A DNA stretch of 64,000 bases from NCBI GenBank assembly GCA_025934735.1, contig JAICWP010000001.1, positions 186,001 through 250,000 of the forward strand, read 5' to 3'. The translations under genes and the position numbers were made by a program. Numbering within the stretch: the first letter of the stretch is position 1; each line of letters starts with the position of its first letter. Below the pieces are notes generated by a model that worked only from the letters and a program-made list of their open reading frames with translations, ran no database searches and was not told the DNA's origin. The stretch is from Terriglobales bacterium (GTDB lineage: Bacteria > Acidobacteriota > Terriglobia > Terriglobales > Acidobacteriaceae). Below, piece after piece: positions 1 to 64,000 of the stretch.

Positions 1-2
1 CT

Positions 3-1145
3 GCGCACGTGCGGCGAATTGCCGTCACTTCTGATCTCGGCGTAACCGTCGAGCTAACCAGCAAGCTTAATCTCAGCGACAATTTCCGTTACGACAACTG
101 GCATATGCCGGGCACCTGGGATTCGCTGGCCACAGCGACGGTCGGGCTTGGCACACGCGTGACCCTGCTCAGTCCGCTTGGTCCCACAGAAACGACTACC
201 GCTTTTGTCGCCAATTTCCTCGGCCAAAAGTCGTTCCTCAACCTGATACAAGCGGAATACCTGGCCTCAAAGCACTTCGGCGTGCACGTCGGTTTCCGCT
301 TCCGGCATCGCCACGTGTTCAAGGCAGAGCCAGAGACCTTTACCGATCCAGAGGCGGGCTTGGCGGAATTTGAAGGCGATAGCATAGACGTGAACGAGTA
401 CACGCCGGTAGTTGGCGTGTGGTTCCGGCCGACATCGGCGTTGCGCATCAACCTGGAAGCCGAAGCGACCTCGGCGGATAATTTCATTACCCGCATCAGC
501 CCACGGCAACGGCAGAACTATCGCGCGCGGGCAAGTTACCGGCCGGTTCGGTGGGCCAACCTCGCGGGAAGCCTGAACATCTGGGAAAGCCGCAATGGTG
601 AGCCAGACACGCAGTTCAAGCAGCATTATCGCAACGTGGGTTTTGTGGCCTCTCTGCTTCCCAAGGAACGCGTCGGATTCGATGTGAGCTACAACTACAC
701 CAACGCCCTGCAGCAGGCGCTGATCTGCTTCAACTTCAGCGATACCGTTATCCCTGCGGGCACGGTGGTGAACGGATGTCCAACCTTTGATCCGGCGGAG
801 AATAACAATCCGAATCAAGTTCTTTCCACCTATGTGAACCACACGCATTATTTTGCAGCTAACCTGATGGTCAAGCCGGTGAAGCAGGTCACGGCCAAGG
901 TGGGCTACGGCCTTACCAGCGTGAACGGTACCACGACCTTGCTTAACCCGCTGCAGCCACTCGGACCGCTGGATTTCACCTACCACCAACCCCTGGCGGA
1001 ACTCAGCTACGAGCTTGCCAAGTACTGGAGTGTTAACGCCTGCTGGAACTACGACCAGTACAATGAAGGTTCATTCATCGGCCCGACCAGTCCTCGTTAC
1101 TTCCATGACAATCGGACTACGCTGTCGCTGAAGTATGCGTTCTAG
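3..1145 (+). CDS. Outer-membrane beta-barrel protein, C-terminal part (5' end outside the window)
   Basis: The reading frame is open to the left edge, so only about 380 C-terminal residues are seen. They show the alternating polar/hydrophobic strands with many aromatic residues typical of a large outer-membrane barrel, and the chain ends in TLSLKYAF, a terminal Phe like the BAM recognition signature. There is no plug or enzymatic motif. It lies directly upstream of a seven-haem inner-membrane cytochrome, and barrels of the MtrB/PioB type pair with multihaem cytochromes in extracellular electron transfer; assignment to that class is inference, because the diagnostic N-terminus is missing. A diverged remnant of a second copy of its C-terminus follows it. 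An unrelated porin remains possible. Confidence 0.7.
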   Translation, partial: AHVRRIAVTSDLGVTVELTSKLNLSDNFRYDNWHMPGTWDSLATATVGLGTRVTLLSPLGPTETTTAFVANFLGQKSFLNLIQAEYLASKHFGVHVGFRFRHRHVFKAEPETFTDPEAGLAEFEGDSIDVNEYTPVVGVWFRPTSALRINLEAEATSADNFITRISPRQRQNYRARASYRPVRWANLAGSLNIWESRNGEPDTQFKQHYRNVGFVASLLPKERVGFDVSYNYTNALQQALICFNFSDTVIPAGTVVNGCPTFDPAENNNPNQVLSTYVNHTHYFAANLMVKPVKQVTAKVGYGLTSVNGTTTLLNPLQPLGPLDFTYHQPLAELSYELAKYWSVNACWNYDQYNEGSFIGPTSPRYFHDNRTTLSLKYAF

Positions 1146-1170
1146 AGTGAGTCAGGGGGCCGCGGTTTCT

Positions 1171-1365
1171 ACCGTGAAGGCTTCGTTGAAAAGCGACTTT
1201 CACCGCCCGCTGGCCGAGCTGCAGTATGATCTCTCCCACGGTTGGGCGGCAAAAGCGGCTACGGTTATGGAGGAAAGGAAGGTCTGGGTCCCACTCTGCC
1301 CCGGAACTTCCACGCCAACTCCGTATCCTTAGTCTCACCATCTACGCCTTTTGACTCCGGTAACA
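1171..1365 (+). pseudogene. Frameshifted remnant of a second beta-barrel C-terminus
   Basis: Two reading frames together reproduce the end of the preceding barrel. Around 1195-1257 one frame reads HRPLAELQYDLSHGW, matching HQPLAELSYELAKYW of the intact gene. From about 1257 another frame reads GPTLPRNFHANSVSL, matching GPTSPRYFHDNRTTLSL. The join needs a frameshift near 1257 and neither frame has an upstream gene body. This looks like the 3' remnant of a tandem paralogue, or of a recombination between two barrel genes. The DNA of the two copies has diverged considerably, so the event is not recent. Confidence 0.6.
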
Positions 1366-1375
1366 TAAAAGGAGC

Positions 1376-2902
1376 ATGAGCACGGAAGAGAACGAAACTG
1401 CATCTGCGGACAACAGGGCGCCGGGCCTGACGCGGAATCTGTTCAGCATCATCGGCCTGGCGATGGCGGTCGTCGCCGGCGCCAACATTGCCTTCCTGGT
1501 ACTGCTGGAGGCGCTGCGCCCCAACCCCTACATCGGTATTTTTGCTTACATGATCCTGCCCGGCATCATGGTGCTGGGCCTGATCCTGATTCCGATTGGC
1601 ATGGCGCTGGAGCGCCGCCGCCGCCGCAAAATGGCCCCGGGCGAGGTCCCACGCTTCCCCCGCCTGGACTTAAATGTTCCTTCGCAGCGCAGCGCCGTGG
1701 CGTTTTTCTTCAGCTTCACCGCGGTATTCGTCAGCCTCAGTGCGGTGGGCAGCTATCGGGCGTATGAATTCACTGATTCGGTGCAGTTCTGCGGCCAGCT
1801 CTGCCACACCATCATGAACCCGGAGTTCACTACCTATTTGAAGTCTCCGCATGCACGGGTGGCCTGTGTGGATTGCCACGTTGGGCCGGGGGCGGGCTGG
1901 TACGTGCGCTCCAAGCTTTCCGGCGCCTACCAGGTGTATGCCGCCTTCGCCAAGGTGTATCCGCGTCCCATTCCTACTCCGGTGGCCAACCTGCGCCCGG
2001 CGCAGCAGACGTGCGAGCAGTGCCACTGGCCGCGCATGTTCTATGGTGCCCAACTGAAGGTGTTCACGCATTTTGCTTCTGATGAGAAGAACACCCCGAG
2101 GCAGATCCGCATGCTGCTCGATATTGGCGGCGCCGAGCCCAGCGCCGGCATTCCTTCCGGCATTCACTGGCACATGAATATCTCCAACCAGATCTCGTAC
2201 ATTTCCACCGACAGCCAGCGCCAGGTGATCCCCTGGGTTCAACAGAAAGACCAATTCGGTCACGTCACCGTATATGAATCGAAGGCGGCCAAGCTGACAG
2301 CGCAGCAGCTGGCCTCCGCTTCCAAGCGCATCATGGATTGCGTGGACTGCCACGACCGGCCCAGCCACATCTTCCTGCCGCCGGATGAGGCCGTGGACAA
2401 CGCGCTCTTTACCAAGCACATGGATGCCTCGCTGCCCTACATTAAGCAGCAGGCGGTCGAAGTTCTAACCAAGACCTACGCCACCAAACCGGAAGCGTTG
2501 AAGAGCATAGCCTCCAGCCTGCGCGGCTTCTACTCCAGCAAGTATCCGCAGGTATACAACACGCAGCACACAGCCGTGGAAGCGGCGGTGGTGGAAGTGC
2601 AGAACATTTATTCCGCTAATTTCTTTCCGTACATGAAGGTGGACTGGCGCACCCATCCCAACAATATTGGGCACCTGTATTTCCCTGGATGTTTTCGCTG
2701 CCATGACGGGCAGCACGTGAGCGCCCAAGGCAAGGTCATCCCCAACACCTGCAACACTTGCCACACCGTGCTGCAGCAGGCCGAGAGTGGCGTGCCGGTG
2801 ATGGGCAATACCGCGGGGGTGCAATTCCAACATCCCGTTGACGTTGGCGACCTGACCCAGGTGACCTGCAGCGACTGCCACACTGGCGGCACCGGACCGT
2901 AA
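1376..2902 (+). CDS. Seven-haem NapC/NirT-family inner-membrane cytochrome c, ImcH-like
   Basis: Probable quinol-oxidising membrane cytochrome passing electrons to periplasmic carriers. Hydrophobic helices lie near residues 22-47, 53-78 and 105-127. The periplasmic part has six CxxCH motifs, starting at residues 164, 213, 322, 439, 459 and 498. A CGQLCH motif at 139-144 has three residues between the cysteines, giving seven likely c-type haems. Three N-terminal helices, a haptohaem domain and about 500 residues recall Geobacter ImcH rather than four-haem NapC/NrfH. A purine-rich AAAAGGAG sits only one base before the ATG, which is unusually close, but no better in-frame start exists nearby. 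It follows an outer-membrane barrel gene, suggesting an electron-transfer locus extending left of the window. Confidence 0.85.
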   Translation: MSTEENETASADNRAPGLTRNLFSIIGLAMAVVAGANIAFLVLLEALRPNPYIGIFAYMILPGIMVLGLILIPIGMALERRRRRKMAPGEVPRFPRLDLNVPSQRSAVAFFFSFTAVFVSLSAVGSYRAYEFTDSVQFCGQLCHTIMNPEFTTYLKSPHARVACVDCHVGPGAGWYVRSKLSGAYQVYAAFAKVYPRPIPTPVANLRPAQQTCEQCHWPRMFYGAQLKVFTHFASDEKNTPRQIRMLLDIGGAEPSAGIPSGIHWHMNISNQISYISTDSQRQVIPWVQQKDQFGHVTVYESKAAKLTAQQLASASKRIMDCVDCHDRPSHIFLPPDEAVDNALFTKHMDASLPYIKQQAVEVLTKTYATKPEALKSIASSLRGFYSSKYPQVYNTQHTAVEAAVVEVQNIYSANFFPYMKVDWRTHPNNIGHLYFPGCFRCHDGQHVSAQGKVIPNTCNTCHTVLQQAESGVPVMGNTAGVQFQHPVDVGDLTQVTCSDCHTGGTGP

Positions 2903-2992
2903 ACATCGCCGGCATAAAGCGGCCGGACAATTACTTGCGTAATCTCGTGCGTTCTGCTCGCTCAGCTTAATCTATCTTTGCGATTCAGGAAC

Positions 2993-3325
2993 ATGCCGCG
3001 AAACGCTGCCATCACCCTTTTTACCGCCCTTCTGGCGTTGCTGGCCTTGGCGCCGACGGCAACCCGCGCCGCCGATCTGCAATACAACGGCCGGAAACTT
3101 CGCCGCCACGTGCAGCCCGTGCTACCCGAAATTGCCCGCACCATGCACCTGGCGGGCACTGTCCGGTTGGAGATCGTGGTTTCAGCCGCCGGCAAGGTGA
3201 CCTCGGTCAAAGCGCTGGGCGGACCTCCTATCCTGATCACCGCCGCCGATAATGCGGTCAAAGAATGGCTTTTCGAGCCCGACCCGCACAGCACCACCGT
3301 GATGGTTTCCTTCACATTTAAGTAG
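2993..3325 (+). CDS. Secreted TonB C-terminal-like domain protein
   Basis: A 110-residue protein with a signal peptide (about 1-26, ending ATRA/AD), followed by one domain with the TonB C-terminal pattern: PEIARTMHLAGTVRLEIVVSAAGKV, then AADNAVKEWLFEP. In the family this fold contacts TonB-box receptors, but here there is no N-terminal TonB membrane anchor or proline-rich spacer, so it is a free periplasmic domain. The ATG at 2993 was preferred over an upstream TTG (2978) because AGGA lies four bases before it and the signal peptide begins there. It follows the cytochrome gene by 90 bp and may be independently transcribed. The domain call is fairly secure; the role is unknown. Confidence 0.7.
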   Translation: MPRNAAITLFTALLALLALAPTATRAADLQYNGRKLRRHVQPVLPEIARTMHLAGTVRLEIVVSAAGKVTSVKALGGPPILITAADNAVKEWLFEPDPHSTTVMVSFTFK

Positions 3326-3604
3326 TCCGGCGCCAGTTCGTCCTGTGTGGCCGGGAAAACTTGTCTCCGACCCCGCAACAATTAGTGCACATCAGGGTTT
3401 GTAATGTGTTTTCTCATAGACAAGAAAATGTCGGCGGGGCAGCAGGTATTGTTCAGACCGAGCGCCAAGTCATTGTGTCCCATGTACTTGGAAACATTTC
3501 ATGCATCTCACAAAGGATGACCGGCATCTACTGTGACCGATGCCGCGCCGCCTTGCTGGCGGGATTCGCGAGGGGAATAACTAGAATTTCTGCGGAGGGT
3601 TGAT

Positions 3605-4201
3605 TTGAGAAAGCTGAGCGCAGTTGCAGTGTTGTGCGGCCTATTGTTGCTGGTGGGGTCTGCCTACGGGCAGCAGTTCGATGTGGCGTTCGGGCTGGGA
3701 GGCCTGTCCGCGCCCTCCACCACCAGCACCACTCCTAACGGCGTATCCGTCTCCGAGGGAGGCGGGGTTTACCCGAGCTTCAGCGGCGATTTTCTGTTCA
3801 AGAAAAATTTTGGCCTGGGTGCCGAGATTTCCTGGCGCGCCACCCAGGCGAACTATGCGGGCATCGCTCCCTACCGGCCAGTGTTTTACGACGTGGGTGT
3901 CGTGTACGCCCCGAAGTTCAGCAGGGTTACGCCCGAGTTGTCCGCTGGCATCGGGGCGGAAAGCCTGCGTTTCTATCAGCCGTATTTTGTCTGCGGTTTT
4001 ACCGGCTGTACCAATTACACCAGCAGCAATCATCTGATGGGCGAGTTGGGTGGCGGCCTGCGCCTTTACGTTTGGGGACACATGTTTGTGCGGCCAGAGG
4101 TCCGGGCTTACCTGATCCGCAATAACATTGAATTCAACAGCAACCACGTGATTCGCTACGGCGCGTCCATCGGCTACACCTTCGGCAGCTTCAATCCGTA
4201 G
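3605..4201 (+). CDS. Small outer-membrane beta-barrel protein
   Basis: A 198-residue protein starting at TTG, supported by a strong GGAGGG about six bases upstream and an N-terminal signal peptide (1-22, ending SAYG-QQ). The mature chain consists of alternating strands rich in Gly, Tyr and Phe (FLFKKNFGLGAEISWRA, VYAPKF, GGGLRLYVW, YGASIGYTF), typical of an eight-stranded OmpA/OmpW-like barrel. Two cysteines near residues 125-130 could form a loop disulfide. No peptidoglycan-binding domain is present. Similar single-barrel proteins of unknown ligand are frequent in Acidobacteriota. It stands alone, with 279 bp upstream. Confidence 0.65.
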   Translation: MRKLSAVAVLCGLLLLVGSAYGQQFDVAFGLGGLSAPSTTSTTPNGVSVSEGGGVYPSFSGDFLFKKNFGLGAEISWRATQANYAGIAPYRPVFYDVGVVYAPKFSRVTPELSAGIGAESLRFYQPYFVCGFTGCTNYTSSNHLMGELGGGLRLYVWGHMFVRPEVRAYLIRNNIEFNSNHVIRYGASIGYTFGSFNP

Positions 4202-4305
4202 ACTCGCCTTCCGGTATGTGTTCTGGGGCCGGACATCGTTCGGCCCCTTCCCAGGCCTTTCATGGGCAACGCGAGCTCATTTGCGCTATGCTTGCGGACG
4301 GAGCC

Positions 4306-4623
4306 ATGAAGCCGAAAATTCTCTTAACTTGTGCGCTGCTCGCCTTCTTCCTGGGCCTTGGCCTGCTCATTGCCTCCTGGAACGGAAACTCGTCCGTGAC
4401 CGCGGCCTGGCCGATCCGTTCCAGTGAAGTGAAGCTAACCGGAAGCGCCAATGGCTGGCGAGCCATGGCTGGAATAGCGAGTCTGCTGCTTTCCCCCATC
4501 CTGCTGCTGTGGGGCCTGATCAGCGTCGCCACGGGCGGTCTGCGGCGGCCGCGCAGAGAAGAACTGCCCGAGCCGGTGCCACAATCTGGATCAGAGGTAA
4601 AGCGGGAAAGCACCCCTCTCTAA
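4306..4623 (+). CDS. Small two-helix membrane protein of unknown function
   Basis: A 105-residue protein with hydrophobic helices at about residues 5-25 and 50-75, a polar loop between them and a charged Pro/Glu-rich tail (RRPRREELPEP). I recognise no family. The start at 4306 gives the cleanest membrane segment; an upstream in-frame ATG at 4288 is possible and neither has a convincing ribosome-binding site. It converges on the S9 peptidase gene with only 14 bp between the stops. Confidence 0.4.
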   Translation: MKPKILLTCALLAFFLGLGLLIASWNGNSSVTAAWPIRSSEVKLTGSANGWRAMAGIASLLLSPILLLWGLISVATGGLRRPRREELPEPVPQSGSEVKRESTPL

Positions 4624-4637
4624 CTTGATATGCTGAG

Positions 4638-6770
4638 TCACTTCTCCGATGGTGAACCTTTAGCTTCAGCATTCGGTGCTTCCCCAAGCGCTTTTGCCAG
4701 GAACTGAACCAACCGCTGGCGGGCATCGAAGCCGTGCCACGGCTCCATACTTGGCCGGCCTAAGAGCCCGATGGCCAGCGGCCCGTGATTGTCGCGCGGG
4801 TACTGCACCATCTCCACCGGCACGCCCATCTGGCGGAGCGCCCGGTACATTTCCTGCGACTGCCCCAGCGGATCGGTGGTGTCACCTTCGCCCTGCAGCA
4901 GCAGGAAGGGTGTGCGGGCATGGGCGGCGCCAGAAAGCGGGCTCTGCCGCCAGGCATCGGACATGTGCTCCCAAGGCTTCCCGAAATACCAGCGGTCGTA
5001 CCAGGAATCACCTTCGGTGCCGTATTCGCTGAACTGATCAATCACCGGCGCGCCGCTCACGATAGCTTTAAAGCGGTTGGTCTTGCCTTCGACAAAGCCG
5101 GCCATCTCCCCGCCATAGCTGTAGCCGATGAGCGCCAGGCGCTCGGGATCAACGGGGAAATGCTTGAGCACGGTGTCCACGCCGGCCATGATGTCGCGGT
5201 AATCGCCGCCGCCCAGATCATTCTTGTTGGCGGCTGCAAAAGCCGCGCCGCGCCCCGAACTGCCCCGCGGATTCACCCGCAGCACCGCCCAACCCTGTCC
5301 GACCAGGAAGTTGGTGAACTGGTTATAGCCGTCGAGCCACGCCCCGAGCGGCCCACCATGCACATCCACGATGAGCGGCACGCGGCCCTGCGCCGCCTGC
5401 GGAGGCAGGGAGAGCAGCCCGTCAATGGTTCGACCGTCTACGTTCCAATGCACCACCTGGGTGGCAACCGCGCGCATTGCAGGTGGCGTGAGCGACGGTG
5501 TCGCCAAGGCCCGGCCGCCCGTGCCCAGCTTGTCCTTGTAGTAAAGCGTGTCGGGTTGGGTGCTGCTGCTGGCCAGGTAAACCCAGCCTGTGCGGCGCGC
5601 ATTGGTATTCAGCCCGCTCACTTCCGCTAAATCAAAATGCAAGATCTCCGGCGATTTTCCGGCTACAAACCGCCCCACAGTAGCCTGCACGTGCGTCTGT
5701 ATGGAAACCAGAACCGAGCCGTCTGCTGCTGCCAGCGGATCTTCGTATCCCATGCTGCCGGAAAATCCATTGCTGAGGTTGTTCACAGCGCCGGTTCCCA
5801 AATTGACCTGATATAGGTCCTCGTAACCTGGGGGCGCGTCCTGCTGTGCCTGTGCCAGAAAGTAGACGTTCCCGCCGTCCGGCGACCAAGCGACTCCGCG
5901 CGCTGTGGGGGGAACAACGCTGAGCTTACTTGGATGTTGCGCGTCCTTGAGCGCCACCAGCCATGTGCTGCGCGCCGGCCCCAGGTCGCTGGCCCCGTTG
6001 GGCGCCTCGGTTTCCGCAACCAACCGGTCCGACTGCTCGCTCCAATCCACCCGTTCCACATTGTCCGGCACGGGTACCGTGGTCAGCTTGGAGGTTGCCG
6101 GATCGAGAAGGTAAAGCCGGGTCAAATGCAGGTCGTGGTTGACCCAAACGGCATCGGCTTTGTCATCGTGCTGCTTCTTCTCCCCTGGACTTTCCGGGTC
6201 CTTGGCCCAGACGGCTACCGTCTTGCCATCCGGCGCGATCTGAAACCCCGACAAATCAAGGGCCAAAGGCTGGGCCGGTTGGGTTGCCGCCGGTTTGCTC
6301 TTCTCGGTTCCTGGGGGCGGCACGGCATCCGGCGCTTTCGATGTATCTACCGGGGGCATGATTTTCAAGTCAAACGGGGTCGCTTCGCCGCCCTGCATCG
6401 GCAGGCGGAACAGCTGAGTGTTTTCGCCGCGATGCGCCAGAAAAAGGATGTCGCCATTGGGCATCCAGCGGCCCGAAGTTTCACCGCGGTCCTTCTCGTC
6501 TTTTTTGCCGGCCGGCGAAAAGGTGAGCTGGCGGCTGGAATTGCCGTCCAGGTCCACCACCCAAAGGTGGTGCCGGCCGCCATCGGCGGTACTATCGGCG
6601 ATTTCCACTAGCACACGCCGCCCGTCGGGCGAGAGTTGCGGCGCGCTCATGGCGCGGAAGTGCCGCATGTCTTCATTGTTAGGAAACCGGCTCTGGTCGG
6701 CGGCGGCGCCACGCAGAGCACACGCCGCAACCAGCACGGCCAGGCTGAGCAGAAGTCCAAGTTTGCGCAT
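4638..6770 (-). CDS. Secreted S9-family prolyl oligopeptidase / acylaminoacyl peptidase
   Basis: Serine peptidase for short peptides, probably periplasmic. The N-terminus from the chosen ATG is a signal peptide (MRKLGLLLSLAVLVAACA). Residues about 25-440 are beta-propeller-like repeats (SPDGRRVLVEI, APDGKTVAVWA, SPDGGNVYFL). The alpha/beta-hydrolase domain has the nucleophile in GYSYGGEM near residue 550, an acidic residue in GEGDTTDP and the histidine in DNHGP near residue 660. A longer TTG start at 6818 was rejected because the added residues precede the signal peptide. About 710 residues is normal for DPP4/AAP-type members. It is monocistronic and convergent with the gene at 4306. Confidence 0.88.
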   Translation of the reverse strand: MRKLGLLLSLAVLVAACALRGAAADQSRFPNNEDMRHFRAMSAPQLSPDGRRVLVEIADSTADGGRHHLWVVDLDGNSSRQLTFSPAGKKDEKDRGETSGRWMPNGDILFLAHRGENTQLFRLPMQGGEATPFDLKIMPPVDTSKAPDAVPPPGTEKSKPAATQPAQPLALDLSGFQIAPDGKTVAVWAKDPESPGEKKQHDDKADAVWVNHDLHLTRLYLLDPATSKLTTVPVPDNVERVDWSEQSDRLVAETEAPNGASDLGPARSTWLVALKDAQHPSKLSVVPPTARGVAWSPDGGNVYFLAQAQQDAPPGYEDLYQVNLGTGAVNNLSNGFSGSMGYEDPLAAADGSVLVSIQTHVQATVGRFVAGKSPEILHFDLAEVSGLNTNARRTGWVYLASSSTQPDTLYYKDKLGTGGRALATPSLTPPAMRAVATQVVHWNVDGRTIDGLLSLPPQAAQGRVPLIVDVHGGPLGAWLDGYNQFTNFLVGQGWAVLRVNPRGSSGRGAAFAAANKNDLGGGDYRDIMAGVDTVLKHFPVDPERLALIGYSYGGEMAGFVEGKTNRFKAIVSGAPVIDQFSEYGTEGDSWYDRWYFGKPWEHMSDAWRQSPLSGAAHARTPFLLLQGEGDTTDPLGQSQEMYRALRQMGVPVEMVQYPRDNHGPLAIGLLGRPSMEPWHGFDARQRLVQFLAKALGEAPNAEAKGSPSEK

Positions 6771-6859
6771 GGTGAGTAAGAGCAGGAAAGTGTGGTGCCC
6801 GGCGGCTGTGACTGTCAAGTCCGACGGCCCGAAAACGGCGGGTATTGGGGGAAGCTGGG

Positions 6860-7372
6860 CTAGGCGCGGCGACGCATGCCGCGGCGGGCGAGCGCAGTCC
6901 GGGGCTCTCTTCCTGCGCTGCGGTCGCTGGGCACCTTGCCCGCTGCTTTCTTAGTTACGTCATTGCCGTTGCCGGGAAGCAGGTCGCGCAAGGTCTGCAG
7001 CAACTTTTCGGCTGGGTCTCCCTTCACCACCAAAGCGTCCACCGACTGACGAACTTCCTCGGAAACATCGGCAGGGTAGCCGGTAAACATCAGGATGGGC
7101 AATTCCGGCCAGTCGCTCTTGATCCGGAGAGCTAATTCCGCCCCGTCCATTTTGGGCATCTCGTAGTCCAGAATGACCGCATCCACCGGGTTGCGGTGCA
7201 GCAGCTGCAACCCGCGTGCGCCGCTGGGCGCTGTCAGTACGGAATAGCCAAACACGCTCAAAAACTCGCCCATAATGGAGAGCACTTCCGGGTGATCGTC
7301 AACACACAGCAGGCACTTCGCAGGCTCAGAGCGTTCAACGGGAATCGGTGATTGCGGGGAACGGGAGTCCAC
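6860..7372 (-). CDS. Single-domain response regulator (CheY-like receiver)
   Basis: A 170-residue protein with one receiver domain: acidic pair in CVDDH, phospho-acceptor Asp in VILDYEMPKMDG, Thr in MFTGYP and Lys in VVKGD. There is no DNA-binding or enzymatic output domain, only a basic C-terminal tail (GREPRTALARRGMRRRA). The GTG at 7372 was chosen because GGCGGAG precedes it by about eight bases; the frame stays open upstream to 7540 without a conserved sequence. No histidine kinase is adjacent, so the partner is unknown. It is transcribed divergently from the M13 peptidase. Confidence 0.8.
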   Translation of the reverse strand: MDSRSPQSPIPVERSEPAKCLLCVDDHPEVLSIMGEFLSVFGYSVLTAPSGARGLQLLHRNPVDAVILDYEMPKMDGAELALRIKSDWPELPILMFTGYPADVSEEVRQSVDALVVKGDPAEKLLQTLRDLLPGNGNDVTKKAAGKVPSDRSAGREPRTALARRGMRRRA

Positions 7373-7645
7373 AGTTGTTTCTCCGCCTAATGAGAGGCAA
7401 GGAGCAGGCGCTTGGGTTGCTAATCGGCGCCCAAGCAGAGTAGCTGCCCTCGGACTTCTGCCGGGCAGCCTTCGGCCTCCCTGCTGAAACCACGCCGCGA
7501 TCAAGCCTGCCCTGCCGACATTACGGCGCATTCTGGCCATTCTCTACAGAGGCGAGCGATATGTTATGTGTAGCCGGCCCCCGCTTAGGTTCCAGCAGGC
7601 TGTTAAACTTGAAGGTTCGTTCACACCGCAGTGAGCTGGAGTTTC

Positions 7646-9715
7646 ATGAGAGCAACGATGAAGTCCGCACGCGCCGCTTTTTTCGTTTTCTTCCTGCTTT
7701 CTTTCCTAATCGCTTTCGCACAGCCCGTCCCACCGGCGACCACGCATGGCATTGCCGTCGCCAACCTCGACCGCGCAGTCAAACCCGGTTACGACTTTTA
7801 TCAGTACAGCAATGGTGGTTGGCTTAAGCGCACTACCATTCCGCCCGACCGCGCCGCGGTGGGCGTGTTCAGTGAGCTTGCGGATTTGGCCAACAAGCAG
7901 ACGGTTGCGCTGATCGAAGAAGACGCCAAGTCCAAGGCGCCTGCCGGCTCGAATGCCCGCAAAATCGCCGACCTCTACAACTCCTACATGGATGAGGCCG
8001 CCATCGAGAACAAAGGCCTGGAGCCCGTGCGCCCTCATCTGCAGGCCATCGCCGCCATCAAGGACAAGCGCGAGCTGGCCCGCGCCCTGGGCGAGAGCCT
8101 ACGCGCGGACGTGGACCCGCTGAACAACACCAACTTCCATACCGCCAACCTGTTCGGAATCTGGACCGCTCCCGGCTTTGAAGATCCTGACCACTACACT
8201 CCCTACTTGCTGCAGGGCGGCTTGGTGCTCCCCGACCGCCAGTATTACCTGGATAACAGCCAGCACATGCGCGACCTTCGCGCCAAGTACCAGACGCATG
8301 TGGCCAAGATGCTGCAACTCGCCGGGTTCAACGATGCCGCGGGCCGCGCCGCCCGCATTGTGGAACTGGAACACGCCATTGCGGAGAAACACCTGAGCCT
8401 CGCCGACAATCAGGAGATACGTAAGGCCAACAATCCCTGGAGCCGGGCCGACTTCAGCGCCAAAGCCCCGGGCCTGGATTGGGCGGAGTACTTTTCCGGC
8501 GCCGGCCTCACCCAGCAGAAGAAATTCATTGTGTGGCAGCCGGCAGCGTTTACTGGCGAATCCGCCCTCGTTGCCTCCGTCCCCCTGGACACATGGAAGG
8601 ACTGGCTGGCCTATCAACTCATTGAGCAGTACTCCCCGGTGCTGCCCAAGGCGCTCGCCGACGAGCACTTTGCCCTGTTTGGTACGGCGCTTACCGGCAC
8701 CACTCAGCAGCGGCCTCGCTGGCAGCGCGGGGTCATGCTGACCAACCTTTTCCTCGGCGATGCCGTGGGGCAAATCTACGCCCAGCGTTATTTTTCTCCG
8801 CACGCTAAGGCGGAAGCACAGGCCATGGTCAGCAATCTGGTCGCTGCGTTCCGCAAACGCATTGAGGCTCTCACCTGGATGGACCCCGCCACCAAGAAGG
8901 AAGCCGAGGCAAAACTGGGCACGCTCTACGTCGGCGTCGGCTATCCCGAGAGCTGGCGCGATTATTCCAACTATGAAGTTAAGCCGGACGATGCCTTTGG
9001 CAACGTGTGGCGCGCTCTATTGTTCAAGTATCACCATGACGTGGGCCGCCTGGCGGGTCCCGTGAACCGCCACGAATGGTCTATGACGCCGCAGACGGTG
9101 AACGCCGTCAATCTTCCCCTGCAGAATGCCTTGAACTTCCCAGCCGCCATCCTGCAGCCGCCCTTTTTCGACGCCAAGGCTCCGGCAGCGGCCAACTACG
9201 GCGCCATCGGTTCGGTGATCGGCCATGAGATCAGCCACACCTTCGACACCGAAGGCAGCACCTTCGATGCCCAGGGCCGCTTGCGAAATTGGTGGACTTC
9301 CGCCGACCTGGCGCACTTCCAGAAAGTCACGGCGCAATTGGCCAAGCAGTACGATGCCTACCAGCCCTTTCCTGACCTGCACGTCAACGGGCAGCAGACG
9401 TTGGCGGAAAACATCGCTGACGTGGCCGGCATTTCTGCCGCCTATGACGGTTACCATGCTTCACTGAAAGGCAAGGCCGCGCCCGTGCAGGACGGCTTTT
9501 CCGGCGATCAGCAGTTTTTCATCGCCTTCGGCCAGAACTGGGCTTCAAAGGTGCGTCCGGCGGCGCTCCGCCAGCAAGTTTTGACCGACCCGCACGCTCC
9601 CGGGGAATATCGCGCCGCTACCGTGCGCAACATTGACGCATGGTATCCCGCTTTTAGCGTGAAGCCCGGCGAAAAGCTTTATCTTGCTCCGGATGCTAGA
9701 GTGCGCATCTGGTGA
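7646..9715 (+). CDS. Secreted M13-family zinc metallopeptidase (neprilysin/PepO-like)
   Basis: Endopeptidase acting on oligopeptides outside the cytoplasm. The ATG at 7646 follows GGAG by five bases and begins a signal peptide ending AFAQP. The zinc site is GHEISHTFDTEG near residue 527 with the third ligand in ENIADVAG about 60 residues later. The M13 block FPAAILQPPFF precedes it, and the protein ends RVRIW, a usual terminus for the family. The substrate-binding NAxY motif reads NAVN here, a small deviation. The length of 689 residues is normal for PepO-type enzymes. It is a single gene, convergent with the gene ending at 9770. Confidence 0.93.
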   Translation: MRATMKSARAAFFVFFLLSFLIAFAQPVPPATTHGIAVANLDRAVKPGYDFYQYSNGGWLKRTTIPPDRAAVGVFSELADLANKQTVALIEEDAKSKAPAGSNARKIADLYNSYMDEAAIENKGLEPVRPHLQAIAAIKDKRELARALGESLRADVDPLNNTNFHTANLFGIWTAPGFEDPDHYTPYLLQGGLVLPDRQYYLDNSQHMRDLRAKYQTHVAKMLQLAGFNDAAGRAARIVELEHAIAEKHLSLADNQEIRKANNPWSRADFSAKAPGLDWAEYFSGAGLTQQKKFIVWQPAAFTGESALVASVPLDTWKDWLAYQLIEQYSPVLPKALADEHFALFGTALTGTTQQRPRWQRGVMLTNLFLGDAVGQIYAQRYFSPHAKAEAQAMVSNLVAAFRKRIEALTWMDPATKKEAEAKLGTLYVGVGYPESWRDYSNYEVKPDDAFGNVWRALLFKYHHDVGRLAGPVNRHEWSMTPQTVNAVNLPLQNALNFPAAILQPPFFDAKAPAAANYGAIGSVIGHEISHTFDTEGSTFDAQGRLRNWWTSADLAHFQKVTAQLAKQYDAYQPFPDLHVNGQQTLAENIADVAGISAAYDGYHASLKGKAAPVQDGFSGDQQFFIAFGQNWASKVRPAALRQQVLTDPHAPGEYRAATVRNIDAWYPAFSVKPGEKLYLAPDARVRIW

Positions 9716-9769
9716 GAGCGGGCACGCTGGTGCAAATCGCCGCCGAAGGAGCAGGCGCAATGTTTCCGC

Positions 9770-10792
9770 CTACTTTGCATGACGGCCTTGGAAGTGAATT
9801 TGGCGTAAAACGAACTCCTGCGCCAGACTGGCGGCAACACGTTCAGCGGTGCTGATTGCGAAATTGGTGAACACCAGCGACGTGCCGCGATTCGATTGAG
9901 GATAGTAAAGATTCGAGATCGCGGACGATGCCAAGTCCCCGCCTAAGCTGGAGTAGTTCGGCTGCCAGTTCCCGTTGTCCCCCTTGCAGACGAACGGATG
10001 ATACAGGGCGTGCCGAACTCGCGACTTCTTTGTGCCTGTTCCCTGATAGAAGTAGCGCGGGTCCTGGTGCAAGAGCGACGGCAGGATGGCGCCTCCGATC
10101 ATGATGTCACTGACGCCGTCGGCGGCATTGGCGCCAACCCGCTTGCCGAATCCTTCAGCTCCCTGACCATAGTCGGGCGTATCCCCGGCTTGCTGGACTG
10201 CAGAAAGAAACGCGACCCCGGTAGCAGTGATTGGATCCGTGGCAACTTTGAGCGCCAGCTTAAATTTCAGCTTAGCGGTCAGCGGAGCAGGGTCTGGGTC
10301 ATAGACGACATAAAAGTTCGGAATGATGCCGAAGACGCGCTGTGTTTCCTCGACCTTCACCTGTTCGGTCGCAACCTCTTCCGAGGTCTGGGTCACATTC
10401 ACCGTGGTGCGTGCCAGCTCAATCTGCAGTCGAATATCCGCCAGGATTTTGAACTGGCTGGGCTCAAGAGTTACAGGCGGGGAACTCCACTCTGAAAATC
10501 CCGCAGCACTGATTTTGACGTGATAAGGGATGCCGGGTTTAACGTCATGAAACTCGAAATATCCATTGTCGTTTGCGGCCATTGTGCGGTGGTCACCTGC
10601 GTCAGTGCCCTCAAGGACGACAGTAGCGCCGGGAACTGTGTCGCCGTTCACATCCGTTGCCGTACCAACAATACTTCCGAGTTTTACTTCGGGCGTGCCG
10701 GTATCCTGGGCGTGAATGGGTGCGGACCATACCAGGATCCATCCCAGTACAACCGCCAGGCAGATACGGAATCGTTGTGTATGTAACTTCAT
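9770..10792 (-). CDS. Secreted carboxypeptidase-regulatory-like domain protein
   Basis: A 340-residue exported protein. A signal peptide (about 1-29, ending PIHAQ) is followed by a prealbumin-like regulatory domain (about residues 38-115: GTATDVNGDTVPGATVVLEG, NGYFEFHDVKPGIPYHV). The rest is a conserved-looking alpha-helical region with GVSDIMIGGAILPSLLHQDPRYFYQG and a C-terminal helical stretch, a combination I associate with acidobacterial secreted proteins of unknown role. The start at 10792 follows GAAGAG and gives the signal peptide; an upstream in-frame start at 10873 was not used. No TonB-dependent receptor barrel is attached. Function is unknown. Confidence 0.65.
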   Translation of the reverse strand: MKLHTQRFRICLAVVLGWILVWSAPIHAQDTGTPEVKLGSIVGTATDVNGDTVPGATVVLEGTDAGDHRTMAANDNGYFEFHDVKPGIPYHVKISAAGFSEWSSPPVTLEPSQFKILADIRLQIELARTTVNVTQTSEEVATEQVKVEETQRVFGIIPNFYVVYDPDPAPLTAKLKFKLALKVATDPITATGVAFLSAVQQAGDTPDYGQGAEGFGKRVGANAADGVSDIMIGGAILPSLLHQDPRYFYQGTGTKKSRVRHALYHPFVCKGDNGNWQPNYSSLGGDLASSAISNLYYPQSNRGTSLVFTNFAISTAERVAASLAQEFVLRQIHFQGRHAK

Positions 10793-10989
10793 CTCTTCGT
10801 TCCCATGAACTTCGCTGGTTTGTTGTGCCTGATTGCAGATTGGCACACGCCACCCGGACCCCGCGAGAGGCATTATCGAGCTTCATAATGAGTTCTTAGG
10901 GTTCGACGAGCAAGGTTACGCACGTCTTAAGCCGTGCGATGGGACGGAGACAATTGCTCGGAACCCGACGAGAGAAAGGAGGAGAATGG

Positions 10990-11063
10990 TCGGGGCGATC
11001 GGATTTGAACCGATGACCCCCTGCGCCCAAGGCAGGTGCGCTACCAGGCTGCGCTACGCCCCG
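10990..11063 (-). tRNA. tRNA-Pro (anticodon UGG)
   Basis: On the minus strand the sequence folds as a complete cloverleaf: acceptor CGGGGCG/CGCCCCG with discriminator A, anticodon stem CCTGC/GCAGG enclosing a loop with anticodon TGG, and a T-arm with GGTTCAAATCC. The length is 74 nt and CCA is not encoded. It lies in the divergent gap between the regulatory-like-domain gene and the 2H phosphoesterase. Confidence 0.97.
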
Positions 11064-11174
11064 ACGAAACCGCGGCCCAGAGGGGGCCTGCACGGCGATT
11101 ATAAATGATCGCCGGTGCACGTCTGCTCCCGTCACCGCCTCGCTTCGACGCGGGGCGTATAATTCTTTCCAACC

Positions 11175-11729
11175 ATGCCGCCTGTGCACTACGCATTGGT
11201 CGCCTACGTGAAAGCGCCCGTGGGGGAATTTGTGGAGCGCCTGCGCGGCGAACTCCATCCCGCTCTCTCCCACCTGCCAGCCCATCTCACAGTCTTGCCC
11301 CCCCGCCCACTGCAGGGCAGCGAAGATGAAGCGCGCCAGGTGGTGGAGCGTATTTGCCGCAACGCCAGTCCCTTTGAGGTGGTCATGGGCGAGGTGGAGA
11401 CATTTATCCCCGTAACGCCCACGGTATTCATCCGCGTGGCCCATGCGGCCTACCGTCTGCGCGAGCTGCACGACCAGCTGAATATCCAGGCGTTGCAGGC
11501 GGAAGAGCCCTGGCCCTACATGCCCCATCTCACCATCGTCAAGGTGGGCACGCCGGAGGAGGCTAACAATGCCTTCCAGGTGGCCGAGCAGCGCTGGTCC
11601 CAATACCAGGGCAGCCGCCGTGTGCTCATCGAAGAGCTTACCTTCGTTCGGGAAGCCCCGGGCGAAACTTGGGAAGACCTGGCGCCTGTGCCCCTAGGTG
11701 GCAGCCTGGCGGTCAAACGCGGCCGCTGA
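11175..11729 (+). CDS. 2H phosphoesterase superfamily protein (2'-5' RNA ligase/LigT-like)
   Basis: A 184-residue protein with the two HxTx motifs that define the 2H superfamily: HLTVLPP near residue 37 and HLTIVKV near residue 118. Family members hydrolyse 2',3'-cyclic phosphodiesters or ligate 2'-5' RNA ends; the physiological substrate of most bacterial members is not known and cannot be inferred here. The spacing and length are normal. The ATG at 11175 lacks a strong ribosome-binding site. Its neighbours (tRNA-Pro upstream, nucleotide-sugar-dehydrogenase-like gene downstream) do not point to a pathway. Confidence 0.8.
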   Translation: MPPVHYALVAYVKAPVGEFVERLRGELHPALSHLPAHLTVLPPRPLQGSEDEARQVVERICRNASPFEVVMGEVETFIPVTPTVFIRVAHAAYRLRELHDQLNIQALQAEEPWPYMPHLTIVKVGTPEEANNAFQVAEQRWSQYQGSRRVLIEELTFVREAPGETWEDLAPVPLGGSLAVKRGR

Positions 11730-11958
11730 ACCTTGTTTCATAGCCCAGACGGTGGCCCTGCCTGCTCCATGCTGGCTCCGCCCCTTTCGGAAACCATTCT
11801 CCACCGGGAACCTCATTACCTAAGTTTTTCTGGTACACGTCCCCATGGTGCCCTTGCCACTACCCTCTGTGAGCTGTACATAAGGGGTGGGGTGTGCGGG
11901 CCGGTGAGGGCCGTGGCGTCGGCGTCCCGCCAACGCTAACTCTTGGAGCGAGTAGGGG

Positions 11959-13230
11959 ATGCTACCCATTGGGGTGTACGGCTCGGGATTTCTGGGAACA
12001 GTAATTTCCGCCTGTCTCGCCGATTTTGGCACTCCCGTTTTCTGCTGTGACCAGGATTCCGACCTCCTCCGGGCGCGCGCCAGCGGCGAGGTTCCCTTTC
12101 ACGAAAAAGATCTGCAGGAAGTGATTCGCCGCAACGTTCGCGTGGGCCGCCTGGTCTATTCCACCGACCTGCAGAAGCTGGTGCCCAATGCCCAGTTCAT
12201 GTTCCTGGCCCAGGATTCGGCCGTCGAAATTGACGAGTTGGCGGTGAGCCTCGCCCGCCTAATGGCCAAAGACACCATATTGATTCTGGCTACCCCGGTG
12301 GCGGTGGGCACGGCCAGCCGCATCGAGCGCAAGCTCAAGGATCACAAGCTGCATATCAACGTGGTTTCGCAACCTACTTTTCTTACCGATGGCTGCGCCG
12401 TGGAAGATTTCAACTGGCCGGAGCGCATCATTTTGGGCACGACTTCGGAAGCGGTGGTGAAGGCCATGAAGCAGATGTACCGCCCTCTGGTGATGCGCGG
12501 CGTGCCCGTGGTCAATATGAGTTTTGAAAGCGCGGAACTGGTGCGCCAGGCCACCACCGCTTTCCTCGCCGCCAAGATTTCATTCATCAACGAACTAGCG
12601 GGGCTGTGCGAGCGCGTGAAAGCCGATGCCATGGACGTCGGCCTGGGCCTGGGCTTAGACAAGAAGAAAATCGGCCCGCGCTGCCTGCAGCCGGGCTCGG
12701 TGTTTGCCGGGCCATTTGCCGAAGCCGACATGGAATCGCTGGCCGAGTTGGCGCGCCAGAACAATGTTTCCCTCCGTATTCTGGAGGCCGCCCGCGAGGT
12801 GAACCGCACGGTTACCGATTCGCTGGTGGATAAGATCACGAATGCCGTGGACCCGGTGGCAGGCAAGGAAGTAGGCATGCTGGGCCTGGCCTTCAAGCCC
12901 AATACCAACTCGGTGGTTGGTTCCTCTTCTCTGTGCCTGGCGCGCAGTCTTCTCTCCAAGGGCGCCAAGGTGCGGGCTTACGATCCGGTAGCCAATTCCC
13001 AGGCCAAGGCGGAACTGGAAGCGGTGCGCTATTGCGATTCCGCCTACGCCGCGGCCGAAGGCGTGGACGCGCTGGTGGTGGGCACCGGCTGGCCCGAGTT
13101 TCGCGACCTTGATTTTGCCCGCATCAAGCGCCTGCTCAAGCGCCCTATCATCGTGGACACGAAGAACCTGCTCGATGGCCCTAGCCTGCGGCAAATGGGC
13201 TTCCAGTACATCGGCGTAGGCCGCCGCTAA
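11959..13230 (+). CDS. UDP-glucose/GDP-mannose dehydrogenase homologue with lost catalytic residues
   Basis: A 423-residue protein with the whole UGD architecture: N-terminal NAD fold (GVYGSGFLGTVISA), central AELVRQATTAFLAAKISFINE helix, FLTDGCAVEDFNWPERIILG block and C-terminal domain (GLAFKPNTNSVVGSSSL). However, the residues that perform catalysis in this family are changed. The Lys/Asn pair of the K-Y-x-x-N motif is Arg196 and Thr200, and the nucleophilic Cys of GGSCFPKD is replaced in PGSVFAGPFAEAD (about Phe253), with the following Lys also gone. A four-electron oxidation of UDP-sugar by the usual mechanism is therefore unlikely; a binding/regulatory role or a different dehydrogenation is possible. 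The start is an ATG right after AGGGG. Confidence 0.8.
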   Translation: MLPIGVYGSGFLGTVISACLADFGTPVFCCDQDSDLLRARASGEVPFHEKDLQEVIRRNVRVGRLVYSTDLQKLVPNAQFMFLAQDSAVEIDELAVSLARLMAKDTILILATPVAVGTASRIERKLKDHKLHINVVSQPTFLTDGCAVEDFNWPERIILGTTSEAVVKAMKQMYRPLVMRGVPVVNMSFESAELVRQATTAFLAAKISFINELAGLCERVKADAMDVGLGLGLDKKKIGPRCLQPGSVFAGPFAEADMESLAELARQNNVSLRILEAAREVNRTVTDSLVDKITNAVDPVAGKEVGMLGLAFKPNTNSVVGSSSLCLARSLLSKGAKVRAYDPVANSQAKAELEAVRYCDSAYAAAEGVDALVVGTGWPEFRDLDFARIKRLLKRPIIVDTKNLLDGPSLRQMGFQYIGVGRR

Positions 13231-13435
13231 CCTATCCAATCCTTGCATCCCAGACCAGCCCCCCCGCAATGCTGCGCCGTTAAAGCCCAAGACGGAAGTC
13301 CTGGGTCAGCTTCGACAGGAGAGCCCAGTAGGAAATCGGCTTACCTTACGTTGCCCTTCGCCTGGGATGCCTCAGCCGTAAATGTCATGACGTTGTTTCG
13401 CTTCGGACGAAATTCTCGGGCTGTATTGTCGCCGT

Positions 13436-14482
13436 TTACGCGGTGCGTGGCAGCCAGTCCTCGAGGATGTCGTAGATTTTATCCAGGCGATGACCCCGGA
13501 GCGCGGCATAGATGGCGCCCGCGGCTCCGGCCATTCCGGCGAGGCCGAGCAGGAGGCGGCGGGAGTCCAGCCACCATTCCACGCTGTAGTCCCGCGCTCG
13601 GCGGTCGAAACTGCCGTGGGCTCCGTGGTCGCCGGGGACGGGTTCCCACAGATTATTCGGTCGGTTCGGATCCTCGCGGCCATCGTGCTGCTGCGCGTCG
13701 TATCCGTTGCGCGCCAGGTATTGGTCGAGCAGGCCAGGTGCCAACTTGTTACCCACAATCGCCTGCACGGTGGAGTGGCCGACGTAGTATTCGCGCCGCT
13801 GGGGATGATGAGCGGCGTAATAGATGGCGCGAGCCGCCACTTCCGGTTGAAAGATTGGGGGCACGGGCTGCGCTTTGCGCGGCAGCCGGCTCTTGACCCA
13901 CCCGAACTGGGGTGTGTTCAACGCCGGCATCTGCACCATGGTAGTGCGAACCTTGCTTTTGTCATGCAGCAGTTCGGTGCGCAACGAAGCATGGAAGCCG
14001 AGTACCGCGTGCTTGGCGGCGCAGTACGCGGCCTGCAGAGGGATGCTGCGGTATGCCAGCGCAGAGCCCACGTGCACAATGGTGCCGCGGTCGCGCGGTA
14101 GCATGCGTTTCAGGGCAGAAAGCGTGCCATTAACGTAACCGAGGTAGGTGACCTCGGTGACGCGCTTGAATTCTTCGGCCGTCATTTTCTTAATGGGCGA
14201 GAAGACGGAGGCCATGGCATCGTTGATCCAGATATCAATGGGCCCCAGCTTGGCTTCGACGCGCGCGGCCGCCTTTTCTACCTGCTCGGCATCGGCGACG
14301 TCCGTAGGCAGGACCAGGGCCTTGCCGCCCTCGGCTTCCACTTCGCGGCGGGCGCCTTCCAGTCCATCGTGCCCGCGGGCGATGAGTCCGATCCAGGCGC
14401 CGTGTTTGGCGAACTCGCGAACGGTGGCCCGTCCGAGTCCTGCGGAGGCTCCGGTAATAACAACTACTTCGTGTTTGGACAT
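13436..14482 (-). CDS. SDR-family oxidoreductase with C-terminal membrane helix
   Basis: NAD(P)-dependent short-chain dehydrogenase. The cofactor motif is GASAGLGRA (residues 11-19) and the active site is Ser140, Tyr153 and Lys157 (YCAAK). Beyond the normal 250-residue SDR fold it has about 90 extra residues: a charged linker (DGREDPNRPNNLWEP), then one hydrophobic helix near 310-328 and a short charged tail. The extension probably tethers the enzyme to the membrane. The loop usually written NAG reads NDA. The substrate cannot be deduced. It lies downstream of the ThDP enzyme on the same strand, separated by about 200 bp containing palindromic repeats, so co-transcription is uncertain. Confidence 0.82.
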   Translation of the reverse strand: MSKHEVVVITGASAGLGRATVREFAKHGAWIGLIARGHDGLEGARREVEAEGGKALVLPTDVADAEQVEKAAARVEAKLGPIDIWINDAMASVFSPIKKMTAEEFKRVTEVTYLGYVNGTLSALKRMLPRDRGTIVHVGSALAYRSIPLQAAYCAAKHAVLGFHASLRTELLHDKSKVRTTMVQMPALNTPQFGWVKSRLPRKAQPVPPIFQPEVAARAIYYAAHHPQRREYYVGHSTVQAIVGNKLAPGLLDQYLARNGYDAQQHDGREDPNRPNNLWEPVPGDHGAHGSFDRRARDYSVEWWLDSRRLLLGLAGMAGAAGAIYAALRGHRLDKIYDILEDWLPRTA

Positions 14483-14497
14483 ATAGTCTTAGTCTCA

Positions 14498-14612
14498 AGG
14501 GGCTAAAGCCCCGGTGTATTTATGCGTGAAGGTTCCCCGGGCTGAAGCCCGGGGCTTCCACGAAACTGCGTCGCTTCTCGTGCCAGGGCTAAAGCCCGGG
14601 GCTTCCACGGCG
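14498..14612. repeat. Cluster of three REP-like palindromic repeats
   Basis: Three copies of a short palindromic module lie in the gap between the ThDP enzyme and the SDR. They are GGGGCTAAAGCCCC at 14499-14512, CCCCGGGCTGAAGCCCGGGG at 14535-14554 and AGGGCTAAAGCCCGGGG at about 14585-14601; the last two are each followed by CTTCCACG. Each can form a hairpin with a TAAA or TGAA loop. Repeats of this kind are scattered through many acidobacterial genomes. They could act as transcript ends or as REP elements; no T-run follows them. Confidence 0.7.
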
Positions 14613-14685
14613 GTGCGTTGCTTCTGTTTCCAAGTCGTCACGCTAAAGGCGTGCGCAACATGCGCTCGGGATTGCCTACAATGGC

Positions 14686-16434
14686 CTACACCATCTCCCG
14701 CACCTTGTCGGAAGCCACGGTGAGCGCGATCTTCTTGCGGTTGGGCTCGCCGCGGGCCAGGGACTCGGCAAAGTGCAGCGCCTGTTCGGCCTTGACTTTG
14801 CCGGGCATCGGCGGCTCCAGCGGATCCACCACGGCCTGCAGAATCGCCGGTCCGGGCGCATTCAGAAACGCGTCAATGGTGTCGCCACACTCCTTGGGAT
14901 CATCCACTGTGAACCCCACGCCGCCACAGGCGTGCGCGAACTCGGCAAAGTCTATGGGGTGCAGCTGGACTCCATACTCGGGGTTGCCCAGAAACACCAT
15001 CTGCTCCCACTTGATCTGGCCCAGCGTGTCATTCTTGATGATGACGACCTTGATGGGCAGCTTGTATTTCACCGCGGTCACGAAGTCAGCCATCAGCATG
15101 GAGAAACCGCCATCGCCGACAAACGCGACACACTGGCGGTTCGGATAGGCGACCTGCGCCGCGAGCGTGTAGGGCAGGCCGGGCGCCATGGTCGCCAGAG
15201 TGCCGGACAGGCTGTGCATTTGTCCTTTGCGGGCGGGAATGTGCCGCGCCCACCAGGTGGCAATGGTGCCGCTATCGCAACTGACAATCGCGTCGTCACG
15301 CAAGCGCTTGCCCAGTTCCCATGCAGGAACCTGCGGCTTCATGGGCTTGTCCATGCGCGTGGCCTGTTTCTCCATGCGCTCCCACCAGTCCTTCATGCCA
15401 GCCTGCGCCATCTTCAGGAAGCCGCGGTCCTCTGTGCGCTTTAAAAGCGGTATCAGGTGCTGCAGCACGGTCTTACTGTCACCCACCAAGCCGACATCCA
15501 CGGGATACCGTAATGCGATGCGCTTGGGGTCAATATCAATTTGCACGCCCTTGGCCTGCCCAGGTTTGGGCAGGAATTCGAGGTAGGGAAAGGAAGTGCC
15601 CACCATCAACAGGGTGTCGCAGTCTTCCATGATTTCCTGGGACGGCGCCGTGCCCAGCAGTCCGACAGGCCCAGTGGTGTAGGGGCTGTCATCCGGAATA
15701 ACCGATTTGCCCAGCAACGGTTTGGCGATAGGCGCGGCGAGCAGTTCAGCGACCTGCTCCAGCAATTCGCCGGCACCGAGGGCTCCGCGCCCGGCCAGGA
15801 TGGCGACCTTCTTACCCTGGTTGAGAATCTCAGCCGCACGCTGCAGTTCGCTTTCTGCCGGTACCTTGTAGCTCTGCGTACGCACCGCGTTGGTGAAGTT
15901 GGCGAGGTTGCGCTTGGAACGGTCCCAGCTGTGTACCTTTTCTTCCTGGAAATCCACCGGAATGGTGATATGGGCCACGCCGCGATAGGCCAGCGCGGTG
16001 CGGCAGGCCAGGTCCATCACATTTTGTACGTGGGTGGGTCCCATGACGCGCTCGTTATAAACGCACACGTCCATGAACAGCTTGTCGGTTTCGACATCCT
16101 GCTGCGTGAAGGTTCCGATCAGGTCGTGGTACTGCATGCCAGTGATAGCGAGCACGGGCTGGCCGTCGAGGCGCGCATCATAGAGGCCGTTCAGCAGGTG
16201 AATGGCGCCCGGTCCTGACGTGGCCAGGCACACACCCAGCCTCCCGGTGTATTTGGCGTAGCCGCAGGCCATGAAGGCGGCGGTCTCTTCGTGGCGCACT
16301 TGCAGGAACCGGATCTTGTCCTGGTGGGTGCGCAGGGCCTCCATGATTCCGTTAATGCCGTCTCCCGGCAGCCCAAACACCACTTCTACTCCCCAATCAA
16401 TCAAGCACTCGACGAGCACATCAGACGCGGTCAT
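14686..16434 (-). CDS. ThDP-dependent pyruvate oxidase / quinone-dependent pyruvate dehydrogenase-like enzyme
   Basis: A 582-residue member of the acetolactate synthase/pyruvate oxidase family. The catalytic Glu is in VRHEETAAFMA (about residue 49), and the Mg-ThDP motif runs GDGGFSMLMADF to KNDTLG (about 437-470). The central domain carries the FAD-binding-type fold (ILAGRGALGAGELLEQVAELL, DIDPKRIA). Overall it reads like PoxB or a bacterial pyruvate oxidase, oxidatively decarboxylating pyruvate to acetate or acetyl phosphate. The C-terminal tail is short (VASDKVREMV), and a PoxB-like lipid-binding peptide is not evident. The ATG follows GGGAG by six bases. It is divergent from the enolase-superfamily gene; a sugar-acid lyase of the same fold is an alternative. 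Confidence 0.82.
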   Translation of the reverse strand: MTASDVLVECLIDWGVEVVFGLPGDGINGIMEALRTHQDKIRFLQVRHEETAAFMACGYAKYTGRLGVCLATSGPGAIHLLNGLYDARLDGQPVLAITGMQYHDLIGTFTQQDVETDKLFMDVCVYNERVMGPTHVQNVMDLACRTALAYRGVAHITIPVDFQEEKVHSWDRSKRNLANFTNAVRTQSYKVPAESELQRAAEILNQGKKVAILAGRGALGAGELLEQVAELLAAPIAKPLLGKSVIPDDSPYTTGPVGLLGTAPSQEIMEDCDTLLMVGTSFPYLEFLPKPGQAKGVQIDIDPKRIALRYPVDVGLVGDSKTVLQHLIPLLKRTEDRGFLKMAQAGMKDWWERMEKQATRMDKPMKPQVPAWELGKRLRDDAIVSCDSGTIATWWARHIPARKGQMHSLSGTLATMAPGLPYTLAAQVAYPNRQCVAFVGDGGFSMLMADFVTAVKYKLPIKVVIIKNDTLGQIKWEQMVFLGNPEYGVQLHPIDFAEFAHACGGVGFTVDDPKECGDTIDAFLNAPGPAILQAVVDPLEPPMPGKVKAEQALHFAESLARGEPNRKKIALTVASDKVREMV

Positions 16435-16540
16435 GAGAGACTCCCTTTTCTATGCAGGACGCTAAGAAGCTGAGGCTATGAGACATCCGCCACCCGCGGA
16501 CCTGGGTCGCAAACCTAATAGATACGATGCGCCAATAGGG

Positions 16541-16760
16541 ATGGGCTGTTTGCCGCCGATGGGGGGAGAACCAGAGCTGCCGCGGATACCGCCTTTATTG
16601 CCGCGGACAGCGCCTTTAGAGGGTGGGGCGTAAGTTGTTGATTTCTGCTACGGGGCTCCGAGACTCACAAGAATCATCGCTCCACGATGAAAACCTATTG
16701 TTTCGCCAGGCTAACCTCCTCACCTGCCTTTGACATCCACTGTTAATGGGCTGTTTGCCG
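16541..16760. repeat. Intergenic gap with short direct repeats
   Basis: The 357-bp divergent gap between the ThDP enzyme and the enolase-superfamily gene has no convincing coding sequence. It contains ATGGGCTGTTTGCCG twice (16541-16555 and 16746-16760, the second copy about 30 bp before the enolase-superfamily start). It also contains a 21-bp tandem pair beginning GCCGCGGA at 16579 and 16600. The repeats could be operator sites for one or both divergent genes, but nothing else supports that. Confidence 0.4.
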
Positions 16761-16791
16761 AAGCAGCATCTTCGCCGCCAGCCCACCCCAC

Positions 16792-17895
16792 ATGACTGCT
16801 TTATCCGCCAGTCCGCTGGTCGAGCGTGTTGATGTGTCCGCTTACACTGTGCCTACCGACTCGCCAGAATCAGATGGAACTCTGAAATGGGATAAGACCA
16901 CCCTCGTGCTGGTGAAGATTCATGCCGGCGGCCACACCGGCCTCGGTTACACGTACGCCGGCAGTTCCGCCGCCAAATTGATCCAGAGCGTGCTGTCGGA
17001 GGTGGTGAAGGGAAGCGATCCCATGGCGATCACAGACACCTACATGGCCATGTGGAAGCGGATACGCAACCTGGGCCGACCGGGCGTTTGCTCGACCGCC
17101 ATTTCGGCCGTGGATTGCGCCCTTTGGGATCTGAAGGCGCGGCTGCTTGGCGTGCCGCTGGTGACCTTACTCGGCCAGGTGCGCCCGGGCGCCGCGGTTT
17201 ACGGCAGCGGGGGGTTCACTTCGTATTCGGATAAGCAACTGTCGCAGCAACTCGCGGGCTGGGTAGAGCAGGGCATTCCGCGGGTGAAGATGAAAGTCGG
17301 CCGCGATCCCAAGCGCGATCTTGAACGCGTGCGGGTGGCGCGCCAGGCCATTGGGCATGAGCCCGAGCTGTTCGTGGATGCGAACGGCGCCTATAGCCGC
17401 AAGCAAGCGCTCTACCAAGCGGAGTTCTTCAGCCAATCCAGCGTGTTCTGGTTCGAGGAGCCGGTTTCTTCGGACGACCTGCAAGGCCTGCGCCTGATTC
17501 GCGACCGCGCTCCGGCCATGATGGAGATTGCAGCCGGCGAGTACGGCTACGACATCTTCTATTTCCGGCGCATGCTGGAGTCCGGCGCCGTGGATGTGCA
17601 GCAGGCCGACATCACCCGCTGCGGGGGTGTCACGGCCTTCCTGCAGGTGGCGGCGCTCTGCCAGGCTCACAATGTGCCGCTCTCCGGGCACACCGCGCCC
17701 GCGCTCCATACGCATGCGGCATGCGCCGTGATGCCGTTCAAAAATCTCGAGTACTTTCACGATCACGTGCGCATTGAGCGCATGTTTTTTGATGGCTTGC
17801 CGCAGCTGGTGAATGGGGAGCTGCGCCCTGATCTGTCGCGCCCCGGCTTGGGACTCGAGCTCAAGCAGGCCGACGCGCAACGCTTCGCCGCTTAG
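16792..17895 (+). CDS. Mandelate racemase/muconate-lactonizing (enolase superfamily) enzyme
   Basis: A 367-residue enzyme that abstracts a proton alpha to a carboxylate. It has the catalytic Lys motif RVKMKVG (about residue 167), metal ligands in FVDANGAY, FEEPV and GEYGYD, then DITRCGG and SGHTAPALHTH in the barrel. The KxK Lys plus a downstream His allows either dehydration or racemisation; acid-sugar dehydratase is the likeliest use given the neighbour. The gene following nine bases downstream encodes an FAD/Fe-S dehydrogenase, so the two are an operon probably handling a sugar acid or hydroxyacid. No good ribosome-binding site precedes the ATG. Confidence 0.85.
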   Translation: MTALSASPLVERVDVSAYTVPTDSPESDGTLKWDKTTLVLVKIHAGGHTGLGYTYAGSSAAKLIQSVLSEVVKGSDPMAITDTYMAMWKRIRNLGRPGVCSTAISAVDCALWDLKARLLGVPLVTLLGQVRPGAAVYGSGGFTSYSDKQLSQQLAGWVEQGIPRVKMKVGRDPKRDLERVRVARQAIGHEPELFVDANGAYSRKQALYQAEFFSQSSVFWFEEPVSSDDLQGLRLIRDRAPAMMEIAAGEYGYDIFYFRRMLESGAVDVQQADITRCGGVTAFLQVAALCQAHNVPLSGHTAPALHTHAACAVMPFKNLEYFHDHVRIERMFFDGLPQLVNGELRPDLSRPGLGLELKQADAQRFAA

Positions 17896-17903
17896 GAGAG
17901 AAA

Positions 17904-20900
17904 ATGTCAGCCAGCCGTACACCTGTGGTCACCGACGAGGAACTCAGAAAACCCATTGAGATGCGCCCGGGCAACTGGCGCTCGGCCGAGATGGTGGACG
18001 TGCCCGGCCTGGAAGCGGAGCTGCGCACGAACGTGGAAGGCGAGGTGCGCTTCGACGCCGGCACCCGCGGCATGTATGCCGTGGACGCCTCCAACTACCG
18101 CCAGGTACCCATCGGCGTAGTGATTCCCAGGAGCCTGGACGACGTAGTGCAGGCAATGGCGACATGCCGCAGGTTTCGAGCTCCGGTGCTCTCGCGCGGC
18201 GGCGGCACTAGCCTGGCGGGCCAGTGCTGCAACGTGGGCATCGTCATTGATTTCTCCAAGTACTTGAACCACATTTTGGAGCTGAACCCAACCGAGGAGT
18301 ACGCCAGAGTGGAGCCCGGCACCATCTGCGACGACCTGGTGAATGCCGCGTGGCCGCACAAGCTGACCTATGGACCGCAGCCCGCCACCCATAGCCGCTG
18401 CGTTTTCGGCGGGATGCTGGGCAACAACTCCTGCGGCGCGCGGGCGCAGATGAACGGGCCGGCGGTAAACAATACAGAGGAACTGGACATCCTGCTCTAC
18501 GACGGAACCCGCATGAAGGCGGGCTGGCTCACCGAAGCCGAGTGGCAGGAGCGCATGCGCCAACCTGGGCGGGTGGGCGAGATTTTCGCCAAGCTGATGT
18601 CGCTGCGGAATCGTTATCAGCCACTGATTGAGAAAAACTTCCCCAAGATCATTCGCCGGGTTTCCGGCTATAACCTAGACCAACTCATCCCCGACGAGCA
18701 CGGGCGTATCAACCTGGCGCGCGCGCTGGTGGGCACCGAGAGCACCTGCATTACCATTCTGGAAGCCAAGGTCAAGCTGATCTGGAGCCGCCCCGAGCGG
18801 GTTGTGCTGCTGCTCGGCTATCCCGATGTGTACCAGGCCGGCGACGACGTTCCGGAAATGCTGAAGTATTCGCCCACGGCGCTGGAAGGCCTGGACGACC
18901 GCCTGATCGAAAATGTGCACAAGAAGGGAGGACCTCACCGCAAGTACCTGCCCATGCTGCCAGAGGGCAAGGGCTGGCTGATGGTAGAAATCGGCTACAA
19001 CGCGCAAGAGGAAGCGATCGAGCAGGCGCACCGGCTGATGGACGACCTGAAGAAGCGCTCCAGCCCGCCGAGCATGAAGCTGTTCGTGGACAAGGAAGAG
19101 CAGAAGCACATTTGGGAGATTCGCGAATCGGGACTGGGTGCAACCGCCTTCGTGCCCGGCGAGCCGGACGCCTGGCCGGGCTGGGAAGATTCGGCGGTTG
19201 CGCCCGAGAAGGTGGGCAACTACCTGCGCGACCTGCGCCAGCTCTACGACAAGTACGATTACAATCCCGCGCTGTACGGTCACTTTGGCCAGGGCTGCAT
19301 TCACTGCCGCGTGGATTTCGACCTCTACACCGCGCCGGGAGTAGCGAAGTACCGTCCCTTCATGGATGAGGCCACCGACCTGGTGGTCAGGTATGGCGGC
19401 TCGCTTTCCGGCGAGCACGGCGATGGGCAGTCGCGCGGCGAATTCCTAGCCAAGATGTTCGGGCCGGAATTGGTGGAAGCATTTCGCGAGTTCAAATCCA
19501 TTTGGGATCCGGACTGGAAGATGAATCCGGGGAAGGTGGTGGACCCCTACCGGATTGACGAAAACCTGCGCCTCGGGGCGAACTACGCGCCGTGGGAGCC
19601 GGCGACGCACTTCAAATACCCAGAGGATGGAGGCAGCTTCGCGCACGCGGTGCTGCGCTGCGTGGGCATCGGCAAATGCCGCCGTCTGGACGGCAAGCCT
19701 GATGACGACACCATGTGCCCCAGCTTCATGGTGACGCGCGAGGAACGCGACACCACCCGTGGCCGCGCCCACCACCTTTGGGAGATGCTGCACGGCGACG
19801 TCATCCAGGACGGCTGGCGCGACGAGCATGTGAAGGAATCGCTCGATCTCTGCCTTTCTTGCAAGGGCTGCAAGGGCGATTGCCCGGTCAACGTGGACAT
19901 GGCCACTTACAAATCAGAGTTTCTTTCCCACTACTGGGAGGGGCGGTTGCGCCCCCGTTACGCTTATGCCTTTGGCTGGATCAACAAATGGGCGCGCTTG
20001 GCGTCGATCGCGCCGGGCTTTGCCAACCTGTTCACCCAACTGCCGCTACTGCGCAACGTGGCAAAATTTGCCGTGGGTTCGCCCCAGGCACGCCAGATAC
20101 CGGCTTTCGCCCCGCAGACTTTTAAGGCGTGGTTCCGTAAACGTGGCGTTCGCAACCAGGGCCGGGAACAGGTGCTGCTGTTTGCCGACACCTTCAACAA
20201 CTACTTCAAGCCGGAAACGGCGCAAGCGGCGGTAGAAGTGCTGGAGGCGGCGGGCTACCAGGTGATTGTGCCCCAGGAGCCTCTGTGCTGCGGCCGCCCG
20301 CTGTATGACTACGGTTTTCTCGACATGGCGCAATCCTACTTCGATCGTATTTTCCAGGCGCTGGCGCCGGAAATCGAGCAGGGCACGCCCATGGTGGTGC
20401 TGGAGCCGAGCTGCTGTTCGGTTTTCCGCGACGAATTAAACGGCCTGCGTCCCGATTCGCGCCAGGCCCACAAGCTGATGGAGCAGACCTTCACCCTGGC
20501 CGAGTTTCTGCAAAAGAAAGCGGCAAATTATCAGCCGCCCAAACTGAAGCGCAGAGTGGTGCTCCACGGGCACTGTCACCACAAGGCCATCATGCGCCTG
20601 GATTGCGACAAAGAGCTGCACAAGAAGATGGAGCTGAATGTGAACGAGCGGGATTCCGGCTGCTGTGGCATGGCTGGTTCGTTCGGATACGAAAAAGAAA
20701 AGTATGAGGTTTCTATTAAGGCGGGAGAGCGCGTGCTGCTGCCGGCTGTCCGCAAAGCCGGGCTCTCCACCATCATCATGAGCGACGGCTTCAGCTGCAA
20801 AGAACAGATTGAGCAGGACACCGATCGGCACGCTTTGCACATCGCCGAAGTACTGGCCCTGGCGCAAAGGCACGGCCCGCATGGGTTGCGCAGTGTGTAC

Positions 20901-21029
20901 CCGGAAAAGGAGCTGGTGGAACCCCGGCTGCGCGCGCAGAAACGCTCTATGATGCGGGCCGGCATTGCCACTGGCGCCGTGCTCGCGGGCGCCGTTGCGG
21001 GTACGATTCTGTGGAGAAGGAGAAAATGA
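17904..21029 (+). CDS. FAD-linked oxidase fused to a CCG-type Fe-S domain (GlcD-GlcF/D-lactate dehydrogenase-like)
   Basis: A 1041-residue respiratory-type hydroxyacid dehydrogenase. The N-terminal half has the FAD_binding_4 fold (RGGGTSLAGQCCN near residue 93, then NNSCGARAQ), and the glycolate-oxidase C-terminal region carries YGHFGQGCIH and SLSGEHGDGQSRGEFL. The second half has a Cys-rich ferredoxin section (CVGIGKC and TMCPSF, then CLSCKGCKGDCP near residue 650) and two CCG-type segments (PLCCGRP/PSCCSVF and HGHCHHK/CCGMAGSFG). Unusually, it ends in a hydrophobic segment (AGIATGAVLAGAVAGTIL) with a basic tail, consistent with anchoring near the quinone pool. An AGGAGAG site precedes the ATG, nine bases after the previous gene. 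Confidence 0.9.
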   Translation: MSASRTPVVTDEELRKPIEMRPGNWRSAEMVDVPGLEAELRTNVEGEVRFDAGTRGMYAVDASNYRQVPIGVVIPRSLDDVVQAMATCRRFRAPVLSRGGGTSLAGQCCNVGIVIDFSKYLNHILELNPTEEYARVEPGTICDDLVNAAWPHKLTYGPQPATHSRCVFGGMLGNNSCGARAQMNGPAVNNTEELDILLYDGTRMKAGWLTEAEWQERMRQPGRVGEIFAKLMSLRNRYQPLIEKNFPKIIRRVSGYNLDQLIPDEHGRINLARALVGTESTCITILEAKVKLIWSRPERVVLLLGYPDVYQAGDDVPEMLKYSPTALEGLDDRLIENVHKKGGPHRKYLPMLPEGKGWLMVEIGYNAQEEAIEQAHRLMDDLKKRSSPPSMKLFVDKEEQKHIWEIRESGLGATAFVPGEPDAWPGWEDSAVAPEKVGNYLRDLRQLYDKYDYNPALYGHFGQGCIHCRVDFDLYTAPGVAKYRPFMDEATDLVVRYGGSLSGEHGDGQSRGEFLAKMFGPELVEAFREFKSIWDPDWKMNPGKVVDPYRIDENLRLGANYAPWEPATHFKYPEDGGSFAHAVLRCVGIGKCRRLDGKPDDDTMCPSFMVTREERDTTRGRAHHLWEMLHGDVIQDGWRDEHVKESLDLCLSCKGCKGDCPVNVDMATYKSEFLSHYWEGRLRPRYAYAFGWINKWARLASIAPGFANLFTQLPLLRNVAKFAVGSPQARQIPAFAPQTFKAWFRKRGVRNQGREQVLLFADTFNNYFKPETAQAAVEVLEAAGYQVIVPQEPLCCGRPLYDYGFLDMAQSYFDRIFQALAPEIEQGTPMVVLEPSCCSVFRDELNGLRPDSRQAHKLMEQTFTLAEFLQKKAANYQPPKLKRRVVLHGHCHHKAIMRLDCDKELHKKMELNVNERDSGCCGMAGSFGYEKEKYEVSIKAGERVLLPAVRKAGLSTIIMSDGFSCKEQIEQDTDRHALHIAEVLALAQRHGPHGLRSVYPEKELVEPRLRAQKRSMMRAGIATGAVLAGAVAGTILWRRRK

Positions 21030-21098
21030 TTTTTGAGCTGTCCGGCTGACTAGCTGCCTGGCTGGTTAGCTGGTCAGTCAGTTAGCCCGCCAGCTACT

Positions 21099-22319
21099 AT
21101 GCGCGACCACGACCGAATTGAACGGATCCGCCGCGGCCTGCAACGCGTGCAGTTGGACGCGATCCTCTGCACTTTGCCGGACTACGTGCTGCTGCTCTCC
21201 GGTTACTGGCCGGTTATCGGAGCCAGCATCGCCATTGCCACCAGCGAAGGTCGCATTTGCCTGATTGTTCCTGAAGACGAACTGGAGCTGGCACGTACAG
21301 GCTGGGCGGATGAAATTCACACCTTCACGCCCGGGCGCCTCGATAAGCTGCAGTCCACCAGCGAGGCTGCATTCCAGGCGCTACAGGCATGCGCTCACGA
21401 ACTGGGCATTAGCCATGCGCGAATCGGCTACGAGCATGGAGCCGCCAGCGAACCTGCGTCTTACGTGGGCATGTATCTATATGGCGCATCCATTGTGCAG
21501 TTGCTGATTGAAACGTTGCCGCAGGCCGCGCTGGTAGGAGCGGACACGCTGCTCGCCATCTGGGCCATGGTGAAAACTCCTTACGAGGTGGAGCGCATTC
21601 ACACAGCCTGTGAGATCGCCGATAAGGCTTTTGCGGCGGGCGCCGGTCGCCTGCGCCCGGGACTGAGCGAGACCGAGGCCGCCGGGCTGTTCCGCGGCCA
21701 TCTCAGCCAAGGAACCGGGCGCAAGGGGGTGCAGCGCGCTGATGGATTCGCCTTCTGCATGTCCGGACACAACTCGGCGAAGGCTTCGGGCGCTTTCGCC
21801 ATGTCACGCGCTCGAAAGATACAGCCAGGGGACCTGGCGCTGATTCATTGCAACTCCTACGCCGACGGCTATTGGACGGATATTACCCGCACATATTCGC
21901 TGGGAGAGCCGGATCGGCGCCGGGAGCAGATTTATGGCGCGATTTTCGAGGCCCGTGCCGCCGCCCTGGCCGCCATTCACCCGGGAGTGCGGGCTTCGGC
22001 CGTGGACCACGCCGCCCGCAGCATTCTGGCCGCGCACGGTTTTGAAAAAGAGTTCAAGCACCCAACCGGACACGGAGTAGGCTTCGCAGCCATCGCTCAC
22101 AATGCCCGTCCGCGCATTCATCCTAAGTCAGAGGAGCAACTGCAGGAGGGCATGGTGTTCAACATCGAACCGGCGGTTTACGTTGAGGGCTGGGGCGGTA
22201 TCCGCCACTGCGACATGGTAGCGGTGACGGGAGGCGGCGCCGAGGTGCTGACGCCGTTTCAATTGCGGATGGAGGATCTCATCCTGGATCCGCGCCATAT
22301 GCTGCGTGGGGCGGCGTAA
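21099..22319 (+). CDS. M24-family (Xaa-Pro dipeptidase/creatinase-like) protein with altered metal site
   Basis: A 406-residue protein with the N-terminal creatinase-type domain and the pita-bread C-terminal domain. The five metal ligands of M24 peptidases (D, D, H, E, E) read here His250 (IHCNSYADGYWTDITRTY), Asp261, His325 (HPTGHG), Glu357 (FNIEPAVY) and Cys371 (GGIRHCD). Two of the five ligands are therefore replaced, so a normal dinuclear aminopeptidase is doubtful; a metal-free hydrolase such as creatinase or a mononuclear enzyme are alternatives. It follows the FAD/Fe-S gene by 69 bp and is probably part of the same operon, suggesting a small amide or N-acyl substrate. Confidence 0.75.
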   Translation: MRDHDRIERIRRGLQRVQLDAILCTLPDYVLLLSGYWPVIGASIAIATSEGRICLIVPEDELELARTGWADEIHTFTPGRLDKLQSTSEAAFQALQACAHELGISHARIGYEHGAASEPASYVGMYLYGASIVQLLIETLPQAALVGADTLLAIWAMVKTPYEVERIHTACEIADKAFAAGAGRLRPGLSETEAAGLFRGHLSQGTGRKGVQRADGFAFCMSGHNSAKASGAFAMSRARKIQPGDLALIHCNSYADGYWTDITRTYSLGEPDRRREQIYGAIFEARAAALAAIHPGVRASAVDHAARSILAAHGFEKEFKHPTGHGVGFAAIAHNARPRIHPKSEEQLQEGMVFNIEPAVYVEGWGGIRHCDMVAVTGGGAEVLTPFQLRMEDLILDPRHMLRGAA

Positions 22320-22377
22320 GGGCGGGAGTCGGTAATCAGGAACTGGTCAGGCACTCGCCTGGCAGAAGCGGCGCAGT

Positions 22378-23541
22378 TTACTCCGCGAGCACTGGCTTGG
22401 AGTTTTCCCATCGGAGCAGCACTTCCGGCAACGCGCTCACGAATGTTCGGTACGCCTTGCGGCGCAGCCCTACATAACCTTGCGCGCCGCTGAACACGTC
22501 GCGCATGAGATATCGCACCCGCCGGCTGGCGGCGGTGAACTGCACCATGCGGTCGAGCACCGCGCCGCCCAGAAAATTTCCCCGGTAAAAACGGTCGGCG
22601 TAACGCGCCGCGGTTTCCAGTTCGGGCATAATCTCCCGGCGCACGGAATGGCTATAGCGGCTGGCATCGCCCGCTATGAGGGCTTGAGCCAGCAGATCGG
22701 CTGAACGCAGAGCATAGTACAAACCTTCTCCGGTGATGGGATCCACCAGCCCGGCGGCATCCCCGACCAAGGCCCAGCCGTCTCCCTGCAAGGTGAGTTG
22801 CCGCAGGGTGGCAGCGCGCGGCGCCGGCAGCACATGAGAATAGAACGTGGCTTGCTGCAGGTTGAAATGGCGCCGGGCAAGAAACTCTTCCAGCATCCGC
22901 CGCAGTTGGTGGGTAGGCGTTGCGTTCAGCTTGCCGCAAATCCCGGCGGAGAAGTGGTCGCGCCGGGGAAACAGCCAGATATACCCTTCAACCCCCCGCA
23001 AAAACGATATGTGAATGGAATCGCCGCTGCCGGGAATGTAGTAGCCGGCGGTGGCCATGAGGTCGGCGGGCGCCAGCGGGGCAGAGAAGCGGAAGGGATT
23101 GCGCGTTCCCGCGGCCAACACGAGGTAGGTTGCGCCGATTTCGGCCTGCCGCGTGCGCATGCGCCAATCCCCGGGCTCGCCGCCAATTGCGAGCACGCGC
23201 TCGCGCACAATTTCCGCGCCTGCCTCTTGCGCCCGGTCCAGCATCAGGCCGTTGAGCACGCGCCGCGAAAAAATGGCAATCGGCTGCTCGAGTTCGAACC
23301 ACGCACGCCGCCCGCCGGGACTGACCAGTTCGCAGCCGCGCACCCAGTTGCGCTCCACCTCAGCTTCGGCCAGGAAGGAATACTGCTGCAGGGCTTTGGG
23401 CGTAAGGCCACCGCCACAGGGCTTCTCCCAGGCAAGTTTTTCGTCAATGAGAACGACCCGGCGCCCTGCCAAAGCAAGTTGCGCCGCGGCCATGGCGCCG
23501 GCCGGCCCGCCACCCACTACCGCTATGGATTCTGAGGTCAT
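22378..23541 (-). CDS. Geranylgeranyl-reductase-family FAD-dependent oxidoreductase
   Basis: A 387-residue flavoprotein: dinucleotide fold VVGGGPAGAMAAAQLA at the N-terminus, the GGR signature EKPCGGGL, and the second FAD motif WALVGDAAGLVDPITGEGLYYAL. In this family the enzyme reduces isoprenoid double bonds (menaquinone side chain, lipids) or oxidises related substrates; the exact one is unclear. The ATG at 23541 was preferred over a TTG one codon upstream. It lies 90 bp downstream of the MBL-rhodanese gene on the same strand. It is convergent with the M24 gene. Confidence 0.8.
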   Translation of the reverse strand: MTSESIAVVGGGPAGAMAAAQLALAGRRVVLIDEKLAWEKPCGGGLTPKALQQYSFLAEAEVERNWVRGCELVSPGGRRAWFELEQPIAIFSRRVLNGLMLDRAQEAGAEIVRERVLAIGGEPGDWRMRTRQAEIGATYLVLAAGTRNPFRFSAPLAPADLMATAGYYIPGSGDSIHISFLRGVEGYIWLFPRRDHFSAGICGKLNATPTHQLRRMLEEFLARRHFNLQQATFYSHVLPAPRAATLRQLTLQGDGWALVGDAAGLVDPITGEGLYYALRSADLLAQALIAGDASRYSHSVRREIMPELETAARYADRFYRGNFLGGAVLDRMVQFTAASRRVRYLMRDVFSGAQGYVGLRRKAYRTFVSALPEVLLRWENSKPVLAE

Positions 23542-23631
23542 CAACGGTTTCGATGTTGTAATTGTTACACGCGGCGGAGGGAACTAAACTTGGGCCGAGA
23601 TTTTGAGACAAGCGCTGGGTTCTCGCCGCCT

Positions 23632-25002
23632 TCATCCGCTTACGCAGGGGAGTGCGGCCTGCTGCCAGGCATCGAATCCACCCACCACGTTGGTGATGCT
23701 GCGGTATCCCGCGCGCAACAGCAGGCTGCAGGCGATGGCGCTGCGGTACCCGCTCTTGCAGTGCACGGCCAAGGGCCGCTCGCGATCAACCCCCGGCAAC
23801 TCGCTGGAGAAACGGTCCAGCGGCCACCACAACGCGCCCTCAATGTGCCCGGCCTGCCATTCGTTTTCCCGGCGCACATCCAGTATTTGCAAGCCATTCC
23901 TGCGAGCACTCAACTCCGCCGCCGATATTTGCGGGACCGAGGCCAGCCCCAGGCCGGCATGTTTCCATTCTTCCAGCCCTCCAGCCAGCGCTCCGATGCA
24001 CTCTTCTATGCCCACGCGCGCCAGCCGCGTGCGGCTCTCCGCCACTCTTTCCGGCGACTCCGCAATCAGGACCGGCCGGCCCTCCAGCCCAAGTACAATG
24101 GCGGCCCAGGTGGCGAACTGGCCTGACAGCGGGATGTTGATGGAACCGGGCACGTGCCCGGCGGCGAATTGCTCGGGCGAGCGCGTGTCCAATGCATTGG
24201 CGCCTTCCTTGATGAGCGACTGCAGGCGATCGGGCGCAATAGGTGGCAGGGGTGGCAGGTCCTCAAGCGCGGATGCTCCTTCGCGGTTGAGTTCCGCATC
24301 CTGTGCGAAATAGGCGGGGCGCGGCGGCAGGTTGGCGGTGAGCTGTTGCACGAAATCTTCCCGGTTGCGCACCTGCAGGGCGGGATTGGTCAGCCGCTCG
24401 GTGCCGATGGTCGAAAAGCGGTCAGCCCGCATATTGCGTCCGCACAGCGAGCCCGCCCCGTGCGCCGGATACACCAGCACGCCATCGGGCAGGCGCAGGA
24501 GTTTTTCATGCAGGCTGTCATAGAGCATGCCCGCCAGTTGCTGGGCCGTGTATTGCTTGGAAAGGTCGGGTCGGCCGACGTCGCCGATGAACAGCGTGTC
24601 GCCGGTCAGGACCATGGCCGGTTCCGGCGATTTACCCAGATCGCGGACGACGAGGCACACCGCTTCTGCCGTGTGCCCGGGTGTCTCTAGCGCGGTGATG
24701 CGAACATCGCCGAAGCGCACCTCCGAACTGTCGCGCAAACGCACGTGGGCAAACCTGGCCCCGGCGCGCTCGCCCATATAAATGGTGGCCCCAGTGCGGG
24801 CGGCCAGTTCTTTGTGGCCGGAAACGAAATCGGCATGCAGATGGGTTTCAAAAATGTGGCGGATCTTCAGGCCTTGCTCTTGCGCCGCCTGCAAGTAGAT
24901 GTCCACATCCCGCTGCGGGTCCACCACCGCGGCTTCACCCTCTGACCCCAGCATGTAGGAAGCGTGCGCCAGGCAAGCCAGGTAGAACTGCTCGAAGTAC
25001 AT
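23632..25002 (-). CDS. MBL-fold hydrolase with two rhodanese domains (persulfide dioxygenase-like)
   Basis: A 456-residue protein. The metallo-beta-lactamase domain (about 1-240) has THLHADFVSGH, LETPGHTAEAVCL and FIGDVGRPDL, as in ETHE1/Blh-type persulfide dioxygenases. The first rhodanese domain (about 270-360) has lost its active Cys (LIAESPERVAES). The second (about 370-456) keeps it in AVHCKSGYRSAIA. Such fusions oxidise glutathione or protein persulfides and transfer sulfane sulfur in sulfide detoxification; the MBL part could instead be a plain hydrolase. It lies about 80 bp downstream of the small zinc-ribbon gene on the same strand. Confidence 0.85.
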   Translation of the reverse strand: MYFEQFYLACLAHASYMLGSEGEAAVVDPQRDVDIYLQAAQEQGLKIRHIFETHLHADFVSGHKELAARTGATIYMGERAGARFAHVRLRDSSEVRFGDVRITALETPGHTAEAVCLVVRDLGKSPEPAMVLTGDTLFIGDVGRPDLSKQYTAQQLAGMLYDSLHEKLLRLPDGVLVYPAHGAGSLCGRNMRADRFSTIGTERLTNPALQVRNREDFVQQLTANLPPRPAYFAQDAELNREGASALEDLPPLPPIAPDRLQSLIKEGANALDTRSPEQFAAGHVPGSINIPLSGQFATWAAIVLGLEGRPVLIAESPERVAESRTRLARVGIEECIGALAGGLEEWKHAGLGLASVPQISAAELSARRNGLQILDVRRENEWQAGHIEGALWWPLDRFSSELPGVDRERPLAVHCKSGYRSAIACSLLLRAGYRSITNVVGGFDAWQQAALPCVSG

Positions 25003-25083
25003 GGAGCCTCACCCCTGTGAGGGTGATTGTACGCCAAAAGCAGCTCCTGGCTGCCGGGTTCTAGCCCAAAGGCTGCAAACCCG

Positions 25084-25248
25084 TCAGCTCTTTTTGGACG
25101 TGACCGCGAAAAATGTGGACGGCTCCTGGATCACCTTCTTACTGCCGCATTTCGGGCACGTGACCTCACCCTTATCGTATTCTGCCAGGCTCTGAACCTT
25201 GGTAAACGTCTGGTCACAGTCCACGCAGAGAAATTCGTAAAGAGGCAT
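25084..25248 (-). CDS. Small FmdB-type zinc-ribbon protein
   Basis: A 54-residue gene read directly from the minus strand: it begins MPLYEFLCVDC and has two CxxC pairs (Cys8/Cys11 and Cys31/Cys34 in CPKC), the layout of FmdB/CxxC_CxxC_SSSS putative regulatory zinc ribbons. GGAGG sits about six bases before the ATG, which supports expression. It ends FFAVTSKKS. It lies between the BON-SRPBCC gene and the MBL-rhodanese gene with short gaps, so it is probably co-transcribed with one or both. The biochemical role of this family is not established. Confidence 0.88.
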   Translation of the reverse strand: MPLYEFLCVDCDQTFTKVQSLAEYDKGEVTCPKCGSKKVIQEPSTFFAVTSKKS

Positions 25249-25298
25249 AGAAACCTCCACCGCAACTTTTAAACTCTGAAACCAGGAAACTCTTTTTC

Positions 25299-26498
25299 TC
25301 AGCAGCCCGAGGCATGCGCCGGCGTGTTGTTTACAACTTCCTCCAGCCTGACCGGGTGATGATGAGCATTGGTCTTGCCGTGCTCCAGCAGCGACTTCAG
25401 CCGCACCATGTCATCGTCCAAAGCGTGCTTGGGATCAGCGCCAAAGACTTTGGAGATCGCATGCCCAATCACCCCGGCGGGCGGCACATAGGCGAGGCGA
25501 ATATGCGCCCGGGTGCCGGCATTTTCAGCATCGAGTTGCACCACGCCCGCGTTGGCCACCAGGGCTCCCGGGAGACTCCGCCAGGCCAGCACCTTATTCC
25601 GAACGTTTCGTGTGATTTCCGCGTCCCAGCTGATGGGGGCGCCGGCCGGACCGGCCACTGTCCAGCGATAGCGGTTGTCGCCCGTCTTCTTGACGGCCAG
25701 GATGTGTGACATGATGAGCGGCAACTTCTCGGCATCGGCCAGCAGTTCGTAAACCGCTTCTGCCGGAACATTCACGTGGATGGTTTTCTGCACGCGGATG
25801 CCGGCGGTTTCAGCCTCCCCCAAGCCCAGCAAATGCCGGGGCCCGATATTGCTGACCGCACGGCCCAGCAGGTTCACACCCAGCAGCCCGAGGGCAAAAC
25901 CGGTCCTGCCGCGGCGCCACGCGCCATAGGCCAGCATCAATCCGCCGGCGGTGCCGGCCAGGGCGCGCGTAGCCGGCGTCCAAGTCTCGTTGAGCAGTTC
26001 CGGAATAGGCACGGTTGTTGCACCCTGCAGGTCGGGAACATCAGCCTGCTGGTGCGCCTCCATCCGATTCTCGACGCTCGTGACACCAGGGACCGCGCGC
26101 ACCGCCCAGAGCACGCGGCGCACTTCATCCTGCATGACAGGCCCTTTCAAGGTGACGCACCCCTGCTTAGCTTCCACTTCGATGGCATGGGGATGGGAAC
26201 TAGCGCGTCCCAATCGGCTGCGCACCCGCTGCTGCAGCACTTGGTCGGTAACTGGCTTGGGAACGAGCAGGGAGAAGGCTTCGTCGGCGGTTCCCTGGGC
26301 GCGATGGAACAGGTCGCGCACTCCGCGATCCAGAGTCAGCTCCGCCTGATGCGCCAGGTACACGGCGCGGTCGCGCGCCATGGCTCGGCGCCTGCGACCA
26401 TGATCGGGATCGAGCATGTACATGAGCCGCGCCCCCAGGCTGAGGCCGCCGGCGAAAATGATGGTTTTTTCCAACTGGCATTTTGTGCGCGCTCGCAT
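25299..26498 (-). CDS. BON domain plus SRPBCC (polyketide cyclase-like) membrane protein
   Basis: A 399-residue protein. Residues about 11-30 form an N-terminal hydrophobic segment. A BON domain lies at about 82-148 (DQVLQQRVRSRLGRASSHPHAIEVEAKQG). Two short hydrophobic segments lie at about 178-195 and 198-215. The C-terminal part (about 237-370) is an SRPBCC hydrophobic-pocket domain (VNVPAEAVYELLADAEKLP). It probably sits in the inner membrane with the BON domain for lipid or envelope contact. The start at 26498 follows AGAGG; the longer frame to 26633 overlaps the Usp gene end and was rejected. It is downstream of the Usp gene, in keeping with a stress-response group. Confidence 0.78.
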   Translation of the reverse strand: MRARTKCQLEKTIIFAGGLSLGARLMYMLDPDHGRRRRAMARDRAVYLAHQAELTLDRGVRDLFHRAQGTADEAFSLLVPKPVTDQVLQQRVRSRLGRASSHPHAIEVEAKQGCVTLKGPVMQDEVRRVLWAVRAVPGVTSVENRMEAHQQADVPDLQGATTVPIPELLNETWTPATRALAGTAGGLMLAYGAWRRGRTGFALGLLGVNLLGRAVSNIGPRHLLGLGEAETAGIRVQKTIHVNVPAEAVYELLADAEKLPLIMSHILAVKKTGDNRYRWTVAGPAGAPISWDAEITRNVRNKVLAWRSLPGALVANAGVVQLDAENAGTRAHIRLAYVPPAGVIGHAISKVFGADPKHALDDDMVRLKSLLEHGKTNAHHHPVRLEEVVNNTPAHASGC

Positions 26499-26560
26499 GG
26501 CAATTTTCCTCTCTTGACGGCTGAGCTGGTGATGGGCAGCAAGGAAAGCGGCGTGAGCCC

Positions 26561-27466
26561 TTATTGCGGTCCGGCGCGCACAGTCAGCACTGGGCAGCCG
26601 GCATGGCACACCACCTGGTGCGCGCAGGCCCAAGGCAGATGGGCCATGAGCCGCGCCGAGCCCTGATGGCGCGCCCCCATCACAATTAAGCCGGCATCCA
26701 GGTCGCGTGCTAATTCCAGGATCTTTTCCGCGGGCTCGCCGGTGACCACGATGCTCTGTGGTTCGCGGGACAGTCCGGCATTAGACGGCACCTGTTTCTC
26801 CAGTTCCTGGCGTGCGTCGCGCAAGACTTGGTCCCGGTAGTACAGGGGCAAAGCCGTGATCTCCTCGATCACGTGAACGCAGCTGAGGCGGGCGCCATAG
26901 TGCACCGCCAGCCCCAGAGCATAGGGCAGCGCCTGCAGAGAAGCGGCGGAAAGGTCGCAAGCATAGAGAAGCTGGCGCAGCTTGCCGCCAGCGATTTCGT
27001 TGCGTTTGACGTCCGGGCCGATGGCCAGCACCGGACAGCTGACGCTGCGGAAAATCTCCTCCGCCACGGAGCCCAACAGCAGCTTCTTCAGGCCGGCGCG
27101 CCCGTGGGTGGCAATCACGACCAAGTCAATGCCGTGTTTCTTCACCATCTCCTGAAACACGATTTCGGTTGCGCCCTTCTGCAGCACCACCTCATAGCGG
27201 ACGCCGGCCAGAGGCGCCGAGCGCACGAAGGTGTCCATGGTGCGTTGGGCGCAAAAGCGCAGCTCATCCAGTTCGGAGGGCATCGGCTCCAGGGGAATCG
27301 CATGGCGCGGTTCCGGCGGAATGGCGTGGGCCACGAAGACAGTGGCTCCATAATGCCGCGCCAGGCCTACGGCGTAGGGCAGGGCGCGCTCCGCGTAGCC
27401 GGAAAAATCAGTGGTGAAGAGGATGTTTCTGAGGGATATCTGCGGGACTAGCTGAAGCGCCGCCAT
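26561..27466 (-). CDS. Tandem universal stress protein (two Usp domains)
   Basis: A 301-residue protein with two Usp domains: the first begins RNILFTTDFSGYAERALPYAV and ends GSVAEEIFRSVSCPVLAIG, with the GxxG..S nucleotide-binding pattern. The second begins RQLLYACDLSAASLQALPYAL and ends VVCHAGCPVLTV, less canonical in its glycine loop. GGAGG seven bases upstream fixes the start at 27466. It is the first gene of a minus-strand set with the BON-SRPBCC and zinc-ribbon genes. An inverted repeat about 100 bp upstream may be its control site. Confidence 0.88.
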   Translation of the reverse strand: MAALQLVPQISLRNILFTTDFSGYAERALPYAVGLARHYGATVFVAHAIPPEPRHAIPLEPMPSELDELRFCAQRTMDTFVRSAPLAGVRYEVVLQKGATEIVFQEMVKKHGIDLVVIATHGRAGLKKLLLGSVAEEIFRSVSCPVLAIGPDVKRNEIAGGKLRQLLYACDLSAASLQALPYALGLAVHYGARLSCVHVIEEITALPLYYRDQVLRDARQELEKQVPSNAGLSREPQSIVVTGEPAEKILELARDLDAGLIVMGARHQGSARLMAHLPWACAHQVVCHAGCPVLTVRAGPQ

Positions 27467-27561
27467 GGGACACCTCCGCTTCGGGCGGACTAGCACCACG
27501 TCGCGGCCTGAACCGCCCTAATATCTTTGTAATTCCGATAAGCTCTTGATGCAGTGATAAA

Positions 27562-27581
27562 AGTCACCCGCGACGGTGACT
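27562..27581. promoter_or_regulatory. Inverted repeat upstream of the Usp gene
   Basis: AGTCACC and GGTGACT form a perfect 7-bp inverted repeat separated by six bases, about 95 bp upstream of the Usp start and downstream of the hydroxyacid dehydrogenase stop. It could be an operator for the stress operon or a small hairpin at the end of the dehydrogenase transcript. No T-run follows on the minus strand. Confidence 0.35.
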
Positions 27582-27694
27582 CGGCGAGATTTCTTAGGCC
27601 ACGGACTCACGCGGATTTCATAAAGAGAGCTTAGGAATCCAAAAATCTGGGGGATGCGGTAGGTCCGTGGCAAGACTGAAGAGTGACCACTGGG

Positions 27695-28681
27695 TCAATA
27701 GCCTTTGCTCTTATCCACCACTCCCAGCAGGGGCTCGCCGGCCAGGAAGCGCCGAACGTTTTCTGAAATCAGAGCGTACTGGCGCTCCCACAGCCGTGGT
27801 GCCACCGAACCAGTATGGGGCGTGATGAGCACGTTATCCATATCCCAGAGCGGGGAATCAGGTGCCAACGGTTCTTTTTCAAGAACGTCGAGCGCGGCTG
27901 AGGCAATTGTTTTCTGCCTCAGCGCCTGGGCCAGTGCCGCCTCGTCCACCAGCACGCCCCGTCCCACGTTGACCAGGCAGGCGGTGGGACGCATTTGCGC
28001 CAGGCGCGTGGCATTCATCAGACGGTGAGTGGAGGAGGTCACAGGCGCGGCCAGGACCACGTAGTCGGAAGAGCCCAGCAGTTCACCTAACTGTCCGGAG
28101 CCATAAACCGCGGCCACTCCCTCGGCTCCGCCGCGTTCGGGATGCTCACGCACGGCGAGCACCCGCATTCCCAGGGCGGCCGCCCGCCTGGCAATTTCGC
28201 GTCCGATGCTGCCGAGCCCGATCAGGCCCAGCGTTGCGCCCTGCAACTCTCCCGGCATGGGGCCTTCGAGCCACATCTGTTCCTGTCCCCAAACATGCTG
28301 CTGCTGGAAGCGCACAGCGGCGGGAATTTTGCGCGCTACCGCGAACATCAGGGCCAGCGCCTGCTCGGCCACCACCGGCCCGTGCACCTGGCGCGAGTTG
28401 GTCACAATGACATCACTTTCCACCAGTTCAGGGAACATAAGCTGGTGGACGGCGGCGGCGGTGGAGTGAATCCAGCGCAGCTTGCGCGCGGCACGGAACT
28501 GTTCGGGGCGCAGCGACCAGGCCAGCGCCGCGTCGGAGTCGCGAATCTGCTGGGCAACGTCCGAATAGTCAGACAGCTGCACGATTGCCAGTTGCGGAAA
28601 TTGTGTTTGCAGCCGCTCGCGTACCCAGGCTGGAGCGGTCCACAGCTCAAAGCGATGATGCAGGGCAATCAGCAGTTTCAT
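27695..28681 (-). CDS. D-isomer-specific 2-hydroxyacid dehydrogenase
   Basis: A 328-residue NAD(P)-dependent dehydrogenase: LGLIGLGSIGREIARRAAALG is the cofactor fold. The catalytic triad is Arg in NVGRGVLVDE, Glu in VLEKEPLAPD and His in ITPHTGS. The family interconverts 2-keto acids and D-2-hydroxyacids (glyoxylate/hydroxypyruvate reductase-like members have this length), but the substrate is not deducible. It stands alone between two gaps of about 200 bp, on the same strand as the stress group but well separated from it. Confidence 0.87.
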   Translation of the reverse strand: MKLLIALHHRFELWTAPAWVRERLQTQFPQLAIVQLSDYSDVAQQIRDSDAALAWSLRPEQFRAARKLRWIHSTAAAVHQLMFPELVESDVIVTNSRQVHGPVVAEQALALMFAVARKIPAAVRFQQQHVWGQEQMWLEGPMPGELQGATLGLIGLGSIGREIARRAAALGMRVLAVREHPERGGAEGVAAVYGSGQLGELLGSSDYVVLAAPVTSSTHRLMNATRLAQMRPTACLVNVGRGVLVDEAALAQALRQKTIASAALDVLEKEPLAPDSPLWDMDNVLITPHTGSVAPRLWERQYALISENVRRFLAGEPLLGVVDKSKGY

Positions 28682-28895
28682 ACCGGTGCCCCATAGTTAT
28701 ATACGACGGAAGGTGGATCAGGATTGGGAGGTGGTCCTAAGAAGCGGCAAAGCGCTACCGACCCAGAACCGTGGAGCAAGCTCTCTCGATAGCGCCGCCA
28801 TTAGCCGGAAAAATTGAGTTGAGTTTACCCTGCTGATAATGAGTGTCCAGTACACAGGCGGGTTCGTTCAGCTTTCCCCATCGCGTCGACCTTCT

Positions 28896-29438
28896 TCATT
28901 CGGCGGGGCTCCACATCATGTCCACGCGCACGGGAATGTCGTTTTTGATAGGAATGGTGAGGAGCGAGGGCGGGGTGATCTTGAAATCAGAGACCTTCGC
29001 CGGAATGGTTCCGGTAAGCCGCAGGTTCTTCCCTTCGGCCGTGACCTGGAACGGGACCTGCTTATAGTCCGCCGTCTGGCCGGCAAACTGGACTTGCAGG
29101 TCGGCATGAATAGTCCCCGGCTTCAGTTCCGATTGTGGTATTCGGGTGCGCACTGTGACCATGGGGTATTCCGCGCCGCGCACGGCCTGAATCATGTGCA
29201 GGTCGCGGTTGCTGTCCCCCGAATCGAACGACTTGACCGGCGCGGCGATCAGGAACTCGCATTCATTCGCCTGGCAAATGCCCTTGCCGCGGGCGGCGTG
29301 GCTGACGCCCTCAATATGGTGCAAGGGGTGGGTCACAATATAAGTAAGGGTGGATTGCTGCAGGGTCCACTGGCTCTGGGCGGCGGCCGCCAGGGAAAAC
29401 GCCAGAACTGCGAGGACTATCAGTATTTTCCTGTGCAT
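28896..29438 (-). CDS. YceI-family periplasmic protein
   Basis: A 180-residue protein with a signal peptide (1-20, ending SLAAAAQ) and the YceI lipocalin-like barrel: WTLQQSTLTYIVTHPLHHIEGVS at the start and QSELKPGTIHADLQVQFAGQ later. Family members bind polyisoprenoid lipids in the periplasm. It begins 10 bp after the gene for a four-helix, His-rich b561-like membrane protein, the same pairing as E. coli yceJ-yceI, so the two probably work together. The start at 29438 gives a clean signal peptide. Confidence 0.82.
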   Translation of the reverse strand: MHRKILIVLAVLAFSLAAAAQSQWTLQQSTLTYIVTHPLHHIEGVSHAARGKGICQANECEFLIAAPVKSFDSGDSNRDLHMIQAVRGAEYPMVTVRTRIPQSELKPGTIHADLQVQFAGQTADYKQVPFQVTAEGKNLRLTGTIPAKVSDFKITPPSLLTIPIKNDIPVRVDMMWSPAE

Positions 29439-29448
29439 GGTCACGTCC

Positions 29449-30285
29449 TTAGAACTTGATCGAGACCGACAGAAGGGCCAGTCCGTAGGCACCCGCAGTG
29501 ACGATCGCCACCGGTCCGTGCAGATTGGCGATGCCGTGAACCTTCTCTCCGCGGCTCTTCTGCTGGTAGGCCAGCGCTCCGAGGATCGGCGTCAAAATCA
29601 TGCCCGGGCCGTGGATCCACGCCAGGGCTTTGTGCAGGCGGATGGGCCCGCGCGTTTTCTCTCCCTTGATTTTGGGAGCGGCGATGGCGAAGTAAGCGGT
29701 GGTGAAGTACATGCCCGCGGTCAGCGAACCCAGCCCCACGTGCAGGTCGCGGTTGGTCGAACTGGTAACCCGGCCTCCGGCGAATGTGCCCGTGATCACC
29801 GTGGCCAACATGGGCGCGGTGGTAATCAAGCCCAGCGTCTGATGAACTTTGAGCATGTGCGTGCGTCGGTTGAGGCGGGCCTGCTCCTGCGGATTGGCCT
29901 GCGTCTGGCTGTTGGGGAAGCCCAGGCTCTCCAGGGAAAGCCCGGAAGTTAACGTGACATTCAGAGTCTGGCTGGCGCCTGCCGACACAGTTACCTTTTG
30001 TGTGGTTGTGCTGAAGCCGTCGGCCGAAACCGAAATCTCGTAATCTCCTGGCGCGAGGTTAGGAACCGTGTACGCGCCCGCGGCGTCGCTCTGCGCCGGC
30101 GTGGACTTGCCTGTGGCCACGTCCTTCACGGAAATCTTGGCGCCCGGCACCGCCTGCCCCGAGGGGCCGGTAACCGTACCGGTGAGCGCAGCGCCAGTGG
30201 CCTGGGCGCGGGAGGCATCCGGAAACGCAATAAAGATGGCTAGGATTGCAACCGCGTAGACGAACCTTATCCTTTGTGGATTCAT
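29449..30285 (-). CDS. Regulatory-like (prealbumin-fold) domain fused to a four-helix b561-like membrane domain
   Basis: A 278-residue protein. A signal peptide or anchor (1-27) precedes a carboxypeptidase-regulatory-like domain (about 34-113: GTVTGPSGQAVPGAKISVKD). Residues 140-278 form four hydrophobic helices with paired histidines at positions 143/148, 182, 218/225 and 250/256, the layout expected of a haem-b-binding cytochrome b561-type unit. The exported domain would face the periplasm. GGAGG five bases upstream fixes the ATG. YceI follows after 10 bp. Haem binding is inference; a ferric reductase-like or quinone-linked role is possible. Confidence 0.62.
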   Translation of the reverse strand: MNPQRIRFVYAVAILAIFIAFPDASRAQATGAALTGTVTGPSGQAVPGAKISVKDVATGKSTPAQSDAAGAYTVPNLAPGDYEISVSADGFSTTTQKVTVSAGASQTLNVTLTSGLSLESLGFPNSQTQANPQEQARLNRRTHMLKVHQTLGLITTAPMLATVITGTFAGGRVTSSTNRDLHVGLGSLTAGMYFTTAYFAIAAPKIKGEKTRGPIRLHKALAWIHGPGMILTPILGALAYQQKSRGEKVHGIANLHGPVAIVTAGAYGLALLSVSIKF

Positions 30286-30577
30286 CGGGTCCTCCGGGCA
30301 GTACCTCGTCGTGGGGCGGATGTGGAGTTGGCAGGACGTGGCGGAAAAACATTGACGAGTGATGATTTTCGACAGCCGTACCCGAGCAGAGTGAAACATC
30401 GCCAATCGGCAATATCCAATGTTTCGCTTTCTTTACAATTGGTGTTTCTTGCGCAGAACTAAGCTATCCAAAAAGATGCACGCTGGCCGGGGTACGCGCC
30501 AAAATTATTGGGAAATTTTTGCGGCAGGAGGGAAGTTTCTCTTGGGCAGGACAGCTGATGCCGCAAACGGAGGAATC

Positions 30578-30598
30578 GCCGGGGCATGATGCCCCGGC
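30578..30598. repeat. Near-perfect palindrome downstream of the DEAD helicase
   Basis: GCCGGGGCAT and ATGCCCCGGC flank a single G, forming a very stable hairpin 32-52 bases past the helicase stop on the minus strand. There is no long T-run, so it is either a Rho-assisted transcript end or a REP-like element related to the GGGGC..GCCCC repeats at 14.5 kb. Confidence 0.55.
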
Positions 30599-30629
30599 CA
30601 CGTTCCTTATTTACCGAGACAAAGTTTTG

Positions 30630-31829
30630 CTAAACAAACACTTCTCCCGGCAGCGCGGTCAGAGTCCGCGACGCCAGCGTGTTTTGCACGAAGCGCCGGG
30701 GTTGCGCCATGTTATCGGCGTCAATCTGCTTGCGTTCCATCCGCAGTTGCAGGGTGCGCTCAATCAGGCGAAGCTCCAGGTTTTCAGCGGCGGTCACCAA
30801 GGTGGAAGCGCGTCCGCTGCCACCGGCTCGTCCGGTGCGTCCCACGCGATGGATGAAGTCTTCGGGCAGGGTGGGCAGGTCATAGTTGATGACGTGGGCC
30901 ACATCCTGAATGTCGAGCCCGCGGGAGGCTACGTCGGTGGCCACCAGCACACGGAAGCGGCCTTCGTCAAAGCCCTTCAGCGCGCCCGTGCGCTGCGATT
31001 GCGAGCGGTCGCCGTGAATCATGGCCGCGAGAAACCCTTCGCGCACCAGGTGTTTGGCCAGGCGCTCGGTGCCCCGCTTGGTACGGGCAAACACCAGCGT
31101 GCGTCCTTTTTCAGTGCGCAGCAGGTGGCAGAGCGCGTCGAATTTATTGCCCGCCGTCACCTCGAAAGCCTGCAGTTCCACGCTGTCCACCGGCTTGAGC
31201 GTGGAGCCCAGTGCGATGCGCACGGGGTTGCGGGTGTAGTCGCTCACCAGTCCCGCCACGGAAGCTTCCAGGGTCGCCGAAAAGCACATTGTCTGCCGCT
31301 GCCTGGGCAGCACGCCCGCAATGCGCCGCAGCGAGGGCAGGAATCCCATATCCAGCATGCGGTCGGCTTCGTCCAGCACCAGCACAGCCACGTGGCGCAG
31401 GTCCACCAGCTTGCGCCCGAGGAAGTCCTCCAAGCGTCCGGGAGTAGCCACCAGCACGCGCGCGCCGGAGCGAATCGCATCCAGTTGCCGCGATTCCGCG
31501 GCGCCGCCGATCACCAACGCGGCCGGGCGGAGCGATTTCCCGCGCAGTTGTTCAAACTGTTCGTGCACCTGCATGGCCAGTTCGCGCGTGGGAACCAATA
31601 CGAGGGCTTCCACTTGCCGCGAGGACGGCGATTGCAGCAGGCGTTCGATCATGGGCACGACGAAGGCCAGCGTCTTGCCGGTGCCGGTCTGGGCCGTAGC
31701 CATCAGGTCTTTGCCCGCAAGAGCGTGCGGGATCGCTGCCGCCTGGATAGGCGTCGGTATGTGAAATTGTGAAGCGGAGAGTCTCTGCTGCAATTGGGCA
31801 CACAGAGGCAGTTCAGTAAAGCTTGTCAT
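30630..31829 (-). CDS. DEAD-box ATP-dependent RNA helicase
   Basis: A 399-residue helicase with the full motif set: ATAQTGTGKT (I), PTRELA (Ia), TPGR (Ib), DEAD (II), SAT (III), HGDRSQSQR (IV-V region), ATDVASRGLDI (V) and HRVGRTGRAG (VI). The C-terminus is short, like RhlE/CsdA core-only members, without an extra RNA-binding domain. The start at 31829 opens with the Q-motif region (MTSFTELPLCAQLQQRL). It is transcribed divergently from an RRM-type RNA-binding protein gene across 447 bp; both types are common in cold adaptation and RNA turnover. Confidence 0.93.
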   Translation of the reverse strand: MTSFTELPLCAQLQQRLSASQFHIPTPIQAAAIPHALAGKDLMATAQTGTGKTLAFVVPMIERLLQSPSSRQVEALVLVPTRELAMQVHEQFEQLRGKSLRPAALVIGGAAESRQLDAIRSGARVLVATPGRLEDFLGRKLVDLRHVAVLVLDEADRMLDMGFLPSLRRIAGVLPRQRQTMCFSATLEASVAGLVSDYTRNPVRIALGSTLKPVDSVELQAFEVTAGNKFDALCHLLRTEKGRTLVFARTKRGTERLAKHLVREGFLAAMIHGDRSQSQRTGALKGFDEGRFRVLVATDVASRGLDIQDVAHVINYDLPTLPEDFIHRVGRTGRAGGSGRASTLVTAAENLELRLIERTLQLRMERKQIDADNMAQPRRFVQNTLASRTLTALPGEVFV

Positions 31830-32276
31830 TCGAATCGTAATCTTTCTGGAGAGGCGTCTCGCGAGACGCACTCAAGATGCGATTCGCGACGGTACAAAGG
31901 AAGCCACTCAATGGTTTATTTTGCGCTGGAACTAACGGAGAGCAGGAGTGCCAAGGAGGGGTCAGGCCGGAACTTCAGATCGGACTGCCGCGCCACCAGC
32001 GAACCGTGGTCACAAGCGTCTGGTTCAGTATAGCACCCCATGCCCCTTCGGCGCCGAGCCGGTGTTTATTACTAAAGTTCTGGGGCAGTCCACAGCCACA
32101 TGGCCACGCCGAACGCCCTCGGCGCAACCGGCAGCTTGCCAGTGGGTCAAAAGCGTATACTTGCAGCACCGCTTGAGCACGAAGACACTCAGCCTGTGCC
32201 TTCGCGATTGAGACGGCGCACAAGGCGGGTTCGCCTGCGCAACGAGTTGGGAAATTAATATCTGGAGAAGAACGCG
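31830..32276. other. Divergent intergenic region, 447 bp
   Basis: I find no credible gene here. It must hold the promoters of both the DEAD helicase and the RRM protein. Short open frames have no ribosome-binding site or recognisable product. A long leader for the RRM gene is plausible, because cold-regulated RNA-binding proteins often have one, but no specific structure was identified. Confidence 0.5.
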
Positions 32277-32621
32277 ATGAAGAACCTCTTTGTCGGCAAC
32301 CTGCCCCACAGCACCACGGAAGATGAACTGCGCTCCCTGTTCAGCGCCCACGGCAACGTAGAGAAGGTCAGCGTGGTCACCGATCGCGAGACCGGCCGTT
32401 CGCGCGGCTTTGCTTTTGTGGAAATGAGCGATGCCGGCGAGGCCGACAAGGCTGTTGCCGCTTTGAACGGCACCGACCTGGGCGGACGCGCCCTTAAGGT
32501 AAACGAGGCTCGCCCCAAAACCGACCGCGGCTTTGGAGGACAAGGGCAAGGCCGCTCCCGCGGCGGTTCCCGTGACGATTATCACGGCCACGCCCGCCAG
32601 CCGCGCGAACCCCGCTGGTAG
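32277..32621 (+). CDS. RRM-type RNA-binding protein
   Basis: A 114-residue protein with one RNA recognition motif: RNP2 LFVGNL (residues 4-9) and RNP1 RGFAFVEM (43-50). A Gly/Arg-rich tail (GFGGQGQGRSRGGSRDD) follows, the same architecture as cyanobacterial Rbp proteins and other bacterial glycine-rich RNA chaperones. TCTGGAGAAG about ten bases upstream supports the ATG. It is divergent from the DEAD helicase. Likely an RNA chaperone, perhaps cold-induced. Confidence 0.92.
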   Translation: MKNLFVGNLPHSTTEDELRSLFSAHGNVEKVSVVTDRETGRSRGFAFVEMSDAGEADKAVAALNGTDLGGRALKVNEARPKTDRGFGGQGQGRSRGGSRDDYHGHARQPREPRW

Positions 32622-32760
32622 CCGATTCCACCTGATCCGCCGCCGTGGACGCCCGCGGCGGCAGTTCGACAGAGCCAACGAATAACCCTCCGGCCCCATG
32701 CGCCCTCGGTGGGCGCGCAGCGGCGTTCAGTTCAAATTCAGAACTCGCACCGGGAGCGCC

Positions 32761-34551
32761 ATGTCCAAATCGCGCAGGCAGTTTCTGACCCAAACATCTT
32801 TGTTTCTTCTGGGCTCCGCCGTCGCCGCCACGGCGCAGCAGGGCGGGGAAGTGCCGGCGGGAATGCCCTCCGTGTTCGGAGAAGGACCGTCCGCCGGTCC
32901 CGCGGTTTCGCCGGCCACCTTTGCGGAAGCGGAAAAGCTGATGCAAGTCCGGCTGACGGACGGGGAGCGGGCGATGGCGGCGAGCACCTGGTCCAAGACC
33001 ATGGCGCCCTTGTACGAACGCCGAACTGGCCCTCGAAAAGTAGCGCTGGAAGCTGGTTTGGCGCCAGCCTCGCGCTGGAATCCCATCCTGCCGGGCAGCA
33101 AGGCAGGTCCGGAACGCGATCGCTTTGTGCGCAGCCGGGGGGCCAATGTGCCGCTGCCAGGGAATGAGGAAGACATCGCCTTCGCCTCGGTCGCGCAGCT
33201 GTCGCGCTGGATTCAGGCCAGGCAAATCACCTCCGAGCGGCTGACCAACATCTACCTGCGGCGGCTGCAACGCTTCAATCCTCAGCTGCGCTGCGTGATC
33301 ACGCTGACGCCCGAGCTGGCGCTGCAGCAGGCCCGGCAAGCCGACCAGGAACTCGCCGCCGCCAAATACCGCGGCCCGCTGCACGGCATTCCCTGGGGAG
33401 GCAAGGACCTGCTCGACACTGCTGGCATTCCCACCACCTATGGCGCCGAGCCTTTCCGGAACCGCGTGCCCGCCAAAGATGCCGTCGTTGTGCAACGCCT
33501 GCGCCAGGCGGGAGCGGTGCTGGTGGCCAAACTCAGCCTGGGCGCGCTGGCGCTTAACGACATCTGGTTCGGCGGGCAGACGATGAATCCCTGGCTGCCG
33601 GAAGAGGGCTCGGGTGGCTCCAGCGCCGGGCCGGCCTCGGCCACGGCAGCGGGCCTGGTTGGGTTTGCCATCGGCAGCGAAACCGGGGGCAGCATTGTGG
33701 ATCCCTCCATGCGCTGCGGCATCACCGGGCTGCGGCCCACCTACGGCCGGGTGCCGCGCACCGGCGCCATGACCTTGTGCTGGTCGCTCGACAAACTCGG
33801 TCCCATGGCCCGCACCGTGGAAGACACCATGCTGGTGCTGCAGGCTATCTCTGGACCCGATTCCGGCGATGTGGCCAGCCTTCCAAGCCGGCTGGATTTT
33901 GAGGCGGATGCGCCCGTCACTGGCCTGCGCGTGGGCTACTTTCCTGCCTGGATGAAGCAGAAACCCGCCACCGCGGTGGACGGGGCCGCGCTCGAAACCG
34001 TTAAGCAGTTGGGCATGACGCCGGTGGAGGTTTCCATTCCGGATTGGCCGTACGGCTCGTTGCAACTGGTGCTGTTCGCCGAAGCCGCGGCCGCTTTTGA
34101 GGAGCTCACACTCGACCACAGAATAGATCAGCTGAAAGCCCAGGTTCCGGATGCATGGCCCAATATTTTTCGGGAAGCGCGTTTCCTCTCCGCCGTGGAC
34201 TTTGTGCAGGCCGACCGCCTCCGCCGCAAAGTAGCGGAAGTGATGGCCGGTATTTTCGAGCAGGTGGACCTGCTGCTGGTGCCCTCGCTGCGCGACGAGA
34301 TGCTCACCATCACCAACTTCACCGGCCATCCCTCGCTGACGCTGCGCGCCGGCTTCGTCCAGGTCACCAAGGCGCGCAGTGACTGGGCGCCGGACACCAG
34401 CCATCCATTACCCACGTTCTCCACTCCTCGGCGAGTGCCTTATGGCGTTACGCTCATTGGCCGGCTGTTTGATGAGGGCACGCTGGGGCGAGCGGGTGTG
34501 GCCCTGGAGCGTGCGTTCGGGGTAGTGGCAGAGCGGCCGGCCGGATTTTAG
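32761..34551 (+). CDS. Tat-exported amidase (amidase signature family)
   Basis: A 596-residue protein with a twin-arginine signal (SRRQFLT at residues 4-10, then a hydrophobic stretch ending ATAQ). The amidase-signature triad is visible: Lys in GIPWGGKDLL (about 216), the cis-Ser in EGSGGSSAGPAS (about 285) and the nucleophile Ser in GSETGGSIVDPS (about 312). An additional region of about 130 residues precedes the catalytic domain. GGGAG upstream supports the ATG at 32761 over an upstream in-frame start at 32698. The substrate is unknown; the exported location argues against GatA of tRNA amidation. It converges on the selenoprotein-like rhodanese gene. Confidence 0.87.
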   Translation: MSKSRRQFLTQTSLFLLGSAVAATAQQGGEVPAGMPSVFGEGPSAGPAVSPATFAEAEKLMQVRLTDGERAMAASTWSKTMAPLYERRTGPRKVALEAGLAPASRWNPILPGSKAGPERDRFVRSRGANVPLPGNEEDIAFASVAQLSRWIQARQITSERLTNIYLRRLQRFNPQLRCVITLTPELALQQARQADQELAAAKYRGPLHGIPWGGKDLLDTAGIPTTYGAEPFRNRVPAKDAVVVQRLRQAGAVLVAKLSLGALALNDIWFGGQTMNPWLPEEGSGGSSAGPASATAAGLVGFAIGSETGGSIVDPSMRCGITGLRPTYGRVPRTGAMTLCWSLDKLGPMARTVEDTMLVLQAISGPDSGDVASLPSRLDFEADAPVTGLRVGYFPAWMKQKPATAVDGAALETVKQLGMTPVEVSIPDWPYGSLQLVLFAEAAAAFEELTLDHRIDQLKAQVPDAWPNIFREARFLSAVDFVQADRLRRKVAEVMAGIFEQVDLLLVPSLRDEMLTITNFTGHPSLTLRAGFVQVTKARSDWAPDTSHPLPTFSTPRRVPYGVTLIGRLFDEGTLGRAGVALERAFGVVAERPAGF

Positions 34552-34618
34552 GCTTGGCTTGTTCGCAAGGCGCCCGCGAGTTCTCTTCCGGCCGAGTTTT
34601 GCGTTGCTTAACCCGGGA

Positions 34619-34966
34619 TCACGCCGCTTGTCGCTTGGGCTCGACGGGCAGTCCCACTTCCTGCCAGGCGTCAAAACCACCCTCCAGGGCATACACGTCT
34701 TTGTAGCCGCGGTCCTGAAGCTTCTGCGCCAAACTGGCGCTGGATGCCTCATGCGGTCAGGTACAGTAGATGACGATGGGCTTGTCCCGGGGAATGGCCG
34801 GGGGATTCTCCTCAAACTGGTCCATGCGGACCCGAATCGCGCCCGGCGCCATCACATCCGCATCTGCCCAAGCTTGCGGGTTGCGCACATCCACGAAGGT
34901 GAATCCTTCCCCGTCTTCCATTCTTCTGCGCAGTTCTTCTGCCGCGATTCTCGGCGCTTCCGCCAT
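34619..34966 (-). CDS. Rhodanese-like protein with in-frame UGA, probable selenoprotein (Cys-Thr-Sec)
   Basis: The frame from ATG 34966 reads a rhodanese domain (FTFVDVRNPQAW, DKPIVIYCT), meets TGA at 34757-34759, and continues in the same frame to a stop at 34619-34621. The continuation has good rhodanese sequence (PHEASSASLAQKL, VYALEGGFDAWQEVGLPV). The TGA is residue 70, two after the active-site Cys68, where relatives commonly have a second Cys (CxC). A 6-bp stem GCGCCA/TGGCGC with loop GTT starts 16 nt after the TGA, putting its loop 22 nt away. A G-first apical loop 16-37 nt from UGA fits the bacterial SECIS consensus. GGGGGTGG precedes the ATG. Total 115 residues. The alternative is a nonsense mutation or base error. 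Confidence 0.78.
34726..34740 (-). promoter_or_regulatory. SECIS-like hairpin after the in-frame UGA
   Basis: On the minus strand GCGCCA-GTT-TGGCGC forms a six-base-pair hairpin with a three-base loop starting with G. The loop lies 22 nt downstream of the TGA at 34757-34759, inside the rhodanese reading frame. Stem length, loop size, a G at the first loop position and the distance all meet published criteria for bacterial selenocysteine insertion elements. Outside this stem the pairing is weak. Confidence 0.6.
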
Positions 34967-35091
34967 GTGCCACCCCCTGCTTTATGTGAACGGATCATAA
35001 GATGCCGACTATTAGGCGCGCGCTGTGCTGAACGGGGCCGATGCGAGAGGCAGGCTTTCGCGCCCGTCGAGCCCGATCCTGAGCGCGTTCA

Positions 35092-35116
35092 TTGGGGCGA
35101 AAGGGGGGACTCGAAC
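35092..35116. repeat. Direct repeat of the tRNA-Leu 3' end (candidate att site)
   Basis: These 25 bases match 35201-35225 at 24 positions. The second copy comprises the last bases of tRNA-Leu (GCGAAAGGGGGGACTCGAAC on the plus strand) plus a few bases beyond it. Duplication of a tRNA 3' end is the usual footprint of tyrosine-integrase insertion. The two copies are only about 109 bp apart, so if this was an att pair, nearly all of the element between them has been deleted. Confidence 0.6.
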
Positions 35117-35204
35117 TTTAGCCGTTTTGGCGGCGTGAGCGAAGCGGGAGCCGCCAGGCGAAATCCCGAGCCTAGCGAGGAACCTCTACACACATAAGAC
35201 TTGG

Positions 35205-35286
35205 TGCGAAAGGGGGGACTCGAACCCCCATGGGTTGCCCCGCCAGATCCTAAGTCTGGTGCGTCTGCCAATTCCGCCACTCTCGC
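35205..35286 (-). tRNA. tRNA-Leu (anticodon UAG)
   Basis: The minus strand forms a class II tRNA of 82 nt: acceptor GCGAGAG/CTTTCGC with discriminator A, D-arm with AATTGGCAGACG, anticodon stem CCAGA/TCTGG enclosing TAG, a short variable arm and a T-arm with GGTTCGAGTCC. CCA is not encoded. An integrase remnant begins about 70 bp upstream of its 5' end and a copy of its 3' end lies downstream. Confidence 0.97.
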
Positions 35287-35356
35287 AAGTAGGAACTAAC
35301 TCACCCATAATAAATTAGTTAGGTAGGTCCTGGCGCAATTCTTGAACTGCCCCAGG

Positions 35357-35925
35357 TTAGTGCATTTCGGCCTGTTTCTGCCGGTTTTCTGCCCAAACTG
35401 CAGCCGGCTGGATTTTCTGACCCGCTTCGATCTTGCGGGCCGCTTCGTCCAGGTCGGACTCGGAAACGAGGTTGTACCTGTCGAAAATTCTGCGAGTTTT
35501 GTGCCACTGATCTTCATCGCTACCACTTCCGGAACACCGCGGCGGACCATGTTGCGGACCGCAGAGCGGCGAAGATCATGGAACAGTAGTCCAGGGAGTC
35601 CAACATCGGTGCAGAGCCTCTCCCAGGTTCCGCGGAAGTCCTCAATCTGCTTCCCGTTTTTCCGGGTGAATACGAAGTCATCCGCAGTTTTGCCGGTAAT
35701 GCAGGCTTGCAGCAGAATGAACACGTCCTGCGTCATCTTCACCGCCCGACCATCACCGCTCTTGGTTTCGCCGGCTGGGCCGAAGCAGGCTGGTACATCA
35801 GACGTCAATCCAAACGAGCACATGGGCCGAAACGTCGATCCCTGCCACGACAACCTGCCGGCTACAACCGCGGTTGCGGGGCCTATCGACGTTCGGACGC
35901 CAGGGCGGACGGTTTGGGGGTGCAC
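35357..35925 (-). pseudogene. Decayed tyrosine recombinase/phage integrase (C-terminal part)
   Basis: The readable part covers the second half of a phage integrase: TADDFVFTRKNGKQIEDFRGTWERL, then LLFHDLRRSAVRNMVRRGVPEVVAMKISG with the HxxR catalytic pair. After KISG the expected H-K is replaced by T-K, and the reading frame must shift near 35490 to continue as FDRYNLVSESDLDEAARKI, which carries the catalytic Tyr, ending at a TAA at 35357-35359. The N-terminal core-binding domain is absent. The gene is therefore frameshifted, truncated and missing a key His. Its position next to tRNA-Leu and the 3'-end repeat fits a dead integrated element. Confidence 0.8.
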
Positions 35926-35930
35926 TAGTT

Positions 35931-36320
35931 TTGGGGCAGTCGGGTTAGAATGACGGGCAGAGGTTGGGCAGAAAGAGATAAAACGGCACTGATAGCAAAG
36001 CAGTTATAGCACCTCACGGGATTAGCAATCTGGTGCGTTTTGGCCCCAAGATGAGCGCCAACGCCCTTCCTGCACCAGAACCAAGCCCACAGCAGTACGC
36101 GAATACAGCCTACCTGTGCACAGACACGCTTCCGCCCGATTGGGCCTGTATTTCGCGCCCTTGCGCCTGCTGGCGTGTGGCTTAGGAAATCATCACGCAT
36201 AAGGCCAGCAGCCCATCCCTTCGGGCATCATAGGCCAATCCTGCACTGCCCGTCCCTGCGCCCTGGCCTGCCGCGCGGCGCTGGGTATACACTTCTGCCC
36301 ATCTCACCAAAGGAGGCAAT
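35931..36320. other. Intergenic region between integrase remnant and cupin gene
   Basis: This stretch of about 390 bp holds no gene I can support. It is probably the remainder of the eroded integrated element; short frames on the minus strand upstream of the integrase remnant show no integrase N-terminal sequence. The last 20 bases contain the strong ribosome-binding site AAAGGAGG of the cupin gene. Confidence 0.5.
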
Positions 36321-36650
36321 ATGGCAACTGCAAAATTTCCGCAGCCGACGCACGAAGACCCAGTAAAACTCGATTCCAGGCATTATAAAATCGAGTTTGA
36401 GGATGAAAGTGTCCGCGTCCTGCGTATCAAATATGGGCCGGGTGAAAAGTCACCCATGCACAGCCACCCGGAATCAATTTCCGTGTTCCTGACCGACGCC
36501 CATGCCAAGTTCACCTACCCAGACGGACGAACGGAAGAGATCAAGGCGAACGCAGGGACGGTGCAACACATGGACGCCTTCACCCACCAACCCGAAAACC
36601 TTAGCAGCAGCACGCCATTCGAGTTAATCCAAATCGAGTTGAAGCGCTAG
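36321..36650 (+). CDS. Small single-domain cupin protein
   Basis: A 109-residue cupin. The first motif is GEKSPMHSHPESISVFL, with two His ligands, and the second is AGTVQHMDAFTHQPEN. No signal peptide is present, so it is cytoplasmic. AAAGGAGG seven bases before the ATG is a strong translation start. Small cupins of this size serve many functions (sugar isomerases, dioxygenases, sensors) and none can be selected here. It is flanked by the integrase remnant and a broken DUF5677-like gene, so it may be cargo of the old insertion. Confidence 0.82.
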   Translation: MATAKFPQPTHEDPVKLDSRHYKIEFEDESVRVLRIKYGPGEKSPMHSHPESISVFLTDAHAKFTYPDGRTEEIKANAGTVQHMDAFTHQPENLSSSTPFELIQIELKR

Positions 36651-36787
36651 CCGTTTCAATCCATTTTGTCTGAGGGGCGGGCTCCGGCCCGCTTTCTTTC
36701 TTTTGTTGGGCTGGGCCTTGGCGACTCGAAGGCCCTGCTTTCCCGCCCGATTGGGGCCCTCGTTGGGGCTAAAATGAAACGCTAACT

Positions 36788-37320
36788 ATGACGAAAGAGG
36801 TAGAAAAAGTTTCCAAGTATGTCAAGGAAGCCGAGGCCGAAATCAACGAACTGCGAATCTCGCCGCGCCTCCCCTTTAAGTACCCCTTCGACGTCGTTGC
36901 ATTGCCTACTGTGTCCAAGGCTTTTGCGTTGTCGAACGCCTGTCTGAAATTGATAAGCTCTGAGTTTTTCGACGAGGCTTATGGTTTAAGCAGGTCTATC
37001 GTGGAATGTGCCACCAACTTACGATATATGACCGCCGACTCAACTCTTCAAGACCAGCGAACACGAGATTTCGTCAATTACGCGCTGGCCTACAAAGCCT
37101 TCTGGGCCCATTATGCCCTTGAGCAATTCCTCGGCAGGGAAGAAGAAAGTGAAATACGAGAGTATGCGAAGCATCACGGAATCGTGCCAGACACTAAGCC
37201 AGCCCGTCGCCACTGGTCGGGATTGTCCGGGTTCATCTAGGATGTCATGAACGTTGACCATTCTCTTGATGGCCCTCTTGCACCGAAACAAAGGAACGTC
37301 GCATATGCCGCCGACTATTT
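36788..37320 (+). pseudogene. DUF5677-like gene interrupted by stop codons
   Basis: The 150-residue frame from ATG 36788 resembles the helical DUF5677 family (SSEFFDEAYGLSRSIVECATNLRYM, RDFVNYALAYKAFWAHYALEQF, ARRHWSGLSG). A TAG at 37238-37240 stops it just after the family's W-S-G block. The same frame then continues with sensible sequence (DVMNVDHSLDGPLAPKQRNVAYAADYFQT) to a TGA near 37330, suggesting a nonsense mutation in a longer protein. Base composition is more AT-rich than the surroundings, fitting transfer together with the neighbouring integrase. DUF5677 proteins have no well-defined activity. Confidence 0.55.
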
Positions 37321-37709
37321 TCAAACTTGAGACCGATTTATGGTGGTGGGAATCTTCTACTTACATTTCCATGCTTGCAATAGGGCCGAAAGTTAGGTAG
37401 TGAGGGTTCCATGTTGCTGTCGTTGTCCGTTGAGTGCAAAGCTCTGCATACACAGATGCAGAAATGTGCAGTGTTGTTCCGAAATCCAGAACATTTACAA
37501 ATTACCGGTTACGCGAGCTTCGTTCTCGCGTAAACTCTTGCTTTCCAGCCGAACAAAAGAACCTAGTCGCTTCCCAAGTCCCGCTCTTACTTGCACCATT
37601 TCCGGGGCAGAGCATGGGTTCGTAAAATCACGTCTTTAACCCTGGCATCCAGCTTCTCTGCATTGAGCATCTACTTACCTCGTACTCCGTCTCAGTTGCG
37701 CCACTCACC
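37321..37709. other. AT-richer non-coding stretch
   Basis: About 390 bp downstream of the broken DUF5677-like gene. Composition is lower in GC than the window average. It may contain further frameshifted tail of that gene near 37330-37395, but no continuous product is readable, and no RNA or repeat was recognised. Confidence 0.4.
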
Positions 37710-40046
37710 GTGAAATGCTCGATTCTAATTTTGGGCTTCGCTGAATGCTGGACGCAGCGCTTGCGGGGCTGTCGTCCTCTGGCCCCTCCGCTGGTCCTAT
37801 CTGTTTTGCTTTTATCCTGCGGCGGGGGCGGTTCCAGTCGTCAGCAGCAGCCGGCCGCCGTGCCCGAAGCGCAAAAAGTTACGTTATCAGTGACTTTGAA
37901 TGGCACCGGAACATTGACCAGCAACCCGGCGGGGATAAGTTGCGAGTCCAAATGCAGGGCATCGTTTGTCCAAGGGACGACGGTAACATTAAGCGCCACA
38001 CCCGGCGCCGGCCAGAACTTCACTGGCTTTAGCGGTGCATGTAGCGGCCTCACATGCAAGCTAAAATTGTCGGCAGACACAGAAGTCGGCGCATCCTTCG
38101 CAGCGCCAGCCCAACTCACAGTTTCCATAACCGGCGCCGGAACGATCACAAGCAACCCTGCCGGGATTAATTGCCCCGCGACCTGCACAGCGAACTTCAA
38201 TTCCGGCAGCACCGTCACGCTGACGGCCACGCCGGGCTCCGGCTACCAGTTCAGTGGGTTCGGCGGGGCTTGCAGCGGCACGACCTGCCAGCTGACGCTG
38301 AGTTCGGGCGCGCAAGTTAGCGCCAGTTTCACTCCGCCTCCCGTCTCGTTGACGGTTAATTCCGTGGGCGACGGCGGCGGCACCGTCACCAGCGTGCCTC
38401 CCGGCATCAATTGCCCAGGCACCTGCACTTACCAGTTCCCTTACGGAGTCAATGTGTACCTGAACGCGGCGCCAGACGGCGGGTCAAAGCTCAGCGGCTG
38501 GTTCGGGGCGGGCTGCAGCGGTACAAGCTGCAACCCCACGCTAAGCTCCGATCAAACTGTAACTGCGGCTTTTCTGAAACTCCCTCCGCGGCCGAACCCC
38601 GTACAAGTTCTCACCGAACGCTACGACAATAACCGGGACGGATTGAACCCTGCGGAGAACGTCCTCTATCCGGGTAACGTCTCCACCTACCTGTTCGGAA
38701 AGGTGGGGCAGTACGTTCTCGATGGGGAGGCGTTCACCCAGCCTTTGTTCGTGGACGGGCTCGCTATCGGCGGCCGTGCCATGAACGTCGTGTACGTGGC
38801 GACGGAGAGCGACAGCGTGTACGCCTTCGACGCCACCGGGCAGACCAGCGGGCCGCTATGGCACGACAACTTCACCGATCCCGCAAACGGGATCTACACC
38901 CTAAGCGGCACGGCGCAGGGCGGCATCACCGCGACGCCGGTGATTGACTCCACCACTTCCACGCTTTACGTGGTTGCGTCCACCAGTGAGAACGGCGTGT
39001 GGAAACAACGGCTGCACGCATTGGATTTGGCAACCGGCGTTGAGAAGTTCGGCGGCCCGGTGGAGCTGGCTGCGAACAGCAACGGAGTTGTGCTCGACCC
39101 CACGCTGGAGCTTAACCGCAGTTCGCTGCTGCTGGCGGGCGGAAGCCTGTATTTCGCTGAAGGGGCGCTGGAGCTGACTCCGGACGAGAAGCCCACCTTC
39201 CACGGCCTGGTGATGGCGTACAACCCCACCACGCTCGTCCAGCAATGGACATGGGTTAGCACGCCCGACGGGCAGGAGGGCGGTATCTGGATGAGCGGCA
39301 CCGGGCTGGCGGCGGACTCTGCCGGCTACGTGTATGCGGCAACCGGCAATGGCACCTTCAATGTCACCGCCGGCGGGCTGAGCTACGGCAACTCGGTGGT
39401 CAAACTCTCGGCCACGGGCACGGTGGCGGATTACTTCACTCCTTACAATCAGCTTACGCTTAGCGGCAATGACTGGGACATGGCGGCAGGCGGTGTGGTC
39501 CTTATTCCCGGCACCAGCTTCGCCGTCATATGCGATAAGCGGGGCGGCATTTACCTGCTGAACACGAGCTCCCTGGGAGGATACAACACCGCCAACAACG
39601 GGCAAATTCCCCAGTATCTGCCCTTCGCCGTGGGGAACCCGGACAGCAGCGGCGAACGGAACTGGAGCACAGCGTCGTTCTGGAATGGGAACGTTTACTT
39701 TGGGGGGCTGTGGGACGCCATCCGGCAGTTCTCGTTTTCGGGCTCGCTGCTCAGCACCGGCCCTGTGCACGCCAGCAACCACATCTTCTCCGGATCGCGG
39801 GGCGTCCAGCCTAGTGTGAGCGCCAACGGCGTGGCGTGTGGGATCGTGTGGGCGGCAGAATACAGCGGGGTGCTGCACGCGTTCGACGCGACCGACGTTT
39901 CCAAAGAACTGTACAACAGCGCGCAAAACTCCCAGCGGGACGGGTATGGCAACGGCATCAAGTTCCAGTTGCCGACGGTTGCCGAAGGAAGAGTGTACGT
40001 CACCGGAAAGGGGCAATTGGGGATATTCGGGTTGCTCAATCCTTAG
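37710..40046 (+). CDS. Lipoprotein-like protein with three Cys-paired repeats and a PQQ-like beta-propeller
   Basis: A 778-residue exported protein. The N-terminus has a hydrophobic stretch ending LLLSC-GGGGSS, a plausible lipobox. Three tandem repeats of about 80 residues follow (approx. 55-130, 133-208 and 212-290), each with a G-T-x-T-S-x-P-x-G-I-x-C-x-x-x-C motif and a second Cys pair (ACSGLTCKL, ACSGTTCQL, GCSGTSCNP), like the InlB-B/bacterial repeat folds held by disulfides. Residues about 300-778 form a beta-propeller with quinoprotein-like repeats (NVVYVATESDSVYAFDA, YVYAATGNG). No PQQ ligands could be assigned. The start (GTG) is the least certain part. Likely a surface-attached recognition or scaffold protein. 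Confidence 0.65.
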   Translation: MKCSILILGFAECWTQRLRGCRPLAPPLVLSVLLLSCGGGGSSRQQQPAAVPEAQKVTLSVTLNGTGTLTSNPAGISCESKCRASFVQGTTVTLSATPGAGQNFTGFSGACSGLTCKLKLSADTEVGASFAAPAQLTVSITGAGTITSNPAGINCPATCTANFNSGSTVTLTATPGSGYQFSGFGGACSGTTCQLTLSSGAQVSASFTPPPVSLTVNSVGDGGGTVTSVPPGINCPGTCTYQFPYGVNVYLNAAPDGGSKLSGWFGAGCSGTSCNPTLSSDQTVTAAFLKLPPRPNPVQVLTERYDNNRDGLNPAENVLYPGNVSTYLFGKVGQYVLDGEAFTQPLFVDGLAIGGRAMNVVYVATESDSVYAFDATGQTSGPLWHDNFTDPANGIYTLSGTAQGGITATPVIDSTTSTLYVVASTSENGVWKQRLHALDLATGVEKFGGPVELAANSNGVVLDPTLELNRSSLLLAGGSLYFAEGALELTPDEKPTFHGLVMAYNPTTLVQQWTWVSTPDGQEGGIWMSGTGLAADSAGYVYAATGNGTFNVTAGGLSYGNSVVKLSATGTVADYFTPYNQLTLSGNDWDMAAGGVVLIPGTSFAVICDKRGGIYLLNTSSLGGYNTANNGQIPQYLPFAVGNPDSSGERNWSTASFWNGNVYFGGLWDAIRQFSFSGSLLSTGPVHASNHIFSGSRGVQPSVSANGVACGIVWAAEYSGVLHAFDATDVSKELYNSAQNSQRDGYGNGIKFQLPTVAEGRVYVTGKGQLGIFGLLNP

Positions 40047-40189
40047 CTTGCTTCCCTAATTGAATCATCAATAGCGTTTCCAGTTAAGAATTTTTGGTAA
40101 CAGCTGCCTCTGGAGCGGGCGTAAGAGTGGGTTTTCCCTTGTCTAGACCGGCGAGGCACAAATTTGCGTGTTGCGCTGAAAACAGCAAA

Positions 40190-40228
40190 GGCCGCCGCGG
40201 AAGGTTGAGGACCTCCCCGCCGGCGGCC
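40190..40228 (-). terminator. Probable transcription terminator hairpin
   Basis: GGCCGCCG (40190-40197) pairs with CGGCGGCC (40221-40228), about 20 bases past the stop of the minus-strand gene at 40247. On the minus strand the stem is followed by CTTTGCTGTTTT, an imperfect U-rich tract. Confidence 0.5.
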
Positions 40229-40246
40229 CGGAATGGCTCCGAATCG

Positions 40247-40633
40247 CTACTTTACTTTTGTTAGTTCCACTACGTCCTGGCCGTGCACCACGTCATGGCC
40301 ATGGGTTTCAGTTTCCCCCCAAATCTGGTGCAGCACATGGCGCTCGCCATCGCGCTGGAACAGCAGCACCGTTTTTTCATTGGGAGCGAGCTTTTGAACG
40401 TTCCGCGTGAACAGGAACGCGTTTTGCCGCGTCTCTTTGTTGGTCATCGTGAGCCGCATGCTGTTCGGGTTGGACTTGATCAGGTACTGTCCAGCCGGCA
40501 TATGGCTATTGGCCACGCTGAACTCAAAGGGAATATCGGCAGTCCAGGTGGTTTCCAACAACTGTGACACGGCCGGCGTCACTACCAACAGCAGCGACAC
40601 TACCGCAAAAAGCATCAGAAGACGTACTTTCAT
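40247..40633 (-). CDS. Secreted protein of unknown function
   Basis: A 128-residue protein with a signal peptide (1-23, ending TPAVSQ) and a mature part that looks beta-rich: TTWTADIPFEFSVANSHMPAGQYLIKS, then LTMTNKETRQNAFLFTRNVQ and VLLFQRDGERHVLHQIW. Acidobacterial genomes contain many such FxVPFxFxxxxxxLPAGxY proteins, with no known function. GGAGG seven bases before the ATG sets the start at 40633. A terminator-like hairpin follows. Confidence 0.65.
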   Translation of the reverse strand: MKVRLLMLFAVVSLLLVVTPAVSQLLETTWTADIPFEFSVANSHMPAGQYLIKSNPNSMRLTMTNKETRQNAFLFTRNVQKLAPNEKTVLLFQRDGERHVLHQIWGETETHGHDVVHGQDVVELTKVK

Positions 40634-40965
40634 GGGAAGCCTCCTTCTGGGTCGGGGAATGTTCTGCAATAAAAACGGCGAGAAGAGCACACGTGTGGTA
40701 CTCCGCCAGTTTTCTGCGCTCCAGGCCGAGGCGCATACACAGCACGCAGGTCTCCGATCCTGCGTGGCCAAGCATTTCCTATGCTATTTTGCGGAATGCG
40801 TGCTGTCGGTGACGTGGCGCACAGGCCTGCGGTGCAACGAGGCAATTGTCGCAGTGAGCCCAGAGATTTCCCAAAACGGGACGGCTCGCGCGAGCACACA
40901 CATCCTTGAGACGAGTTTCGACTCACACTCCACGCCGGAAAAGGTGCAGCCGCTGAGCCGCGCGG

Positions 40966-41238
40966 CTATTGCACCATGGTAAGGCCGCGATAAACCCACA
41001 GGCCCGCAATCACCAGGATGAGCACCAGCGAGCTCGCCCCGAAGCCGCGCACCAGCGGATTCAGCTTGTTGACCTTGCGCATGACTTCCATCTGTTCCAG
41101 TTGCATATGCGACTCGGAGTCGTCGAGGAACAGTTGGTCGTCTTCACGCATGGTGAGGGTGCTGCGGTAGATGAGCAGCACGATCAGGATAGTGGTCAGA
41201 ACGCCCCAGACGATCAGCAGCCAACCCAGAGAGGACAT
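40966..41238 (-). CDS. Small two-helix membrane protein
   Basis: A 90-residue protein with hydrophobic helices at about residues 5-24 (LGWLLIVWGVLTTILIVLLIY) and 67-86 (ASSLVLILVIAGLWVY), joined by a charged central segment (MREDDQLFLDDSESHMQLEQMEVMRKVNK) that could be a coiled coil. I recognise no family. GAGG upstream of ATG 41238 supports the start. It lies on the same strand as, and downstream of, the ErpA-type gene, but a strong terminator separates them. Confidence 0.6.
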   Translation of the reverse strand: MSSLGWLLIVWGVLTTILIVLLIYRSTLTMREDDQLFLDDSESHMQLEQMEVMRKVNKLNPLVRGFGASSLVLILVIAGLWVYRGLTMVQ

Positions 41239-41373
41239 AGCAGCACCTCGCTTCTGATGGAAGCTTGCTCGCCCAGCCTCGGATCCGGCCAGGAAGTAGG
41301 AGGGGTAGCCGGAACCGCAGTCGGGGGACGGCCTCATTATAGCCCCGCTTGGCAATAGGCAAATGCTCGCGCA

Positions 41374-41407
41374 AAAGAAAAACCCCGCTTGGGCGGGGCT
41401 TTTTTAG
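41374..41407 (-). terminator. Rho-independent terminator of the ErpA-type gene
   Basis: CCCCGC-TTGG-GCGGGG forms a six-pair GC stem (41384-41399) with an A-rich run before it and TTTTTT after it, so it can terminate in either direction. On the minus strand it ends the ErpA-type transcript 25 bases after its stop codon. Confidence 0.85.
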
Positions 41408-41423
41408 CTTAACCCTGAGGAGC

Positions 41424-41786
41424 TTATACCTGGAACGAGGAACCGCAGCCGCAGGTGCTCTTTACGTTGGGATTTTCGAATTTGAAACCCGCGCCTTCCA
41501 GGCTTTCGATGTAGTCAATGGAGCAGCCGTTGAGGTACATCATTGAGGTGGCGTCCACGAATACCTTCAAACCATCGAAGTCAAAGGTTTTATCCATCAT
41601 GCCGGCGGCATTCTCGAACGACATGGAATAGGAGAAGCCGGAGCACCCCCCGCCCACTACACCCACCCGCAAGCCTGCGGGCACAGGGTTCTGACTGCCC
41701 ATGATCTCCTTCACTTTGCTCACCGCCCGGGGGGTCAGGTTCACCGGTGCGGCCTTGGTCACGTTCGGGGTTGTTGTGGTTGCCAT
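41424..41786 (-). CDS. erpA: A-type iron-sulfur carrier (ErpA/IscA/HesB family)
   Basis: A 120-residue Fe-S carrier: the three conserved cysteines are in GGGCSGFSY (about residue 48) and STCGCGSSF at the C-terminus. The N-terminal 15 residues are a Thr/Pro-rich extension, and the canonical core begins VNLTPRAVSKVKEIM. It passes [2Fe-2S] or [4Fe-4S] clusters to apoproteins; the window encodes several Fe-S clients (FAD/Fe-S dehydrogenase, radical SAM, UdgX). GGAGAGAGGA directly precedes the ATG. It is downstream of the pseudopilin gene on the same strand, about 140 bp away. ErpA versus IscA cannot be decided. Confidence 0.9.
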   Translation of the reverse strand: MATTTTPNVTKAAPVNLTPRAVSKVKEIMGSQNPVPAGLRVGVVGGGCSGFSYSMSFENAAGMMDKTFDFDGLKVFVDATSMMYLNGCSIDYIESLEGAGFKFENPNVKSTCGCGSSFQV

Positions 41787-41928
41787 TCCTCTCTCCTTAA
41801 AGCGCCAGACGATTATAGCAAAACCGGGCTCCCACCTTAACAGCGGAACATCGGCGGTAATCCCTTGTCTACTAGTTACTTGGATGATGCGAGCCGGTAC
41901 GGGGTGGCAAGAAATTGCCTCCGCCCCT

Positions 41929-42891
41929 TTATTGCTGCTGCGGCATTTGTTGGGGTTGTTGGGGGACCATCGCTCCTGGACCCTGTAAAGGGCCGCCAAA
42001 AGGAGAGCTAGGGCTCATACCGCCGGGATTCATGCCGCCCGGATTCATGCCGCCCGGTCCCGAATTGGGACCTGTTCCGGGCGTTCCCACCACCGAGCCC
42101 CCGGTTCCCGCCAAAGGTGGTTGCGCCGGACCCCGGATAAGCCCGCCGCGGTCCAGCATAGGCTCGTAGACGAAGTACCAGTCGTTGTAGTGGTTCTTCT
42201 TATTGAACTCGCGAATGGAGGCGGCGTGGCTGGTGCTGGCCACCCCGATGATGGGACCGCCGCCAAACGACTTTCCCGCCAGCGCGTCTTGGCCTTGTGG
42301 GCCGGAACTCTCGCCTTGGCTCTGGCCAGGCTGCAGGAGACCGCCGGGCGACATCATCCCACCCGGCCCGCTTGGCCCCTGGGAAAACATGCCGGAATTT
42401 GGCGCCTGGTTTTGGCCAAGGCCCCCGCTGTTTTGGCCAAAGCCCCCGCTGTTTTGGCCGAAAGCGCCACTCATCGCCGCAGCCGCGGCTCCCCCCATCA
42501 TGCCTCCAGGCACACCCGGCGCGCCCATGCCGCTGAGGCCGCTAAGTGGTTCGCCGAAATGCACCAGGCGGAAGTCTTTGCCCGTGATGGGGTCTTTATA
42601 GCGGCGGCGCAGGAAGCGCATGTTGCTGGTGTTTTCCAGATCCTCAATGCGGACGGGATAGCGCCCGAATTTCTTGTAGTAGTGCTGAATGGCGCGCATG
42701 TACTGGGTGCCGCGATTGATCAGTTCCCGCTCGCGCTCGCGGCGGATGGACATAGCGATGTCGGGAGCGGCGGTCGCGGCGGCGATGGACAGCAGGGTGA
42801 GCATGAGCAGGATGACCAGCAACACGTAGCCGTGCTGGCGGTGTTGTCCGCCGGGGAATCGTGAACGCCGCAACTGCCTGCTCACTCGCAT
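41929..42891 (-). CDS. Pseudopilin with GspK-type N-terminus and Gly/Pro-rich repeats
   Basis: A 320-residue protein with a prepilin leader: basic MRVSRQLRRSRFPGGQHRQHG followed by hydrophobic YVLLVILLMLTLLSIAAATAA. Position +5 after the predicted G|Y cut is Val, not Glu, as in minor pseudopilins (GspK, PilX). The head resembles GspG-like acidobacterial pseudopilins (QHYYKKFGRYPVRIEDLE, RYKDPITGKDFRLV). Residues about 110-205 are a low-complexity Gly/Pro/Ser/Gln insertion containing FGQNSGG repeats, and the C-terminus is another GMNPGGMNPGG stretch ending in poly-Q. It is the last gene of the pilus run; its stop lies about 140 bp before erpA. Confidence 0.75.
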   Translation of the reverse strand: MRVSRQLRRSRFPGGQHRQHGYVLLVILLMLTLLSIAAATAAPDIAMSIRRERERELINRGTQYMRAIQHYYKKFGRYPVRIEDLENTSNMRFLRRRYKDPITGKDFRLVHFGEPLSGLSGMGAPGVPGGMMGGAAAAAMSGAFGQNSGGFGQNSGGLGQNQAPNSGMFSQGPSGPGGMMSPGGLLQPGQSQGESSGPQGQDALAGKSFGGGPIIGVASTSHAASIREFNKKNHYNDWYFVYEPMLDRGGLIRGPAQPPLAGTGGSVVGTPGTGPNSGPGGMNPGGMNPGGMSPSSPFGGPLQGPGAMVPQQPQQMPQQQ

Positions 42892-42894
42892 GGC

Positions 42895-43503
42895 TTAGCC
42901 CTGGGTAATGGGGATGCTCTGCCGGTTATTGTTGAGCACATCCTGCAATTCGATGGAAGTGGTTCCGATGCGCAGCACCTTGTAGCGCCGATCCACTATG
43001 TCGCCTTCACCGGCAATAAACACATCCTGTCCTTTGGCCAGAAACACGCGCTTGGTCTGGCCGGGCTTGCTGGCAAAACCGAAGAACTTGAGCGTGATAG
43101 GCGGCGGCGGAGGCGGCCCTGGCGGAGGCTGATTCTGAGCGGCGAGGTTCGCCTTGTCCGTCCTGGCGTCCGCAACCGGCTTGGGAATGGGAGCCTCTTC
43201 ATAACTCAGGAAGATATTGCGCCCGGTCCCCGCATAGGCTACTTCCTCGCTGCTCTTGAGCAGGTCCAGGCGCAGTCGCGGATCAAGGTTGAGAGTGGTG
43301 GATTGTTTTTTCTTTCCCGCCGACCTGCGTCGCGAGGTGGTGGCTGGCGGTGACTGGGCCATGGTGCTGTCCTGGTCGTAGCTGGGCACCGAGGCGCTGG
43401 GGCCGGAGTCCACCAGCAGCATGCGGCCGAGCAACAGCAGCGCGGCCACCATGAGCACGCCCGCGGCCGCCACTTTTTTCCGATCATCGGCTCCGACCTT
43501 CAC
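42895..43503 (-). CDS. PilP/GspC-like inner-membrane protein
   Basis: A 202-residue protein with one N-terminal membrane helix (about 11-30), a basic Ser/Lys-rich linker (SRRRSAGKKKQS), a poly-proline stretch (PPPGPPPPPP) and a C-terminal small beta domain (LKFFGFASKPGQTKRVFLAKGQDVFIAGEGDIV, then YKVLRIGTTSIELQDV). The end has the HR-domain/PilP pattern of proteins that link the inner-membrane platform to the secretin. It starts one base after the preceding PilO gene ends and is followed three bases later by the pseudopilin, so it is clearly in the pilus operon. The identification is by position plus fold pattern. Confidence 0.72.
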   Translation of the reverse strand: MKVGADDRKKVAAAGVLMVAALLLLGRMLLVDSGPSASVPSYDQDSTMAQSPPATTSRRRSAGKKKQSTTLNLDPRLRLDLLKSSEEVAYAGTGRNIFLSYEEAPIPKPVADARTDKANLAAQNQPPPGPPPPPPITLKFFGFASKPGQTKRVFLAKGQDVFIAGEGDIVDRRYKVLRIGTTSIELQDVLNNNRQSIPITQG

Positions 43504-44034
43504 TTACGCTCCGCTCCTCATGTAGGTTTGCATTCTCAATTGCAGCTTAACGATTCCGCCTTTGGCGTCGCCCAGAGCGATGTTGTTCACGATGAACAGC
43601 ATCTTGTCGCGCTCCAGCGCATTGATGAACTTCACCACGTGCCGGTAATCCCCGGAAAGCAAGGAATCAATAGTGATGGGGTGCAGCCCGCCGCTCTCTT
43701 CGTCCTCGGGGTGAAACTTCACTTGCGCGATGTTGGTGCCGTTTTCGTCGGCCACCTTGCCCATCTCGGCGTCAATGCTGGAATAGTCGGAGGGCAGGCG
43801 ATCGCGGTAAAAATCGGCAATTTGCTGCTTGGCTACCAGCACCTTCTTGTCCAGCCCGCGCAGCGGTTGCACCTGCTGAGTCTTGATCCGGAGCCTTACC
43901 TGCAGCTCTTGAATCTGGTCCTGCCGGGAGCGCCCCAGGGGCGAGAGCAGAATGACGGCGCAGACCAGGTCCACGCAAACCATAACCGCCAGGAACACGG
44001 TCAAGCGCTTGCGGAGTTGGCGAACGTCGGCCAT
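43504..44034 (-). CDS. pilO: PilO-like pilus alignment protein
   Basis: A 176-residue bitopic protein: membrane helix at about 12-32 (LTVFLAVMVCVDLVCAVILLS), coiled coil (LQVRLRIKTQQVQPLRGLDKKVLVAKQQI), then a ferredoxin-like domain (GLHPITIDSLLSGDYRHVVKFINALERDKMLFIVNNIAL) as in PilO/GspM. It forms the periplasmic part of the alignment subcomplex with PilN. Start and stop overlap or abut the genes on both sides, so translation is probably coupled. Confidence 0.85.
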   Translation of the reverse strand: MADVRQLRKRLTVFLAVMVCVDLVCAVILLSPLGRSRQDQIQELQVRLRIKTQQVQPLRGLDKKVLVAKQQIADFYRDRLPSDYSSIDAEMGKVADENGTNIAQVKFHPEDEESGGLHPITIDSLLSGDYRHVVKFINALERDKMLFIVNNIALGDAKGGIVKLQLRMQTYMRSGA

Positions 44035-44681
44035 TAGAATCCACCTCGCGCCGGCGAACCGGAGGTCTCGGTTTTAGCGGCAGGCCCAGGCTGCGCGTTT
44101 GCGGCCGCGGGTTCGCCGCCATAGAGGGTGCTGATTTGGAACTGCACCCGGTCGCCCGGGTTCTGCGGCTGCTGTTCGGTGGCTTCGGCGACAATTTGAG
44201 GCTCGCGGAAGCGCGGCGATTTTTCCATGCGCCGCACCAGATCCAGAGCGCGCTCGCGGGACTCGCCCGCCACCATCATTACCAGCGCCAGTTGGTTGTC
44301 GGGCGTAAGTTCGGGTCGAATCGAAACCACGTGCAGGCGCGGCGGCATGATGCGTTCCAGGTCGGAGAATACTTCCGTCCAGGAGAAGGCCTTGCGTGCG
44401 ATCAGCTCGTTGAGGATCAGTGATTTGTCGCGCGTGTCGCGGTTTTCCGGGCGGTTGAGGAAAGCCTGCGCCTGGGCGATTTCGCGGTCGCCATGCGCAA
44501 TCTGCGCCTGCAGTTCGTTGATGCGGTGTTCTTCCACGGTCCACGACCGCAGCCGCAGGACGGCCCCCGCCACCAGCGCCAGGGTTAGCAGCCCAACCAT
44601 TCCCAGGGTAAGACTCCACTGGCGCACGAAGCGCTGGGCGTCTTGGAAGGGCTGGCTGGCGAGATTGATTTCGATACGCAT
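44034..44681 (-). CDS. pilN: PilN-like pilus alignment protein
   Basis: A 215-residue bitopic protein. The N-terminal INLASQPF motif is the PilN segment that binds PilM. One membrane helix lies at about 23-45 (SLTLGMVGLLTLALVAGAVLRL), followed by a coiled coil and a ferredoxin-like domain (SWTEVFSDLERIMPPRLHVVSIRPEL, RALDLVRRMEKSPRFREPQIV). The tail is Pro/Ala-rich. It overlaps the PilO start by one base and begins three bases after PilM ends. Confidence 0.87.
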   Translation of the reverse strand: MRIEINLASQPFQDAQRFVRQWSLTLGMVGLLTLALVAGAVLRLRSWTVEEHRINELQAQIAHGDREIAQAQAFLNRPENRDTRDKSLILNELIARKAFSWTEVFSDLERIMPPRLHVVSIRPELTPDNQLALVMMVAGESRERALDLVRRMEKSPRFREPQIVAEATEQQPQNPGDRVQFQISTLYGGEPAAANAQPGPAAKTETSGSPARGGF

Positions 44682-44684
44682 GTT

Positions 44685-45566
44685 CTAAGCGAGCAACGCT
44701 CCCGTGACTCCGGCCAGCTGCGAACCGGAACTCGTTGGGGCGGCGCCTGTCAGTTCCTGCACTGCCACCCCGGTCTGGGCCTGCAGGCTTTGCACCGCCA
44801 CTTCGGAGTTGCGCAGGCCGGCCACAAAAACCCGTTCCACATCCAGCTTGTAAGTATCCTGGAAAAACACCACCGAGGGGTACACATCCTCGGCCAGTTG
44901 TTCGCCGGTAATGCTCAAGCCGCGGGCGTTCTCCAGGGTGCGGAACAGCAGCAACTGCTGCTTCTCAAGAATGGCGATGCTGGTGGTAAACGGGTCCACC
45001 TTGACCACCAGGGTGGGACGGGCGGCATCCACGGCGCCGAGCGCGGCCAGCATGGAGGGCAGCACCACGCCCGGGGAATATCCGCTGTCGCGGAAAGCGG
45101 CTTCGTATTCATCAAGCACGCTTGCCAGGGCTACCGCCGCGATCACCTTCAGTTCTTTGCCGGAATTGCCGGGCTGGACCTGGTAGGAGACGCGGGCCTT
45201 TTCCACGTCGAAGGGCAGCGACTTTTTCAGGCGGAAGCGCACCACCGCTTCGGCCTCATCGCGTTTCTCTGGCAGAGTCTCGAAATCGAGCAGCACCACG
45301 CGCACGGCGGCGTCGGGCACGATCACGATCAGGTCACGGGCGCGGCCAGCGACCTCTTCCAGCGCGCTCTTAATGGCGTCGCGCAAGGCATCGCCGCGCA
45401 GCACGTTGGCCTGGGTGAGGTCGGGCGCGACCGCGCCTTCCGGCAGGTCCTTGGCCGTGTACACGTCGAGCTGGGCGCCATGCTGGCCGGCGCGCGCCGC
45501 CACCACGGCATCCGCGGAGATTTCGCAGGCAACGCGGGGATGATTTGTCCTTAAGCCTCGGCTCAT
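44685..45566 (-). CDS. pilM: PilM-like actin-fold pilus assembly protein
   Basis: A 293-residue cytoplasmic protein of the PilM/GspL class: RLKKSLPFDVEKARVSYQV and KVIAAVALASVLDEYEAAFRDSGYSPGVVLPSMLAALG are the recognisable subdomain blocks, with LVVKVDPFTTSIAILEKQQLLLFRTLE in the ATP-binding region. It is about 50 residues shorter than typical PilM, with a reduced N-terminal subdomain. It is followed directly by pilN. Identity rests on both sequence and the PilM-N-O gene order. Confidence 0.83.
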   Translation of the reverse strand: MSRGLRTNHPRVACEISADAVVAARAGQHGAQLDVYTAKDLPEGAVAPDLTQANVLRGDALRDAIKSALEEVAGRARDLIVIVPDAAVRVVLLDFETLPEKRDEAEAVVRFRLKKSLPFDVEKARVSYQVQPGNSGKELKVIAAVALASVLDEYEAAFRDSGYSPGVVLPSMLAALGAVDAARPTLVVKVDPFTTSIAILEKQQLLLFRTLENARGLSITGEQLAEDVYPSVVFFQDTYKLDVERVFVAGLRNSEVAVQSLQAQTGVAVQELTGAAPTSSGSQLAGVTGALLA

Positions 45567-45603
45567 TCTCTGGCCCTATTGTGGCTCGATAACACGCGAC
45601 AGG

Positions 45604-47262
45604 TTAGCGCGTGGTTTCGATGAACGTGACCTTGTTGATCTCCTTCAGGGTGGTGGTGCCGCCCCGGACCTTGTCGAGCGCCGATTCCCGCAGGAAACGC
45701 ATACCCTCCTCGCGGGCGGCCCGGCGAATTTCCGAACTCGGGCGCCTGTCCAGGATCATTTCCCGGATGCGGTCGGTCAAATCGAGCAGCTCGTGAATGG
45801 CGGTGCGGCCCCGGAAACCGGTGCCCGCGCACTCGATACACCCCTCCCCTTCATAGAACGGCACATTGCCCCATTGTTGCGGGTCCAGGCCGCTGGCTTC
45901 CAGCACCTCGGGAGGATAGAGGACCTGCTTGCGGCAGGTGGGACAAATGATCCGCACCAGGCGCTGCGCCAGAATGCAGTTCAGGGCGGAAACAAAGTTG
46001 TAGGGCTCCACCCCCATGTTCAAGAAGCGGCCGATCACATCCACCACGTTGTTGGCGTGCACGGTGGTGAACACCAGGTGGCCGGTGAGCGCGGACTGAA
46101 TGGCGATCTGCGCGGTTTCGGTGTCGCGGATTTCGCCCACCATAATCTTGTCCGGGTCATGGCGCAGGATGGAGCGCAGGCCGCGCGCGAAGGTCAGCCC
46201 TTTTTTTTCGTTCACCGGAATCTGAGTGATGCCGCGAATCTGGTACTCCACCGGGTCTTCAATGGTGATGATCTTGTCTTCGTCGGTCTTGATCTCATTC
46301 ACCGCGGCGTAGAGGGTGGTGGTCTTGCCGCTGCCCGTGGGCCCCGTGACCAGCACCATGCCGTAGGGCTCCTTGATATAGCGGCGGAACTTCCGCAGGT
46401 CCTCCTCGCTGAAGCCGACCACCTCCAGAGTGAGCGTGTGGAACTTCTCGCTCATCGACTCCTTGTCCAGCACGCGCAGCACGGCGTCTTCGCCGTTGAT
46501 GGAAGGCATGATGGAAACGCGGAAATCAATCGGCCGCCCCTTGTACTTCACGCGGAAACGGCCGTCCTGAGGCACACGGCGCTCGGCAATATCCAGTTCG
46601 CTCATCACCTTGATGCGGGAGATGATGGTGGAATGGTGCTCCTTGGCGATGGGGTTCATGGCCTGCTGCAGCACACCGTCAATGCGGTATTTGATGTACA
46701 CCGAGTCGTCGCGGGTCTCGATGTGAATGTCGCTGGCCCGCCGCTCCAGGGCGGTGAAGATGGTGGTATCCACCAGGCGGATGATGGGGCTGATGTCGCC
46801 CTCGGCAGTCAGCCGCTCGATGGAGATGGTTTCATCTCCGCTTTCATCTTCGCGGATCACGTCCAGCGTGAAGCCTTCGCTGGCCTCATCCAGCACGCGC
46901 TGTGACTGCTCCGTCTTCTTGAGAATGTCGGCGATCTGGGAAAGCGTGGCCACCTTGCTGACGATGCGCTTGCCCAGCAGCAAGCTGATTTCATCAATCA
47001 TCATCAGCTGACTGGGGTCGGCGATGGCAATGGCCAACCGGTCGTCCTCTGTCTCCTGCAGGGGGACGAAGTTGTAGCGGAACATCAAGTCAACCGGGAT
47101 CTTCTTGAACAAATCATGATGGAGTTGGAAGTCGCGCAGGTCCACGTACTCGCAGCGATAGCGCCGCGCCACGTCGCGCGCCCGCGACTGCTCGTCTCCG
47201 GCGAGTTCGGTGGCAACGCGCCCACCGTTCCCGCCATTCACAAAAAGTGACTTCTTGTCCAT
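45604..47262 (-). CDS. PilB/GspE-type assembly ATPase
   Basis: A 552-residue secretion ATPase. The N-terminal MshEN-type domain (about 30-150) precedes the core with Walker A GPTGSGKTTT (about 307-316), an Asp box, Walker B-like MVGEIRDTETA and His box. A four-Cys zinc knuckle follows (CPTC ... CIECAGTGF, about 450-480). It powers pilus polymerisation or type II secretion. The N-terminal part is about 30 residues longer than the minimal GspE. An inverted repeat in the 73-bp gap before it may affect expression relative to the preceding PilC gene. Confidence 0.92.
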   Translation of the reverse strand: MDKKSLFVNGGNGGRVATELAGDEQSRARDVARRYRCEYVDLRDFQLHHDLFKKIPVDLMFRYNFVPLQETEDDRLAIAIADPSQLMMIDEISLLLGKRIVSKVATLSQIADILKKTEQSQRVLDEASEGFTLDVIREDESGDETISIERLTAEGDISPIIRLVDTTIFTALERRASDIHIETRDDSVYIKYRIDGVLQQAMNPIAKEHHSTIISRIKVMSELDIAERRVPQDGRFRVKYKGRPIDFRVSIMPSINGEDAVLRVLDKESMSEKFHTLTLEVVGFSEEDLRKFRRYIKEPYGMVLVTGPTGSGKTTTLYAAVNEIKTDEDKIITIEDPVEYQIRGITQIPVNEKKGLTFARGLRSILRHDPDKIMVGEIRDTETAQIAIQSALTGHLVFTTVHANNVVDVIGRFLNMGVEPYNFVSALNCILAQRLVRIICPTCRKQVLYPPEVLEASGLDPQQWGNVPFYEGEGCIECAGTGFRGRTAIHELLDLTDRIREMILDRRPSSEIRRAAREEGMRFLRESALDKVRGGTTTLKEINKVTFIETTR

Positions 47263-47270
47263 AAAGACTC

Positions 47271-47332
47271 GGTAGCTGGTAGTTGGCAGTTAGTAGTCGC
47301 CTGGAATCACGAGCCAGCAGTCACCAGCTACC
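47271..47332. repeat. 10-bp inverted repeat between pilC- and pilB-type genes
   Basis: GGTAGCTGGT (47271-47280) and ACCAGCTACC (47323-47332) are a perfect inverted repeat spaced by 42 bases, filling most of the intergenic gap inside the pilus operon. The spacer contains AGTTGGCAGTTAGTAGT. Related GGTAG/TTAG-rich sequences occur at 21.04-21.09 kb, 58.85-58.89 kb and 62.82-62.87 kb. Confidence 0.6.
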
Positions 47333-47335
47333 CCC

Positions 47336-48547
47336 TTAGTGAATTCCTCCCGCTCCCAGCGTAAAGATCGGCAGATAAAGCGAGATCAGCACAAAGGCCA
47401 CGATAACGCCCATAACAATCAGGATGACCGGCTCGATGAGGGCCATGGTCGCGGTCAGCGCCGCTTGTACATCTTCCTCGTAGAATTCCGCCACCGACGT
47501 CAGCATGGCGGGCAGGGCCCCCGTGGATTCGCCCACTTCGATCATTTCCACCGCCAAGTCGGGAAAGGAGCCTTGTTCTTCCAGGCTGCGGGCCAGCGGC
47601 CGTCCTTCGCGGACTTTGCGCACGGCATCGTTAACGCCATTGGCCATGTGCCGGCTGCCTACGGAGGAGCCCGCAGTTTCCAGCGCCGGCACCAGGGGCA
47701 GGCCGCCGGTCAGCAGGGTGGCCATAATACGCGAAAAGTTTGCCACCTGGTACTTGGTTATGATGCCGCCAAGCCCGGGCAGGCTCTGCAGGAAACGATC
47801 AATGCGATCGGCGCCCCGGTCCGTGTTCTTCCACCGCCAGAACAGGAAAATGAACGCCACAATGCCGCCCAGGAAGAGAAACACGTATTTGCGGGCCCCG
47901 GTACCCAGCTCCAGCATGAACACAGTGGTGGCCGGCAGCTGCGCATTCAGCGATTGATAGAGTTCGCCAAAGCGCGGCACCACATAGGTCACCAGGAAAC
48001 TGAGCATGACGGTCACCATGGTGACCAGAAGCGCTGGATAAACCAGGGATGCCTTCAACTTTTTCTTGAACGAAATGGTCAAGCGCTGAAAAGCAATAAA
48101 GCGGTTCAGCACTTCTTCCAGATTGCCGCTTTTCTCTCCCGCCAGCAGCGTCGTGGTGTACATCTTGGGGAAGATGCCTTGGGCGACGAAGGCGTCGGAA
48201 AGCAATTCGCCGCTGCGCACCCGGTCGCGCACATTCTCCAACACACCGCGGAAGAACAGGTTCTTCTGCCGGCGGATGAGCAGGTCGAGCGCATTCAGAA
48301 TGGGCAAGCCGGCGCGCACCAGGGTGACGAACTGCTGGTTGAAAATGACAAACTGCTCCAGCTTGACCTTACGCCGGCGAAATAAAATGACGTCGCCGCC
48401 TGCCAGCAGGCCGCGCGGCTTGACCCAGTAAACCAGGTAGCCCTGCTGGGCGTAGCGCTCCTTGACCTCGGCCACGGAGAAGCCGTTTTCAACCTGCTGT
48501 ACGAGGTGACCGTGTTCGTCGGCTACCTTGATAAGAAATTCGGCCAT
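47336..48547 (-). CDS. PilC/GspF-type inner-membrane platform protein
   Basis: A 403-residue polytopic protein with two T2SSF domains: the first about 65-190 (FVTLVRAGLPILNALDLL, LLAGEKSGNLEEVLNRF), the second about 265-395 (RIMATLLTGGLPLVPALETAG, MIEVGESTGALPAMLTSVAEFYEEDV). Membrane helices lie at about 165-190, 220-240 and 370-395. It anchors the assembly ATPase and drives pilin extraction. It comes after LolA and before PilB in the same direction. Only one PilC/GspF gene is present. Confidence 0.92.
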   Translation of the reverse strand: MAEFLIKVADEHGHLVQQVENGFSVAEVKERYAQQGYLVYWVKPRGLLAGGDVILFRRRKVKLEQFVIFNQQFVTLVRAGLPILNALDLLIRRQKNLFFRGVLENVRDRVRSGELLSDAFVAQGIFPKMYTTTLLAGEKSGNLEEVLNRFIAFQRLTISFKKKLKASLVYPALLVTMVTVMLSFLVTYVVPRFGELYQSLNAQLPATTVFMLELGTGARKYVFLFLGGIVAFIFLFWRWKNTDRGADRIDRFLQSLPGLGGIITKYQVANFSRIMATLLTGGLPLVPALETAGSSVGSRHMANGVNDAVRKVREGRPLARSLEEQGSFPDLAVEMIEVGESTGALPAMLTSVAEFYEEDVQAALTATMALIEPVILIVMGVIVAFVLISLYLPIFTLGAGGIH

Positions 48548-48641
48548 CCAGTTCTATCTTTTGGGTAATCTGGTTTTTAGTCTAACACCGCAACTTAGCC
48601 GTCCAACTTGCTGCAAACACTTACCGAAGTTCCCGTATTGG

Positions 48642-49307
48642 TTACTGACCGACTTCTTGTTCAATCACTTGCACGCCCGGCGGGGGAGTGAACTGAAACT
48701 GCCGGTCGGCGATTTCCAGGTTCTCCTGCTGGTCCTCAAAACGATATTCGGTGGTGGAACCGTCGGCTCCATCCACCACCAAACGCACGATTTTTCCCTC
48801 CGGCGCAATCTCTATCAGCACCTGATTTACGCCTTCCATAAACTTAGGAACTCCGCGCAACACCGTGTCACCTGGATGCCAGGGAGGCGCGTCGGGAGCC
48901 AGGGAAAGCGCTTCGAACTCCTTCCGCAGCTTGGTCTTACCCAGCAGATAGGCGAGCGGAGAGCGCAAATCTTCCAGCTTTTTCATGGGCGTTCTGCGCG
49001 CCTGCTGCTCACCGGGAACGTAAAACCAGGCCGTTTTGCCGTCGCTGACGAACAGTTTTTCGCGTGGTTTCTGATAGTTCCAGCGCATTCTACCCGGCCT
49101 TTTCAGCCACAGCGTGCCCGATTCTTCGCGGGAAATGCCCGCTCCGCGGTAGATTTCGGTGAAATTCGCCTGCAATGTGCGCAGGCGGTTGTAATGCGCA
49201 TCCACCTCCTCCGCCAGCTTAGGAACGCTGGTTTGAGCAAAAATTGCGCTGCTGAGCAACAATAAAGCCGCCCATCCCAGCAGCACGCGCCCGGGGTGTA
49301 GGTTCAT
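48642..49307 (-). CDS. lolA: LolA-family outer-membrane lipoprotein carrier
   Basis: A 221-residue periplasmic protein: signal peptide (about 1-25), then the LolA fold with LRTLQANFTEIYRGAG, GTLWLKRPGRMRWNY and EKLFVSDGKTAWFYVPGEQQ near the N-terminus. It carries lipoproteins from LolCDE to LolB. AGGA five bases before the ATG at 49307 sets the start; a longer frame to 49559 overlaps the TPR gene and lacks a signal. LolA next to pilus genes is unusual; an ABC ATPase and permease are further upstream in the same direction, but these are ABC-2 type, not LolCDE. Confidence 0.85.
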   Translation of the reverse strand: MNLHPGRVLLGWAALLLLSSAIFAQTSVPKLAEEVDAHYNRLRTLQANFTEIYRGAGISREESGTLWLKRPGRMRWNYQKPREKLFVSDGKTAWFYVPGEQQARRTPMKKLEDLRSPLAYLLGKTKLRKEFEALSLAPDAPPWHPGDTVLRGVPKFMEGVNQVLIEIAPEGKIVRLVVDGADGSTTEYRFEDQQENLEIADRQFQFTPPPGVQVIEQEVGQ

Positions 49308-49356
49308 CAGATTCCTGCCTGTTGCGAAGGTTGTAGAGCTGGTTCTCTGATTTAGA

Positions 49357-50274
49357 TTACAGCTTGGGCATCTCTGATGCTTTAACCCCTGGCGGCAATC
49401 CCTGGGTGATAAACGGTAAAGCGTCGGGCACCGCGACCCACACATTCCCTTCAGGAGCGAGCTTGTAAGGATGGCCTGCCGGATCCAGCGGAATACCCGG
49501 AAGATACCCGGCGCGAACCAGCTCCGCCCAATTTCCTGGATCGTGTCCGGTGCGCTCAAAGTACTGCCGAATCAGTTGCTCCAGCCTGGGCACGGTTTCG
49601 TCCACCTGAAGCGCGCGCAAATGAGAGATGGCATTGGCCTTAATGTCTTTGTCCTTGGAGTCGTCGTAAGTCATGGTCCAGAGCATGCGGGCGGTTTCCA
49701 GATCGCCGCCACGCTCGGCCATGCGGGCTGCCAACAGCTTCAGAAAGGGATGCGCGTTGGGCACCCTGGAACCCTGCTCAAAAGCCTGAGCTGCAGCCCC
49801 ATAATCTTTCTTTTCAAGGTAATAGATAAAGCCAAGGTTGTAATAGAGGTGCCAGTTATCGGGATTTTCCTGAATGCCAAATTTCACCAGCTTGATGGCC
49901 GCATCGGGGTCGCCGGCGCCATTGGGTGGGGGCTGGGTGAGGAAGATGGCGCCAAACTGGTAGGCCACAGTCAGGTGAGGGTCCAGTTGCGTGGTGATGT
50001 CCAGCAGGGGAGCGAGGAGCTTGTACTCGTGGGAGGCGAGCACGTGCTTGCCTCCAAAGTACTGGACGGCGCGGGTCCAGTAGATGTCCGCCAGTAAGCC
50101 GGTGTAGCCTAGGCTCATGCGCTTGAGCACAGAAGGCGATGGAATATAAAGCGTTTCTTCCAAAGTGGCGCTGGGCCGGGCGCGGTCGGCGAGGGTGATT
50201 GAGAAGACCGCGGCCGCCAGGCACACCACGAGGATGGCGACGAGGATGGCGGTAGTGCGGCGGCTGGGCCTCAT
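49357..50274 (-). CDS. Membrane-anchored TPR-like protein
   Basis: A 305-residue protein with an N-terminal membrane helix (about 9-28) and repeated helix pairs with TPR character (about 110-200: HLTVAYQFGAIFLTQ, NWHLYYNLGFIYYLEKKDYGAAAQAFEQGSR, PFLKLLAARMAERGGDLETARMLW). The C-terminal part ends with a compact segment (DPAGHPYKLAPEGNVWVAV) like the pseudopilin-type end of some TPR proteins. The start overlaps the permease stop by four bases, so it is translationally coupled to the ABC genes. I cannot assign a function; it may be the exported partner of the transporter. Confidence 0.72.
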   Translation of the reverse strand: MRPSRRTTAILVAILVVCLAAAVFSITLADRARPSATLEETLYIPSPSVLKRMSLGYTGLLADIYWTRAVQYFGGKHVLASHEYKLLAPLLDITTQLDPHLTVAYQFGAIFLTQPPPNGAGDPDAAIKLVKFGIQENPDNWHLYYNLGFIYYLEKKDYGAAAQAFEQGSRVPNAHPFLKLLAARMAERGGDLETARMLWTMTYDDSKDKDIKANAISHLRALQVDETVPRLEQLIRQYFERTGHDPGNWAELVRAGYLPGIPLDPAGHPYKLAPEGNVWVAVPDALPFITQGLPPGVKASEMPKL

Positions 50275-51044
50275 TTCAGGTTGCGGCGCTCGAATATGAG
50301 CATGGCGCCGGCTACTGCCGCGGCGGAATAGAGCAGCGCGTAAAGCGTGTTGTAGAGGACGAGCGAGGCCGCGACGGGCTGGTCATGGGCCACGGACGAG
50401 ATTACATTGAGGGCGGCAAAGTTGGGCACAACGTAGGCGGCAGCGATGGCGATCCAGCCGATGACGCCGTGGGTGAGCGAGGCAAAGCCGCGCAGGTCCT
50501 GGGCAAAGGTGCCGATTACGAACAAGGCAAAGGCGAACACCGCCGAGAGCAGGGGCGAGGAAAAGGAAGAAAAGAGCAGGGCCAGGGCGGTGATCATCAC
50601 AAACTGCAGGATGATGAAATAGAGCGCCACCAGCAGGTAGGCATCGGCTCGTTGGAAGTGGTGCGCCAGGTAAAAAACGGCGGCAAAGATGCCAACCGCC
50701 ATGAAGACGGTATTCACCACAAGCGTGGCGACTAGGCCGCCGAATTTGCCGAGAATAAACTCCCAGCGGCGCACCGGGCGGGAGAGGATGGTGTAGAGAG
50801 TCTTCTTCTCGATCTCCTTCGAGACCAGGCCGATGCCAATGAAAATAGCAATGACCAAACCAAACAACGAAACCGCGGTGAGTCCCAAATTGATGACGAC
50901 GTTGCGCTCGATGTTCATGGAAATCTGGCCCACGAGCAGGGAAGCAGCCACCATGAGCAGCGCGAAAGCGATGAGGTTGTAGAGGACGCGGTCGCGCACG
51001 GCCTCCCTAAACGTATTCGACGCGATGGAGGTGACGCGGGTCAT
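50271..51044 (-). CDS. ABC-2-type transporter permease
   Basis: A 257-residue integral membrane protein with six predicted helices (starting LIAFALLMVAASLLV, LGLTAVSLFGLVIAIFIGIGLV, GLVATLVVNTVFMAVG, ALYFIILQFVMITALALLF and others). The sequence SRPVRRWEFILGKFGG is the cytoplasmic coupling segment of ABC-2 permeases of the NosY/GldF type. It overlaps the ATPase gene by four bases and the TPR gene by four bases. Confidence 0.85.
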   Translation of the reverse strand: MTRVTSIASNTFREAVRDRVLYNLIAFALLMVAASLLVGQISMNIERNVVINLGLTAVSLFGLVIAIFIGIGLVSKEIEKKTLYTILSRPVRRWEFILGKFGGLVATLVVNTVFMAVGIFAAVFYLAHHFQRADAYLLVALYFIILQFVMITALALLFSSFSSPLLSAVFAFALFVIGTFAQDLRGFASLTHGVIGWIAIAAAYVVPNFAALNVISSVAHDQPVAASLVLYNTLYALLYSAAAVAGAMLIFERRNLK

Positions 51045-51973
51045 CTTGCGGCCACCTCCGCCGGAGAAAGCTTCTCGACAAAATAATCTTCCAGGCTGGC
51101 GCGCACCGGGGTGACTGAAACCAGCTTGAGGTTGGCGCGGCGCAAAGCGTCAACGGCGGCATCCAGTTGGTTCTCGCCGACGACAGCGCGCGCCATGGCA
51201 CCGATCAGGTGACACTCGGCGCTGAGCGCGTGCATTGCGGGCGGAATCACTCCACCCTGCCAAATGACCTCGACCTTGCCGCGCACCGAGGAGGTGAGGT
51301 CGGCAATCACGCCGATGCCGCGCAATTCTCCCTGGTGAAGGACGGCCACGCGATCGCACAGGGCCTCAGCGTCAGAGAGGATGTGCGTGGAAAAGAAAAC
51401 GGTTTTGCCTTCCTGCTTCAAGCTTTCTATGAGGTCGCGCACTTCCCGGCGGCCGATGGGATCGAGCCCGGACATGGGTTCATCCAGGAAAACCACCTTG
51501 GGATCGTGCAGGATGGCTTGGGCGATGCCCACGCGCTGCAACATTCCTTTGGAAAACTTGCGTAGTTGCACGCCGGCAACGTCGCGCAGGCCTACGCGCT
51601 CCAGCACGGCGGCAACGCGACGGCTGCGCGCGCGCGCCTCCACGCCGGAAAGCTGAGCGTAGTACTCCAGCAACTCGCGGGCGGTGAGATAGTCGTAAAA
51701 GTAAGGCTGCTCGGGAAGAAAGCCGATTTGCGCCTTGACCTGCGGATCGTTCACCTCCCGGCCCAGGATTTTGGCGGAGCCGGCGGTGGGAAACATCAAC
51801 CCCATCAGGAGCTTGAGAGTCGTGGTTTTGCCCGCTCCATTGGGGCCGAGATAGCCGAAAACCTCGCCTTCCTCAACCGCCAGATTAAGCGGTCGGAGAG
51901 CGCAGCGGGGACGCTTGCGCCAGAACCCGACGGTATACGTTTTTTCCAGGCCAAAGGTTTCTATGGCAGGCAT
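51041..51973 (-). CDS. ABC transporter ATP-binding protein
   Basis: A 310-residue ATPase: Walker [17 protein letters not shown], signature-like [15 protein letters not shown] (non-canonical LSGGQ reading FSKGM), Walker [14 protein letters not shown]-loop STHILS. The last 90 residues are the DrrA/CcmA-type C-terminal extension. The start [13 protein letters not shown] (51973) was chosen over an upstream frame to 52006. First gene of the long minus-strand run that continues through the pilus genes; the cargo is unknown. Confidence 0.9.
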
Positions 51974-52566
51974 AGCGACGAAGGTTGGCAAGAAAACCTG
52001 AAACAATTATATGCAAAGAGAATCGGGAAGGGAGGTTACGAAGGGAATCGAACACCAGGAGTTAATGCCGCAGCTCGGGGATGCGCCCGCGCCAGAAGAA
52101 AGTAAAGGGGAACGGCGGATTGCTCCACCGCTCCCCTCGGCTCGTACCCTCCCCCAGGTACTTCGCCGAACTTGCCTTGGCCGCTCCCTCCAGCGGCCGT
52201 CACCGCTCAGTGCGCTCAGCCAAGATGCGAGCTGCACCGCAGTTGCAGACATCATCGCAGTTTTGCTGCCATTCTGAGGTTAACCAGCGGGGTTCAGGAA
52301 GTGCCTCAATTTCAAGGGGAAGGAGAGGGAGGGAGATGCAGGACGGAGCACGGGCGAACCTGGATTGGCAGATTGCGTCGGGTGGGACGACAAAAAATGT
52401 CAGGTGATTGCCGAGTTGCCGGAGCTATCGCCCGCTGAGGCTGCTGTTGGTTTCGGTTTTCCCCGGCTTAAACCCGGCACTACGTTCTTGCGCCGCTTTG
52501 CGGCTGGTCTGTAGGCCCCTGCAACGCTGGAACACACAGGGGCCGGCGGGCGCATCGAACTATGAC
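51974..52566. other. Divergent intergenic region, about 590 bp
   Basis: No credible gene. It must carry promoters for the ABC/pilus run (minus) and the UdgX gene (plus). A hairpin GGCCGCT-CCCTCC-AGCGGCC lies at 52179-52198. The sequence GGTTACGAAGGGAATCGAAC near 52033 faintly resembles a tRNA T-arm but cannot be folded into one. Confidence 0.45.
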
Positions 52567-53235
52567 ATGTCCGGAAAAGCCACAAGCAGGGATCGAGCCA
52601 AGGCATCTACGGCAGCGCCGCTGATTCCGGCGAATCCCACGCTGGAGAAGCTGCGGGAAGCCGCGCGCACGTGCCGCGCCTGCAATCTATGGGAGCGCGC
52701 GACCCAGACGGTATTTGGAGAAGGCACTCGCCAGGGGCGCGTCATGTTCGTGGGCGAGCAGCCGGGAGACCGTGAAGACCTCGCGGGCCGTCCGTTCGTG
52801 GGCCCGGCGGGATGGTTGCTGGACAAAGCGCTGGAGCAGGCGGGCATCGCGCGCGACGAGGTTTACGTCACCAACGTCGTGAAGCACTTCAACTGGGAGC
52901 CGCGGGGCAAGCGGCGCATCCACAAGAAGCCCAACCAACTGCAGATCACGGCGTGCCGTCCATGGCTGGAATCGGAATTGGCCGTAGTCAGGCCGGAGGT
53001 GGTGGTCTGCCTGGGAGCGACGGCGGCGCAGGCGCTGCTGGGGAAGAGTTTCAAGGTTACGCAGCATCGCGGGGAAATGCTTGCTTCACCGCTGGCACCT
53101 TATGTGACCGCGACGGTTCATCCTTCCTCCATTCTGCGCGCGCCGGATGAGGAGAGCCGCCACCGGGAAACCGAGTTGTTTGTCGCGGATCTGAAACGGG
53201 TGGCGGCGGCGCTGAGGCGGAAGAAGGCGGCGTAG
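52567..53235 (+). CDS. UdgX-type uracil-DNA glycosylase
   Basis: A 222-residue family-4-like Fe-S glycosylase: cluster cysteines at about 36, 39 (CRAC), 130 and 148, the active-site GEQPGDRED (63-71) in place of GEAPG, and HPSSILR (185). It contains the KRRIH loop (115-119), the hallmark of UdgX. In characterised UdgX the His of this loop becomes covalently linked to the uracil-site sugar, leaving the protein crosslinked to DNA. The start MSGKATSRDRAK was chosen because the long upstream frame is unlike the family; no clear ribosome-binding site is seen. A tandem repeat and hairpin follow. Confidence 0.9.
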   Translation: MSGKATSRDRAKASTAAPLIPANPTLEKLREAARTCRACNLWERATQTVFGEGTRQGRVMFVGEQPGDREDLAGRPFVGPAGWLLDKALEQAGIARDEVYVTNVVKHFNWEPRGKRRIHKKPNQLQITACRPWLESELAVVRPEVVVCLGATAAQALLGKSFKVTQHRGEMLASPLAPYVTATVHPSSILRAPDEESRHRETELFVADLKRVAAALRRKKAA

Positions 53236-53241
53236 GAGATC

Positions 53242-53400
53242 CCACTCAAGCCAAAAACAGGCTTGAGTGGGGCACCCGCGCAATTAGTGATCCCACGCAA
53301 CCAAAAGAAGGCTTGAGTGGGGCACCCGCGCAATTACTGATCCCCATGCAAGCCAAAAGAAGGCTTGAGTGGGGCACTCGCTGAGAGTGGGGCACCCGCG
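53242..53400. repeat. Three-fold tandem repeat with terminator-like hairpin
   Basis: Directly after the UdgX stop lie three units of about 51 bp built on ATCCC..CAAGCCAAAA..AGGCTTGAGTGGGGCACCCGCG, beginning near 53239, 53290 and 53340, plus a short GAGTGGGGCACCCGCG end. The first unit contains a perfect 11-bp inverted repeat, CCACTCAAGCC (53242-53252) with GGCTTGAGTGG (53260-53270), which would work as a transcript end for udgX. The units differ by small changes, so the array is not brand new. It is intergenic between convergent genes. Confidence 0.8.
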
Positions 53401-53405
53401 GAGGA

Positions 53406-54266
53406 CTACGCCGCGCGCAGAGTAAATAACGTTACTTCGGGCGGGCAGTTAAAGCGTACAGGCAGAGTGATAGTACCCAGGCCGCGGTTGGTGTAGAGGG
53501 TGAGCGGGCCGAGGTGGCGCAGCCCCCACGGATACTTGCGCGCGAGCGGCGGCAGGTAGGGAGGGCCGATAACAGGCAGCACAATCTGGCCACCATGGGA
53601 GTGGCCGGAGAGCTGCAGGTCCACGCGTCCGGCAGGCACCCGATCGGCGAAATCGGGTTCGTGAACCAGCAGGACCACGGCTTCTGACGACGGAACCTTC
53701 TGCAGGGCAACATCGAGATCGCCCGCGCCGGCCATCACGTCATTCATGCCGGCCAACCAAATGCGGGCGCTGTCCCGTTCCACAGCAAAAGACTGATCAC
53801 GCAGTACGTGGAAGCCATGGTGGCGCAGGATTTCCGACACCAGGTCAGGCTCCGTAAAGTAGTCATGATTGCCGAGCACGGCAAAAACGCCCAGGGGTGC
53901 GCGCAAGTTGGAAAGGATACTGGAGCAGGGTTCGGCCTGGTGCGCAGCCGCAGGATCATGATGATCGGTGAAGGCGCCCTGAGTAACGAAGTCGCCGGTG
54001 AGCACGACGAGATCGGGTTGCAGTTGATTGACGACCTGAACGGCGGAGGTGATTACGCGGACATCCACATAGGGGTCGTAATGGAAATCGCTGAGTTGGA
54101 CGATGCGCAGTCCGTCCAAGCGGGAGGGCAATCGTGTCAGGGGTACTTCTAGACGAGTAACACGCAGATCGGTGGTGTCATGATAAAGGACGCCAGTGCC
54201 GGTGATGGCCAGGGCGGCAGCACCGAGGGCGGAAGTGGCCAGGAATTGCCGGCGGGTCAGGGGCAA
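53406..54266 (-). CDS. Tat-exported metallophosphoesterase (YkuE-like)
   Basis: A 286-residue exported hydrolase: twin-arginine signal TRRQFLATSAL at the N-terminus, then the calcineurin motifs QLSDFHYDP, VVLTGDFV, VLGNHDYF, LVHEPDFA and LSGHSHGGQI. A dimetal site is expected. YkuE-type proteins hydrolyse phosphodiesters or phospholipid-derived phosphates at the membrane; the substrate is unknown. The catalytic motifs are all intact. It converges on udgX. Confidence 0.88.
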   Translation of the reverse strand: MPLTRRQFLATSALGAAALAITGTGVLYHDTTDLRVTRLEVPLTRLPSRLDGLRIVQLSDFHYDPYVDVRVITSAVQVVNQLQPDLVVLTGDFVTQGAFTDHHDPAAAHQAEPCSSILSNLRAPLGVFAVLGNHDYFTEPDLVSEILRHHGFHVLRDQSFAVERDSARIWLAGMNDVMAGAGDLDVALQKVPSSEAVVLLVHEPDFADRVPAGRVDLQLSGHSHGGQIVLPVIGPPYLPPLARKYPWGLRHLGPLTLYTNRGLGTITLPVRFNCPPEVTLFTLRAA

Positions 54267-54305
54267 ACACCAATTTTAACATCGTAAACGAAGCTCCTAA
54301 GCGAT

Positions 54306-55643
54306 TCACGGCTGCCTTTCAGCAGGATGCCGAATTTTCCGTCGAGAGATGAAGAAGTAGGCGAGGGGGCCCAGAGCGAGGCAGATCGGGCCCCAGAGGC
54401 GGGATTGAGGGTCGCTGTTGAGGAGGGCCCACGCAAAAAATAGGATGGGCAGCAGAACCACCGTTGCCATTCCGAAACGGCCGCCGGGAACCAGGAAGCG
54501 GCGGGGAAGATTGGGGGTAGTACGGCGCAGGCGCCAGAGCGAGAGTAAGGTCATCACGGACGTGGCGACGCGCAGCCAGGCATAGATGGCGATCAGTTGG
54601 GTAAGGGAGAAGACGGCGAGCACGGCGCAAATCAAAACCGAAAGAACGATGGCGCGGATGGGAGTGCCGAAGCGGGGATGGAGCCGGGCGAGTGCGGAGT
54701 GGAAGTAGCCGTCTTCCGCCATGGCGAAAGGCAGGCGGGTGGCGGCGAGCACGGTGCTTTCCAAAAGCACAAAAGTGCAGACGGCGGCTGCGGCAAACAT
54801 GGCAGTTTCCATGCGGGCGCCGCTCACCTGGCGCGCCGCCTGCACGATGTATCCGGTATCCCAAGCCTGCCAATTGCCTAAGGCCGCCAGTCCGGCGGCG
54901 ATGGGCAGGAAGAACGTAATGACCGCGAGAGGCACCACCAGGGCAAGTCCGAGGGGGAAATTGCGCTCGGGTTGCTCGATTTCTTCGCTGACGGTCGAGA
55001 GCTGCTCGTATCCGGAATAAATCCACAAGGCAAGGGCGAGGCCGACGCCGAAGGTTTCACGCCAGGATTTGTCGCTCGCTAAAAAAGGATGAAAGGGATT
55101 GAAGCGGGCGTGGGCGAAGCCCTGGGCGGTGAAGATGGCCACCGGCACCAGGGCGAGCAGAAGCAGGACAAGGGTGAGGTTGCCGACCAGGCGGATGCCG
55201 CGGATGTTCAAGTACCCCACCGACGCGAGGAAGGCAGCGGCTATGAGCCAGTGCTCGGTGCGGGTGAGGGGAAGAAGTTCTCCGATGTAGTCGGCCATGA
55301 GCACGCCGTAGGCGGCGCTCATGAAGAAGGTGCCAGTCCAGTTCCACCAGCCGCAGTGGAATCCCCAGAAGTCGCCGAAAGCGGCGCGGGTCCAGCGGTA
55401 GAATCCGCCTTCCACGGGCATGGCGGTAGCCATTTCCGCCGTGGCCAGGGCTATGGGCACGCTGAAAAGCAGCGGGACCACCAGGATGAAAATAAGGGAG
55501 AGGCCGGGACCGGAGGTGGAGACCATGGCTTCGAACCCGAAGGGCCCGCCGGCACAGTAAGCGTAGAGGACAGCCACGAACGGCGCTAGCGTGATGTGCT
55601 GCAGTTCGCGATGGCGCGGGGCCGTAGCCGGCTGCGAAAACAT
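54306..55643 (-). CDS. APC-superfamily amino-acid permease
   Basis: A 445-residue transporter with about twelve hydrophobic helices and the APC signature in the first ones: FVAVLYAYCAGGPFGFEAMVSTSGPG and FYRWTRAAFGDFWGFHCGWWNW. Also LWIYSGYEQLSTVSEEIEQPERNFP in helix 6-7 is as in amino acid/polyamine permeases. Substrate cannot be told. The gene stands 40 bp downstream of the phosphoesterase start on the same strand. Confidence 0.88.
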   Translation of the reverse strand: MFSQPATAPRHRELQHITLAPFVAVLYAYCAGGPFGFEAMVSTSGPGLSLIFILVVPLLFSVPIALATAEMATAMPVEGGFYRWTRAAFGDFWGFHCGWWNWTGTFFMSAAYGVLMADYIGELLPLTRTEHWLIAAAFLASVGYLNIRGIRLVGNLTLVLLLLALVPVAIFTAQGFAHARFNPFHPFLASDKSWRETFGVGLALALWIYSGYEQLSTVSEEIEQPERNFPLGLALVVPLAVITFFLPIAAGLAALGNWQAWDTGYIVQAARQVSGARMETAMFAAAAVCTFVLLESTVLAATRLPFAMAEDGYFHSALARLHPRFGTPIRAIVLSVLICAVLAVFSLTQLIAIYAWLRVATSVMTLLSLWRLRRTTPNLPRRFLVPGGRFGMATVVLLPILFFAWALLNSDPQSRLWGPICLALGPLAYFFISRRKIRHPAERQP

Positions 55644-55772
55644 GGTCTGGGCAAGGTAGAAGAAGCTTGTTGGAGCGTCAAATGGAAACCGCAGAGGACA
55701 TTCGTTTCCCGTGAGGATTTATTGTGAATTGCTCGGCGTACTCGGCATCTCGGCGGTAGTCATTGGTTTTGT

Positions 55773-56773
55773 TTAGAAAAGTGAAAGCTGGTCAGCTTGG
55801 GAGACTGGGTGGGTGCGGCTGCTGTGGCGTCCGTATTCGGAACGGATACTGTACTTAACGCGAAATTTGGCAAACAGATGGGAGATGCGCTTGCGGTACG
55901 ACGAGGAGACAAAGGCGCGCTCGCCGTACCGCTGGCGATAGCTTTCCACCAGCTGAGGAAATTCCTTTTCCAGGAAGGGAAGGAAGATGGCAGCGGAGCA
56001 GGGCTTAAGGAAGAGCGGATTGGCGTAGATATATTTGCCGCCGGCGTGGGCGACGGCGCGCACCAGGTTTTCCAGATCGCGAGGCGAGTCGGTGATGCCG
56101 GGCAGAACGGGCGCGCAGATGACGCCGGCCGCTACGCCAGCCTCATTCAGCTTGCGCATGGCTTCCAGGCGCAGGTCGGGCGGGGAGCACGGGGCTCGAG
56201 GATGCGGGCGAGGTCCGTGTTCAGCGTGGTGATGGTCAGGTTGACGAAGAGCTGGTTGTGGCGGGAAATTTCGCGTAGAACGTCAATGTCGCGGAGCACC
56301 AGGTTGGACTTGGTGACGATGCCAAGGTCGTGGCCGTGGTGCCGGGCCAGTTCTTCCAGGATGGTGCGAGTCACGCCGTAGCGGCGCTCGGCGGGCTGGT
56401 AGGGGTCGGTGGCGGTGCCGATGGCGATCTCTTCCCCGGGTTTCACTCTCTTCAGGTCGCGGCGGAGCATCCAGGCGGCGTGCTGCTTGACGTAGATCTT
56501 GCGCTCAAAGTCCACGCCCTGGCGCAGCTCCATGAACTCATGGGTGTAGCGGGAATAGCAATATTTGCAGGCGAATTCGCAGCCGCGGTAGGGATTGATG
56601 GTCCAGGCGAAAGGCATGCGGGGCACGTCGCAACGGTTGAGCAGGGAGCGCACGGGCAGGGTGAAGAATTCGATGTCGTGGCCGGGCTGGAGGAACTCAC
56701 CCTGCGCAGCAAGCCGGGCAATGCCGACCAAGGGCTTGGGAGTCTCGTCGGAGAGCAGGGGGAGGGAAGCCAT
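55773..56773 (-). pseudogene. Radical SAM protein (SPL/Rv2578c-like) with a frameshift
   Basis: The first part has the radical SAM cluster motif in GCEFACKYCYSRYTHEF, preceded by INPYRGC, and reads GIVTKSNLVLRDIDVLREI to ARILEPRAPRP. There the frame breaks. The other frame, overlapping at about 56147-56180, continues DLRLEAMRKLNEAGVAAGVICAPVLPGITDS and ends QADQLSLF. One inserted base in a C-rich run near 56180 would restore a single protein of about 330 residues, the usual size of the PA0069/Rv2578c family. It may be a sequencing error or a real mutation. The start at 56773 is the most plausible ATG. The function of this family is not established. Confidence 0.8.
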
Positions 56774-56924
56774 AGGCAGCAACTTCGCTTTTTGTTCGCC
56801 ATCGAAAGTTATCGTAATCGGGCAATATATGTCAATCCGTTTCATTGGCAGCCAAATGGTTATATTTGGCTGTTCGGAGCGGCTATAGCCTAGAATTCTG
56901 TGCCATGCTGCTGAACGAACAGTT

Positions 56925-57131
56925 TTGGTGGCAAGCCCCAAACTCCATACGTATTCCGATGGCCATTGGAGTTGCCATCGCATGGACTTTACGGCTGCGT
57001 GGCATATATGCAGGCGTGAAGAACGCGCCAAAACGGTCACCGAGGTCAGGCATATCGAGGTAGTTCTCGTCACAGTTTTGTGGGGTTTCATTGCGGTGAG
57101 CGTCACAGTTCTCGTCCTAACCAGACACTGA
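56925..57131 (+). CDS. Possible small membrane protein
   Basis: A 68-residue frame starting at GTG with a C-terminal hydrophobic helix (VVLVTVLWGFIAVSVTVLVL) preceded by a basic segment and a Cys/His/Trp-containing segment (HWSCHRMDFTAAWHICRR). No ribosome-binding site or family was recognised. The surrounding 460 bp are less GC-rich than the window. Listed only because the helix is well formed. Confidence 0.25.
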   Translation: MVASPKLHTYSDGHWSCHRMDFTAAWHICRREERAKTVTEVRHIEVVLVTVLWGFIAVSVTVLVLTRH

Positions 57132-57233
57132 GGGTTGCTGGGGTTCTTTCACAGCGTGGAAAGGTTGTCCCTTTTCTACCCTGTACTCGCTCCATTGGAG
57201 GGAGCGCAGGGCCTTCCGATGTGCGGTTGCTTA

Positions 57234-57941
57234 TCAGATGTCGAAGACGCGGTAGGCCGTGGGAGGGTTTTGCAACTGCAGCAGGGGCAAGGCGACATTG
57301 TAAACCGGGATGCCAGCGGTAGTTTTGCCCTCGATGCAGCCATGATGGGCATGGCCGTGGAGGACCAGGTTGGCGCCATGGCGGTCGGCCACTTCCGACA
57401 GGCGCGAAGTGCCGAGGTAGGGATAGATTTCCGCCGCTTCGCCCTGCACGGTTGAGCCGACGGGGGCGTAGTGGATGACGACGATGCGCTTTTCGGTGCG
57501 CAACTGGGCCATGGCGCGCTCCAATTTGAGGGCCTCGTCAATGCCGGCCTGCACGAAGGCTTTAATGGGAGCCTCGCCGAAGGCGGTGAGCACGCCGCGG
57601 CCAAAGCCGCCGGCGAAGCCTTTGGTGCCGGCGAACCCCACACCATCGCGCTCGTAGGCGGTGCCATCGAGCACCTTGATGCCCTCGGCAGTCATCATCT
57701 GCATGAGCTCGTTTTCCTGCCCGCTTTCGTAGTCGTGGTTGCCGAGCACGGCCACGATGGGCAGGCGGATGCGCACCAGGGCGTTAAGCAGGGATTCCAT
57801 CTCCTGGGGCTTGCCGTAGTTGGTGAGGTCGCCGGCCAACACCAACAAGTCAGCCTGGTCGCGCACGTGCGACATCTGTTCGCGAATGCGATCGTAGTTC
57901 TGTGGGGTAAAGTGCAGGTCCGCGGTGGCAGCGATTCTCAT
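57234..57941 (-). CDS. Metallophosphoesterase (cytosolic)
   Basis: A 235-residue calcineurin-like phosphoesterase: MRIAATADLHF, VLAGDLTNYG, VLGNHDYESG, VIHYAPVGSTVQGE and LVLHGHAHHG supply the dimetal site. No signal peptide, so it is cytoplasmic. A segment GTKGFAGGFGRG is typical of the YfcE/Ssr-type and UDP-diacylglucosamine-like groups, but the substrate is not clear. The start at 57941 opens directly on the first motif. Downstream of a nucleotidyltransferase-like gene with 11 bp between them, so likely co-transcribed. Confidence 0.88.
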   Translation of the reverse strand: MRIAATADLHFTPQNYDRIREQMSHVRDQADLLVLAGDLTNYGKPQEMESLLNALVRIRLPIVAVLGNHDYESGQENELMQMMTAEGIKVLDGTAYERDGVGFAGTKGFAGGFGRGVLTAFGEAPIKAFVQAGIDEALKLERAMAQLRTEKRIVVIHYAPVGSTVQGEAAEIYPYLGTSRLSEVADRHGANLVLHGHAHHGCIEGKTTAGIPVYNVALPLLQLQNPPTAYRVFDI

Positions 57942-57952
57942 GGTCAAAAGTG

Positions 57953-58801
57953 TTATGACACCTTGCGCTCCTTGGCCGCAATAGGGCAGGCGGTGTTCAC
58001 GGGCGCCACCAGCTTGGGCTGGCGCTGGTCCCGGCAGGCGTCCACCAGGTTGTCCAAGCCCCATTCGTGAACATCAATGGCGAACATGTTCTCGTCCACC
58101 AGGCTGCCACGGAACTTGGCTTGCGGGTCCGGGTTAGCCAGCTCATCCTGCAGACGCTGCAGCAGCGCCTGCCAAAGGTGGCGGGGCACATACGAACTGG
58201 GCGCCGGATAGATGTAGTGGAACAGGATGAAGGACCAAAGCAGCATCTCCCAATGGGATCCGGCGAGGTGCAGCAGGCGTTCCCAGTCGAGCCGGCCGCG
58301 GGTGCCGTAGATGACGTGAGCGATATCGGCGCCGTCGAAGCGTTCGCGGCGGGTGACAAACAGCTTGGAGGCGATCAGTTCCTCAGGAGCGAGCACGCGC
58401 ACGGGAACGCCGACGATTTCGGTGGGCATGCCGCGCTCGATCCAGCTGTCTTCGACGATGATGACGGCGTTGCTCATGCCACAAATCAGGTCCACATAGA
58501 AATCGCCCCGATGGGCCTTGGCCAGCCAAACCGGGTCCACCACGCTGCACTCAAAGCCATCGTTAATCAGGCATTCCAGCGCCTGGGGCACATGCTGGGC
58601 GGCCAGGAAGACATCGAGGTCCTTGGTGTCGCGCCAAATGCCGGTGTGCTTCTGCAGGGCGAAGGCGCCCGAGACGACGTAGGGAATGCCGCCCTGGTTC
58701 AGGACTTGCAGGACCTCGCGAAACAGGCGCTCCTGCTCCGGGGGGAAGTCCGGGGCAGTGGAGGAGCTGACCGGCAGCGGTTTTTCGTCCGCCTTTGGCA
58801 C
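57953..58801 (-). CDS. Nucleotidyltransferase-fold protein
   Basis: About 280 residues: VVSGAFALQKHTGIWRDTKDLDVFLA is the Gly-Ala...DxD core of the minimal nucleotidyltransferase fold (AbiEii/aminoglycoside type), followed by APEELIASKLFVTRRERFDGADIAHVI, which is common in such proteins. The first 40 residues of the longest frame (to 58915) are unlike protein and contain GGTAG-type intergenic repeats, so a GTG at 58801 was chosen, without a ribosome-binding site. It is probably co-transcribed with the metallophosphoesterase that follows. A toxin-antitoxin or resistance role is unsupported. Confidence 0.65.
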   Translation of the reverse strand: MPKADEKPLPVSSSTAPDFPPEQERLFREVLQVLNQGGIPYVVSGAFALQKHTGIWRDTKDLDVFLAAQHVPQALECLINDGFECSVVDPVWLAKAHRGDFYVDLICGMSNAVIIVEDSWIERGMPTEIVGVPVRVLAPEELIASKLFVTRRERFDGADIAHVIYGTRGRLDWERLLHLAGSHWEMLLWSFILFHYIYPAPSSYVPRHLWQALLQRLQDELANPDPQAKFRGSLVDENMFAIDVHEWGLDNLVDACRDQRQPKLVAPVNTACPIAAKERKVS

Positions 58802-58973
58802 AGGTGCTTGGATGTTGTTCCTGGCCCGGCAGTTGGAATGGCTGCATCGAAAAGAGGTAGTTGGTAGCGGGTAGTTGGACAGTGGTAGATTGACCGCGGG
58901 TTTGCCAAACTGCACCCCAGCTAAGGTCAGTTACCTGTCGCAGAAGTAATAAAACGTCTTTACCGGAGTTCAC

Positions 58974-60005
58974 GTGAGCCGAAAGACACAGACGGTGGAC
59001 ATCCAGGGCCGGCAGCTGCAGCTCTCGAATCTCGACAAAGTGCTGTACCCCGAGGCGGGCTTCACCAAGGGGCAAGTCATTGATTACTGCGTGCGGATTG
59101 CACCCATGCTGTTGCCCCATCTGCACGACCGGCCGCTCACCATGAAGCGCTATCCGAACGGGGTGAGCGGGCAGTTCTTTTACGAGAAGAACTGTCCCTC
59201 CCACCGGCCGGAGTGGGTGCAGACCGCTTCCGTGTGGAGCGAAGGCAACCACCGCTATATGGACTACTGCCTGGTGCAGGATCTGCCCACGCTAGTGTGG
59301 GCGGCCAACCTGGCCGATATCGAACTGCACACCTCGCTGTCGCTGGGCAAGGATATTCTGCGGCCGACCATGCTGGTGTTCGACCTGGATCCCGGGGCGC
59401 CCGCCAACATCGTGCAGTGCTGCCAGGTGGGGCTTTGGGTGAAGGAAATTTTCCAGCATTTCGGGCTGGAATGCTTCGCCAAAACCTCGGGCTCGAAGGG
59501 CCTGCAGGTGTATGTGCCGCTGAACACCCCGACCAGCTACGACCAGACGAAGCCGGTGGCGCACGCCATTGCTCGGCACCTGGAGCGCGAACATCCGCAA
59601 CTGGTGGTTTCCGACATGAAGAAGGCGCTGCGGGTGAATAAGGTGCTGGTGGACTGGAGCCAGAACGACGATCACAAGACCACGATCTGCGTATATTCGC
59701 TGCGGGCCAAGGAGCGGCCCACCGTTTCGACGCCCGTGGAGTGGGCAGAGGTGGAGCGCTGCCTCAAGAAGAAGGATCCGAAGCTGCTGGTGTTCGACAG
59801 CAACGATGTGTTGAAGCGAGTGGAGAAGAAGGGCGACCTTTTCGAGCCAGTTCTGAAGCTGAAGCAGAAGCTGCCCGCGCTGGGAGCGGTGGAGACGGGT
59901 GAAACTGAACCGGTGAAAGCTTTGCCGGGAAAGCGCGCCGCTGCAAAGAATGGTGTTCGCTCGCCGGTTCCTGGCAAGCGTTCGGGGCGCGCTCGCACGG
60001 GATGA
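58974..60005 (+). CDS. Stand-alone LigD-type polymerase (primase-like) domain protein
   Basis: A 343-residue protein matching the LigD polymerase domain of bacterial NHEJ: LDKVLYPEAGFTKGQVIDYCVRIAP, MLVFDLDPG with the catalytic Asp pair, SGSKGLQVYVPL and DWSQNDDHKTTICVYSLRA. The tail is Lys/Arg-rich. It can fill gaps and extend primers with ribonucleotides in the family. Ligase and Ku genes are not adjacent, so it acts either with partners elsewhere or independently. GGAG six bases before the GTG sets the start. The gene is divergent from the nucleotidyltransferase-like gene. Confidence 0.92.
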   Translation: MSRKTQTVDIQGRQLQLSNLDKVLYPEAGFTKGQVIDYCVRIAPMLLPHLHDRPLTMKRYPNGVSGQFFYEKNCPSHRPEWVQTASVWSEGNHRYMDYCLVQDLPTLVWAANLADIELHTSLSLGKDILRPTMLVFDLDPGAPANIVQCCQVGLWVKEIFQHFGLECFAKTSGSKGLQVYVPLNTPTSYDQTKPVAHAIARHLEREHPQLVVSDMKKALRVNKVLVDWSQNDDHKTTICVYSLRAKERPTVSTPVEWAEVERCLKKKDPKLLVFDSNDVLKRVEKKGDLFEPVLKLKQKLPALGAVETGETEPVKALPGKRAAAKNGVRSPVPGKRSGRARTG

Positions 60006-60098
60006 GGCTATGGTTTCGAGAACATAGCGGTCACGCAGCCGGTCTGGCGCGCCGGCAAGTAGGATGCCGCCCAGGGTTTGCAACCCCCGGGCAAATTC

Positions 60099-61022
60099 TC
60101 ACAATTTGGCGGCGGCTATGGCGGCAGGAGCGGCCCACTCGTCCATGGAGTGCTGGCGGCGGCAGTCCAGGCACATGGTGACGGGAAAGCGGGAGGAGCA
60201 GTGCGGACAAATGGCGCGAGTAGCGAAAGTATTAAAGGGCTGACCACAAGCGCCACACTGCCAGAAATTTCCGATGGGCGGCGCAGCTTTGCAAGTCGGG
60301 CAAGTGAATCCGAGATGACGCGGCAGCTTCGCCAGTCGGGAGAGAGCTTGCGCCTGCCGCAGTCCTGACCAGCAATTCAGCAGAATAAAGGCCGAGATAA
60401 TCGCAAACCAGCCGGAGTGATTCCAGGCGGCGAAACCGATGAGGCCGAGCACGCCCAGGAATCCGATGATGGTGGCTGCCATCAGGCTGCGGGCGCGCCC
60501 CAAAGGGAACCACAGCAGAGAGCGCAGGATCTGGCCGCCGTCCAGCGGGTAGATGGGCAGCATATTAAAGATCAGCAGCCCGACGTTGATCACAAAGGCC
60601 GCCTGGACGAACGCGTATACATTGGGCATTGCCTGCGACAGCCCCGCTGAGCGGCTCCATAGAAAAATGGGACCGAGGACGACCAGCAAAAGCACATTGA
60701 CCAGCGGGCCGGCGGCGATGCTCCAGAGGGTAGCGCCGGGACGCGGCGGCGGGTCCACGTAGGCGACGCCGCCCAGCGGCCAGAGGACGATGTGATCCGA
60801 CCTGCCCCCAACTTGCCGGCAGGCTAGCGCGTGGCCATACTCGTGGAGCAGGACGATGGCAAACAGCGCCAGGTACTCAATCGCGTTCCAGACGACCGAG
60901 GAATATCTGGTCGAGCGGGTGTTGATCTCGAAAATCGCCACCAGGAACCAGGACCAATGCAGGAAGACGTCAACTCCGGCAAAGCGGAACAGGTGGACTG
61001 AGCCTTTGCGAATACTGCCCAT
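60099..61022 (-). CDS. M50 site-2-protease-like membrane peptidase with zinc-ribbon tail
   Basis: A 307-residue membrane protein. The zinc motif HEYGH is at residues 60-64 and the third ligand in NMLPIYPLDGGQILR, with about six membrane helices as in Rip/SpoIVFB-type S2Ps. The C-terminus is cytoplasmic-type and carries four CxxC pairs (CPTC, CGAC, CPHC, CLDC; about residues 238-290), two zinc ribbons. The tail is unusual for the smaller S2P class and could sense or bind nucleic acid or a partner. Start MGSIRKGSVHLF at 61022 was chosen over an upstream frame to 61124. Confidence 0.85.
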   Translation of the reverse strand: MGSIRKGSVHLFRFAGVDVFLHWSWFLVAIFEINTRSTRYSSVVWNAIEYLALFAIVLLHEYGHALACRQVGGRSDHIVLWPLGGVAYVDPPPRPGATLWSIAAGPLVNVLLLVVLGPIFLWSRSAGLSQAMPNVYAFVQAAFVINVGLLIFNMLPIYPLDGGQILRSLLWFPLGRARSLMAATIIGFLGVLGLIGFAAWNHSGWFAIISAFILLNCWSGLRQAQALSRLAKLPRHLGFTCPTCKAAPPIGNFWQCGACGQPFNTFATRAICPHCSSRFPVTMCLDCRRQHSMDEWAAPAAIAAAKL

Positions 61023-61114
61023 AATGCGAGTTATAGCACGCTTTTGGAGCCTCACAGCTAGTGGCGGAGCATTTGTGCCGCATATACTCTCAGGATGTAG
61101 GCAGGAGTGAAGCC

Positions 61115-61861
61115 ATGGCCACACTGCACACCGGCACCTCGGGATGGGCGTATTCGAGTTGGAAGCCGGCTTTTTATCCCGCCAAGCTGCCGCAGAAAAG
61201 CTTCCTGAATTACTACGGCACCCGGCTCAACGCGGTGGAGGTGAACTACACCTTCCGGCACATGGCCAGCGAAAAGAGCCTGCAGAACTGGATTGGGGAG
61301 ACGCCGGCTGAGTTCCGTTTCTGTCTGAAAGCGCATCAGGCCATCACGCATATCAAGCGGCTAAAGGAGAGCGAGGAACTGGTGAAGCGCTTCCTAGGGT
61401 CGCTGGAGCCGCTGCTGCGGGCAGGGAAGCTGGGCCCGGCGCTGTTCCAGCTGCCGCCCAACTTCAAGGCCGATGCCGTGCTGCTCAGCGATTTTCTGGG
61501 CGGGCTGCCACGGGGGCTGTGCTGTGCCTTTGAGTTCCGCCACCAGAGCTGGTTCAGCGACCCGGTGTATGACACCCTGCGGCAGCACAATGCCGCATTG
61601 TGCGTGGCCGAGAGCGAGGACATGACCGTGCCTGACGTGTGCACGGCAAACTTCTGCTATTACCGGCTGCGCAAGCCGGAGTACAGCCCCGCCGAACGGC
61701 AGCAGATCGCCGGCAAAATGCGCCAGCATCTGGCAGAAGGACGCGACGCGTTCGTCTTCTTCAAACACGAAGACACGCCGGAAGGGGCGCTGCACGCGGC
61801 GGAGTTGCTGGAGCAGAGCCGGGCCTCCGCCGAGCCGGCGCGCCGGGCATCAGGCCTCTAA
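61115..61861 (+). CDS. DUF72 family protein
   Basis: A 248-residue cytoplasmic protein of the YecE/DUF72 family, a TIM-barrel-like fold: LHTGTSGWAYSSWKPAFYP, FLNYYGTRLNAVEVNYTFRHM, FRFCLKAHQAITH, LFQLPPNFK and CAFEFRHQSWF. The family function is unknown. GGAG eight bases before ATG 61115 sets the start. It is followed by the Xer gene, 36 bp after its stop, in the same direction, and may be co-transcribed. Confidence 0.88.
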   Translation: MATLHTGTSGWAYSSWKPAFYPAKLPQKSFLNYYGTRLNAVEVNYTFRHMASEKSLQNWIGETPAEFRFCLKAHQAITHIKRLKESEELVKRFLGSLEPLLRAGKLGPALFQLPPNFKADAVLLSDFLGGLPRGLCCAFEFRHQSWFSDPVYDTLRQHNAALCVAESEDMTVPDVCTANFCYYRLRKPEYSPAERQQIAGKMRQHLAEGRDAFVFFKHEDTPEGALHAAELLEQSRASAEPARRASGL

Positions 61862-61896
61862 TTCCCGCCACGTCCGATAACGCGCATACTCACCCT

Positions 61897-62820
61897 GTGC
61901 CTTCTGCGCCCGATAACGCGCGCTTGCTCGCCTCTTTTCTCGACTACCTGAAGGTGGAGAAGGGACTGGCGCCGCTGAGCATTGCTGCTTACGGCCGCGA
62001 CCTGCAGCAGTTCGCGGAATTCCTGGAGCGGCGCAAGCGAGCGTTGGCCTCCGCACGGCAGCGCGATGTGCGCGAATTTTTGGAGGAATTGCAGGCCAAC
62101 GCGATGGATGCGCGCTCGGTGGGGCGGAAGCTTTCGGCGCTGCGCCAGTTCTACCGTTACCTGCTGCTTGACCGGTTGGCAGAAAGCGATCCCACTCTCA
62201 ACATCGAATCGCCGCGGCAGTGGAAGGTGCTGCCCAAGTCGCTGGCGCGCGAGGAACTGGAGAAGCTGCTGGCAAGCCCGCGGGCGGCGGGTTCCACCAC
62301 GGAGGCAGAGGCGATCGCGCTGCGCGACCGCGCCATGCTGGAGGTGTTTTACGCCGGGGCGCTGCGCGTTTCCGAATTGGTGGGCGTGAAGCTGGATGAT
62401 TTGAAGCTGGACCTGGGGTGCGTGCTGGTGCGCGGCAAAGGCGACAAGGAGCGCATTGTGCCGCTGGGACAGAGCGCCCAGCGCGTGCTACGGGACTATC
62501 TGCAAAGCGCGCGCGGGGTGCTGGCGGGCAAACGATCGTCGCCATTGTTGTTCCTGGGGCGTGGAGCAAAACGCCTGACGCGGCAGCGGGTGTGGCAGAT
62601 GGTGAGCGCGGCTTCGGTTGCCGCCGGGCGCCACGCCAGCCCCCACATGCTGCGCCACAGTTGCGCCACGCACATGGTGGAAAATGGCGCCGACCTGCGC
62701 ACCGTGCAGACCATCCTGGGGCATGCCGATATTGCGACTACACAGATTTACACCCATGTGGCGCTGGACCGGCTGAGAAATGTGTACAAGCAGCACCATC
62801 CCAGGGCGAAGAAGAATTGA
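61897..62820 (+). CDS. Tyrosine recombinase XerC/D-like (first of a tandem pair)
   Basis: A 307-residue site-specific recombinase: N-terminal SAM-like domain (FLDYLKVEKGLAPLSIAAYGRDLQQF) and the catalytic domain with Arg in ALRVSELVGV, Lys in RGKGDKERIVP, HxxR in SPHMLRHSCATHM, His in LGHADIATTQIYTH and the Tyr nucleophile after it. Xer proteins resolve chromosome dimers. The likely start is GTG at 61897; the frame extends upstream through unrelated sequence. A second Xer-like gene lies 180 bp downstream. Assignment as XerC or XerD is not attempted. Confidence 0.88.
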   Translation: MPSAPDNARLLASFLDYLKVEKGLAPLSIAAYGRDLQQFAEFLERRKRALASARQRDVREFLEELQANAMDARSVGRKLSALRQFYRYLLLDRLAESDPTLNIESPRQWKVLPKSLAREELEKLLASPRAAGSTTEAEAIALRDRAMLEVFYAGALRVSELVGVKLDDLKLDLGCVLVRGKGDKERIVPLGQSAQRVLRDYLQSARGVLAGKRSSPLLFLGRGAKRLTRQRVWQMVSAASVAAGRHASPHMLRHSCATHMVENGADLRTVQTILGHADIATTQIYTHVALDRLRNVYKQHHPRAKKN

Positions 62821-62910
62821 GTAATTGGGTAATTGAGTAATTGAAAGAAGCAATTAGCAGTTAGCACTTGGCCAGCCACGTTTCTCGGCACTCCAGCTTA
62901 GTGTTTCAAG

Positions 62911-62973
62911 GCTAAATGCTAAATGCTAAATGCTAAATGCTAAATGCTAAAGGCTAAGTGCTAATTGCTAATT
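62911..62973. repeat. Heptamer tandem repeat between the two Xer genes
   Basis: Nine consecutive 7-bp units: five copies of GCTAAAT, then GCTAAAG, GCTAAGT and two GCTAATT. The unit series decays toward the 3' end. It lies in the 180-bp gap between two Xer genes, preceded by GTAATTGGGTAATTGAG-type repeats. Such microsatellites expand by slippage; the copy number may vary between strains and could influence the spacing of the second gene from its promoter. Confidence 0.9.
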
Positions 62974-62998
62974 GTAAGTGCTTGTTCAGCGCAATTGC

Positions 62999-63922
62999 AT
63001 GGGTACTCCGACGCGACAACCCGAGCCGCAGACGGTCGTTGAAAAAACCATCACGCAGTTTCTGCGCGTGCTGCGGGCGCGCAATGCTTCGCCGCACACC
63101 ATCAATGCCTATCGCAAGGATCTCGCCGGATTTGCGGCGCATGTGGGCGAGGCGCGCTGGGAGAATATTGACCATGTGCGGATTCGCGGGTTCCTCTCGC
63201 GGCTCTACGAGCGCGGGCTGAGCAAGACTTCGGTGGCTCGCTCGCTGGCGGCGGTGCGCTCGATTTATCGCTGGATGGCGCGGGAGGGCATGGTGGAGCA
63301 GAACCCGGCCAAGCTGGTGGCCACTCCGCGGCTGCCGCAAAAATTGCCGCGCGTGCCCACCATCGAGGAAATGAATATGGTGCTCGACGGAGATTTGCCG
63401 GAGACAGTTGCTTTTCCTGAACGCGACCGGCTGCTGCTGGAACTGCTCTACGGATGCGGGATCCGCAACTCCGAGCTGGTGGGCATCAACCTGGAAGACG
63501 TACACCCGCAGAACGAAGCCATCCTGGTGCGCGGCAAGGGGAAAAAGGAGCGCTATGTGCCGTTCAACCCAGCGGTGGCATCGGCATTGCAGGCTTATCT
63601 TCCGGCGCGGCGGCTGGTGGTTGTTAAGGCGGGGAAGAGCACGCCGGCGTTGCTGGTAAACCGGCGCGGCGGGCGGCTCACGACCCGCAGCGTAGGACGA
63701 ATTGTGAAAGCCATCGCGGTGGCCAAGGGACTCTCCCCCGACGTCCACCCGCACACGCTCCGGCATGCCTTCGGCACGCACATGCTGCAGGAGGGCGCCG
63801 ACCTGCGCGCCATCCAGGAATTGCTGGGCCATGAGCGGCTCTCCACCACGCAGCGATACACCCAGCTCTCCATGCAGCACGTCATGCAGGTGTATGGGAA
63901 GACGCATCCGCGGGCGAAATAG
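62999..63922 (+). CDS. Tyrosine recombinase XerC/D-like (second of the pair)
   Basis: A 307-residue recombinase with [25 protein letters not shown] in the N-terminal domain and all catalytic residues: Arg in [14 protein letters not shown], Lys in [11 protein letters not shown], HxxR in [13 protein letters not shown], His in [14 protein letters not shown] with Tyr after it. It is clearly a paralogue of the preceding gene, with different substrate-contact sequences. The ATG 62999 lies shortly after the heptamer repeat. Together the two might form a complete XerC/XerD pair, normally encoded at separate loci. Confidence 0.88.
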
Positions 63923-63967
63923 TTCTGGTACCAGAGAGCAGTGGTTTAGAAGCCAGGTTTTCGGAAG

Positions 63968-63988
63968 GGCACGGCTTCAGCCGGTGCC
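63968..63988. repeat. REP-like palindrome at the right edge
   Basis: GGCACGGCTTCAGCCGGTGCC is an imperfect palindrome of the GGCTGAAGCC type also seen at 14.5 kb. It lies 46 bases past the second Xer gene, in the position of a transcript end. Confidence 0.45.
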
Positions 63989-64000
63989 GCCGGGCCCGCT

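Follow-up and report, generated by a model that had tools for sequence, protein, structure and literature searches.

Introduction

Canonical UDP-glucose 6-dehydrogenases (UGDs; EC 1.1.1.22), which produce UDP-glucuronic acid, are NAD-dependent two-step oxidoreductases, and their Cys, Lys, and Asn residues were conserved in all 41 canonical sequences that we compared. In the human enzyme, UGDH, Asn224 and Glu161 have catalytic roles. The portion of the published work on human UGDH that is used here describes roles for Thr131, Lys220, Cys276, Asp280, and Arg260, with Lys220 stabilizing charge and Asp280 activating water; the C276A mutant does not complete the reaction from UDP-glucose, and mutation of Lys220 lowers activity without abolishing it (PMC3184952). 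In that same portion, Asn224 appears only as a neighbor of Cys276 and Glu161 only by way of a mutant (PMC3184952). The solved structures closest in sequence to the protein described below are UgdG (4a7p; 6.8e-85), 3gg2, and BceC (2y0c-e). Metabolic enzymes have also given rise to pseudoenzymes, in which the fold and the ligand shell are kept and catalytic residues are fixed as noncatalytic ones, and our protein is like them, at the level of this general concept, in both its retained fold and its fixed replacements. A search of the literature, which covered open-licence papers only, showed no description of a catalytically dead UGD subfamily among the papers listed.

Here, we analyzed a 64,000-nucleotide stretch of DNA from a Terriglobales bacterium (the window), which encodes a UGD-fold protein that we refer to as psUGD (Table 1). 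It is a variant within a known fold family and not a new kind of system, and the gene most likely is not broken but encodes a functional protein that has taken on a new role.

Table 1. Features of the psUGD locus, in window coordinates; orthologue and canonical counts are rows of the alignment
Feature	Positions	Strand	Details
tRNA-Pro (TGG) gene	10987..11063	-	Transcribed divergently to 2H gene; belongs to conserved block
LigT-like 2H phosphoesterase gene (PF13563)	11175..11729	+	Both H-x-T/S motifs; immediate upstream neighbor of psUGD
Conserved promoter-like element upstream of psUGD	11833..11882	+	GTACACG 11833-11839; TTGCCA 11854-11859; 17-nt spacer; TACATA 11877-11882
psUGD, UGD-fold protein without UGD catalytic residues	11959..13230	+	423 aa; ATG start
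Codon 113, Pro for Thr of STVPVGT (human Thr131)	12295..12297	+	P 63/63 versus T 41/41 canonical
Codon 140, Thr in window protein for Glu of PEFLREG (human Glu161)	12376..12378	+	Orthologue alignment
Codon 196, Arg for conserved Lys (human Lys220)	12544..12546	+	R 63/63 versus K 41/41 canonical
Codon 200, Thr for conserved Asn (human Asn224)	12556..12558	+	T 63/63 versus N 41/41 canonical
Codon 253, Phe for nucleophilic Cys (human Cys276)	12715..12717	+	F 63/63 versus C 41/41 canonical

Domain composition and predicted structure of psUGD

Our analyses revealed that psUGD matches all three Pfam domains of the UGD family over most of their length (NAD-binding, residues 4 to 171; central, 190 to 283; UDP-binding, 307 to 406), with scores of 85.8, 78.1, and 99.8 bits for PF03721, PF00984, and PF03720 against cut-offs of 27, 25.4, and 30, respectively. 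The protein also exceeds the cut-off of the nucleotide-sugar dehydrogenase model TIGR03026 (275.5 versus 189.8 bits) but does not reach that of the TuaD equivalog NF047673 (309.9 versus 700 bits). Because psUGD passes TIGR03026, an NCBIfam model, automatic annotation is likely to label it as an enzyme, which it probably is not.

Two models of the psUGD structure were predicted. The first, for which a shallow alignment of 39 orthologues was used, was of middling quality (pLDDT 80.4, pTM 0.63) and best matched 1mfz, which raised the possibility of a GDP-mannose-dehydrogenase-like domain arrangement. The second, built from 52 sequences of which 26 were canonical, scored better (pLDDT 91.0, pTM 0.84) and matched the bacterial UGDs 4a7p, 3gg2, and 2y0c-e instead, at rmsd values of 1.7 to 1.9. 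Since the deeper, better-scoring model matched bacterial UGDs, we took the 1mfz match to be a modeling artefact and rejected the GDP-mannose-dehydrogenase-like arrangement. The 26 canonical sequences pull the second model toward UGD, and thus its match to UgdG (Foldseek TM 0.93; VIA Z 47.4, with an rmsd of 1.7 over 416 aligned residues) speaks for a compatible fold and not for function. The predicted fold contains the two Rossmann domains and the long helix that joins them. Its lowest-confidence part is the loop of residues 231 to 250, in which the nucleotide-binding PGxGxGG stretch begins. UgdG and BceC, which are ∼35 to 38% identical to psUGD, share with it a fold over the whole length (TM 0.93 to 0.94 and VIA Z 45 to 47, psUGD being represented by a model), the GxGYxG and GG nucleotide loops, and the lysine of FKP. 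Unlike in UgdG and BceC, the conserved Thr, Glu, Lys, Asn, and Cys and the arginines of TDDxR and DGR are replaced in psUGD, and nine residues are deleted.

Conserved residues replaced in the psUGD group

For residue counts, we compared 63 orthologue rows (58 of them distinct in the last 300 residues) with 41 canonical rows, namely 38 from the class and phylum searches described below, two from the family of the window (L002 and L071), and one Omnitrophota record; the remoter paralogues L003, L004, and L005 of the window's own genome were excluded beforehand. The alignment of psUGD with canonical UGDs was gap-free at the key sites. The psUGD sequence AELVRQATT aligned with AELIKYASN-type sequences, which places Arg196 at the conserved Lys and Thr200 at the conserved Asn, and PGSVFAGPFAEAD aligned with PGxGFGGSCFPKD, which places Phe253 at the nucleophilic Cys. 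Human UGDH numbers were provisionally assigned to window residues by motif and position.

The first-pass annotation of this DNA had read Arg, Thr, and Phe in place of Lys, Asn, and Cys in a protein with otherwise complete UGD architecture. Indeed, R196, T200, and F253 were found in every one of the 63 orthologue rows, against K, N, and C in every canonical row, a split that lies far beyond chance; the resulting RxxxT plus F signature provides a simple definition of the psUGD group. As for the architecture, the predicted fold bears the annotation out, as the model confidence and the Z score to 4a7p given above attest, but the GTPxxxDG loop does not, as nine residues are missing from it. Likewise, all three named residues have been replaced, but the extent of the change was under-reported, with the equivalents of Thr131 and Glu161, the arginines of DGR and TDDxR, and the loop also being altered.

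Specifically, the window protein is the only one to carry Thr at position 140, where Met, Val, Leu, and Ile occupy 34, 10, 10, and 8 of the orthologue rows, respectively. In all 63 rows, the Arg of DGR(N) has become Lys402, the Arg of TDDxR is lost, and the Gly of VGTP has become Asp86, with the Thr-Pro of VGTP no longer conserved; the Arg of FLREG is Thr in 60 rows and Ser in three. The deletion in the GTPxxxDG loop, which we take to lie on the coenzyme side, falls after residue 88 in the first Rossmann domain. Asp31, at the position where the NAD-binding fold usually has an acidic residue, is kept in 17 of the 63 rows, with His in 43 and Gly in three. Asp257, the Asp of PKD (human Asp280), is present in the window protein and in 53 of the 63 rows, with Glu, Asn, or Gln in the other 10, and position 111 is Val in 44 rows. 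Common to the psUGD and canonical rows are G8, G10, G246, G251, K313, D342, P343, W378, D400, and N403; Y11 and G250 are also common to both groups, but are Phe and Ala, respectively, in the window protein.

Thus, none of Thr131, Glu161, Lys220, Asn224, and Cys276 is retained at the equivalent position, and at four of these five positions a new residue (Pro, Arg, Thr, or Phe) has become fixed. Because five of the six named residues have been replaced together, psUGD has almost certainly lost UDP-glucose oxidation, as far as can be judged from its residues.

Possible roles of psUGD

On balance, we favor the reading that psUGD is a neofunctionalized, dehydrogenase-dead protein that binds a nucleotide or nucleotide-sugar and acts as a sensor or subunit. 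UDP-glucose 6-dehydrogenase chemistry would have disappeared from the subfamily, which would have been retained for a different role, and the two Rossmann domains of psUGD would hold a nucleotide or nucleotide-sugar between them. The domain closure of UGDs would then be reused as a binding switch, the ligand not being oxidized, and psUGD would serve either as a sensor or as a subunit, perhaps of the canonical UGD, with a regulatory or scaffold function. The first-pass annotation had offered a nucleotide-sugar sensor and a different reaction side by side; we tentatively prefer a sensor or subunit to new chemistry because the losses extend beyond Cys to Lys, Asn, Glu, and Thr and because the first Rossmann domain has a deletion in a conserved loop. 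Against the favored reading, the mostly retained Asp257 and GxGYxG motif may leave room for redox or other chemistry, and the fixed Arg196, Thr200, and Phe253 could equally constitute a new active site.

It is possible, if less probable, that psUGD is an enzyme of new specificity, in which Arg196, Thr200, Phe253, and a hydrophobic residue 140 form a reshaped active site for a different nucleotide-linked substrate, with a nonredox step or a single oxidation as its possible reaction. Consistent with this, the replacements are fixed and not drifting (R196, T200, F253, P113, D86, and K402 are each invariant among the orthologues), Asp257 is kept in most rows together with the GxGYxG glycines, and the pocket would be apolar (Met, Val, Leu, or Ile at position 140 in 62 of 63 rows, along with Phe253 and, in 44 rows, Val111), as if for a less polar ligand. 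However, with Lys and Asn gone, the loop of the NAD domain deleted, and Asp31 mostly lost, ordinary NAD-dependent hydride transfer would have to rely on new residues, and the neighboring genes, which apart from a 2H phosphoesterase gene are mostly unshared between loci, indicate no pathway.

Gene neighborhood of psUGD

The 2H gene that precedes psUGD scored 84.3 bits against PF13563 (cut-off 27) and 25 bits against the RNA 2′,3′-cyclic phosphodiesterase equivalog TIGR02258, short of its cut-off of 65.7, and both H-x-T/S motifs were intact in all 31 of the 2H rows. With neighbors called as crude open reading frames of at least 90 aa, the 2H gene was found directly upstream of psUGD in 29 of the 38 loci with upstream sequence and within 5 kb in two more (L043 and L063), and the other neighbors were mostly shuffled between loci. 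The remaining seven loci had no nearby 2H gene. In three of these (L057, L061, and L070) it was located on another contig, and in the other four (L050, L051, L055, and L056, of genera g50 and g54) no 2H gene was found in the genome except for a weak 30% match in G049 (E 5.6e-5). Downstream of psUGD in the window, on the opposite strand, a short-chain dehydrogenase and a TPP enzyme gene occupy positions 13436-16434; no relatives of them were present in the other 40 loci compared.

A divergent tRNA-Pro gene was located at most 4.5 kb upstream of psUGD in 24 of 39 loci, and a codirectional tRNA-His gene at most 1.5 kb downstream in 27 of 39, some loci having little flanking sequence. Both tRNA genes flanked psUGD in 18 of the 39 loci; the window locus has tRNA-Pro only. 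We also searched 21 genomes that lack both psUGD and the 2H gene with the tRNA-Pro sequence. Twelve of these showed tRNA-Pro and tRNA-His within 1.5 kb of each other, and the other nine had no such pair in the DNA examined. A DUF4112 gene (PF13430) was found between the two tRNA genes in 10 of the 12 paired genomes (L167, L168, L174, L175, L178-L182, and L186), and in two the spacer was shorter than 200 nt. In five psUGD loci (L048, at 11104-11613, L060, L062, L063, and L072), a DUF4112 gene is likewise located between tRNA-Pro and the 2H gene. In genus g55 (L130, L135, and L147), the 2H gene leads straight into tRNA-His with no psUGD between them, and the tRNA-Pro/2H/tRNA-His arrangement is kept. 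This order is retained across many genera despite shuffling elsewhere (L036-L074, L130, and L147). Taken together, these arrangements place psUGD in an old gene block that can lack either psUGD or the 2H gene. An Rfam scan of positions 10900-13600 returned tRNA and no other structured RNA.

Among 150 genomes, 60 contained both psUGD and the 2H gene, eight psUGD only, 10 the 2H gene only, and 72 neither (the 30% match in G049 was not counted), for which a Fisher test gave P = 2.5e-22. An rpoB tree was constructed from 28 family genomes and two outgroups, chosen to include all four psUGD/2H states. In this tree, whose inner branches were poorly resolved, the nine sampled family genomes lacking both genes (of the 72) formed one clade with support of 100/100, and three independent pairs on supported branches differed in psUGD; these pairs showed no association with the 2H gene and were too few for a test. 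Because the sampled family genomes lacking both genes form a single clade, leaving three independent pairs, the 2×2 table is not independent evidence, and we did not take co-occurrence as support for a psUGD–2H coupling. The adjacency of psUGD and the 2H gene is real, but their mutual dependence is at most putative. As the tRNA genes and the DUF4112 gene share the synteny, the linkage may be mere conserved gene order.

A promoter-like element, the hexamers of which were identified by eye, is located upstream of psUGD. The window copy of its first part, GTACACG, is one mismatch from GTACATG and lies ∼126 nt before the psUGD start. In 21 of 39 loci (search span 260 nt; one locus had 8 nt upstream), exact GTACATG preceded the start codon by 68 to 166 nt, compared to a mean of 0.24 loci and a maximum of three in 300 draws of first-order resampled sequence. 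Most of the remaining loci contained a one-mismatch copy, and seven of the 39 contained neither form (L059, L061, L062, L064, L070, L074, and L075, the last with 8 nt of upstream sequence available). By eye, the alignments of the loci showed GTACATG followed by TTGC(C/G)A and, often, ∼17 nt on, by a TAnAnT-like hexamer; outside this promoter-like part, the 5′ leader aligned poorly. Exact GTACATG is also kept upstream of psUGD in the four loci without a genomic 2H gene. A regulon search with GTACATG..GTTGC resulted in eight matches in 10 genomes (zero to two each), three of which were the psUGD upstream sites themselves, against seven for a reversed control. Genome-wide matches being not above the control, the search gave no clue to a regulon sharing the element, and the GTACATG-type element appears to be locus-specific. 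Together, the upstream element and the gene context make the function of psUGD testable in cultivable relatives.

These data bear on whether psUGD and the LigT/2H phosphoesterase act together, as a system of two genes, in the metabolism of tRNA or cyclic phosphates, such that psUGD senses a nucleotide and controls the phosphoesterase. The frequent adjacency of the two genes among otherwise shuffled neighbors, the intact 2H motifs, and the 18 loci flanked by tRNA-Pro and tRNA-His point in this direction, and the proximity of tRNA genes may offer a clue to the 2H substrate. In the part of the study of E. coli LigT used here, the protein binds tRNA and NADP+ in vitro, with tRNA as its true ligand left open (PMC5283653); LigT therefore gives no firm lead. 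We nonetheless regard such a system as unlikely, given the seven loci without a nearby 2H gene, the tRNA-Pro/2H/tRNA-His arrangement without psUGD in genus g55, the separate promoter-like element of psUGD that is present also in four loci lacking the 2H gene, the lack of association in the three independent pairs, and the synteny shared by the tRNA and DUF4112 genes. A more elaborate version, to which we give little credence, would have psUGD sense a nucleotide, a nucleotide-sugar, or an RNA-repair by-product and act via the 2H phosphoesterase, within a tRNA-Pro/2H/psUGD/tRNA-His block and under its own promoter. If true, this would connect nucleotide-sugar status with tRNA or RNA-end metabolism through a new type of link.

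Occurrence, descent, and selection of the psUGD group

Orthologues of psUGD were found in at least 68 of 150 genomes of the window's family, the full-length ones being 54 to 65% identical to it and some being partial at contig ends. Among the matches listed for these genomes, a clear gap separates the orthologues from the other UGDs, which are at most 39% identical. When 200 genomes of the order were sampled, 53 matched at E ≤1e-90, all of them from the window's own family, to which some of the nonmatching genomes may also belong. At E 1e-90 or better, the only matches considered in the class and phylum searches, so that more divergent members could be missed, 13 of 200 class genomes matched (four from the window's family and nine from family f9, at 39 to 43% identity), as did 41 of 247 phylum genomes (two from the window's family). 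The motifs of 38 nonfamily loci from the class and phylum were read, with 11 phylum matches left out. These canonical UGDs of other families (L089-L126) are the nearest sequences outside the psUGD group, 37 to 43% identical, and, unlike psUGD, have the full catalytic set in all 38 loci. A scan of genome contigs beyond the family detected one Omnitrophota locus with canonical motifs, and each of the 484 records from a plasmid search was below 60% identity (36.6% for the best of the eight listed). Within the sequences examined, the psUGD group appears confined to one family.

The genome of the window contains four further UGD-fold matches. Among them is a complete UGD (L002) with STVPVYT, PEFLREG, the Lys and Asn, and GGSCFPKD. 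In a tree that combined 19 psUGD rows with 26 others, psUGD formed a single clade (support 100/100); its stem measured 1.51 changes per site, and branch lengths beyond the stem were ordinary. The clade fell inside the canonical UGDs, where its placement beside the family f9 sequences was weakly supported (82/64). We read psUGD as a distinct, UGD-derived subfamily that has been inherited mainly vertically. A change of function predicts a burst of change and then ordinary constrained evolution, as found in this tree.

The reading frame was open in all 39 psUGD copies checked at the codon level, and NG86 dN/dS values in the 25 closest pairs were 0.017 to 0.080, at dS values of 0.5 to 2.5 that were often near saturation. 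psUGD is under strong purifying selection. The first-pass annotation had proposed a change of function rather than decay and had suggested a search for homologues with the same substitutions and for a normal UGD elsewhere in the genome. Both were found, the former as one clade carrying Arg, Thr, and Phe throughout and the latter as L002, and with the low dN/dS values they support that proposal. That Phe, Arg, and Thr are fixed under strong selection suggests that the UGD fold can be reused without dehydrogenase chemistry.

Two further explanations fare poorly. That psUGD is still a dehydrogenase of UDP-glucose or a related substrate, with unusual catalytic residues, would agree with its TIGR03026 score, its mostly retained Asp257 and GxGYxG glycines, and the residual activity of human UGDH after Lys220 mutation in the portion of that work used here (PMC3184952), but it is highly improbable given the joint loss of Cys, Lys, Asn, Glu, and Thr, the changes in the NAD-binding domain, and the score well under the TuaD cut-off. 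A decaying pseudogene, which the loss of catalytic residues taken alone and an internal stop in one partial copy (in G052) would fit, is ruled out for practical purposes by the open frames, the dN/dS values, the identical replacements in all orthologue rows, and the conserved upstream element.

One of the other paralogues in the window's own genome, L003 (C42:62791-64074, minus strand), carries Thr in place of the nucleophilic Cys in AGGTLARD and passes TIGR03026 (304.7 bits). Like psUGD, it has a UGD fold without the Cys; unlike psUGD, it keeps the Glu, Lys, and Asn and falls outside the psUGD clade, on a very long branch.
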